34,810 nt of DNA, from assembly GCA_024687745.1 (NCBI GenBank), contig JAILEM010000178.1, forward strand, positions 1-34,810, in the 5' to 3' direction. Both the position numbers and the translations under genes were made by a program. The stretch's first letter is position 1. The number at the start of each line of letters is the position of its first letter. Below the pieces are notes generated by a model, which ran no database searches, was not told the DNA's origin, and worked only from the letters and a program-made list of their open reading frames with translations. Positions 1 through 34,810 of the stretch are shown in pieces. This DNA is from Lachnospiraceae bacterium. Its GTDB lineage: Bacteria; Bacillota; Clostridia; Lachnospirales; Lachnospiraceae.

Positions 1-126
1 CAATACGATCGAATATAATATCATCAACAGGCCTGAGCCCCTGAGCATATAAGCCAGAGTATCAGATTCATCTTCAGATTTAGTCGCTGATAAAAAGCTC
101 TTTTTGATCCTTTCAAAAAAATCCAT
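1..126 (-). CDS. Partial CDS (5' end only): putative membrane protein, truncated by window edge
   Basis: A frame starts at an ATG (complement of 124-126) with an AGGAG box about 10 nt upstream and stays open to the window edge, giving the first 42 residues. The visible part starts MDFFERIKKSFLSATKSED, is charged and soluble-looking for about 28 residues, then turns hydrophobic (GLLMILYSIVL), as expected for the first membrane segment of a multi-pass protein. The family cannot be named from this fragment. Some membrane-anchored signalling proteins have a short charged N-terminus before the first helix, but that is only an analogy. Confidence 0.6.
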   Translation of the reverse strand, partial: MDFFERIKKSFLSATKSEDESDTLAYMLRGSGLLMILYSIVL

Positions 127-227
127 GACGAAAAAAACTCCTAAACACCCTTTAAAAAAATCACCCCAATTTATAAAATATTTTAACACCAATTAAGACT
201 TTTGTATAATCTTATTTGAATTTTTTT

Positions 228-256
228 TTGACATTTGGCGTGCAATGTGACAAAAT
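228..256 (+). promoter_or_regulatory. Putative sigma-A promoter of the flavin reductase-rubredoxin gene
   Basis: A perfect TTGACA (228-233) is followed after 17 nt by CAAAAT (251-256, 4 of 6 matches to TATAAT) in an AT-rich stretch. It would give a leader of about 80 nt before the ATG at 342. The -35 is strong and the -10 moderate. Confidence 0.5.
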
Positions 257-341
257 AGTCTTGAGATATCATAATTTTAATTCTGTAAATAATTAATTTT
301 AACTTATTGATCTTAAATTTATATGAAACAGGAGACAGAAC

Positions 342-962
342 ATGAATAATAAAACAATGTACAGGCTTTCATACGGTCTTTTTGTCGTAACGGCATATAA
401 CGGAAAGGACAACGGCTGCATCACAAACACGGCCATACAGGTGACAAGTGAGCCAAACCGCATCTCCATAGCTGTAAACAAGGGCAATTATACTCATGAT
501 ATGATCAAAGAAAGCGGTAATTTCACTGTATCGATCATAAGCGAGGAAGCGGATTTTGAACTCTTTAAGCACTTTGGGTTCCGGTCCGGACGAGATGTCG
601 ATAAGTTTGCGGACTTCAAGGACTGCAGAAGGGGTGATCACGGAACGATGATCATCACAAGGGGCACAAACGGATATATATCTGCCAGAGTCGTAAACAG
701 TGTGGATCTGGGTACCCATACCCTCTTTATAGCAGATGTCGTTGACATGGATGTTTTAAGTGACGCCAGATCCGCAACCTATGAGTATTACCAGAACAAC
801 ATTAAACCAAAGCCCGAAGCAGTCTCAAAGACTCCTGACGGTCAGACTGTATGGCGCTGCACAATCTGCGGATATGAATATGTCGGAGAAGAACTTCCCG
901 AGGATTTCATCTGCCCCGTTTGCAAGCATCCCGCTTCGGATTTTGAAAAGGTTTCCGGATAA
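342..962 (+). CDS. Flavin reductase-like domain fused to rubredoxin (high-molecular-weight rubredoxin type)
   Basis: The 206-residue protein has two parts. Residues 1 to about 155 resemble the FMN-binding flavin reductase family (start MYRLSYGLFVVTAYNGKDNG, later TNTAIQVTSEPNRISIAVNK). Residues 171-204 form a rubredoxin with Cys173, Cys176, Cys191 and Cys194 in two CxxC pairs (CTICGY and CPVCKHP) that bind one iron. Fusions of this kind (Hrb of Moorella) pass electrons from NAD(P)H via FMN to the rubredoxin iron and on to partners such as A-type flavoproteins that reduce O2 or NO. A cytoplasmic oxidative-stress role is therefore inferred; no partner gene is next to it. The start has an AGGAG box 7 nt upstream. 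It appears monocistronic, with the downstream gene convergent. Confidence 0.88.
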   Translation: MNNKTMYRLSYGLFVVTAYNGKDNGCITNTAIQVTSEPNRISIAVNKGNYTHDMIKESGNFTVSIISEEADFELFKHFGFRSGRDVDKFADFKDCRRGDHGTMIITRGTNGYISARVVNSVDLGTHTLFIADVVDMDVLSDARSATYEYYQNNIKPKPEAVSKTPDGQTVWRCTICGYEYVGEELPEDFICPVCKHPASDFEKVSG

Positions 963-989
963 TATCTGTCCTATAGGGTGGTATCTGTC

Positions 990-2912
990 CTAGACCGCAT
1001 AGGTTCCGTCACTTATATTTTTGACCATGTTGTCGAATGCCATCGGCTTTCCGAACAGATACCCCTGCATCTTTTCACATCCGATCTCCCTTAGAAAGAC
1101 CGCCTGTTCCTCGGTCTCAACTCCTTCTGTAAGGGTCGTCATCTCAAGGTCCTCTGCCAGCTTGATTATATTCCTGATGATGATCTTTGCCTTTGGTCTT
1201 TCATTGAAATTTGTAAGGAATTTCATATCCAGCTTTACAACGTTAAAGCTGTAATCCTTCAGTACATTAAGCGATGAATAACCCGCTCCGAAGTCATCAA
1301 GCCAGAGATTAAAGCCCTTATCACTGAGCCTTAATACCGCATTATCCAAAGACGTAACATCTTCATTTAACGCGCTTTCTGTGATCTCCAAATGAATACA
1401 CTCCCTTGGGATATTGTGTCTTGATGTCCCCTCTTCGAGCATCTCCACTGTATCCATTAGTTCAAAATCGAGCCTTGAGATATTTATGGAAACCGGTAAT
1501 ACCTTTTTGCCCATCTCCCTGATCCTGTCGATATCATTACAGACTGTTTCAAAAATACATCTGTCAAGCTTGTCTATCTGTCTCATGGATTCAAGTACCG
1601 GAATAAAGTCTGCCGGTGAAAGAAAACCGTATTTTGGATCTATCCATCTTGCCAACGCCTCAAATTCGCATACTTTACCGCTCTCTGTCCGGATTATGGG
1701 CTGGTAGAACACCCTTATCCATCCCTCATTTACCGCATTATCTATATTATTTACGATATATTGCCTTTTGGTAAAGCTCTCATGCATCTTCTCATCGTAT
1801 TCAAGATAATCCCTGTCACGCGAACTCTTTATGATACTGCAGGCATATCTTGCTCTGTCACATCCGAGTCTTGGATCCAGCTTCCTTTCCGGTGGTATAT
1901 ATCCTCCGACCTTCAGCCCCTGCTTGATATCCCTCTGATTTTCGGCAATGTGTTTTTTTACCTCTTCTATCCTTCTGAAAACATTTTTCCTGTCCGTAAA
2001 AACCATGAAATGATCATCCGACTGCCTCGTAACAAGCGAATCCTCAAATATCTCCTCAAGCTTCAGGGCAAGATCCTTCAGATACTTATTGCCGTTGTGA
2101 AATCCGTACTGATTATTGTATGCCTTGAAATTCTCGACATCCATGAAAAGAAAGATCTTATCGGATAGTCTGACCGAAGGATCCGAAAGGATCTTTTCGA
2201 TATTTTCAAGAAAGTACTTCACGTTCTTGATCCCTGTCAGTTCATCCTCCACAGAGAGCTTCTCGAGCACCTTATTTGCATCTAAAAGCTTTTCGTCCTT
2301 AAGAGCCGCACTCCTTCTCTGATGATAGAGACTTACGCTTACCATGAGCATAAACAGCCAGAAAATAAAATAGTTGATCCTGTCCCCTTCCGAAAATTCC
2401 TTCCCGGCCGCTTTTTGACAGATAATCCGAAAGACTATAAAGGTGGACGAAGAAAGAACAAAGGATACTATGGGGCGCCAGCTGATAAGAGCGATGATAT
2501 AGAGCTCCATACCGATAAATGTCAGCACCTGATTCCCGTTGGTATAGTCGACCGAAGCGATATACATCCCAAAGCTTAGACTTATTGCCGCAAATGCCAG
2601 AATGACGGCATAAGCATGGACGCCGCTGCTTATCTTCTTTCTGATATAATCCACCGAAACTATCAGAAGGACGATCGCTGCTGTTATAAGAATAAAATAC
2701 GATGAGAAATGTGTAATGACCCAGTGAAGATCCTTGGATTCATCACCTAAGATCACATATTTGACCAGTGTCCTGAGGATCATAAAGAGCTCCAGCATAA
2801 TGACAACTACTGCCATATAGATGCTGGCCTTTATATTGGCCTCCTCAAGATAATGTGAAACATATGGTGTATTTTTGTTAATACCAAGCCATTCCTTTAT
2901 CTTCACTCCCAT
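990..2912 (-). CDS. Membrane-anchored GGDEF(degenerate)-EAL protein, probable c-di-GMP phosphodiesterase
   Basis: Residues 1-200 of this 640-residue protein hold about six hydrophobic segments (roughly 28-55, 70-90, 98-120, 130-155 and 180-197), a probable membrane sensor. Residues 215-340 are a GGDEF-family domain whose signature reads RQSDDHF (about 296-302) instead of GGDEF, so cyclase activity is unlikely. Residues 385-635 are an EAL domain with the expected features: EAL at 418-420, INISR near 476, EITES near 509, DDFGAGYSS from 539, KLD near 560 and TEGVET near 595. These are the usual metal and substrate ligands, so hydrolysis of c-di-GMP to pGpG is likely. It is monocistronic, with an unrelated gene convergent at its 3' end. 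GAGG precedes the ATG. The signal sensed is unknown. Confidence 0.9.
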   Translation of the reverse strand: MGVKIKEWLGINKNTPYVSHYLEEANIKASIYMAVVVIMLELFMILRTLVKYVILGDESKDLHWVITHFSSYFILITAAIVLLIVSVDYIRKKISSGVHAYAVILAFAAISLSFGMYIASVDYTNGNQVLTFIGMELYIIALISWRPIVSFVLSSSTFIVFRIICQKAAGKEFSEGDRINYFIFWLFMLMVSVSLYHQRRSAALKDEKLLDANKVLEKLSVEDELTGIKNVKYFLENIEKILSDPSVRLSDKIFLFMDVENFKAYNNQYGFHNGNKYLKDLALKLEEIFEDSLVTRQSDDHFMVFTDRKNVFRRIEEVKKHIAENQRDIKQGLKVGGYIPPERKLDPRLGCDRARYACSIIKSSRDRDYLEYDEKMHESFTKRQYIVNNIDNAVNEGWIRVFYQPIIRTESGKVCEFEALARWIDPKYGFLSPADFIPVLESMRQIDKLDRCIFETVCNDIDRIREMGKKVLPVSINISRLDFELMDTVEMLEEGTSRHNIPRECIHLEITESALNEDVTSLDNAVLRLSDKGFNLWLDDFGAGYSSLNVLKDYSFNVVKLDMKFLTNFNERPKAKIIIRNIIKLAEDLEMTTLTEGVETEEQAVFLREIGCEKMQGYLFGKPMAFDNMVKNISDGTYAV

Positions 2913-2959
2913 ATGGATACCTCATAAAATCACCCATGTAAAACACAAAAAACCCTACA

Positions 2960-2987
2960 TATCTAAAATATCACATATAAAGGTCAA
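2960..2987 (-). promoter_or_regulatory. Weak candidate promoter of the GGDEF-EAL gene
   Basis: On the minus strand TTGACC (complement of 2982-2987) is followed after 16 nt by TAGATA (complement of 2960-2965). The -35 is good and the -10 poor. It lies about 50 nt upstream of the start codon. Confidence 0.3.
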
Positions 2988-3064
2988 TTACCACAGGGAT
3001 TTGTATAGAGCAAAGGAGTCAGGATATGATGATCCGGGTATATCAGGACTCGCGTTTGTCATAA

Positions 3065-3096
3065 CCCCCACCTGCGCAGGAACCTGGATGTGGGGG
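3065..3096. other. GC-rich inverted repeat of unknown role
   Basis: CCCCCAC (3065-3071) pairs with GTGGGGG (3090-3096), and the loop region contains the self-complementary CCTGCGCAGG (3071-3080). No T-run follows on either strand, so it does not look like an intrinsic terminator. It lies between the peptide-gene terminator and the GGDEF-EAL promoter region. Confidence 0.5.
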
Positions 3097-3113
3097 ATTT
3101 ATCCGACTGAGTT

Positions 3114-3149
3114 CAATAAAAAATTCCCGGGACCTTACGCCCCGGGAAT
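3114..3149 (-). terminator. Rho-independent terminator of the double-glycine peptide gene
   Basis: A perfect 9-bp stem, ATTCCCGGG (3141-3149 complement) with CCCGGGAAT (3123-3131 complement), has a 9-nt loop and is followed on the minus strand by TTTTTTATT. It starts about 20 nt after the stop codon of the 81-residue gene. Confidence 0.9.
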
Positions 3150-3168
3150 ACCCTCTGTCAAAGATCGC

Positions 3169-3414
3169 TCAGTTATTGTAAAGATACTTCACTAAATCCG
3201 GAATATTTACATCTTTGATATAACGCTCAGCTTCTCCTGTATAGGAATAATAATTTTTAAGCTTTTCCCACTCACTCTTACTGAAGGTATGTACTGCACC
3301 TGTTTTATCTGTCATTGTAACACTTCCATCATCATTGATGATATTTCCGTAAGGTGTTACTGTTGCTCCTCCGTTTACCTGATTAAGATCATTGTCATTA
3401 AGACTTGCTCCCAT
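3169..3414 (-). CDS. Small protein with N-terminal double-glycine leader (secreted peptide/RiPP-like precursor)
   Basis: The 81-residue product begins MGASLNDNDLNQVNGG, a compact match to the double-glycine leader pattern (L-S/N-D-x-D-L-x-x-V/I-S/N-G-G) recognised by peptidase-containing ABC exporters. Cleavage after Gly16 would release 65 residues starting ATVTPYGNI: polar, with several aromatic and Asn/Asp residues, no Cys and no membrane segment. Absence of Cys argues against a lanthipeptide or disulfide bacteriocin. The gene has its own strong promoter, AGGAGG spaced 6-7 nt from the ATG, and its own terminator, so it is a separate and probably well-expressed transcript. No exporter, immunity or modification gene is nearby. 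Leader assignment is from sequence; function as bacteriocin, signal or surface peptide is unknown. Confidence 0.8.
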   Translation of the reverse strand: MGASLNDNDLNQVNGGATVTPYGNIINDDGSVTMTDKTGAVHTFSKSEWEKLKNYYSYTGEAERYIKDVNIPDLVKYLYNN

Positions 3415-3442
3415 TTGTTTTCCTCCTTAACTTAAGATTTTG

Positions 3443-3458
3443 GCAACATCCGTGTTGC
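3443..3458 (-). promoter_or_regulatory. Stem-loop in the 5' leader of the double-glycine peptide gene
   Basis: GCAACA and TGTTGC form a perfect 6-bp stem around a 4-nt loop (CGGA on the minus strand), between the -10 box and the Shine-Dalgarno. It could stabilise the mRNA 5' end or be an operator-like dyad. Confidence 0.55.
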
Positions 3459-3467
3459 TTTTAAACT

Positions 3468-3497
3468 ATTATACGACCAATCTTACCATTGGGTCAA
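3468..3497 (-). promoter_or_regulatory. Strong promoter of the double-glycine peptide gene
   Basis: TTGACC (complement of 3492-3497), an 18-nt spacer and a perfect TATAAT (complement of 3468-3473). The sequence upstream is a long A/T run that could act as an UP element. Its layout closely resembles the promoter at 34511-34540. Confidence 0.8.
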
Positions 3498-3547
3498 AAA
3501 TAATTTTATTATTTTAAATTTTTATCAAAGTTAATGGGCTGTAGCAT

Positions 3548-3576
3548 TTGACTTTTTAGCGGGAGAAATATAAGAT
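3548..3576 (+). promoter_or_regulatory. Promoter of the 283-residue unknown gene
   Basis: TTGACT (3548-3553), 17-nt spacer, TAAGAT (3571-3576). It lies 54 nt before the ATG at 3631 and is back to back with the peptide-gene promoter. Confidence 0.7.
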
Positions 3577-3630
3577 AGAATATATTAAAATGTCTTACGG
3601 TTTTCTGATGACCATCCGGAAGGAGCAAAC

Positions 3631-4482
3631 ATGGGTTTTAATCTTTTCAGTTCTTTAAAAGCATCAAGCGATATAAAAAGCCTTATGAACGGCACCAAAA
3701 ATACCGTAATGCTTTCAGATGCCCAGTTGGTCAACGAAATATTTGATATCGATGTTGCATCCGAAGAACTTAAGAACAGGGAATTTGACGAATTCGAAGA
3801 AAAGATGGAATTCTATGAGGGGCGCAGGGAAAAGAAAAAGACATCCCTTGAAGAGCTGTATAACCGTATCTATATGCTCGTCGATGAATTTGAAGAAATA
3901 GCTCCCTACCGGAACATGACCGATGACTTAAGCCTTTATAATAAGGCTGTAAAGGCCGTCGGCAGGAAGAAGGGAAACAAAAAAGACGAAACAAGCCTTA
4001 CCGATTCGCTGGTTGAAGCCGGTATCACTTTTATGAACAGGATACTCTCCCAACAGAACCTTATCTATAATTCTCCCGATGCAGAGCATCTTATCATAAA
4101 TATTTATGTATATTATAAATTTAATTTGGCTATGCTCGTACTCAATAATATCCTTCCGGAGAAGGAAACAAAGGCCGCCTTTGACAAATTCGAGGATTAT
4201 CTCATAAGCGCACAGCTAAACGCACTTAGTAATCCCAAGGCCGAGATAAAAGGATCCTTTGGACTTTTGGGAAATATCGCAGCAAAGAAATGTGTCCATG
4301 ACCTTAACACACTGGATATAAGACTTACCGCTACTCTCTTCTGTGACGTTTTCCTTCATATCCCCATAGATCTGAGTGACCCCGTTAACTTCCGGAACGT
4401 ACAGTCTGTTGCAGCCTGTGTATTTGATCTGCACAAAGATGCTACCGGCGGAAGGTACTACGAGAGTCTGACCATACGATGA
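3631..4482 (+). CDS. Hypothetical protein, 283 residues, soluble, charged helical N-terminal half
   Basis: I do not recognise this protein. It has no signal peptide or membrane segment. Residues about 40-95 are very rich in Glu, Lys and Arg (for example EFDEFEEKMEFYEGRREKKK) and probably form a long helix or coiled coil. The C-terminal half (about 125-283) mixes hydrophobic and polar residues as in an alpha-helical globular domain. No metal-binding cluster or nucleotide motif is evident. The start has AGGAG 7 nt upstream and a good promoter. It is divergent from the double-glycine peptide gene across a 216-nt shared region, so co-regulation is possible but not shown. It converges on the tRNA-Gly gene. 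Confidence 0.75.
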   Translation: MGFNLFSSLKASSDIKSLMNGTKNTVMLSDAQLVNEIFDIDVASEELKNREFDEFEEKMEFYEGRREKKKTSLEELYNRIYMLVDEFEEIAPYRNMTDDLSLYNKAVKAVGRKKGNKKDETSLTDSLVEAGITFMNRILSQQNLIYNSPDAEHLIINIYVYYKFNLAMLVLNNILPEKETKAAFDKFEDYLISAQLNALSNPKAEIKGSFGLLGNIAAKKCVHDLNTLDIRLTATLFCDVFLHIPIDLSDPVNFRNVQSVAACVFDLHKDATGGRYYESLTIR

Positions 4483-4511
4483 CAGAGTTTATCTGAATTT
4501 CTGAATTTTTC

Positions 4512-4540
4512 AATAAAAAAAGATCCGGATTTCCCGGATC
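4512..4540 (-). terminator. Rho-independent terminator of tRNA-Gly
   Basis: GATCCGG (complement of 4534-4540) pairs with CCGGATC (complement of 4522-4528) across loop GAAAT, followed on the minus strand by TTTTTTTATT. It begins 5 nt after the tRNA 3' end. Confidence 0.9.
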
Positions 4541-4544
4541 CTTA

Positions 4545-4615
4545 AGCAGGATACGGGAGTCGGACCCGCCTCTCAAGCTTGGGAAGCTTGCATACTACCG
4601 ATGTACTAATCCTGC
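4545..4615 (-). tRNA. tRNA-Gly (anticodon CCC)
   Basis: The complement folds into a full cloverleaf. The acceptor stem is GCAGGAT/ATCCTGC, the D arm GTAC/GTAT, the anticodon stem CAAGC/GCTTG with loop TTCCCAA (anticodon CCC, reading GGG), and the T arm GCGGG/CCCGT with loop TCCGACT. The discriminator base is U, as usual for tRNA-Gly. It is 71 nt long and the 3' CCA is not encoded (the next bases are TAA), so it must be added after transcription. It is a single-gene unit with its own promoter, leader hairpin and terminator. Confidence 0.95.
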
Positions 4616-4623
4616 ATATAACA

Positions 4624-4657
4624 GTCGAAGCACGAAGCTATGACTCAGTGCTCCGAC
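4624..4657 (-). promoter_or_regulatory. Stem-loop in the 5' leader of pre-tRNA-Gly
   Basis: On the minus strand GTCGGAGCAC pairs with GTGCTTCGAC over 10 bp (one G-U) around a 14-nt loop. It lies between the promoter and the tRNA 5' end, ending 8 nt before the acceptor stem. The pairing is better on the minus strand than on the plus strand, where the wobble becomes A-C. It may affect RNase P processing or precursor stability. Confidence 0.65.
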
Positions 4658-4665
4658 CGTTTTTT

Positions 4666-4694
4666 ATTTTACAGATCTTTCCTGTTCTTGTCAA
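4666..4694 (-). promoter_or_regulatory. Promoter of tRNA-Gly
   Basis: Perfect TTGACA (complement of 4689-4694), 17-nt spacer, TAAAAT (complement of 4666-4671). The predicted start falls near 4658, so the primary transcript has a leader of about 40 nt before the tRNA. Confidence 0.85.
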
Positions 4695-4737
4695 TGATTT
4701 TAAGGTTGCCTCTCACCTTCATCACATGAGGTGTCTC

Positions 4738-5727
4738 TTACAGACTTGCCTCATCGATCGCCTTTATCTCATCCTCTGAGAACGTGGTATTCTCTATGGC
4801 TTTTATATTATCAATTATCTGAGAAGGTCTTGATGAACCGGCAAGGACGCTCGTTACGACACCATCCTTTAATATCCAGGCAAGTGCCATTTCAGCAAGT
4901 GTCTGTCCTCTCTTTGAAGCAATATCATTGAGCTTCCTTATTTTTCCGATCGTCTCCTCGGTGATCCCGCTCTCATTAAGGAACCTTCCGTCTGTCCTGA
5001 CACGGCTGTCCTCGGGGATACCGTTTAGGTATCTGTCGGATAACAGGCCCTGGGCAAGGGGTGAGAAAGCTATTATCCCTCTTTTAAGAACCGCAGATGT
5101 CTCCTTCAGGCCATTCTTTTCAATAGTCCTGTCAAAGATATTATATCTGTTCTGGTTGATAATAAAGGGAACCCTTAACTCTTCAAGGATAGCTGTTGCC
5201 TTCTTAAGGTTCTCTCCATCGTAATTGCTAAGTCCCACATAAAGAGCCTTTCCGGATCTGACTGCTGTTGCAAGGGCACCCATTGTCTCCTCTAACGGTG
5301 TATTGGGATCCATCCTGTGATGATAGAAAATATCAACATAATCAAGTCCCATACGTTTAAGACTCTGATCGAGGCTGGCGATAAGGTATTTACGGCTTCC
5401 GAAATCGCCATAAGGTCCCGGCCACATATAGTATCCGGCCTTGGTGCTGATTATCATCTCATCACGATAAGGAAGCATATCCTCCTTTAAGATCCTTCCG
5501 AAATTGATCTCTGCCGCTCCCTCCTTGGGGCCGTAATTGTTGGCAAGATCAAAATGGGTGATACCATTATCAAAAGCGGTAAAGCAGATCTCCTTCATCC
5601 TCTCGATATTTGCGGTATCTCCGAAATTATGCCATAACCCCAGTGAAATGGCTGGAAGCCTAAGTCCGCTTCTTCCGGTATAATTATACTTCATCTTTTC
5701 ATATCTTTTTTCTGATGCGATGTACAT
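4738..5727 (-). CDS. Aldo/keto reductase (YghZ-like)
   Basis: This 329-residue NADPH-dependent aldo/keto reductase has the expected barrel motifs: strand 1 with GRSGLRLPAISLGLW, the catalytic tetrad Asp60 (FDLANNYG), Tyr65, Lys96 (ISTKAGYY) and His137 (VDIFYHHR), and a C-terminal cofactor region with GSSRPSQI. The pattern is closest to the YghZ/Kv-beta-like subgroup, whose members reduce small aldehydes such as methylglyoxal or L-glyceraldehyde 3-phosphate. The exact substrate is not readable. The start was chosen because AAGGAG lies 6 nt upstream; an internal ATG at codon 12 has no good ribosome site. It starts 12 nt after fucO and is the last gene of the aldehyde cluster. Confidence 0.9.
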   Translation of the reverse strand: MYIASEKRYEKMKYNYTGRSGLRLPAISLGLWHNFGDTANIERMKEICFTAFDNGITHFDLANNYGPKEGAAEINFGRILKEDMLPYRDEMIISTKAGYYMWPGPYGDFGSRKYLIASLDQSLKRMGLDYVDIFYHHRMDPNTPLEETMGALATAVRSGKALYVGLSNYDGENLKKATAILEELRVPFIINQNRYNIFDRTIEKNGLKETSAVLKRGIIAFSPLAQGLLSDRYLNGIPEDSRVRTDGRFLNESGITEETIGKIRKLNDIASKRGQTLAEMALAWILKDGVVTSVLAGSSRPSQIIDNIKAIENTTFSEDEIKAIDEASL

Positions 5728-5739
5728 ATTCTCTCCTTC

Positions 5740-6885
5740 TTACATGAGTTTCTTAAACATCTCTCTGAACTCTTCAAGACTTGCAGGCCTGGGATTACCG
5801 GGTGCGCATGCATCTGCGGCTGCGGACTCGCAAAGGAAATCAAGATCCTCTTCCTTTAACTTCTCAAGCTTTGTGGGGATCCCGACATCAACGGAAAGCT
5901 GGCGGACAGCATCTACCGCTGCCTTACGATATGCAGCCTGATCCATTCCCTCTGTATCCGTTCCGAGAGCCTCGGCGATATTCTTATACTTATCTCCCGT
6001 TGCCTCTGCATTGAACTCCATAACTATGGGAAGCATCATAGCACAGGCTACTCCATGAGGTGTGTCATAGACAGCGCCAAGAGTATGAGCCATTGAATGT
6101 GCGATCCCAAGTCCTACATTCGAATATGCCATAGCTGTTACATATTGTGCGAGAGCCATTCCCTCACGTCCGTCGGGATCATTATCTACTGCCTTTCTTA
6201 AATTGGCGCCGATCAGCTTTATGGCCTCAAGGTTAAGACAGTCTGAAAGCTCCCATGCAGCAGCTGTTGTATAACCCTCGATAGCATGTGTAAGAGCATC
6301 CATACCTGTAGAAGCTGTAAGTCCCTTAGGCATTGAAGACATCATATCGGGATCTACAACTGCGATATCAGGTATATCGTTAGGGTCCACGCAGACAAAT
6401 TTACGTTTCTTTTCAACGTCTGTGATAACGTAATTTATGGTTGATTCAGCTCCCGTACCGCCTGTTGTGGGAACTGCTATCGTAAATACAGTACGCTTCT
6501 TAGTTGGAGCAACACCCTCAAGTGAACGGATATCGGCAAATTCAGGGTTATTGATAACGATACCGATTCCCTTACCTGTATCCATCGAAGAGCCTCCGCC
6601 TATCGTGATCATAAAGTCCGCTCCCGATGCCTTGTAAGCCTCTACACCATGCTGAACATTTTCAATGGTGGGATTGGGCTTGATATCGGAATAAAGCTCA
6701 TAAGCGATACCATTCTTTTCAAGAAGGTCAGTGATCTTTGCTGTTACACCAAACTTTACAAGATCGGGATCCGATGCGACAAAGGCCTTCTTAAAGCCCT
6801 TCGAAGCTATGATCCCGGGGATCTCATTGATAGCCCCATGACCATGGTAAGAAATACCATTCAATACAAAACGATTAACTGCCAT
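5740..6885 (-). CDS. fucO: Lactaldehyde reductase / iron-dependent alcohol dehydrogenase (FucO)
   Basis: This 381-residue group III alcohol dehydrogenase starts MAVNRFVLNGISYHGHGAIN, very like E. coli FucO. Residues fall at the positions known for the iron site in FucO: Asp196 and His200 (STGMDALTHAIEGY), His263 (GLGIAHSMAH) and His277 (YDTPHG). The NAD-binding GGGSSMDTGKG is at 96-106. FucO interconverts L-lactaldehyde and L-1,2-propanediol, re-oxidising NADH in anaerobic methylpentose breakdown. No fucose or rhamnose genes are in view, so use for another short aldehyde such as methylglyoxal-derived lactaldehyde is possible. AGGAGG precedes the ATG. It sits between the LUD-domain gene (71-nt gap) and the aldo/keto reductase gene. 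Confidence 0.92.
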   Translation of the reverse strand: MAVNRFVLNGISYHGHGAINEIPGIIASKGFKKAFVASDPDLVKFGVTAKITDLLEKNGIAYELYSDIKPNPTIENVQHGVEAYKASGADFMITIGGGSSMDTGKGIGIVINNPEFADIRSLEGVAPTKKRTVFTIAVPTTGGTGAESTINYVITDVEKKRKFVCVDPNDIPDIAVVDPDMMSSMPKGLTASTGMDALTHAIEGYTTAAAWELSDCLNLEAIKLIGANLRKAVDNDPDGREGMALAQYVTAMAYSNVGLGIAHSMAHTLGAVYDTPHGVACAMMLPIVMEFNAEATGDKYKNIAEALGTDTEGMDQAAYRKAAVDAVRQLSVDVGIPTKLEKLKEEDLDFLCESAAADACAPGNPRPASLEEFREMFKKLM

Positions 6886-6956
6886 AAAAATAATTCCTCC
6901 TCTTAAATATTTATAAAAACGGCTCAGCCGTCTTCATCATATTTTCCGCTCCTTTA

Positions 6957-7586
6957 TCAGAAACCGAGCTCGTCATTGACCATTATAACATGAATCCTGT
7001 CTTTATGTCGTGAAATTCTTGTGATCAAAAACTGGCAGCAGATACTCTCAGGTGACTTACAGTCCATACATGACCCTGTTTTACAGCAGGGGGTATCAAG
7101 ATCAAATCTCTGGGCATTTATGGGAGCAGCGGTATTTCTCGCTCTTTTCATTGCCGCATCAAGATCCTTTGCAACCTTGTTCATTCCCACTATAAAGATC
7201 ACCTTCCTCGGACCGTAAGCAATGGCCGATACCCTGTTCGCATTTCCGTCTATGTTTACTATGATACCGTCCTCCGTCATCGCATTGGCACTTGCTATAT
7301 AAACATCACAATCATAAGCGAACAGCTCAGCCTTTCTCTTATCCTCTTCCTTATGTCTGTCCATATAATGATAATCCCCTGAGCTTATGACCTCTTCAAG
7401 GCCTATTTCCTCTGCCGATGCGCATCCTCCATGGGTGATTGTACATCCCTTTGGGATAAGTGAAAGTGCGATCTCAAGCGCCTTCTCCTTACTCTCTGCA
7501 TAATAACCGGTCATATTCCTTGAATTGATCCCGGCTATCACCTTCTTTGCCAGAAGTTCGTTTCTTTTGTAAATATTCTGATTCAT
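6957..7586 (-). CDS. LUD-domain (DUF162/LutC-like) protein
   Basis: The product is 209 residues if started at the ATG at 7584-7586, which has AAGGAGG 5 nt upstream. An upstream in-frame GTG would put that ribosome site inside the gene, so I reject it. Motifs GCTITHGGCASAEEIG, NAMTEDGIIVNIDGNANR and YGPRKVIFIVGMNKV match the LUD (lactate utilisation, DUF162) family. The C-terminus is Cys-rich (PCCKTGSC, MDCKS, ICCQF) and could hold a metal or Fe-S centre. Relatives act with LutA/LutB in lactate oxidation, but those partners are absent here; single-gene relatives in Firmicutes are uncharacterised. It heads the cluster LUD-fucO-aldo/keto reductase, suggesting lactate/lactaldehyde or aldehyde metabolism. 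Confidence 0.85.
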   Translation of the reverse strand: MNQNIYKRNELLAKKVIAGINSRNMTGYYAESKEKALEIALSLIPKGCTITHGGCASAEEIGLEEVISSGDYHYMDRHKEEDKRKAELFAYDCDVYIASANAMTEDGIIVNIDGNANRVSAIAYGPRKVIFIVGMNKVAKDLDAAMKRARNTAAPINAQRFDLDTPCCKTGSCMDCKSPESICCQFLITRISRHKDRIHVIMVNDELGF

Positions 7587-7669
7587 CTTTCCCTCCTTAA
7601 TACACACAGAACACTAATGTTAATTTTGTATCACGCACAACCCTCTGCCCTGACCGCCTCTTATCAATA

Positions 7670-9049
7670 TTACATGGCGACGGGTTTTCTTGAAGCCCAT
7701 TTTCCCCTGACATAGACAGTAAAGAATACGATGCTTCTGAATATCCAGTCGATATACATTCCCATCCAGACTCCGAACACGCCCAGGTTGAATACCTTGG
7801 CAAGTATGATGGCACTCCCTATCCTGAATATCCACATCGAAGCCGTGCTGACTATCATGGTGAAGTTGGCGGCACCGGCTGCACGGAGCATATTGGGAGT
7901 TGCAAAGCTTTCAGCCCAGAAGAACATCGCAAATACCGCAGCTGACAAAAGCAGCCTGTCGGTTTCCCGATAGGTGGCAGGCGAAAGATTATATGCATTT
8001 AAGATCGGATGCCTCAAAAGGATCTGGCATATTTCCGAAGCAAAGACAGCACAAATCGCTATCCTGTGAAGTATCCTTCCGTATCTTCTTGTCTGCTCCT
8101 CATCCCCATACCCTATGGACTGTCCTATAACGGTGAGCATAGCCTGTCCCATGGCAGAACCCGGCACATTGAACACGCCGGCGACATTCCCCGCAACCGC
8201 GTTTGCGGTTATCGCTACCGTTCCAAACCCCGAGATCATACTCGAAAGCATGAGCTTTCCTATCTGAAACATTCCGTTTTCCACTCCGCTCGGAATACCG
8301 ATATAAAGTATTCTTTTTATCATCTTCTTATCTACCGTAAAGAAGGTCTTTGAGGTGAGCGAAAGCATGGGATTCTTCTTCTGCAGAAGGATGAAAACGG
8401 AAAGCGCCGCAATGACTCTTGATAAAAGAGTTGCTATAGCCGCTCCGGCCACTCCCATCTTAAAGACAAAGATAAGAAGGGCGTTGCCCGTAATATTGCA
8501 TATATTCATTATGAAGCTGGCAAGAAGGCTTATCCTGCTGTTGCCCTGACTCCTGAAGAGAGCCGCAACTGCATTATAAAGTCCGAGGAAAGGATATGAC
8601 AGAGCAGATATCCAGAAATATGTCATGGCACTTTCCATAACATCTGCTTCGATCGATCCGAAGATAAGCCTCAGTAAAGATCGATAAGAAAACAAGACCA
8701 ATATCATCAAAGATACCGATCCTGCCATTAGTACCAGCATCAGCTGACCTGCGGCCCTTTTTGCGTGCGTATGATGCCGCTGTCCGATGTACTGGCTGCA
8801 TATTACCGCGCCTCCCGTTGCAAGTGCGGAAAGCACCTGTATTATAAGTACCGAGACCGAATCAACGAGTGAAACTCCCGATACCGCAGCTTCTCCGCAG
8901 GATGATACCATAACAGAATCAAACAGTCCGAGGCTTATATTTAAAAACTGTTCTCCAAGGAGCGGAACAATGAGTAAGACCAGGGATCTTCTGTCAAATA
9001 AAACCCTGTTTTTTGACTGACTGCTTTCAGTTGTTGTATTTTCTTTCAT
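7670..9049 (-). CDS. MATE family multidrug/cation antiporter
   Basis: This 459-residue integral membrane protein has about 12 hydrophobic segments in two pseudo-symmetric halves. Features are typical of MATE exporters: LIVPLLGEQFLNISLGLFDS near the N-terminus, ALATGGAVICSQYIGQ in the first half, and GIPSGVENGMFQIGKLMLS opening the second. Such proteins expel cationic drugs or metabolites using Na+ or H+ gradients; the substrate cannot be read. The start codon lies inside the end of the upstream PAS-GGDEF gene (23-nt overlap) and has no strong Shine-Dalgarno, so translational coupling is likely. It is followed after 83 nt by the LUD-domain gene. Confidence 0.92.
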   Translation of the reverse strand: MKENTTTESSQSKNRVLFDRRSLVLLIVPLLGEQFLNISLGLFDSVMVSSCGEAAVSGVSLVDSVSVLIIQVLSALATGGAVICSQYIGQRHHTHAKRAAGQLMLVLMAGSVSLMILVLFSYRSLLRLIFGSIEADVMESAMTYFWISALSYPFLGLYNAVAALFRSQGNSRISLLASFIMNICNITGNALLIFVFKMGVAGAAIATLLSRVIAALSVFILLQKKNPMLSLTSKTFFTVDKKMIKRILYIGIPSGVENGMFQIGKLMLSSMISGFGTVAITANAVAGNVAGVFNVPGSAMGQAMLTVIGQSIGYGDEEQTRRYGRILHRIAICAVFASEICQILLRHPILNAYNLSPATYRETDRLLLSAAVFAMFFWAESFATPNMLRAAGAANFTMIVSTASMWIFRIGSAIILAKVFNLGVFGVWMGMYIDWIFRSIVFFTVYVRGKWASRKPVAM

Positions 9050-9914
9050 GATGCATGTCTTTTTGGGCGCTTACCAGCATTTTCTCAATGCTCTTTGTTC
9101 CCGAATATGACGAAAACCCGATCGAAACACCCGGACAGTAAGAATGATCCTCGTAGATATGGACCGATGTGAGAAGTGATCTTACCTTCTCTTCAATGGT
9201 CCATGCGGAATCACTAAGGGATGCTATATCATCATCCGGAACCTGATGAAGTATCACAAACTCCGAGCCTCCAAAGCTGAATATAAGTGAATCATTCCCA
9301 AGCATATTCTGAAGCTCTTCGGAAACTGATCTCAGCATCCTGTGACCGAATTCCCGGCCGAAATCATCCACCGCATTATCCATATTATCTATATTGATAT
9401 AGAGCATTACAAAATCAGTTTCATACTTGTCAAAAGAACTGACATATTTCTGTACTTCATCGTAAAACGCATTTCGGTTGGGGATCCCGGTAAGCTCATC
9501 GGTATACGAAACAGTCCTGAACCTTTCTATTTCCATGTCATTATCGGTAATATCCATAAAATAACCGACCAGACCCACAATATTATTATCGTCATCATAT
9601 ATTGGCATCTTGGTCGCTTCTATTATTCTGAGCTCTCCCCGGATTATACAGGTTCCCCTGCTCTGGCTTATTACCTTGCCTTCATGAAGGACCCTGTTCT
9701 CATCATTTCTGTATGGAACGGGATCCACATGCCATCCCATGTTTTCATCCGTCTTCCCAAGAATGACATTCTCCGATGCAAAGCCATAATAATCCAAAAA
9801 ACTTTTATTTGCGCCAACAAATCTCCTCTCCCTGTCCTTCCAGAACACCTTAAGGTTTTCTGCGGACAATAATGCCTTCAAAAGATTTGCTTCGTTATAA
9901 CCTTCCTTGCCCAT
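9027..9914 (-). CDS. PAS-GGDEF protein with GGSEF active-site variant
   Basis: The 295-residue protein is soluble. Residues about 8-125 form a PAS sensor domain (VFWKDRERRFVGANKSFLDY, later GLVGYFMDITD) and residues 135-290 a GGDEF domain (SYTDELTGIPNRNAF at 136-150; INIDNMDN as the metal site). The signature is GGSEF at 215-219: the third position, normally Asp or Glu and catalytically important, is Ser. No RxxD inhibitory site is visible just upstream. Cyclase activity may be low or lost, and the protein could act as a PAS-controlled c-di-GMP or GTP sensor. AGGAG precedes the ATG. Its stop codon overlaps the MATE start, linking the two functionally. Confidence 0.9.
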   Translation of the reverse strand: MGKEGYNEANLLKALLSAENLKVFWKDRERRFVGANKSFLDYYGFASENVILGKTDENMGWHVDPVPYRNDENRVLHEGKVISQSRGTCIIRGELRIIEATKMPIYDDDNNIVGLVGYFMDITDNDMEIERFRTVSYTDELTGIPNRNAFYDEVQKYVSSFDKYETDFVMLYINIDNMDNAVDDFGREFGHRMLRSVSEELQNMLGNDSLIFSFGGSEFVILHQVPDDDIASLSDSAWTIEEKVRSLLTSVHIYEDHSYCPGVSIGFSSYSGTKSIEKMLVSAQKDMHHERKYNN

Positions 9915-9935
9915 CTAAAACTCCTGCTGATATTT

Positions 9936-9965
9936 ATTATCGATCAAAACAGTTTCTTAAATCAA
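9936..9965 (-). promoter_or_regulatory. Candidate promoter of the PAS-GGDEF/MATE genes
   Basis: TTGATT (complement of 9960-9965), 18-nt spacer, GATAAT (complement of 9936-9941), about 22 nt upstream of the ATG in the gap after trmD. Confidence 0.5.
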
Positions 9966-9979
9966 ACGATCCTATAACA

Positions 9980-10759
9980 TCAAAAACGTTCGTTTTTGTA
10001 TCTCTCCCACATATCCGGACGTCTTTCCCTCGTCCTTATCACTGACTGCTCTCTCCTCCACTTTTCCACATTTTCATGGTGTCCCGATAACAGGACCTCG
10101 GGAACCTCCTTTTCGTGCCATATCTCGGGTCTTGAATACTGCGGATATTCTAACAGCCCGTCATAAAAAGATTCATATTCACAGGAATCCTCATTATTCA
10201 GCACACCCGGAACAAGTCTCGAAATTGCGTCAACCAGTATCATCGCAGGCAGCTCTCCACCTGTCAGTACATAATCGCCTATCGAGATATTATCGGTAAC
10301 TATCTCTTCAAGTACCCTTTCATCGATACCCTCATAATGACCGCATAAAAGGATGAGTTCTTCCTCCTTTGACAGCTCCCTTGCAAGCTCTTCATTAAAT
10401 ACTCTCCCCTGTGGAGTGAGGTATATACACCTTGCTTTTTTTCTGTTTAAGCTGTCTTTTTCCTGTCCGTTCAGTGTATTACTTTCATTATAGTTTAAAC
10501 AATTTCCTTTATCAAGAGCTGCTTGTATTTTCTCGGAAATTGCTTTGTAGGTCTGGTACACGGGCTCTGCCTGCATAAGCATTCCGGCGCCGCCGCCGTA
10601 GGTATAATCATCGACCTTGTTGTGTTTGTTAAAAGCATAATCTCTTATATTGACCGTATCTATTCCTATAAGGCCTTTTTGCACCGCTCTTCCTATTATG
10701 CTCGTATTAAGGGCTGCATCCACCATCTCGGGAAAAAGTGTCATTATATGAAAATTCAT
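9980..10759 (-). CDS. trmD: tRNA (guanine-N1-)-methyltransferase TrmD
   Basis: TrmD makes m1G37 in tRNAs reading CNN codons, preventing frameshifting, with S-adenosylmethionine bound in a trefoil knot. Motifs seen: MNFHIMTLFPEM at the start, YGGGAGMLMQAEPVY at 54-68, LTPQGRVFNEELA from 114, LCGHYEGIDERV, and SIGDYVLTGGELPAM in the knot. At 259 residues it is longer than the usual roughly 240, because about 30 polar residues (79-108, including NESNTLNGQEKDS) are inserted before the first knot strand. It overlaps rimM by 4 nt (ATGA), the classic coupled pair. The rplS gene that usually follows is absent; the next gene is the PAS-GGDEF gene. Confidence 0.97.
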   Translation of the reverse strand: MNFHIMTLFPEMVDAALNTSIIGRAVQKGLIGIDTVNIRDYAFNKHNKVDDYTYGGGAGMLMQAEPVYQTYKAISEKIQAALDKGNCLNYNESNTLNGQEKDSLNRKKARCIYLTPQGRVFNEELARELSKEEELILLCGHYEGIDERVLEEIVTDNISIGDYVLTGGELPAMILVDAISRLVPGVLNNEDSCEYESFYDGLLEYPQYSRPEIWHEKEVPEVLLSGHHENVEKWRREQSVIRTRERRPDMWERYKNERF

Positions 10760-11265
10760 TCCTCAAGTCCCTCCGGGATCTTAACCTGCATTCTCATGCT
10801 CCTTACATCGATCGAGAGAATACATTCCTTTATGGCCGGAAGTAAGATTTCCTTCCCGTCTTTTTTTCTTACGACATAGACATCATTTGCACCCGTTGAC
10901 AGTACATCGTAAAGCTCTCCGATCTCCTTATCATGATCGTCATATACATTCATCCCGATAAGATCTGCTATAAAATATTCATCCTCTTCAAGCTCCACTG
11001 CATTTTCCCTGTCAACAAGAAGGCTTATTCCTCTTAATCTGTCTGCGGCATCTCTGTCATTTATATCCTTAAACTTAAGGATGACCATCTGCTTAAAAAA
11101 CTTAACGGATTCTATCTCCCTCTTCTTCATGCCATCCTTAAAATCGGCCAGCACATACTTAAGCTTCTTAAATCTTCCCTTATCATCTGTTGTAGGAAAC
11201 ACCTTTACCTCACCCTTCACTCCGTGAGAGGATGAAATGACACCGACCTGTAATAAATCTTCCAT
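10756..11265 (-). CDS. rimM: Ribosome maturation factor RimM
   Basis: This 169-residue protein helps mature the 30S subunit head and binds S19. The N-terminal RimM barrel begins LLQVGVISSSHGVKGEVKVF, a hallmark of the family. The C-terminal PRC-barrel region includes YFIADLIGMNVYDD, IGELYDVLSTGANDVYVV and EILLPAIKECI. The length is typical. It is coupled to trmD by a 4-nt overlap and is separated from khpA by a 145-nt gap that holds a hairpin. Confidence 0.96.
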   Translation of the reverse strand: MEDLLQVGVISSSHGVKGEVKVFPTTDDKGRFKKLKYVLADFKDGMKKREIESVKFFKQMVILKFKDINDRDAADRLRGISLLVDRENAVELEEDEYFIADLIGMNVYDDHDKEIGELYDVLSTGANDVYVVRKKDGKEILLPAIKECILSIDVRSMRMQVKIPEGLEE

Positions 11266-11290
11266 AAACTGTAATTTTCCTTTTTACGCA

Positions 11291-11317
11291 TATAGGACAC
11301 CCCTAAGGTGCCCTATA
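11291..11317 (-). promoter_or_regulatory. Long stem-loop in the leader of rimM-trmD
   Basis: On the minus strand TATAGGGCACC pairs with GGTGTCCTATA (11 bp, one G-U) around a 5-nt loop, ending about 25 nt before the rimM start. No T-run follows, so it is not a standard terminator. It could be a processing or stability element or a binding site for a regulator. Confidence 0.6.
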
Positions 11318-11410
11318 ATAAGATCAAAATTAACTTACTAAATGATTCCAAAATGATCAAAAACAAAATAACTGCTTATCCTAAAATTGCAAAACCAGTT
11401 AAACCACAGA

Positions 11411-11644
11411 TCAATCCTGTACTATATCCACAATGACCTTTCTGCTTTCCTTTGAAGAGGCTGCTTTTACAACGGAACGTATAGCCTTTGCTATCCTTCC
11501 CTGTTTACCTATGACCTTGCCCATATCGGACTGCGCGACTCTGAGTTCTACGATGATAGTTCTTGAATCCTCTTTTTCGGTCACATTAACTTCTTCAGGA
11601 TGATCAACCAGAGATTTTGCTATTACCTCTACCAGTTCCTTCAT
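11411..11644 (-). CDS. khpA: KH-domain RNA-binding protein KhpA (YlqC)
   Basis: This 77-residue single KH-domain protein has the RNA-binding GxxG loop within VIGKQGRIAKAIRSVVKAAS. KhpA binds RNA, usually with KhpB, and affects cell division and envelope growth in Firmicutes. Its position between rpsP and rimM is highly conserved. GGAGG lies 7 nt upstream of the ATG, and 17 nt separate it from rpsP. Confidence 0.95.
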   Translation of the reverse strand: MKELVEVIAKSLVDHPEEVNVTEKEDSRTIIVELRVAQSDMGKVIGKQGRIAKAIRSVVKAASSKESRKVIVDIVQD

Positions 11645-11661
11645 CTCTGCCCTCCGTCCTC

Positions 11662-11904
11662 TTATTTTTCAATACCTGCCTGTTTAAAAAGCTTAGCTAC
11701 GATATCTGTCGGCTTTGCTCCTGAACAAAGCCACTTCTTTGCAAGCTCTTCATCGATCTTAACAGTAGCAGGCTCTGTTCTGGGATCGTAAGTTCCGATC
11801 TCCTCTATGCATCTTCCATCACGGGGTGATCTTGCATCTGCAACGATAACCCTGTAGAAAGGTGACTTTTTCTTACCCATTCTTCTTAATCTGATCTTTA
11901 CCAT
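11662..11904 (-). CDS. rpsP: 30S ribosomal protein S16
   Basis: The 80-residue product starts [20 protein letters not shown] and contains [20 protein letters not shown], both diagnostic of S16, an early-assembly protein of the 30S body. Length is typical. GGAGG precedes the ATG. It follows ffh after 44 nt and leads into khpA. Confidence 0.98.
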
Positions 11905-11948
11905 TAATGATTACCTCCAAATAATAATTGTTTGATTTGATCTATATG

Positions 11949-13310
11949 TTAAAAAGGCAATTTAAACCTACCCTTTTTACCACCGAAACCTCCCATCATT
12001 CCCGGGAGCTGCTTCATCATCTTCTTTGACTGTTCAAACTGCTTGATAAATCTGTTGACCTCTGCGATATCGACTCCTGCTCCCTTTGCTATCCTGTGCT
12101 TTCTTGAAGGATTAAGGAGCGAAGGATCATGTCTCTCTTCCTTAGTCATCGAAAGGATGATAGCCTCTACTCTTGAGAGCTTCTTATCATCGATCTGGGA
12201 TTCTATATCTCCTGCCTTAAGACCTCCCATACCCATCCCCGGCATCATACCGAGTATGCTTGAAAGCCCTCCCATCTTTTTCATCTGGTTCATGCTCTCT
12301 AAGTAGTCCTCAAAATCGAACTTACCCTTTTTAAGCTTTCTTAAGGTCTCCTTATCCCTGTCCTCGTCGATATCAAGGTTTTCCTGGGCCTTCTCTATAA
12401 GGGTAAGGACATCTCCCATACCGAGTATCCTGTTTGCCATCCTGTCGGGATGGAACTGCTCAAGATCCGAAAGCTTCTCACCCATGCCCACATAGATTAT
12501 GGGCTTATCGGTAACTGCCTTTATGGAAAGAGCTGCACCGCCTCTTGCGTCACCATCCATCTTTGATAGGATGACCCCGTCGATCCCAACCTTTTTGTTA
12601 AAGGTGTCGGCTACATTAACAGCCTCCTGACCGGTCATTGCATCAACCACAAGAAGTGTCTGGTGAACATTCACTCTTTCCTTGATATCTGTAAGCTCCT
12701 TCATCATATCATCATCTATCTGCAGACGTCCCGCAGTATCGATTATGACGATGTTGTGCCCGTTCTTTTCGGCGTGAGCCATTGCCGCTGCCGCTATATC
12801 CGAAGCCTTATGGGAATCCCCCATGGAAAACATATCAACTTCCTGCTTACTCGCGTTTATCTCTAACTGCTTAATTGCAGCCGGTCTGTATATATCACAA
12901 CCCACAAGGAGACATTTCTTACCCTTGAGTTTAAGCTTTCCCGCTATCTTTGCGGCGGTAGTTGTCTTACCTGCACCCTGAAGTCCGCACATCATGATAA
13001 CCGTGATCGCCTTGCCGGGCTGGAATTCAAGCTCACAGGTCTCAGATCCCATGAGGTTTATCATTTCCTCGTTTACGATCTTAATAACCATCTGTCCCGG
13101 ATTAAGACCGTTCATCACATCCTGGCCAACGGCTCTCTCCTCAACGGATCTTATAAACTGCTTTACAACCTTAAAATTCACATCTGCTTCAAGGAGCGCA
13201 AGCTTCACCTCCTTAAGCGCGGTCTTTACATCTGCTTCCGTAAGCCTGCCCTTGCTTTTCAGGCTTTTAAATACATTCTGAAGTTTCTCTGTAAGACTCT
13301 CAAATGCCAT
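11949..13310 (-). CDS. ffh: Signal recognition particle protein Ffh (SRP54)
   Basis: This 453-residue SRP GTPase binds signal peptides and 4.5S RNA and delivers ribosomes to FtsY. The start used is the ATG giving MAFESLTEKLQNVFKSLKSK, typical for Ffh, with GGAG 8 nt upstream. A TTG ten codons earlier is rejected. The NG domain has the P-loop GLQGAGKTTT, DTAGR and the G4 element SKMDGDARGG. The Met-rich M domain (from about residue 295) includes MMPGMGMGG and the RNA-binding region RIAKGAGVDIAEVNRFIKQF. It lies in the order ylxM-ffh-rpsP and is probably driven by the promoter ahead of ylxM. Confidence 0.98.
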   Translation of the reverse strand: MAFESLTEKLQNVFKSLKSKGRLTEADVKTALKEVKLALLEADVNFKVVKQFIRSVEERAVGQDVMNGLNPGQMVIKIVNEEMINLMGSETCELEFQPGKAITVIMMCGLQGAGKTTTAAKIAGKLKLKGKKCLLVGCDIYRPAAIKQLEINASKQEVDMFSMGDSHKASDIAAAAMAHAEKNGHNIVIIDTAGRLQIDDDMMKELTDIKERVNVHQTLLVVDAMTGQEAVNVADTFNKKVGIDGVILSKMDGDARGGAALSIKAVTDKPIIYVGMGEKLSDLEQFHPDRMANRILGMGDVLTLIEKAQENLDIDEDRDKETLRKLKKGKFDFEDYLESMNQMKKMGGLSSILGMMPGMGMGGLKAGDIESQIDDKKLSRVEAIILSMTKEERHDPSLLNPSRKHRIAKGAGVDIAEVNRFIKQFEQSKKMMKQLPGMMGGFGGKKGRFKLPF

Positions 13311-13348
13311 CTGAAGTTCTCCGTATCGCAGAATATTCAATACCTTGA

Positions 13349-13693
13349 TCAGCCTATCAGATCAAGTATCTCCTCTGCGAGTTTACTTATCTTATCATTA
13401 TTCAGGGAAGCCTTTGCACCGTCTGCCGATGCTGCCTTAAGTATATCCTCTGCCTTCTCCCTGATCGCCTCTGTCTTCTCAAGGAGCTTAAGCTTATCCT
13501 CATAGAGCTCAAGTGCCTTATCGCACCTTTTTATGATATCGTGGGCTCCCTGTCTTGTTATATTATAGTTTTCCGAAAGCTCCGAAAGAGACATGTCGTT
13601 AAAAACCGCATCCTCGTATATCTTTCTCTGATGTTTTGTCAGAAGCTCACCGTAAAAATCATATAAAAGACTCTGTTTTACTATCTTTTCCAT
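13349..13693 (-). CDS. ylxM: YlxM/UPF0122 helix-turn-helix protein associated with SRP
   Basis: The 114-residue protein resembles sigma region 4: LLYDFYGELLTKHQRKIYED and LSELSENYNITRQGAHDIIK form a helix-turn-helix, followed by a charged helix (about 75-110). YlxM is encoded just ahead of ffh across Firmicutes and, in streptococci, binds SRP components and modulates the pathway. GGGG precedes the ATG at moderate spacing. It is the first gene after the promoter at 13722-13750. Confidence 0.94.
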   Translation of the reverse strand: MEKIVKQSLLYDFYGELLTKHQRKIYEDAVFNDMSLSELSENYNITRQGAHDIIKRCDKALELYEDKLKLLEKTEAIREKAEDILKAASADGAKASLNNDKISKLAEEILDLIG

Positions 13694-13721
13694 AGCCTAT
13701 TACCCCACAGACACGAACAAT

Positions 13722-13750
13722 ACTATAACTCATAAAAATAAGGGTGTCAA
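13722..13750 (-). promoter_or_regulatory. Promoter of ylxM-ffh, overlapping the ilvA terminator
   Basis: Perfect TTGACA (complement of 13745-13750), 17-nt spacer, TATAGT (complement of 13722-13727), about 30 nt ahead of ylxM. The -35 hexamer is part of the 3' arm of the upstream terminator hairpin. Confidence 0.85.
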
Positions 13751-13769
13751 GTAAAAAATCTTGACACCC
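13733..13769 (-). terminator. Rho-independent terminator after ilvA
   Basis: GGGTGTCAAG (complement of 13760-13769) pairs with CTTGACACCC (complement of 13742-13751) in a perfect 10-bp stem, followed on the minus strand by TTATTTTTAT. It begins about 18 nt after the ilvA stop codon. Confidence 0.9.
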
Positions 13770-13787
13770 CTTAAATCTCCTGATCAG

Positions 13788-14999
13788 TCAGATCGAAGTC
13801 CTTACGATCTTAGGCCTGTAGCCGCCCTTTTCAAGCGCCTGCATGATAAGATTCTTATGCTCAGTTCCAAAGGCTTCAAGGGTGATCCTTAACTCAACAG
13901 CGGCATTTCTGTTAGTTGATACAAACTGGTTATGCTCAAGCTTTATGACATTTCCGTCCTGCTTTGCTATAGTATCCGCCACAGCCGAAAGCTCACCCGG
14001 CTTATCGGGAAGAAGAACCGAAACTGTAAATATCCTGTCTCTCATTATAAGTCCCTGCTGGACTACTGAAGACATTGTTATGACATCCATGTTTCCTCCG
14101 CTTAGGATAGCAACTATCTTTTTATCCTTTACATCGAGCTGCTTTATCGCCGCAACGGTAAGAAGTCCGGAATTCTCGACTATCATCTTGTGATTTTCCA
14201 CCATGTCGAGGAAGGAAACTATGATATCCTCATCGGGAACGGTGATTATCGCATCTATATTGTCCTTGATATACGGAAATATCTTCTTTCCGGGTGTCTT
14301 CACCGCAGTTCCGTCTGCTATGGTGTTCACACTCTTTAAGGTAATGACCTTTCCGGCCTTTAGGGATTCGCTCATACATGCTGCCCCTACAGGTTCAACA
14401 CCTATGACCTTTATCTTGGGGTTCAAAAGCTTTGCAAGTGTAGATACTCCTGTTGCGAGTCCGCCTCCCCCTATCGGGACTAAGATATAGTCAACAAGCG
14501 GAAGCTCCTTAAATATCTCCATCGCTATGGTTCCCTGTCCGGTAGCCACAGCCTCATCATCAAAGGGATGGATAAAGGTATATCCCTCCTGCTCAGCAAG
14601 CTCTACAGCCTTATTATAGGCATCGTCATATACATCTCCGTACAAAACGACCTCCGCCCCATAGCTCTTGGTGCGGTTGACCTTTATGAGCGGTGTGGTA
14701 GTCGGCATGACTATGACGGCCTTCATATTGAATTCCCTGGCAGCATAGGCAACGCCCTGGGCATGGTTTCCCGCAGATGCCGTGATAACACCCGCAGCTC
14801 TCTCCTCCTCGGTAAGGGTACTTGCCTTGTAATATGCTCCCCTTAGCTTATAAGCCCCTGTCATCTGCATATTTTCGGGTTTTAAATATACTCTGTTTCC
14901 CGTCTGTTCACTCAGATATGCACTGTATATGAGCTTGGTCTCGAGAGTCACCTTTTTTACTATTTCACTTGCTTCTTCAAAGCTGTCAAGCGTTAACAT
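13788..14999 (-). CDS. ilvA: Threonine ammonia-lyase (threonine dehydratase) with C-terminal ACT domain
   Basis: This PLP enzyme deaminates L-threonine to 2-oxobutanoate, for isoleucine synthesis or catabolism. The start is the ATG giving MLTLDSFEEA, with GGAGG 6 nt upstream inside the end of ftsY; longer frames would run far into ftsY. The product is 403 residues. Lys51 (QMTGAYKLRGAYYK) is the expected PLP lysine, SAGNHAQGVAYAA follows, and VPIGGGGLATG binds the cofactor phosphate. One ACT domain (about 327-403, FTVSVLLPDKPGEL) could bind an effector. The architecture fits the single-ACT family that includes short IlvA and TdcB-like enzymes, so biosynthetic versus catabolic is unresolved. 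It overlaps ftsY by 14 nt and interrupts the usual ftsY-ylxM-ffh order. Confidence 0.93.
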   Translation of the reverse strand: MLTLDSFEEASEIVKKVTLETKLIYSAYLSEQTGNRVYLKPENMQMTGAYKLRGAYYKASTLTEEERAAGVITASAGNHAQGVAYAAREFNMKAVIVMPTTTPLIKVNRTKSYGAEVVLYGDVYDDAYNKAVELAEQEGYTFIHPFDDEAVATGQGTIAMEIFKELPLVDYILVPIGGGGLATGVSTLAKLLNPKIKVIGVEPVGAACMSESLKAGKVITLKSVNTIADGTAVKTPGKKIFPYIKDNIDAIITVPDEDIIVSFLDMVENHKMIVENSGLLTVAAIKQLDVKDKKIVAILSGGNMDVITMSSVVQQGLIMRDRIFTVSVLLPDKPGELSAVADTIAKQDGNVIKLEHNQFVSTNRNAAVELRITLEAFGTEHKNLIMQALEKGGYRPKIVRTSI

Positions 15000-16026
15000 C
15001 TTCTTCCTCCGTTGATTTATCAAATAATGCGTCCACAAAATCCTTGGCGTCAAATTTCTGCAGGTCATCTATCGCTTCCCCGACACCTATGTATTTAACA
15101 GGTATCGAGAGCGAATTCTGTATGGCAAAAGCGATCCCGCCCTTGGCCGTTCCGTCAAGCTTTGTGATAACAACACCCGTAACCTTTGAGGCATTTAAGA
15201 ATTCCCTGGCCTGGGAGATCGCGTTTTGCCCGGTCGCTCCGTCAAGCACTAAAAGAGTCTCCACATAGGCATCCGGATGCTCCCTGTTTATTATCCTCGT
15301 TATCTTTTCAAGCTCGTTCATGAGATTCTTCTTATTATGAAGCCTTCCCGCAGTATCGCAGATCACAGCATCCGTATTCCTTGCCTTTGCGGCCTGCATC
15401 GCGTCATAGACAACGCTTGCCGGATCCTGGCCTTCATTACACTTTATAAAATCGACCCCGGCTCTGTCCGCCCATACATTAAGCTGCTCCACGGCCGCCG
15501 CCCTGAAGGTATCGGCCGCAACTATCATGGTCTTTTTTCCCTGATCCTTAAGCTTAAGGGCCAGCTTTCCGACTGTCGTAGTCTTGCCTGCTCCGTTGAC
15601 ACCTACGACGAGAATGACCGATCTCTTTTCCTCATAGGGATAATCGGGAGGGTTCTTCATAAGGCTCTCTGTCATGACTTCCTTTAAAAGCTCACGGCAC
15701 TCATCCGTCTTTTTGACGTGTCTTTGCTTAACCCTTTCCTTTAATTCCTCTATTATCTCCTCTGAGGCTTCCATTCCCGCATCGCTCATTATAAGGATCT
15801 CTTCTATCTCATCATAAAAATCCTCATCTATCTCGGATGCGGTAAAAAGGTCCTCAAATCCGCCGACTATCGAATCCCTTGTCTTAGTAAGGCCCTTTAC
15901 AAGGCGTCTGAAAAAACCGCCTTTCTTCTCCTCTTTGATATCTTCCTCTTTTATTTCTTCCTCTTTTACCTCTTCCTCAGTTATCTCTTCCTCGTTTATC
16001 TCTTCATTGATCAGATTTTCTTCCAT
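14986..16026 (-). CDS. ftsY: SRP receptor GTPase FtsY
   Basis: FtsY docks SRP-ribosome complexes at the membrane. Residues 1-36 are an extremely acidic region built from near-repeats (NEEINEEEITEEEVKEEEIK). The NG domain shows GVNGAGKTTTVGKLA (G1), ADTFRAAAVEQL, CDTAGRLHNKKNLMNEL (G3) and TKLDGTAKGG (G4). The product is 346 residues, within the usual range. A TGAGGA box precedes the ATG. It is followed with a 14-nt overlap by ilvA, and smc lies 64 nt upstream. Confidence 0.97.
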   Translation of the reverse strand: MEENLINEEINEEEITEEEVKEEEIKEEDIKEEKKGGFFRRLVKGLTKTRDSIVGGFEDLFTASEIDEDFYDEIEEILIMSDAGMEASEEIIEELKERVKQRHVKKTDECRELLKEVMTESLMKNPPDYPYEEKRSVILVVGVNGAGKTTTVGKLALKLKDQGKKTMIVAADTFRAAAVEQLNVWADRAGVDFIKCNEGQDPASVVYDAMQAAKARNTDAVICDTAGRLHNKKNLMNELEKITRIINREHPDAYVETLLVLDGATGQNAISQAREFLNASKVTGVVITKLDGTAKGGIAFAIQNSLSIPVKYIGVGEAIDDLQKFDAKDFVDALFDKSTEEEDVNA

Positions 16027-16090
16027 TTTTAATCCTCAGTCATAAATTCTTCTTCCGTTAATACCTGTCTCTCATTCATCCCTATAAACC

Positions 16091-19000
16091 TTAATCATCG
16101 AGATCCTTATCTATCAGTGAGACAGATACAAGAGCCGAGACTCCCTTTTCCTGCATCGTGATACCGTAAAGTCTGTCGGCCTTTTCCATGGTGCCTCTTC
16201 TGTGGGTTATCACTATGAACTGGGTGTGGTTCGTAAGCTTGTTTAAGTATCCCGCAAATCTTCCTACATTCGACTCATCAAGTGCTGCTTCTATCTCGTC
16301 AAGCAGACAGAAGGGTGAAGGCTTAAGGTTCTGTATCGCAAACAAAAGAGCGATCGCTGTGAGTGCCTTTTCACCACCTGAGAGCTGCATCATGTTCTGT
16401 AGCTTCTTCCCGGGAGGTTGCGCGATTATCTTTATCCCTGCCTCAAGGATATCCTCATCCTCCGACAGCTCAAGCGTACCCTTTCCTCCGCCGAAAAGCT
16501 CCTTGAATACCTTGTCAAACTCCCCGGCGATCTCTGAGAACTTGACCGAGAACTGCTCCCTCATTGCGGTATCAAGATCCTCGATTATCTTTTCAAGGGC
16601 TGCCTTAGCCTCTGTCAGATCATCATGCTGTCCCTTCAGGAAGGTATATCTTTCCATTACCTCCCTGTACTGCTCAATGGCATTTACATTGACATCCCCA
16701 AGCTCTCTTATCTGGTTCTTAAGCTCTGAGATATTCCTCTTTATACTTCCGGCATTAGACAGGCTCTCATCCCTGAATTCAGAGGCTCTCGAAAGTGTGA
16801 TCTCATACTCGGCCCACATATAATCGATCTGTTTTCCCTGTTCCTCTTCCAGACGCTCCTTCTGCGTGCTCAGTCTGTAGACCTCCTTATCAAGAGAGGA
16901 TATCCTTTCCTGAAGTTCCTCCGAAAGCCTGAAATAGTCATTCTGCTTTCCGCTAAGCTCTCCCTTTTTCTCAACAAGAGCCTTTATCTCATCCTCGCTT
17001 CCGTCATTGTTTTCCTTTGAAGCAAGTATGGTCTTTTCTATCTCTGCTATATCATTCTCTCTGGCAAGGATACTCTCCTTCTCGCTTTTTACCTTGTCAT
17101 CGATACCGTTTATCTCTTCGTTAAGACGCTCTATCTCAGCGTTTACCCTGTCCACATCGACACCGGCATGTTCGGCATCCCTCTCAAGGGCCGAAACCTT
17201 CATGTCCATATCCGCGGAATTCAAAACATGGATGTTTTCCTCATCCCTTAACTTATTGAGCTCCTTCCCGAATTCAGCGATCTCCTCATTAAGCTCCTTC
17301 TCTCTCTTTTCCGAATCCTCGATCTTGAATTTCGTATCGTTTTTTCCCTGCTCGATATCTGTAAGCTCCTTTTCAAGCGAGCTGTTCATACTGTTGAGCT
17401 CGGCATACCCCTCGGTATATTCCTCTTTCTTTTTAAGGGTACTCTCTATATTCATATTGACGGTATTTAACTCAAGAGAAAGCTCCTGCTGTTTTTCCTT
17501 AAGGTTCTCTATCTCTTCCCTGACAACCTTTCTGGAAGCCTTGGCAGCTTCTATCTCTCCCTGTATCTCTTCCGTCTTATTAAAAGCATTCCTGATGCTC
17601 TCCTCAAGCTCATCTATCTCCCTGTTCCTTCCGAGAAGATTTGAGGCATTTCTGAAGGAACCGCCGGCAACCGCACCTCCGGGAGTAAAGTATTCTCCCT
17701 CAAGAGTAACGACTCTCAAAAGTCTGTCGTACTTTTTTTCCATATTCCTTGCGTTGTCATAGGTATCACAGACTACTATCTCGCCAAGGAGCTGGCTAAT
17801 CACATCATCGTATCTGGCATCGGCATTTACAAGCTCAGAAGCGATCCCGAGAAAGCCCTGCTCATTTCTCACTTCTCTCTTCTTATATTCTCCCCGGCTC
17901 TTAACGCTTGTAAGCGGCATAAAGGTTGCTCGTCCGCCCTTTGTTTCCTTAAGGTGGCGTATCATCTTTTTTGCAGTGTCATCATCCTCTGTGATTATGT
18001 TCTGGATGTTTCCGCCAAGCGCAGTTTCAATCGCGGTCTCGTACTTTTTGTCAACCTTTAGGACATCTGCGACAACTCCGATTATCTTTTTCCCAAACTG
18101 TCCCTTTTTCTCCATTACGCTCTTGATACTGCCGCCATAGCCCTCATAACGCTCGGCGATATTTTTAAGAGTATCAAGCTTGGACTTCTGTCTGTGGTAA
18201 TTGAGCTGCGCAGCCTGAAGCTCACTGTCCTTGGTCTCAAGCGTATGCTTAAAGTCAAGAAGGCTTTTCTCCTTTGTCTCTATCTCCTCATCAACATCCC
18301 TTAATTTATCATTGATGGCAGAAAGCTCATCATTTAAGTTCTTAAGATTATCCTCGTACTCCTTTTCCTCGGATTTGGCCATTATGAGCTTAGACTGTAT
18401 ATCAGCCTTCCTGATCCTTGCCTGCTCAAGCATCGTGTCAAAACGGCTTATATCAGCCTGCACATCGGCCCTTTCCCTGACGATCCGGATAACCTCATCA
18501 TTATCCTTCCTTATGCTGTCATTCAGCTGTTCGATCTTTTTCTGTACTTCTAAAAGGACAGCCTTCTTCTCCTCATTGTCCTTTGTGATCTCTAAAAGCT
18601 TTGCGTCGATCTCGCCCTTCTTTTCAAGGAGCTTTACCTGCTCACTCTTCTGAAGCTCAAGTCTGTCCTCGCTTGACTTTTTCTGGCTTGCATAGAGCTC
18701 TATATTGCTCTTTGAGGAGTTTATCTTCTCCTTTGAAAGCTTGATCTCGCTCTCAAGCTTTTCCTTTAAAAGGCTTGACTTTGAAAGGTTTTCCCTCTTA
18801 TTATTGATCTCCTCCTCAAGCTCCCTTATTTTCTCTGTAAGCTCCTCGAACTCCTTCTTGCTCTCATCGTGCTTATTTCTGTTCTGTTCAAGCTCCTCAG
18901 TTGCGATCTTTGCTTTTTTATCGTTATCATCAAGCTGATCCTTTATCCTTATCGCATCTAAGAGGAAGAGATTGATGTCCAGATTTTTAAGCTTTTCCTT

Positions 19001-19654
19001 TTTTGCAAGATAATCCTTTGCCGTCTCTGACTGCTTCTGCAATGGCTCCACCTGCTTTTCGAGCTCGCTTAGTATATCCGAGACCCTCACAAGGTTTGCC
19101 TGCTCACTCTCAAGCTTCTTTATGGACATGGCCTTTCTTCTTTTAAATTTAACGATACCGGCCGCCTCATCAAAAAGCTCCCTTCTCTCCTCCGGCTTAC
19201 CGCTTAGGATCTTATCGATCTGGCCCTGTCCGATAATGGAATATCCTTCCTTACCGATACCCGTATCATAGAACATCTCCGCGACATCCTTAAGACGGCA
19301 GGTCACCCCGTTTATCATATATTCGCTCTCGCCGGATCTGTAAACCCTTCTTGTTACGGTCACTTCCTCATAATCAACGGAAAGCTTGTGGTCGGAATTA
19401 TCCAGAGTTATCGCAACATAAGCAGAACCCATCGGTTTCCTCACTTCCGTACCGGAAAAAATGACATCCTGCATGCTGCTTCCCCTTAACTGCTTGGCGC
19501 TCTGCTCACCAAGCACCCATCTTACGGCATCCGCAACATTACTCTTACCTGAACCGTTAGGTCCTACTATACCTGTTATACCGTTATGAAATTCGAATTT
19601 GATCTTATCGGCAAAGGACTTAAATCCATATACCTCTATACTTTTTAAATACAT
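16091..19654 (-). CDS. smc: Chromosome partition protein SMC
   Basis: SMC forms the condensin ring that compacts and separates replicated chromosomes with ScpA/ScpB. The 1187-residue protein has the full architecture: N-terminal head with Walker A GPNGSGKS at 31-38, long coiled coil (about 170-500), hinge (about 505-670, rich in GGRATFMPL and FTPGGAVAGGSF), return coiled coil (about 680-1020), and C-terminal head with signature LSGGEKALTAIA at 1091-1102 and Walker B CLLDEIEAALD at 1116-1126. Length is typical of Firmicutes. The ribosome site AGGAGCAGGAAG resembles the repeat unit just upstream behind rnc. Confidence 0.98.
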   Translation of the reverse strand: MYLKSIEVYGFKSFADKIKFEFHNGITGIVGPNGSGKSNVADAVRWVLGEQSAKQLRGSSMQDVIFSGTEVRKPMGSAYVAITLDNSDHKLSVDYEEVTVTRRVYRSGESEYMINGVTCRLKDVAEMFYDTGIGKEGYSIIGQGQIDKILSGKPEERRELFDEAAGIVKFKRRKAMSIKKLESEQANLVRVSDILSELEKQVEPLQKQSETAKDYLAKKEKLKNLDINLFLLDAIRIKDQLDDNDKKAKIATEELEQNRNKHDESKKEFEELTEKIRELEEEINNKRENLSKSSLLKEKLESEIKLSKEKINSSKSNIELYASQKKSSEDRLELQKSEQVKLLEKKGEIDAKLLEITKDNEEKKAVLLEVQKKIEQLNDSIRKDNDEVIRIVRERADVQADISRFDTMLEQARIRKADIQSKLIMAKSEEKEYEDNLKNLNDELSAINDKLRDVDEEIETKEKSLLDFKHTLETKDSELQAAQLNYHRQKSKLDTLKNIAERYEGYGGSIKSVMEKKGQFGKKIIGVVADVLKVDKKYETAIETALGGNIQNIITEDDDTAKKMIRHLKETKGGRATFMPLTSVKSRGEYKKREVRNEQGFLGIASELVNADARYDDVISQLLGEIVVCDTYDNARNMEKKYDRLLRVVTLEGEYFTPGGAVAGGSFRNASNLLGRNREIDELEESIRNAFNKTEEIQGEIEAAKASRKVVREEIENLKEKQQELSLELNTVNMNIESTLKKKEEYTEGYAELNSMNSSLEKELTDIEQGKNDTKFKIEDSEKREKELNEEIAEFGKELNKLRDEENIHVLNSADMDMKVSALERDAEHAGVDVDRVNAEIERLNEEINGIDDKVKSEKESILARENDIAEIEKTILASKENNDGSEDEIKALVEKKGELSGKQNDYFRLSEELQERISSLDKEVYRLSTQKERLEEEQGKQIDYMWAEYEITLSRASEFRDESLSNAGSIKRNISELKNQIRELGDVNVNAIEQYREVMERYTFLKGQHDDLTEAKAALEKIIEDLDTAMREQFSVKFSEIAGEFDKVFKELFGGGKGTLELSEDEDILEAGIKIIAQPPGKKLQNMMQLSGGEKALTAIALLFAIQNLKPSPFCLLDEIEAALDESNVGRFAGYLNKLTNHTQFIVITHRRGTMEKADRLYGITMQEKGVSALVSVSLIDKDLDD

Positions 19655-19699
19655 TAAAACTTCCTGCTCCTGATCATATCACACGTCTTTAATCTTTAA

Positions 19700-19799
19700 G
19701 CCTGTTCCCTGCTCCTTGGGGTTTTCATACTTTAGGGATCACCCCCTGCCTCCGGGATTTTTCATACTTAAAGGATCACTTCCTGCTCCTTAGGATTTT
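19700..19799 (-). repeat. 37-bp imperfect tandem repeat derived from the 3' end of rnc
   Basis: Read on the minus strand, a 37-nt unit starting at 19799 (in the last codons of rnc) is repeated at 19762 and, partially, at 19725. Conserved blocks are AAAATCC, GGAGCAGG and GTGATCCTTTAAGTATG. The first copy codes for the end of RNase III and its TGA; the other two are noncoding. A related GGAGCAGGAAGT occurs again as the smc ribosome binding site. Confidence 0.85.
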
Positions 19800-20462
19800 C
19801 AGCGCCTTATATGCGGCCTCCTGCTCGGCGGCCTTCTTGGATCCTCCATGGCCTTTAGCTATCGCATCACCGTCTATTACCGCAGCCATTATATAGTCTT
19901 TTTTATGGGCAGGGCCCGATTCTGATACCAGCTCATAAAAAAGAGTATATCCCTTTTCCTGTATATATTCCTGAAGCGCCGACTTGGAATCCGTAAATTC
20001 GATCTTATGATACATATCCTCAAGGACAAACCTCTTTATAAAGGCCCTGGCTTCATCGATCCCGCCGTCAAGGTAAATGGCTCCTATCACCGCCTCGAAA
20101 ACATCAGAGATTATGGAATCCCTGTTTCTTCCTCCGGTCAGTTCCTCACCCTTTCCAAGCCTTATGAATTCTTTAAGATCGATCTCTGCGGCACACATCG
20201 CAAGTGTGGGCTCGCAAACAAGCGATGACCTTAATTTGGTCAGCTCTCCCTCATGTGCATCGGGCAGATGTTCATAGAGATACTCGCTGACACTCAGCTC
20301 TAAGACCGCATCCCCCAGAAACTCCATTCTCTCATAATCACTCAGGTTGCGGTTTTTATTCTCATTTACAAAGGAACTGTGGGTAAGGGCGGTCTTAAGA
20401 TGCTTTATGTCCCTGAAAACATATCCCGCTCTTTCCTCAAGCTTAGTGCAATCCTTTTCCAT
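19776..20462 (-). CDS. rnc: Ribonuclease III
   Basis: The 228-residue endonuclease cleaves double-stranded RNA in rRNA precursors and mRNAs. The catalytic domain has YERMEFLGDAVLELSVSEYL with Glu47 and Asp51, and SDVFEAVIGAIYLDGG with Asp120 and Glu123, the four metal-binding acidic residues. The C-terminal dsRNA-binding domain (about 158-225) has SALQEYIQEKG and GGSKKAAEQEAAYKAL. GGAG lies close to the ATG. The gene end is part of a tandem repeat that continues toward smc. Confidence 0.97.
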   Translation of the reverse strand: MEKDCTKLEERAGYVFRDIKHLKTALTHSSFVNENKNRNLSDYERMEFLGDAVLELSVSEYLYEHLPDAHEGELTKLRSSLVCEPTLAMCAAEIDLKEFIRLGKGEELTGGRNRDSIISDVFEAVIGAIYLDGGIDEARAFIKRFVLEDMYHKIEFTDSKSALQEYIQEKGYTLFYELVSESGPAHKKDYIMAAVIDGDAIAKGHGGSKKAAEQEAAYKALKILRSRK

Positions 20463-20495
20463 TTTCTCCTGCTCTCACAAAAATTCATTAAGTAA

Positions 20496-20515
20496 GGGGC
20501 AAAAGTCTTTGCCCC
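20496..20515 (-). other. Stem-loop between acpP and rnc (weak terminator or mRNA stabiliser)
   Basis: GGGGCAAA and TTTGCCCC form a perfect 8-bp stem with a 4-nt loop on the minus strand. The following sequence is T-rich but broken (TTACTTAATGAATTTTTG). It may partially end acpP transcripts or protect their 3' ends while letting some polymerase reach rnc. Confidence 0.6.
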
Positions 20516-20564
20516 TCCGACATTAAAACCTATCTTTTTTTATCCTGACGATCGCACAAAAGCT

Positions 20565-20795
20565 CTATCCTACGGCATTCTTTATCTGTTCAAAAGCATC
20601 TCCGACAGTGACTATCTTTTCTGCATCATCAGTATTGATCTCGATGTCAAATTCCTCCTCGATACCCATTATGATCTGGAAGATATCAAGAGAATCCGCT
20701 CCAAGATCATCCACAAATTTTGTTTCCGGGGTAACCTCATTTACATCAACATTGAGTACCTCGGAAATGATCTTCTGAATCTTTTCAAATTCCAT
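20565..20795 (-). CDS. acpP: Acyl carrier protein
   Basis: This 76-residue acidic protein carries growing fatty-acyl chains on 4'-phosphopantetheine. The attachment Ser35 is in [11 protein letters not shown]. The start used is the ATG giving [14 protein letters not shown], with AGGAGG 9 nt upstream; the longer frame beginning nine codons earlier would include the ribosome site. It lies 4 nt after the plsX stop, so translation is probably coupled and expression matched to phospholipid initiation. Confidence 0.97.
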
Positions 20796-20799
20796 ACTC

Positions 20800-21810
20800 T
20801 TATCCCTCCTGGTTAAGTACATTTATTCTTTCACTGATTTTTTCATTTATATTCTGTGATTTAAATAAGGCACACTGCTCAACTGCTATGGATATCTCCT
20901 TTTTCTTTGCACTTCCGTGAGCCTTGACAACAAGGCCGTTAAGTCCAAGAAGAGGCGCTCCGCCATATTCCGAAGCATCAAACTTCTTCATCGTTCCCTT
21001 AAGTGAATCCTTTATGAGCAAAGCCCCTATCTTTGTCTTAAGATTCGACATAAGGCCCTCTTTGAGGACATTCTTAAGAGTAATCCCCACACCCTCATAG
21101 AACTTTAAGATTACATTTCCGACAAAGGCCTCACACACAACAACATCAGCCTTGCCCATCGGAATATCCCTGGCCTCTATACTTCCTATGAAGTTGATAT
21201 CCGGACAGTTCCTCAGAAGCGGAAATGTCTCCTTGACAAGAAGATTACCCTTTTCCTCCTCCTCGCCTATATTGACGATAGCAACCTTGGGATTTTTTAT
21301 ACCTATTACATATTCCATATAAATGGAACCCATCTTTGCAAACTGTACAAGGTGTGAAGCTCTTGCATCCACATTTGCTCCACAGTCTATAAGACAGGCC
21401 ACCCCGTTCTGCGTAGGAATGAGCGGGGCAAGAGGAGGTCTCTCCACTCCCTTTATCCTTCCGACTATGAGCTGTCCTCCGACAAGGATCGCTCCCGAGC
21501 TTCCCGATGATATAAACGCATCGCCCTTGCCCTCTTTTACAAAATGCAGTCCCTTTACTATCGAGGACTCCTTCTTTTTTCTTATTGCCATTACCGGAGG
21601 TTCACCTGTTTCGATAACCTCATCGGCATTTAAGATCTCTACCCTGTCCTTATCGTAGGTATACTTTGCAAGCTCACTGTTTATAACATCTTCCTTCCCT
21701 GCAAAGATCACCTTTATACTGTCATTCTTTGCCAATGCATCCAGTGCACCGGCGATCGGCGCTCCGGGTGCGTTGTCACCGCCCATAGCATCCACTACCA
21801 CATTTACCAT
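20800..21810 (-). CDS. plsX: Phosphate acyltransferase PlsX
   Basis: PlsX converts acyl-ACP to acyl-phosphate for PlsY in phospholipid synthesis. The product is 336 residues when started at the ATG giving [19 protein letters not shown], the family's hallmark N-terminus. The frame's upstream GTG is less likely because the AGGG box is better spaced for the ATG. Other motifs are [32 protein letters not shown] and [12 protein letters not shown]. It has its own promoter and is followed by acpP 4 nt after its stop. Confidence 0.97.
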
Positions 21811-21846
21811 ACTTATCACCCTGAACTGTCATATACTTTTGCTATA

Positions 21847-21875
21847 ACTATACAAGACATTATTCTAAAAAGCAA
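21847..21875 (-). promoter_or_regulatory. Promoter of plsX-acpP
   Basis: TTGCTT (complement of 21870-21875), 17-nt spacer, TATAGT (complement of 21847-21852) preceded by TG. It lies 37 nt upstream of the plsX ATG and just downstream of the rpmF terminator-like hairpin. Confidence 0.65.
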
Positions 21876-21941
21876 TTATAAAAAATTTCACTGCTCCTTA
21901 AGGATTCACTCTCTCCCGACGGCGTACTATCCTTTATATGA

Positions 21942-21978
21942 CAATAAAATAAGCTGCCACAATCAGATTGCAACAGCT
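21942..21978 (-). terminator. Terminator-like hairpin after rpmF
   Basis: AGCTGTTGCAAT pairs with ATTGTGGCAGCT on the minus strand over 12 bp (three G-U pairs) around a 3-nt loop, followed by TATTTTATT. The wobble pairs exist only in the minus-strand RNA. It separates rpmF from plsX, probably with partial read-through. Confidence 0.7.
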
Positions 21979-22023
21979 CATTATTCGCTATCAGGTAGCA
22001 GAAATGCTTAAAGCATCTCTATA

Positions 22024-22206
22024 TCAGTCTTCCTGAGGGATTATCTCTTTCTTGTTATAAGAACCACAGGCCTTACATACTCTGTGAGGAGCCATAAGAG
22101 CGCCGCACTTACTGCACTTTACAAGTGTAGGAGAACTCATTTTCCAATTAGCTCTTCTCTGGTCTCTTCTTCCCTTGGATGATTTATTTTTAGGGCATAT
22201 AGACAT
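22024..22206 (-). CDS. rpmF: 50S ribosomal protein L32
   Basis: The 60-residue product starts MSICPKNKSSKGRRDQRRAN and carries a zinc ribbon with CSKC and CKAC pairs, so it is the Zn-binding form of L32. The ATG used has GGAGG about 8 nt upstream; the GTG three codons earlier overlaps that site. The DUF177/YceD gene that commonly precedes rpmF is absent; pta is the upstream neighbour. Confidence 0.97.
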   Translation of the reverse strand: MSICPKNKSSKGRRDQRRANWKMSSPTLVKCSKCGALMAPHRVCKACGSYNKKEIIPQED

Positions 22207-22279
22207 TTGATACACCTCCCTTATCTCTGTTTTATATATCCTTACAGCATTTAACTTCCGTCAAAACACGTACTTTAAG

Positions 22280-22308
22280 AGTATAATTAGAATATACTTA
22301 TTTGTCAA
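22280..22308 (-). promoter_or_regulatory. Promoter of rpmF
   Basis: Perfect TTGACA (complement of 22303-22308), 17-nt spacer, TATACT (complement of 22280-22285). It gives a leader of roughly 65-70 nt. I see no clear r-protein binding structure in that leader. Confidence 0.85.
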
Positions 22309-22416
22309 CTTATTTTTTAACAAATTCCCGGGTTTATTATTCACGCTGTCACGTGTTAATCTGTATGACTGTCGTTTCTTTATGATAAACCGCTCTTGCA
22401 CTGTCCTAAAGCTTCC

Positions 22417-23424
22417 TCAGTCTATGATCAGCTGCGCCTGTACTGCCGTAAGGGCAACGACTCCGACGATATCCTCGGCATCACAGCCTCTCGAAAGATC
22501 GTTAACAGGTCTTGCAAGTCCCTGAAGCATAGGTCCGAATGCATCAGCCCCGCCAAGTCTCTCAACAAGCTTATAACCGATATTTCCGCAGTCAAGATTT
22601 GGGAAGATCAGAACATTTGCATGCCCCGCAACCTCTGAACCCGGAGCCTTGGCTCTTGCAACCGATTCAACAAGTGCGGCATCTGTCTGAAGTTCACCGT
22701 CTATAAGAAGTGAAGGATATTTTTCCTTTGCTATCCTTGTAGCCTCAACAACCTTATCAACAAGAGGATGCTTTGCTGATCCCTTCGTGGAATGAGAAAG
22801 CATTGCAATAACAGGCTTCTGTCCTACTAAGTTTGTGAAGCTTCTTGCCGATGAATTTGCTATGCAGGCAAGCTCTTCGGGATTGGGATCCTGATTGAGT
22901 CCGCAGTCTGCAAAGATAAAGGTTCCGTCGGCACCATAGCTCTTATTCGGAACATCAAGGATGAAAAATCCCGATACTATCTCAACTCCCGGTGCTGTTC
23001 TTAATATCTGGAGTGAAGGCCTTAATACATCAGCCGTTGCATGACAGGCACCTGCGACCATACCGTCTGCATCTCCCATCTTGACCATCATTACACCGAA
23101 CATAAGCCAGTCATCATGAAGTCTTTCTTTTGCTGCTTCAAGAGTCATTCCCTTTGCTTTTCTAAGCTCGTAAAGCTTCTCAGCATAAGCATCGAATTTG
23201 TCTGTGGTTTCGGGATCTACTATAGTAACCTTGTTAAGGTCTATATCAAGCCAGTGAGCACCTTCCATTATCTTTTCTTCCTTGCCCACAAAGATGATAT
23301 CCGCTATTCCCTCATTGATGACCTTCGCAGCGGCCATCAGTGTTCGCCTGTCATTGGTCTCAGGCATGACGATCCTTTTAATATCCTGTTTTGCTCTTTC
23401 TTTTATTTGATCAATAAATGCCAT
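22417..23424 (-). CDS. pta: Phosphate acetyltransferase
   Basis: Pta interconverts acetyl-CoA and acetyl-phosphate, the first step of the acetate/ATP-yielding pathway. The short (335-residue) catalytic form is present. Motifs include IVMPETNDRRTLMAAAKV, DADGMVAGACHATADVLRP, MLSHSTKGSAKHP and NVLIFPNLDCGNIGYKLVER. The start is the ATG giving MAFIDQIKERAK, with GGGAGAGG upstream; the longer frame adds 39 hydrophobic residues that cover the promoter region and is rejected. The usual partner ackA is not adjacent in this window. Confidence 0.96.
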   Translation of the reverse strand: MAFIDQIKERAKQDIKRIVMPETNDRRTLMAAAKVINEGIADIIFVGKEEKIMEGAHWLDIDLNKVTIVDPETTDKFDAYAEKLYELRKAKGMTLEAAKERLHDDWLMFGVMMVKMGDADGMVAGACHATADVLRPSLQILRTAPGVEIVSGFFILDVPNKSYGADGTFIFADCGLNQDPNPEELACIANSSARSFTNLVGQKPVIAMLSHSTKGSAKHPLVDKVVEATRIAKEKYPSLLIDGELQTDAALVESVARAKAPGSEVAGHANVLIFPNLDCGNIGYKLVERLGGADAFGPMLQGLARPVNDLSRGCDAEDIVGVVALTAVQAQLIID

Positions 23425-23468
23425 TTTGTAACCCTCTCCCAAGTGATATTTTATGGTATAATCTAATA

Positions 23469-23491
23469 CAGAAGCTAAGAATAAGCTTCCG
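23469..23491 (-). promoter_or_regulatory. Stem-loop in the pta 5' leader
   Basis: CGGAAGCT pairs with AGCTTCTG (8 bp, one G-U) around a 7-nt loop on the minus strand, just downstream of the -10 box. It may stabilise the mRNA 5' end. Confidence 0.5.
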
Positions 23492-23500
23492 CTAATAATT

Positions 23501-23528
23501 ATTATACCAAATAAAATTTTGTACACAA
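23501..23528 (-). promoter_or_regulatory. Promoter of pta
   Basis: Perfect TATAAT (complement of 23501-23506) with TTGTGT (complement of 23523-23528) 16 nt upstream. It lies in the short divergent region shared with tmcAL. Confidence 0.6.
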
Positions 23529-23571
23529 GATTATAAACCAAATGTATTTATAAAAAAACAAGGAGATTCTT

Positions 23572-24849
23572 ATGAAGATCACCGCAATAATAGCTGAATA
23601 CAACCCCTTTCACAACGGTCACTCCCACCAGCTCAGGAAAGCCTTGGAGCTTACAGAAGCCGATTATATCATATGCATAATGTCCGGAGACTATGTGCAG
23701 AGGGGAACGCCTGCCATAATCGACAAGTATTCAAGAGCCGAAATGGCCTTAAGCGAAGGGGCTGATCTTGTTATAGAACTCCCACTCTGCTACTCCTTAA
23801 GCAGCATAGAAAATTACGCATACGGGGCAGTTTCTCTTGCCGATAAGTTAGGTGCTGTGGATTCTCTTTGCTTTGGCGCGGAAAACGATGATATAGATAA
23901 GCTTAAAGAGCTTGCCTCCTTCACCCTTCAAAATGATGATAACTACAGGGAAACTATCCATAAATACATACGTGAAGGCCAGAGCTATCCCATGGCCATG
24001 TCGAATGCACTCTTAGAAGCAGGTATGAACGAAGAAGATGCTTCTGTTTTAAGATCCCCCAACAATGCACTGGGGATTTATTATATAAGAGCTCTTCTGA
24101 AGCTCCATTCCGACATAAAGCCCTATGCTGTGAAACGAATAGTTTCAGATCATCACGATACGGAAACAGGCGCCTATTCAGCCACAGCCATAAGAACACA
24201 GCTTGGCATAAGCTATGATAAAGAAGTATTATATGAACTGACTTCATCGATGCCCGAAAGCGCGATTCAGATATTAAATTCTGCCCTGGGTAAGCGTTTT
24301 CCCATAGAGTCTGCTGATTTCTCACAGATCTTATTCTATAAGCTTCATTCCTTATATACACTTGCCCTCCAGCAATACCCCTTAAGGGAAACCGCACGCA
24401 AAAAGGCTCTTACAGACTTCCTTGATATCAATGAAGAGCTCTCCTCCCGTATAATCTTAACCTACCGGGAAGCCCTTGATTTTGACGACCTCTGTTCAAA
24501 GATCAAGAGCAGGGACCTGACCTATACAAGGATCAGCCGCTGTCTAATGCACATCCTTCTTGATATCAGGAAAGACAATATGGATAAATACTTAAATGAG
24601 ATGCATTATTATGCAAGGATCTTAGGCCTTAACAGGAATGCCCACGATCTCATGCACACCCTTAAGGAACACTCTCTCATCCCGCTGCTCAGTAAGCTTG
24701 CCGACTACACAGGTGTAATAACCGACGACACGGGAAAGCTTATGCTGCATGAAGATATCCAGGCTGCAGACCTGTATGAATCAGTTATCCGCAACAAATT
24801 CGGCACCCTCTTCCACTCGGAATACACTAAGCAGGTCGTCCTTAAATAG
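23572..24849 (+). CDS. tmcAL: tRNA(Met) cytidine acetate ligase TmcAL (YlbM family)
   Basis: TmcAL activates acetate with ATP and makes N4-acetylcytidine at the wobble base of elongator tRNA-Met. The 425-residue protein starts MKITAIIAEYNPFHNGHSHQ with the nucleotidyltransferase HxGH motif (HNGH, 14-17), followed by IMSGDYVQRGTPAI and the family segment VLRSPNNALGIYYIRAL. AAGGAG lies 7 nt upstream of the ATG. It is divergent from pta, whose pathway product acetate is the enzyme's substrate; a link is plausible but not shown. It converges on the UPF0210 gene with only 37 nt between stops and no clear terminator. Confidence 0.93.
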   Translation: MKITAIIAEYNPFHNGHSHQLRKALELTEADYIICIMSGDYVQRGTPAIIDKYSRAEMALSEGADLVIELPLCYSLSSIENYAYGAVSLADKLGAVDSLCFGAENDDIDKLKELASFTLQNDDNYRETIHKYIREGQSYPMAMSNALLEAGMNEEDASVLRSPNNALGIYYIRALLKLHSDIKPYAVKRIVSDHHDTETGAYSATAIRTQLGISYDKEVLYELTSSMPESAIQILNSALGKRFPIESADFSQILFYKLHSLYTLALQQYPLRETARKKALTDFLDINEELSSRIILTYREALDFDDLCSKIKSRDLTYTRISRCLMHILLDIRKDNMDKYLNEMHYYARILGLNRNAHDLMHTLKEHSLIPLLSKLADYTGVITDDTGKLMLHEDIQAADLYESVIRNKFGTLFHSEYTKQVVLK

Positions 24850-24886
24850 AATAAGTGGAATTTTACCTAAGCTACCGCAAATCTCA

Positions 24887-26251
24887 TCAGTTCTTAAATG
24901 AGTGGATCGGTGCAGGTATCCTTCCCTTACGGTTTACAAAATCACTGCATGAATACCTGTTAACCGGCATGATAGGGGCATGCCCCAAAAGGCCACCGAA
25001 TTCAACATTCTCGCCCTCTCCCTTGCCGATGACAGGGATAAGCCTTACGGCCGTAGTCTTCTGGTTTACCATACCTATCGCCATCTCATCGGCTATTATT
25101 CCGGCTATCGTTGTCTCCTCTGTGTCTCCCGGAACAGCGATCATGTCAAGGCCCACAGAGCATACACAGGTCATCGCTTCAAGCTTCTCGATCGTAAGAG
25201 CCTTAGCCATGACCGCATTGACCATACCCTGATCCTCGCTCACCGGAATGAACGCTCCACTGAGACCGCCCACATAACTCGATGCCATGACACCGCCCTT
25301 CTTAACCTGATCGTTCAGGAGTGCAAGTGCTGCTGTGGTTCCGGGAGCCCCTGCATACTCAAGTCCCATCTCGCAGAGGATATCGGCAACAGAATCACCG
25401 ATAGCAGGCGTCGGTGCCAGTGAAAGATCCACAATACCAAAGGGAGTATTAAGCCTTTCCGAAGCCTCCTTTGCAACAAGCTGTCCGACCCTTGTAACCT
25501 TAAAAGCAGTCTTCTTTATCGTTTCGCACAATACTTCAAAATTCTCTCCGCGAACCTTCGAAACAGCAGTCTTAACTACGCCCGGTCCGCTTACTCCGAC
25601 ATTTATCACACAGTCGCCTTCTGTCACTCCGTGAAAAGCGCCTGCCATAAAGGGATTGTCATCCGGAGCATTGCAGAAGACCACAAGCTTTGCGCAACCA
25701 AGTGAATCCGATTCCTTTGTAAGTTCAGCGGTTTCCTTGATAACTCTGCCCATAAGTCTTACTGCATCCATATCAATTCCCGTCTTTGTGGAACCCACAT
25801 TTACGGAGCTGCACACAAGACCTGTGGCAGAGAGAGCTTTGGGGATAGATCTTATCAAAAGCTCTTCAGCCGGTGTTATTCCCTTGGAAACAACGGCCGA
25901 ATATCCGCCTATAAAGTTAACCGAAACATCTCTTGCAGCCCTGTCGAGAGTCTTTGCTATCCTTACAAAATCATCTGTGGTTTTACAGGCAGGCCCGCCT
26001 ATAAGAGAGATCGGTGTTACGGAAATTCTCTTATTGACTATTGGTATACCAAATTCCTTCTCGATCTCCCGCCCTACAGGAACAAGATTCTTTGCCTTCT
26101 TAACTATCTTATTATAGATATTTTCGTTAAGCTTATCAGGATCATCCGAGATACAGTCAAGGAGACTGATACCCATCGTGATGGTTCTCACGTCCAGATT
26201 TTCCTTTTCTATCATTTCATTGGTTTCATCTACTTCAAATCTGTTGATCAT
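24887..26251 (-). CDS. UPF0210 / PFL family protein (DUF711)
   Basis: This 454-residue cytoplasmic protein belongs to the conserved UPF0210 family of unknown function, related in fold to pyruvate-formate-lyase-like proteins. Recognisable segments are [69 protein letters not shown] and [19 protein letters not shown]. Several Cys residues lie in the last third (CVCSVG, YSCSDF). It follows the UPF0237 ACT-domain gene after 11 nt, a pairing conserved across Firmicutes and archaea, so the two probably act together. It is the last gene of the polA cluster. Confidence 0.92.
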
Positions 26252-26262
26252 GACATCACCGC

Positions 26263-26535
26263 CTATACCCTGTGCATACTGTCAAAAATTTCTTCTCTCT
26301 GACAGCGGATCACAACTCCGATTTCCTCACCTATCTGGAAAAGCTCATCGGACATATCAGAAAAAGGCTTACCTGATTCAGTCATATCAACTATCATCAT
26401 CATGTTAAAATATCCCTTGACTATCGTCTGCGATATATCCAGGATATTTATCCTGTTATTTGCAAGATAGGTACATACCTTGGCTATGATACCGACAGTA
26501 TCCTTACCCACAACCGTAATTATTATTCTCTTCAT
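26263..26535 (-). CDS. UPF0237 ACT-domain protein
   Basis: This 90-residue single ACT-domain protein begins [20 protein letters not shown], with the ligand-binding turn GKDTVGI and then [19 protein letters not shown], typical of UPF0237 (GcvR-like). The ATG at 26533-26535 has AGGAG 7 nt upstream; an earlier GTG overlaps the ribosome site. ACT domains usually sense amino acids or similar small ligands. It is tightly linked to the UPF0210 gene, for which it is probably the regulatory partner. Confidence 0.92.
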
Positions 26536-26569
26536 TATCATTCTCCTCACTGTATTATTCCAAATGCGA

Positions 26570-27367
26570 TCACACCGCGATCAGCTCTGACCTCTCATTC
26601 CTGCCCGCAACCGATATGTTAAAATCCTTCGGATCATACGGACACTTGTCCATAAGGATCTCCAGCCTGACAGTTTCAAAAGCAAGCTCCGCAAGATTAT
26701 TCTCCTTGCTCAGATGTCCCAGCATGATAGTTTTAAGATCATCATGCAAAAGAGAGCACAAAAGCTTGCCGCAGGTTTCATTGGAAAGATGTCCTCTGTC
26801 CCCGAGTATCCTCTGTTTCAGCGGATACGGATACTTTCCGACCTGAAGCATGTTCACATCGTGGTTTGACTCTATCAGAAGAGCTTCAACCCCGCTGAAG
26901 CTTTTTATCGTATAGTCATCATATTTGCCAAGATCCGTAAGAACACCTACCGAATGCATTCCCTTAGAGAGCCTGTAGGCAACCGGTTCTCTCGCATCAT
27001 GAGAAATTGTTACAGGATTTATGACTAAGTCCTCGATCATAAAGGAGTCATCAGCCTTTACCCTGTTAAAAAGATCTGCCGGGATATTTCCCAGTGTTTT
27101 GTTATTATTAAGTGCCTCTATAGTGCCGCCGGTTGCATAAAGCGGTATACCGTATCTCCTTGCCATTATCCCAAGACCGGCTATATGATCGGAATGTTCA
27201 TGGGTTATAAGGATCCCGTCTATATCCTCGGGCTTAAGTCCCAGAGAATTAAGACCTTCCTCAACCCTTTTCCCGCTTATCCCGACATCCACCAGAAGAT
27301 GAGTGTCCTCAGAACCGACATAAATACAATTCCCACTACTCCCGCTTGCTATACTGCAGATTTCCAT
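26570..27367 (-). CDS. walJ: MBL-fold metallohydrolase WalJ/YycJ
   Basis: This 265-residue metallo-beta-lactamase-fold protein opens with MEICSIASGSSGNCIYVGSE and carries the metal motif THEHSDH (His56, His58, Asp60, His61) plus SHDAREPV, LLTDLGKY-like VLTDLGKYDD and a late GHLSKENN. The signature start is typical of WalJ (formerly YycJ), a DNA-associated nuclease-like protein usually encoded with the WalRK system. That system is not here, so the symbol rests on sequence similarity only. It lies 31 nt after the FtsA-like gene and 34 nt before the UPF0237 gene. Confidence 0.85.
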   Translation of the reverse strand: MEICSIASGSSGNCIYVGSEDTHLLVDVGISGKRVEEGLNSLGLKPEDIDGILITHEHSDHIAGLGIMARRYGIPLYATGGTIEALNNNKTLGNIPADLFNRVKADDSFMIEDLVINPVTISHDAREPVAYRLSKGMHSVGVLTDLGKYDDYTIKSFSGVEALLIESNHDVNMLQVGKYPYPLKQRILGDRGHLSNETCGKLLCSLLHDDLKTIMLGHLSKENNLAELAFETVRLEILMDKCPYDPKDFNISVAGRNERSELIAV

Positions 27368-27398
27368 TTTCTTATCCCCTCTTAAATATTCCTTTCCC

Positions 27399-30089
27399 TC
27401 AGTTTTCCCAATAAACCTCTATATTGTCTCCCTCATTTAATATACCTGCGTATTGCGCAGATTTACCGTTGATCCTTGTAACAACAGCCTTACCCTTTGG
27501 CTTGGAAAGATCAAAATCGATATAATCAAAAATATCAACAAAAATATAATCCTTCTTACCCTTAAGAGTTATATCCTGATCATTGACCCTGACGTGCAGA
27601 TCCATGCCCTTGGGACTCATGTTCGGAACATACGGAAGGTCAGGTGCATTAACATTTTTGTTCATTTCCGTAAGCTCACGTATCACATCGAGAGGTCTCT
27701 CATCACCCCTCATCTCTCTGAGCTCGGAGGTGCTGCGCCTTGAAGCTCCTCCGGCAGCGTCCGTACCTGTTTTTTCCGAAAATCCCAAACCGGCGTCCGT
27801 ACCTGTATTTCCTGAAGTCCCGACAGCTAAAGTATTCCCCGAATTCAGGAAGCTTGTTATATGTACACCGTTTCCGTTATGATCTGACTGCGGATTATTT
27901 GAAGGATTCTCAGAACTCTCTTCCTTATCCCCTCTGTTCAAAAACGAATCGACAGAATTGCCGCCCTTAAATTCAATATCAGGCCTTGCAAGCGGTGATA
28001 TCTTAGATCCTTCCACATTCAAGCCGGGATCTCCGCTACCCTTAAACTCGATATCAGGCCTTGCAAGCGGCGATATCTTCGGAGTGTCCCCGCTCAGGCC
28101 GGGATCTCCGCCCTGCTGTAAGCCTCCGCTCCGGGAAGCGCCTGACTGCGATGCTGTCCCCGATGAGGAAGTGCTCCTCTCCAGATGGCTTTCGATACCG
28201 CCCTCAAGTGAAGGCCTTACAACACCCTCAGGTGCCTTTGCATCTCCTGTCCTGTATTCTTCATCTGCCGACAGATCACTGAAGCTCTCAGCCTCCGCAC
28301 CTGTTCCGTAAATATCAACATCAGAGAGCGAAAGCTCCTCAAGAGTCCAGATTATCGAGAAGTTATTATAAACCTTATCCTCTAAGGTAGAAAGCTTGTT
28401 ATTTACATAGATATTCATATCCTTTGCAAGAATGACATCCATGAACTCTGCGATCTGCTTAACTGTATAGAAATCAAGCATCTTTATCTCATCATTATTC
28501 CTTATATCATAATAACCCGACTGAAGTTCCCCGTTAACCTGCGCAAATCTCGGAAGCTCGATATCCGTCCCGTTCACATTAACCTTGAGCACTGTATCAA
28601 ATCCGGGTATCTTACGAAGCTCCATATGGGCATCGGCACCGGCACTTGACTCCTCTACAATGATCTTGTCACCGCCTCTTATTTCAGTATTCATATTGAC
28701 TACATCGCCGTTAAGGGTGATCACTGCGGCCTCACCAAGCTCACCCCTGACCATATGCGACTTTCCGTCCACCGTAAAGTTAAGCTCCTTTCCTCTCTTT
28801 GGGAAAAGTCCCTCATTGGGGAAGCCTGCCTGGATCGCCGCATCAACAAGAAGCAGATGTCCGTTATCATAAAGCTTTATGCGCTCGCCGTTGAAATTGA
28901 CGAAGATAAAGTTATTTTTTGCATCATAAAAGTTAAGACAGATACCGATGGGCGTTACAAAGAGCGGATCCCTGTTTGGCTTTCCGTTCTGGTAATCCAC
29001 CTCCTTAAGTACCTCTTCACCCCTTAAGGCACATCTTGATCTGTCTATTCCCTGTTCCTTTGCGAGAAACTCCGTAAAAGTGGGAAGCTTTCCGCCTCCG
29101 CCGACAACAAAAATAGCCGCAACAGGTTTTCCGCCGTTAAGATACTTGATCTTGTCAGAGATCTCCTTTGTCATCTTCTTAACGACAGGCTCAGTTATCT
29201 TAAGCACCTCGTCCTTTGATATCTTCTGGGTTATTCCCATGATATCCTTGTATTGGACAGTTCTTTTTTTGACAACACCGGTCTTTATTTTTTCAGCCGT
29301 TCCGAAATCAACCAGACAGTGCTTGGCAATAACCTCTGTAAGCTCATCACCTGCCATGGGGATCATTCCGTAGGCAACAATACTTCCGTCCTTTGTAACA
29401 CAGATATCGGAAGTTCCCGCACCAACATCCACAAGCGCGATATTGAGCATTCTGTACATAACCGGGATAGCTACATGAATAGCCGCGATAGGCTCCAAAG
29501 TAAGGTTTGCCACCTGTAAGCCCGCGATCTCCACGGCCTTATACAGTCCGTCCACGACCTCATCGGGAAGGAAGGTGGCGATAAGCTCAACCGCCGCTCT
29601 TTTTGCGATATGCATTTCAAGATTACTGATCGGGTAATCATTGAGGAAATAGTTGACTACCGTATAACCTACGCAGTAAAACTTTGTGTCGACCTTGATC
29701 TTTTTCTGAAATTCCTCATAAGCCTTCTCTATGCCAAGCATATCCAGCGAATATATGAGCTCGCCGTCCATCGCGGTCTCTTCGTCAAACTCCATCTCGG
29801 CCTTTACGGTGACCGTTTTAAGGACTCTTCCGGCCGCCGCAATACAGACATCCTTAAGCTCCCTGCCAAGCTGCTTTTCAAGGTCCTCCCTGACGCTCTT
29901 TATGGAATTTCCGACCACATCTATGTCATGGATCTGTCCGTCCAACATAGACCTGGTATCGTGCTCCTTTATACACTGAGCGACCACATGGAACACTCCG
30001 TCAGCCATATAACCGACCGTTCCCACAAGACTTCTCGTACCGATATCAAGACCGAAAACAAATTGTCCCTGACTCTGTTTACTGTCCAC
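27399..30089 (-). CDS. Large FtsA-like actin-fold ATPase with repeat-bearing linker and C-terminal beta-grasp-like domains
   Basis: The start chosen is the GTG at 30087-30089, because GAGGGAG lies upstream; a TTG 6 codons earlier overlaps the coaE stop and has no ribosome site. The product is about 896 residues, roughly twice E. coli FtsA. Residues 1 to about 415 have actin/FtsA motifs: FGLDIGTRSLVG (phosphate-1), ALVDVGAGTSDICV (phosphate-2, about 219-232) and FVVGGGGKLP (adenosine). Then come two or three segments ending like ubiquitin/SLBB-type beta-grasp folds (GGDKIIVEES; GDNIEVYWEN at the very C-terminus), separated by a Ser/Gly/Asn-rich linker with two 25-residue repeats containing KISPLARPDIEFKG. 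Its location between coaE and walJ, away from ftsZ, suggests a paralogue with its own role; cell-division or envelope function is inferred. Confidence 0.8.
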   Translation of the reverse strand: MDSKQSQGQFVFGLDIGTRSLVGTVGYMADGVFHVVAQCIKEHDTRSMLDGQIHDIDVVGNSIKSVREDLEKQLGRELKDVCIAAAGRVLKTVTVKAEMEFDEETAMDGELIYSLDMLGIEKAYEEFQKKIKVDTKFYCVGYTVVNYFLNDYPISNLEMHIAKRAAVELIATFLPDEVVDGLYKAVEIAGLQVANLTLEPIAAIHVAIPVMYRMLNIALVDVGAGTSDICVTKDGSIVAYGMIPMAGDELTEVIAKHCLVDFGTAEKIKTGVVKKRTVQYKDIMGITQKISKDEVLKITEPVVKKMTKEISDKIKYLNGGKPVAAIFVVGGGGKLPTFTEFLAKEQGIDRSRCALRGEEVLKEVDYQNGKPNRDPLFVTPIGICLNFYDAKNNFIFVNFNGERIKLYDNGHLLLVDAAIQAGFPNEGLFPKRGKELNFTVDGKSHMVRGELGEAAVITLNGDVVNMNTEIRGGDKIIVEESSAGADAHMELRKIPGFDTVLKVNVNGTDIELPRFAQVNGELQSGYYDIRNNDEIKMLDFYTVKQIAEFMDVILAKDMNIYVNNKLSTLEDKVYNNFSIIWTLEELSLSDVDIYGTGAEAESFSDLSADEEYRTGDAKAPEGVVRPSLEGGIESHLERSTSSSGTASQSGASRSGGLQQGGDPGLSGDTPKISPLARPDIEFKGSGDPGLNVEGSKISPLARPDIEFKGGNSVDSFLNRGDKEESSENPSNNPQSDHNGNGVHITSFLNSGNTLAVGTSGNTGTDAGLGFSEKTGTDAAGGASRRSTSELREMRGDERPLDVIRELTEMNKNVNAPDLPYVPNMSPKGMDLHVRVNDQDITLKGKKDYIFVDIFDYIDFDLSKPKGKAVVTRINGKSAQYAGILNEGDNIEVYWEN
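27964..28110 (-). repeat. 75-bp in-frame tandem repeat in the FtsA-like gene
   Basis: Two consecutive 75-bp copies (27964-28035 plus spacer, and 28039-28110) encode 25-residue units GDPGL...KISPLARPDIEFKG. The second half of each unit is almost identical, while the SGDT/NVEG part has diverged. It lies in the disordered linker ahead of the C-terminal domain. Confidence 0.9.
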
Positions 30090-30103
30090 TTCCCAAATCT
30101 CCC

Positions 30104-30694
30104 TCAAATATATCGTAGGATCTCTCTTCTTGTCCTTTCAAGATCCCCATTATTATCTATAACAACCTTACAATACCTTCTGAACACCTCTTCGGAATTC
30201 TGCGAATCCATGATCCCCTCGATCTTTTCATCCGAATATCCCCTGCTTTTCTTAAGCCTCTCCTTCCTCACTGAAACATCGGCATAAATATACCACAGCT
30301 CATCACAGATCTTATCGTATCCATCCTCAATAAGAAGGGCAGCTTCGATAAAAAAATACTCATGTACTCCCTTCCTCTTCTCTTCCTCTATTTTTTCCCT
30401 GATATATTCCTTTACCTTTGGATGGACGATCTCATTTACCTTATCAAGAAGTTCACCGCTCTCATCCGAAAAAACAGCCGCCGCCATCCTCCTTCTGTCG
30501 ATCTCTCCGTCCTCAGAGAGCATTTCTTTGCCAAGAAGCTCTAAGAGCTCTTCGTAGCAGCTGCCTCCCTTTTTTTCAAGCTCCCTTGCAGTATCGTCCG
30601 CAATGATGATATAGGGATCGCAGACCTCCTTAAGTATCTTCATGACCTCGGACTTACCACATCCGACTCCGCCGGTGATTCCGATAACCTTCAT
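30104..30694 (-). CDS. coaE: Dephospho-CoA kinase
   Basis: CoaE phosphorylates dephospho-CoA in the last step of CoA synthesis. The 196-residue protein starts MKVIGITGGVGCGKSEVMKI with P-loop GGVGCGKS (8-15). DDTARELEKKGG, IDRRRMAAAVFSD and VHPKVKEYI match the family. It starts 3 nt after the polA stop, and its stop lies just ahead of the FtsA-like start. polA-coaE adjacency is common in Firmicutes. Confidence 0.96.
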   Translation of the reverse strand: MKVIGITGGVGCGKSEVMKILKEVCDPYIIIADDTARELEKKGGSCYEELLELLGKEMLSEDGEIDRRRMAAAVFSDESGELLDKVNEIVHPKVKEYIREKIEEEKRKGVHEYFFIEAALLIEDGYDKICDELWYIYADVSVRKERLKKSRGYSDEKIEGIMDSQNSEEVFRRYCKVVIDNNGDLERTRREILRYI

Positions 30695-30697
30695 AAC

Positions 30698-33469
30698 CTA
30701 CTTTGCCTCGTACCAGTCAGTTCCTTCGCTCATCTCAGCCGTAAGGTTAACGGAAAGCTCAGCCGCATTTTCCATCTCCTCCTTAAGGATCGCTGAGACC
30801 TTCTCCTTTTCAGAGATTTCCGTCTCCAAAAGCAGTTCATCATGGACCTGAAGGATGACCTTTGTCTTTAATCCCTCAGCCCTTAACCTGTTCATCACCC
30901 TTATCATGGCGATCTTCATAATATCAGCGGCAGTTCCCTGAATTGGTGCGTTCATTGCAACCCTTTCCCCGAACTGTCTGCGCATGAAATTTGACTCCTT
31001 AAGCTCAGGCACTGGCCTCTTCCTGTTATATAAAGTCTCCGCATACCCCTTTTCCCTGGCATCAGAGACAAGCCTGTCAAGAAACTGCTTGACCTTGGGG
31101 AAGGTAACAAAATAATTATCTATAAACTCTCTTGCTTCCTTTGCTGATATTCCGATATCCTGCGAAAGGCCAAAGGCGGAGATCCCATAAATTATCCCGA
31201 AGTTAACAGCCTTTGCATTCCTTCTCTGGAGGGAGGTAACCTCCTCAAACGGAACATTAAATACTTTCGAAGCCGTTATCCTGTGAATATCCTGCCCCTC
31301 CCTGAAGGCCTCTATCAGAGTTTCATCCTGAGACATATGGGCAAGTATCCTCAACTCTATCTGGGAATAATCGGCATCGAGGAATATGCATCCCTCCCTT
31401 GGAACAAAAGCCTTCCTTATGAGCCTTCCCTGCTCCATCCTGATAGGTATGTTCTGAAGGTTTGGATCTGCGGAGCTTATCCTTCCGGTTGCGGTGATCG
31501 TCTGATGAAAAGTCGAATGTATCCTCTCATCCTCCGAAATATATGGAAGCAATCCGTCCGCATAGGTTGACTTAAGCTTGGAAAGTCCTCTGTAATCAAG
31601 GATCTTTTTGACAAAGGGATGATCGACGGAAAGCTTCTCAAGTACGTCAGCCGCAGTCGAATAGCCGGTCTTGGTCTTTTTCCCGCCGGGAAGCTTCATC
31701 TTTCCAAAGAGGATCTCCCCTAGCTGCTTGGGCGAGTTGATGTTAAATTCCTCTCCCGCCTCCTCTATGATATCCCTTTCAAGCTCATTTATCTGCTCTG
31801 TAAGCTGTATACCGTATTCCCTGAGGACATTGGGCTTAACCTTTATGCCCTCCTTTTCCATGTCAAAAAGGCACACCGTCAACGGCATCTCTATATTCTC
31901 AAAAAGCTCATATTCGTTATTCTTCTCAAGCCTCTCTTTAAGCCTTTCGTAAGAGGCAAAGGATACATAAGCACACTTTGCGGCATAGGCTCTAAAAGCT
32001 TCCTTATCCTTAAGCCACGCATCCTTTATCTTTAATTTGTCAAAAAGCTCCTTATAGCTCTGCATCGAAATATCATTTTCGATCGCAACATCATCGATAT
32101 AATAATCACTCTTAAGCGGATTTAAGAGATAGGATGCAAGCTTTGTATCAAAAATGTATGAGGCGGCCTGTGTTCCGGCATTAAGACCGGCCTTCTCTGA
32201 CCCGTCCCCGGCTCTTCTTTCTGTTCCTTTCTCTGCCCAATCCTCTGCTCTTTTTTCTGCTCCGCTCTCTGCCCAATCCTCAACGATCTCAGGGCAGATA
32301 TGGTAAAGCTCCTTGGCTCCGAAGGTTATTATCTTATGATCCTCTCCGGCTGACTTAACTATCCCCGTTATGATCTCCTTAAGCTTATCCTCGGAAATTC
32401 CCTCCGAATACATAGACATGACCGGCAGAAAATACGCAAGCCCTTCCTCTCTGCAGACAGAAGCCCCGAAAAGCCCGTCCTCAACAAAGCACTGGATAGC
32501 GGTCTTTTTATCCTTAAGACAGTCATTTAATAGCTTATAAGCCTCAGACTCATCCTTTATCTCAACTGTCTTTATCTCAATGTTTTCTTTTTTTACCCCT
32601 GTATTCTCAAAGCGCTGGATCATATTCTTAAAGCCTAAGCGCTTAACAATGTCATAGGCTTCGGAAGTATACATATCCCTGATCCTTTTATCCTCAAAGG
32701 AGGTATCGACAGGTGCATCGATATTGATTGTAGCAAGAGTTTTACTGAGCTCAGCCATATCAAAGTGTTCACTCAGTGTTTCCTTAATGCTCTTCTTGGT
32801 TATATCCCCGATATGCTCCTTAAGAGTCTCGATATTTCCATATTCCTGGATGAGCGCTGTTGCGGTCTTCTCACCTATCTTGGGGACTCCCGGGATATTA
32901 TCGGAAGAATCTCCCATAAGCGCCTTCAGTTCGATTATCTGGTAAGGCTCAAGTCCGTACTTTTCAATAACATCGGCGGTATAATAATCCTCAACCTCCG
33001 TCTTCCCGCCCTTGGTTTTGGGGATACGTATCTTGATCTTATCTGTCGCGATCTGCAGAAGATCCCTGTCTCCCGATACCAGAGAAACCTCGATTCCCGA
33101 GGCCTCGGCTTTTTTGGCAAGAGTACCGAGGATATCATCGGCCTCATAACCCTCTGATTCCACCGTGGTTATCTGCATCGCACGCAGAAGCTCCTTAAGA
33201 ACCGGCACCTGCTCCCTTAACTCATCGGGCATCCCCTTCCTCGTCCCCTTATATTCGGGATAAAGCTTATGCCTGAAGGTTGGCGCCTTAAGATCAAAAG
33301 CAATGGCAAGATAATCCGGGTTCTCCTCATCGAGTATCTTAAACATGATGTTCAAAAACCCATATATGGCATTCGTATGAAATCCGTCAGCATTTGTCAG
33401 CGTCGGGATCCCAAAAAAAGCCCTGTTTATTATGCTGTTTCCGTCTATCAATACAAGCTTTTCACTCAT
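30698..33469 (-). CDS. polA: DNA polymerase I
   Basis: The 923-residue protein combines a 5'-3' nuclease domain (start MSEKLVLIDGNSIINRAFFG, then ALMGDSSDNIPGVPKIGEKTA), a central 3'-5' exonuclease-like domain and a family A polymerase. Polymerase motifs are DPNLQNIPIR, FLDADYSQIELRILAHMSQD (A), RRNAKAVNFGIIYGISAFGL (B) and LQVHDELLLE (C). The exonuclease domain lacks catalytic residues: the DxE strand reads AIQCFVED and the last motif YAAKCAY instead of YAAEDAD, so proofreading is predicted lost. A 12-residue tandem repeat interrupts this domain. The ATG used is five codons after a TTG that the frame allows; GAAAGG lies just upstream. It acts in Okazaki-fragment and repair synthesis. Confidence 0.96.
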   Translation of the reverse strand: MSEKLVLIDGNSIINRAFFGIPTLTNADGFHTNAIYGFLNIMFKILDEENPDYLAIAFDLKAPTFRHKLYPEYKGTRKGMPDELREQVPVLKELLRAMQITTVESEGYEADDILGTLAKKAEASGIEVSLVSGDRDLLQIATDKIKIRIPKTKGGKTEVEDYYTADVIEKYGLEPYQIIELKALMGDSSDNIPGVPKIGEKTATALIQEYGNIETLKEHIGDITKKSIKETLSEHFDMAELSKTLATINIDAPVDTSFEDKRIRDMYTSEAYDIVKRLGFKNMIQRFENTGVKKENIEIKTVEIKDESEAYKLLNDCLKDKKTAIQCFVEDGLFGASVCREEGLAYFLPVMSMYSEGISEDKLKEIITGIVKSAGEDHKIITFGAKELYHICPEIVEDWAESGAEKRAEDWAEKGTERRAGDGSEKAGLNAGTQAASYIFDTKLASYLLNPLKSDYYIDDVAIENDISMQSYKELFDKLKIKDAWLKDKEAFRAYAAKCAYVSFASYERLKERLEKNNEYELFENIEMPLTVCLFDMEKEGIKVKPNVLREYGIQLTEQINELERDIIEEAGEEFNINSPKQLGEILFGKMKLPGGKKTKTGYSTAADVLEKLSVDHPFVKKILDYRGLSKLKSTYADGLLPYISEDERIHSTFHQTITATGRISSADPNLQNIPIRMEQGRLIRKAFVPREGCIFLDADYSQIELRILAHMSQDETLIEAFREGQDIHRITASKVFNVPFEEVTSLQRRNAKAVNFGIIYGISAFGLSQDIGISAKEAREFIDNYFVTFPKVKQFLDRLVSDAREKGYAETLYNRKRPVPELKESNFMRRQFGERVAMNAPIQGTAADIMKIAMIRVMNRLRAEGLKTKVILQVHDELLLETEISEKEKVSAILKEEMENAAELSVNLTAEMSEGTDWYEAK
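32193..32280 (-). repeat. 36-bp in-frame tandem repeat inside polA
   Basis: About 2.4 copies of a 36-bp unit (starting at 32193, 32229 and 32265 on the plus strand) encode 12-residue blocks EDWAESGAEKRA, EDWAEKGTERRA and the diverged GDGSEKAG. They form a charged insertion in the inactive exonuclease-like domain. Confidence 0.85.
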
Positions 33470-33571
33470 CAAAAAACCTTTCAACCCTCACTCATCTGTA
33501 TTTTCTTCCATCCCGTATCAAAGAAACCATGTGAACATGAAAATGAACACAGTCTGTCAGCTGCATTGCCT

Positions 33572-33633
33572 GCCTTACAGGACCACATATTTATCGGTTC
33601 CCTGTTTTATCGACAGCCTTACAGGACCACATA
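33572..33633 (-). repeat. 18-bp direct repeat copying the 3' end of the zinc-finger gene
   Basis: GCCTTACAGGACCACATA occurs at 33572-33589 and again at 33616-33633, a 44-nt period. The second copy contains the last codons and stop of the zinc-finger gene; the first lies in the gap before polA. Confidence 0.9.
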
Positions 33634-33954
33634 AAGATACGCGGCCAGGGAAAGCACCGAAAATCCGGAAAGAATAAGTATCACCCTTCTTGCCAGCTCA
33701 AGTATCTCATGTACATAGCAGCACTTCCTCATAGCCTCGATCTTTTTATTCAGTTCGGAATAAAGATCATATGATCCTTCTTCTTCATCAAGTCGTATTA
33801 TCGCTTCCTTAACAAGATAGCTCGTCTCCATCTCATCATAACAGTAGCTGCAGCTGTCTATATGTCTTAAAAAAAGCTCAAGCTCATCTCCTGTCAGCTT
33901 ATCCTCAAGGAATAGCGGTATGTACCTGTCCATATGCTTACAGTCAATTTTCAT
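33619..33954 (-). CDS. Small zinc-finger (zf-HC2-like) membrane protein, anti-sigma-factor-like
   Basis: The 111-residue protein has an N-terminal HC2-type zinc-binding pattern with Cys5, His7, His31, Cys35 and Cys38 (CKHMDRYIPLFLEDKLTG, then HIDSCSYCYDEM), a charged middle, and one C-terminal membrane helix (about 91-110, VILILSGFSVLSLAAYLYVV). That layout matches anti-sigma factors of the ZAS group that hold ECF sigma factors at the membrane, but there is almost nothing outside the membrane and no sigma gene is next to it. It has its own promoter and AGGAG 10 nt from the ATG. It is the gene before polA, 149 nt away. Confidence 0.75.
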   Translation of the reverse strand: MKIDCKHMDRYIPLFLEDKLTGDELELFLRHIDSCSYCYDEMETSYLVKEAIIRLDEEEGSYDLYSELNKKIEAMRKCCYVHEILELARRVILILSGFSVLSLAAYLYVVL

Positions 33955-34008
33955 TGATCATGATCTCCTGTAAAAATGGCAAAATATACCCATAAACATC
34001 CAATTGAT

Positions 34009-34037
34009 ACTATACACCAAATATTGTGTTTAAACAA
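34009..34037 (-). promoter_or_regulatory. Promoter of the zinc-finger gene
   Basis: TTGTTT (complement of 34032-34037), 17-nt spacer, TATAGT (complement of 34009-34014), about 55 nt ahead of the ATG. The rest of 34038-34167 is AT-rich with no supportable gene. Confidence 0.6.
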
Positions 34038-34167
34038 GTGTTCCGCTACAAAATCGTGATGAATTCATGATGGTTATTGTGATTAATATGATCATTGTGA
34101 CCGGCTTAGCCTTTTCCAAACTTACATTATAACGATATATAGTTACGGAGATGATCATAATGCAGAT

Positions 34168-34200
34168 AAAAAGGGAATATTACCAAAAGTAACATTCCCT
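34168..34200 (-). terminator. Rho-independent terminator of the short double-glycine peptide gene
   Basis: GGGAATGTTAC pairs with GTAATATTCCC (11 positions, one mismatch) around a 5-nt loop on the minus strand, followed by TTTTT. It ends the transcript about 35-70 nt after the stop codon at 34237. Confidence 0.85.
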
Positions 34201-34236
34201 TCATTCTTCCGTTAATTATATCTATGTCCCGCAACT

Positions 34237-34404
34237 TTATTTTCCTATACCCTCCGGGGGAACTCGCCCTATCGTCATTCCACCTGATATACTCTCAAGA
34301 TCATCATCAGATAATTCCATAACATTTTTCCTGTCTTTGTTTAATTTGTCGTCCTTTGAATTGTCATTATCCTTATAAATCTTGTTTTTATTATCCTTTA
34401 GCAT
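34237..34404 (-). CDS. Short peptide precursor with double-glycine leader (55 residues)
   Basis: This small gene has its own promoter, an AAGGAGAGG ribosome site 11 nt from the ATG, and a terminator. The 55 residues comprise a Lys/Asn/Asp-rich stretch (1-28), a clear double-glycine leader motif ELSDDDLESISGG (30-42), and a 13-residue tail MTIGRVPPEGIGK. Leader positions (Leu, Ser, Asp, Leu, Ile, Gly-Gly) fit the pattern recognised by C39-peptidase ABC exporters, and a 13-residue product after GG recalls ComC-type pheromone precursors. An internal ATG at codon 29 could give a 27-residue version with a more usual leader length. No exporter, receptor or modification gene is in view. Secretion and signalling are inferred from the motif alone. 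Confidence 0.75.
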   Translation of the reverse strand: MLKDNKNKIYKDNDNSKDDKLNKDRKNVMELSDDDLESISGGMTIGRVPPEGIGK

Positions 34405-34448
34405 AATGGTCGTATCCTCTCCTTAATATAATCCTTCAAGCAATTGTA

Positions 34449-34479
34449 ATAAGACATAAATATTCAAAAACTGTCTTAT
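34449..34479 (-). promoter_or_regulatory. Inverted repeat in the 5' leader of the short peptide gene
   Basis: ATAAGACA and TGTCTTAT form a perfect 8-bp dyad separated by 15 nt, between the promoter and the ribosome site. It could be an RNA hairpin or a dimeric regulator site. Confidence 0.6.
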
Positions 34480-34510
34480 AAGCTTTATCGCTCAAGAGTC
34501 CTCTTTACAT

Positions 34511-34540
34511 ATTATACGATAAAATGCAGAAAATGGTTAA
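34511..34540 (-). promoter_or_regulatory. Promoter of the short double-glycine peptide gene
   Basis: TTAACC (complement of 34535-34540), 18-nt spacer ending TCG, then perfect TATAAT (complement of 34511-34516). Spacer length, the ACC end of the -35 and TCGTATAATA match the other double-glycine peptide gene's promoter at 3468-3497. Confidence 0.7.
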
Positions 34541-34557
34541 AATCATTTCACTCTGAT

Positions 34558-34599
34558 AAAAAAAATGTCTCAACCCCACTGTTATCAGTGGTTTGAGAC
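34558..34599 (-). terminator. Rho-independent terminator of tRNA-Leu
   Basis: GTCTCAAACCACTG pairs with CAGTGGGGTTGAGAC around loop ATAA on the minus strand, followed by eight Ts after one A. It begins 4 nt after the tRNA 3' end. Confidence 0.92.
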
Positions 34600-34602
34600 C
34601 TC

Positions 34603-34686
34603 TGCCGGCGGCGGGACTTGAACCCGCACTTCCTTGCGGAAAACAGATTTTGAGTCTGCCTCGTCTGCCAATTCCGACACGCCGGC
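34603..34686 (-). tRNA. tRNA-Leu (anticodon CAA)
   Basis: The complement folds as an 84-nt class II tRNA. The acceptor stem is GCCGGCG/CGCCGGC with discriminator A, the anticodon stem GCAGA/TCTGT with loop CTCAAAA (anticodon CAA, reading UUG), a long variable arm (TTCCGCAAGGAA) is present, and the T arm is GCGGG/CCCGC with TTCAAGT. The CCA end is not encoded. It stands alone with its own promoter and terminator. Confidence 0.95.
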
Positions 34687-34700
34687 TAAATGACTTTCAA

Positions 34701-34729
34701 ATATTATCATAACATAATTATTTTTTCAA
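34701..34729 (-). promoter_or_regulatory. Promoter of tRNA-Leu
   Basis: TTGAAA (complement of 34724-34729), 17-nt spacer, TAATAT (complement of 34701-34706), placing the start about 8 nt before the mature tRNA 5' end. Confidence 0.65.
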
Positions 34730-34758
34730 GACGTTATATCTGATGATTTATAACGATA

Positions 34759-34785
34759 GGGATCGGAGCAATAATCCCCGATCCC
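34759..34785 (-). terminator. Possible terminator hairpin of a gene lying beyond the window
   Basis: GGGATCGG (34759-34766) and CCGATCCC (34778-34785) form an 8-bp stem with an 11-nt loop. The T-run on the minus strand is weak (TATCGTTAT). It lies just after a possible stop codon (34788-34790) of an unseen minus-strand gene. Confidence 0.35.
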
Positions 34786-34810
34786 CGTTAAACTCTTATG
34801 CTGTTTGGAA

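Follow-up and report, generated by a model that had tools for sequence, protein, structure and literature searches.

A putative orphan double-glycine peptide gene with a 13-residue core in a Lachnospiraceae genome

Introduction

Within the streptococci, ComC/CSP and BlpC with ComAB/BlpAB combine a short precursor, a double-glycine (GG) leader with hydrophobic residues at positions -15, -12, -7 and -4, an exporter with a C39 domain and a short core (PMC7018657). The gene described here shares this plan. It lies in a stretch of 34,810 nucleotides from a Lachnospiraceae bacterium (contig JAILEM010000178.1 of assembly GCA_024687745.1), which is called the window in the following. In contrast to ComC/CSP and BlpC, its product has 42 residues before the cleavage site and a charged extension, and no linked kinase, regulator or exporter was recognised. 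GG peptides that are not adjacent to a two-component system also occur in pneumococci, with VP1, BriC and the rtg peptides as presumable examples. The window peptide is unlinked too, but the VP1 model is absent from its matches. The receptors of such pneumococcal peptides are given as unidentified in a review (PMC7595303).

The system of LahT and LahA from Lachnospiraceae C6A11 has GG leaders and diverse cores as well (PMC6363468), and among solved structures LahT150 is the closest to the C39 domain of the exporter found in the genome of the window. LahT is described there as a substrate-tolerant protease that removes leaders from a range of different cores and accommodates the leader residues V-4, L-7 and L-12 in hydrophobic pockets. 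The published rule for substrates of peptidase-containing ABC transporters (PCATs) asks for hydrophobic residues at -4, -7, -12 and -15 of the GG leader (PMC7018657). According to PMC6363468, LahA precursors carry Nif11-type leaders and are encoded in the same lanthipeptide cluster as their exporter, whereas the window peptide is encoded apart from the exporter, on a different contig, has no Nif11 model among its matches and has a core without Cys. By description alone, it can be likened to the GG small proteins of Synechococcus, which are small, secreted and required when biofilms develop (PMC4997328).

The precursor frame and its leader

A first-pass annotation of the window had described a 55-codon frame with a double-glycine leader and the 13-residue tail MTIGRVPPEGIGK. 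This was borne out. The strand, which had been left unstated, is minus; the plus strand of 34237-34404 has stops in the frame read. The leader, VMELSDDDLESISGG, has I at -4, L at -7, L at -12 and V at -15, and the precursor starts with a charged N-terminal extension rich in Lys, Asp and Asn. The core has a calculated [M+H]+ of 1354.75, a pI of 8.5 and a GRAVY of -0.15 and contains one Thr, but neither Cys nor Ser nor aromatic residues. Of the two possible starts, M29 has the weaker Shine-Dalgarno (SD) pairing (-6.6 vs -10.2 kcal/mol for M1).

With a strict GG-leader pattern, two ORFs of the window were matched, namely 34404..34237(-) and 3414..3169(-), and 200 simulated windows at either of two Markov orders contained no match. 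Relaxing the pattern gave three real matches, with 0.8 per window in the simulations. The window peptide scored 22.7 bits with a leader HMM built without any row from its own genome, while 8 bits were beyond all 55,467 ORFs simulated with an order-2 Markov model. Concerning codon use, the overall score of the frame was reached by 2 of the 81 window frames of 45-75 aa and the synonymous-only score of -0.14 by 50 of them, its own frame counted in both cases. The latter score is lower than that of all 26 training genes (lowest 0.07), and the synonymous codon use of the frame is not gene-like. The leader and the terminator fold described below are far beyond chance and the SD is strong. The earlier statement that this is unlikely to be a chance frame was upheld by these three features.

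Flanking signals and neighbours

The frame had also been credited with a ribosome site, terminator, promoter and leader dyad of its own (Table 1). The ribosome site AAGGAGAGG, which ends 11 nt 5' of the ATG at a rather long spacing, was confirmed. Its pairing energy ranked third of 27 when the peptide gene was compared with 26 long window genes, each taken at its first start codon, which is perhaps not the true one. A presumed 16S 3' end was used for this calculation. The terminator was likewise supported by its fold, with a stem that begins 35 nt after the stop codon, although a consensus scan listed no terminator-like site in the region; the scan missed the hairpin at the tRNA gene, too.

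The promoter match is present, but it is no better than chance, as five promoter-like sites were found in the region compared with 4.1 ± 1.6 expected from shuffles. Of the leader dyad, the perfect 8-bp inverted repeat stands, yet it cannot be told from chance either, and a structured 5' leader is unsupported. The 5' RNA folded like its shuffles (z -0.5), and the dyad was rejected as an RNA structure on these grounds. Its role as a shared operator was unsupported as well: only 3 of 220 loci match, and all three hold the same site. It is a possible operator.

Table 1. Positions of the peptide gene, its flanking signals and neighbours in the window, and of the exporter on contig C49
Feature	Position	Strand	Remarks
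Double-glycine peptide precursor ORF MLKDNKNKIYKDNDNSKDDKLNKDRKNVMELSDDDLESISGGMTIGRVPPEGIGK	34404..34237	minus	55 codons, ATG at 34404, stop at 34237
Codons of 42-residue leader	34279..34404	minus	charged N-terminal extension and GG export signal
Codons of 13-residue core MTIGRVPPEGIGK	34240..34278	minus	predicted cleavage after GG
Shine-Dalgarno-like AAGGAGAGGA	34415..34424	minus	-10.2 kcal/mol with 16S 3' end
Intrinsic terminator, 13-bp stem then T run	34171..34201	minus	-21 kcal/mol, z -6.3
Promoter-like TTAACC-18-TATAAT	34511..34540	minus	10/12 matches
8-bp perfect dyad ATAAGACA/TGTCTTAT	34449..34479	minus	presumed 5' untranslated region
Hairpin and T run after tRNA-Leu	34567..34599	minus	z -4.0; presumed terminator
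tRNA-Leu(CAA), upstream neighbour	34603..34686	minus	
Zinc-finger (zf-HC2) protein, downstream neighbour	33619..33954	minus	PF13490 27.7 bits vs cut-off 22.2
polA-like gene	33484..30698	minus	named by reading its sequence
NHLM-type peptidase ABC exporter	C49:13084-15297		PF03412 (C39) hit; NHLM_micro_ABC1 911 bits vs cut-off 853

The hairpin behind the tRNA gene presumably keeps transcription of that gene from running into the peptide gene, and the zf-HC2 gene was judged to lie outside the unit of the peptide gene. A reading of the window's long ORFs by eye showed nothing recognisable as a kinase, response regulator or peptide exporter, and no receptor or immunity gene was recognised nearby.

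Family models and orthologues

The likeness to ComC-type pheromone precursors proposed in the first-pass annotation held for the shape but did not extend further. The Pfam model ComC (PF03047) gave 12 bits (cut-off 20.4, E 0.19), the leader has 42 residues and a linked kinase, regulator or exporter was not recognised. At E ≤ 0.01, PF14501, the model of ComD-type kinases, had eight matching places in the genome and left the window contig without a hit. The best match (76.7 bits) is on the unlinked contig C120 (7.4 kb), on which the GG pattern found no GG-leader ORF. TIGR01847, a general model of GG leaders, gave 15.0 bits on the single protein (cut-off 15.7) and 16 bits, above that cut-off, in the genome search with the neighbours in frame. 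Five NCBIfam models were listed for the window protein, all for bacteriocins or lantibiotics and all under cut-off; neither TIGR03793 (NHLP) nor TIGR03798 (Nif11) was listed at E ≤ 10 with the HMMER filters on. The peptide belongs with the orphan GG peptides that are common around it. It was placed outside ComC and outside the array leaders described below (A2) because of its 12 bits for ComC, its poor A2 score and the lack of an A2 hit in its genome.

An orthologue was not recognised. In the genus, 9 of the 36 other genomes gave weak matches, 13 altogether (E 0.0018-0.1); these cover mainly the leader, five contain internal stops, and none was judged orthologous. The C-terminal 26 residues had weak matches, again mainly to the leader, in 10 other genomes of a 397-genome family sample (E 0.004-0.42; threshold E ≤ 0.5), and these were not judged orthologous either. 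Phages and plasmids yielded no match at E ≤ 0.1 and viral contigs none by pattern search followed by tblastn. The only hit among genome contigs, a frame in a cyanobacterial MAG (L017; 42% over residues 1-50), was rejected as an orthologue and taken as GG-peptide similarity. It is a GG-leader frame as well (ELEMESISGG, then MTPYLPPN...), and the short words by which it was retrieved take in the leader. The cleavage site and core start of this frame (L017:5001-5126), SISGG-MTPYLPPN, resemble SISGG-MTIGRVPPE of the window peptide.

Matches to the downstream zf-HC2 gene are present in 35 of 37 genomes. Of the 30 loci fetched, 29 came from other genomes, and none of these carries a GG leader within ~1.5 kb upstream of the gene; a regex match at L019 is an unrelated frame on the opposite strand. 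The peptide is either lineage-specific or has relatives that diverged beyond recognition, which is to be expected because array cores are variable. The literature covered, mostly papers open without subscription and in part as excerpts, holds no description of the window peptide or of short-core arrays.

The candidate exporter

In the genome, the only match to PF03412 (C39) is on contig C49; the window contig has none, and 32 of 37 genomes of the genus gave hits. The gene after this exporter is similar to NHLM_micro_ABC2 but under cut-off (683 vs 709), and a 159-aa frame before it matches only the first 47 positions of an HlyD-like model. The best solved relative of the C39 domain is LahT150 (6mpz, 2e-61), with 91 of 142 aligned residues identical (64%); a LahT-like domain agrees with the family given for the window, Lachnospiraceae. 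Q21, C27, H101 and D117 of LahT, whose catalytic roles are taken from PMC6363468, are kept.

The leader of the window peptide ends in GG and has I, L, L and V at the four positions of the PCAT substrate rule, and cleavage of the precursor by the C49 exporter is a prediction reasoned from these features. A second exporter could be missing, since the assembly (3.15 Mb), in which the window is G000:C230, consists of 256 contigs and is 95% complete.

Double-glycine leaders in the genome and genus

Further leaders of the GG type lie in the same genome at C230:3414..3169, C49:7667, C204, C155:2567 and C155:440, and a leader at C49:5079..4888 ends in AAG. TIGR01847, which is independent of our leader model A1, lists five of the seven genome places including the window gene; the A1 scores of these leaders are partly by construction, because some A1 rows come from the genome itself. 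A1 has five more matches at E ≤ 10, all weak: one on C67 in a 235-aa frame, one on C166 and three within long frames. At E ≤ 0.02, A1 matched 105 places in 35 of 37 genomes of the genus and 18 of 200 genomes of a family sample; two of the latter belong to the genus, which leaves 16 of 198 elsewhere, in a comparison that favours the genus from which alone A1 was built. Most of the 105 places are remote from exporters: nine have a C39 hit no more than 10 kb away on their contig, a lower bound since the contigs are short.

The median core of 111 distinct GG ORFs of the genus (at least 12 leader bits; 13 loci, L017 and L096-L107, and frames above 160 aa left out) is 64 residues long. Cores of up to 20 residues were found in 12 of them, and that of the window peptide is among the six shortest. 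The motif x-x-h-G-x-[IVL]-P occurs in two of the 111 cores, those of the window peptide and L005 (0.02 expected; 0 of 5000 shuffles reach two), and at the same positions in L096 from another genus. [IVL]P[PEN] was seen within the first 15 core residues of 10 of the 111 (2.5 expected), four of which form one related group. Both motifs are leads only, because they were defined after looking at these peptides.

The second GG gene of the window, 3169-3414 (-), encodes 81 aa with a core of the type 'TDKTG...W..L...YTG' that is recurrent in the genus. This peptide and its relative L063 reached the cut-off of no NCBIfam or Pfam model, save the GG-leader model for L063. A family with the N-terminus 'LFDYQRF' and an AAG/GG leader has matches in 6 of 299 family genomes, our genome included, in which its gene adjoins a gene for a sigma-70-like factor. 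Its members L086:4888-5079 (-) and L246:4413-4604 have the short cores AFIASPNEEKPK and KAQSKVPPKKTQ, while the cores of L233 and L235 are longer. In several loci of the genus, among them L006, L085, L133 and L161, the cores of GG-leader ORFs contain CxxC...CxxC pairs and are zinc-ribbon-like, which is odd cargo for a peptide exporter.

Short-core arrays in related genera

Tandem arrays of genes with a similar 42-residue Nif11-like leader (A2) are present on G116:C22 (L236), G115:C18 (L237) and G342:C16 (L279), with hypervariable cores, many of 6-20 residues. A2 matched 9 of 397 family genomes at 1e-4, and the genome of the window had no hit. Of 38 distinct A2-leader peptides in the loci fetched, 24 have cores of 7-20 residues. 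Among those with cores up to 30 residues (n = 28), the leaders are 65% identical on average, while the cores on average resemble each other just as much as shuffled ones do and two of 378 core pairs are clearly alike (shuffle: 0). The DNA of the core APRPTLD is identical in G115 and G342, together with 27 of 28 nt downstream, and looks like the result of a recent exchange. The second pair is probably FSDSGS.../ISDSGS..., both from G116:C22.

The cores GATSRRSRSKGR (G116, L236:12191-12271) and AATARRSRSKGR (G342, L280:7290-7123(-)) have 10 of 12 residues in common, while 9 of 12 codons differ, seven of them synonymously (pS 0.59 vs pN 0.19); [GA]AT[AS]RRSRSKGR is a near-common core pattern between genera. 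In neutral simulations, 10 of 12 residues were kept in 14 of 20,000 runs, which overstates the case because the pair was chosen for looking alike. The codon differences suggest that at least one short array core is translated and selected. This bears less on the window peptide, since the pair was picked for its cores and comes from another leader type. All four array peptides that were scanned stayed below the NCBIfam and Pfam cut-offs.

The window peptide was considered as an A2 member due to its 42-residue leader length and PPEG[IL], which it has in common with L013. The score did not support this. On a test model of 14 genus leaders (A2 residues 1-28 like MKLxGxLKxQVExAxxKEEAKxxIxxAG), its residues 2-28 scored -17.6, a value reached by 5.6% of shuffles, and register +2 scored better; with M1 included, 0.85% of shuffles reached the score.

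Discussion

We consider it likely that the gene encodes an orphan precursor that is cut and exported by the C49 exporter as an unmodified 13-mer, probably a signal. The exporter would bind the leader via its hydrophobic residues at -4, -7, -12 and -15 and cut after Gly-Gly, and the unmodified MTIGRVPPEGIGK would be exported. Once outside the cell, it would most likely serve as a short signal to a receptor unlinked to the gene. The ORF, its leader, ribosome site and terminator fold as well as the exporter with its catalytic residues can be read from the DNA. From these, we infer transcription, translation, cleavage, export and the absence of modification. Further GG-leader ORFs in the genome and the recurrence of short cores in related genera are in favour of this reading. 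Against it stand the lack of a recognised orthologue, the synonymous codon use, the chance-level promoter, the consensus scan without a terminator and the fact that no receptor or immunity gene was recognised nearby. Modification is disfavoured because the core lacks Cys and Ser and no maturase was recognised nearby. Given export, the chances of a signalling role are roughly even, guessed from the size and from the fact that no immunity gene was recognised. A signal is favoured over a bacteriocin because of the small size and because neither a partner nor an immunity gene was recognised.

The gene might instead be a remnant or a newly born GG gene that has its leader, but a core that is lost or not yet selected and that leaves the cell, if at all, as a by-product. 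This would be in agreement with the lack of a recognised orthologue in the genus, family sample, phages, plasmids and viral contigs, with the synonymous codon use and with the charged, Lys/Asp/Asn-rich extension. It is unlikely, however, as a strong SD and the terminator fold are retained, the PCAT rule is followed in full and short cores recur in related genera. A longer core would have no room in the 35 nt between stop codon and stem, unless it was deleted.

GG leaders and C39 exporters serve bacteriocins and signals alike, according to PMC7018657 and PMC7595303, and the five models listed for the window protein are all of bacteriocin or lantibiotic type, albeit under cut-off. The exported 13-mer or a trimmed form of it could have antimicrobial activity or be one of the partners in a two-peptide bacteriocin. 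This is rather improbable for a core of 13 residues with a slightly negative GRAVY and without Cys or aromatic residues; moreover, the unit has no second GG ORF, and no immunity-like gene was recognised by eye between the two hairpins. A RiPP precursor with a core modified before export is very improbable: the NHLM, LahT-like exporter type is known from RiPP clusters (PMC6363468), but the core has neither Cys nor Ser and a single Thr, and no modification enzyme was recognised by eye among the long ORFs of the window and of C49:1-20000. A chance open frame without a gene, with which the synonymous codon use, the chance-level promoter and the consensus scan without a terminator agree, is hardly credible given a leader score that no simulated ORF matched next to a strong SD and a terminator fold.

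The orphan precursor with its predicted 13-mer is ordinary in kind; the point of interest is the orphan short-core repertoire. Tentatively, and with considerable doubt, bacteria of the family (probably Lachnospiraceae) may possess unmodified orphan GG peptides as a genome-wide repertoire, encoded at scattered places or in tandem arrays, with hypervariable cores that measure 6-20 residues and a few promiscuous LahT-like exporters to serve them. If so, they would form an unannotated peptide 'vocabulary' between bacteria, with the window 13-mer as a lineage-specific word. The window peptide and five short-core relatives all scored below the Pfam and NCBIfam cut-offs, and such repertoires are probably undercounted because of these low scores and the short genes. 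For the window gene, mass, exporter and cleavage site are all predicted, which makes it a test case. For cores that are common or nearly so between genera, such as APRPTLD and the Arg-rich pattern given above, the idea of oligopeptide signals is testable with synthetic peptides. In G342 (L279, L280), the neighbours of short-core GG genes were taken by eye for type IV pilus or pseudopilin-like genes.
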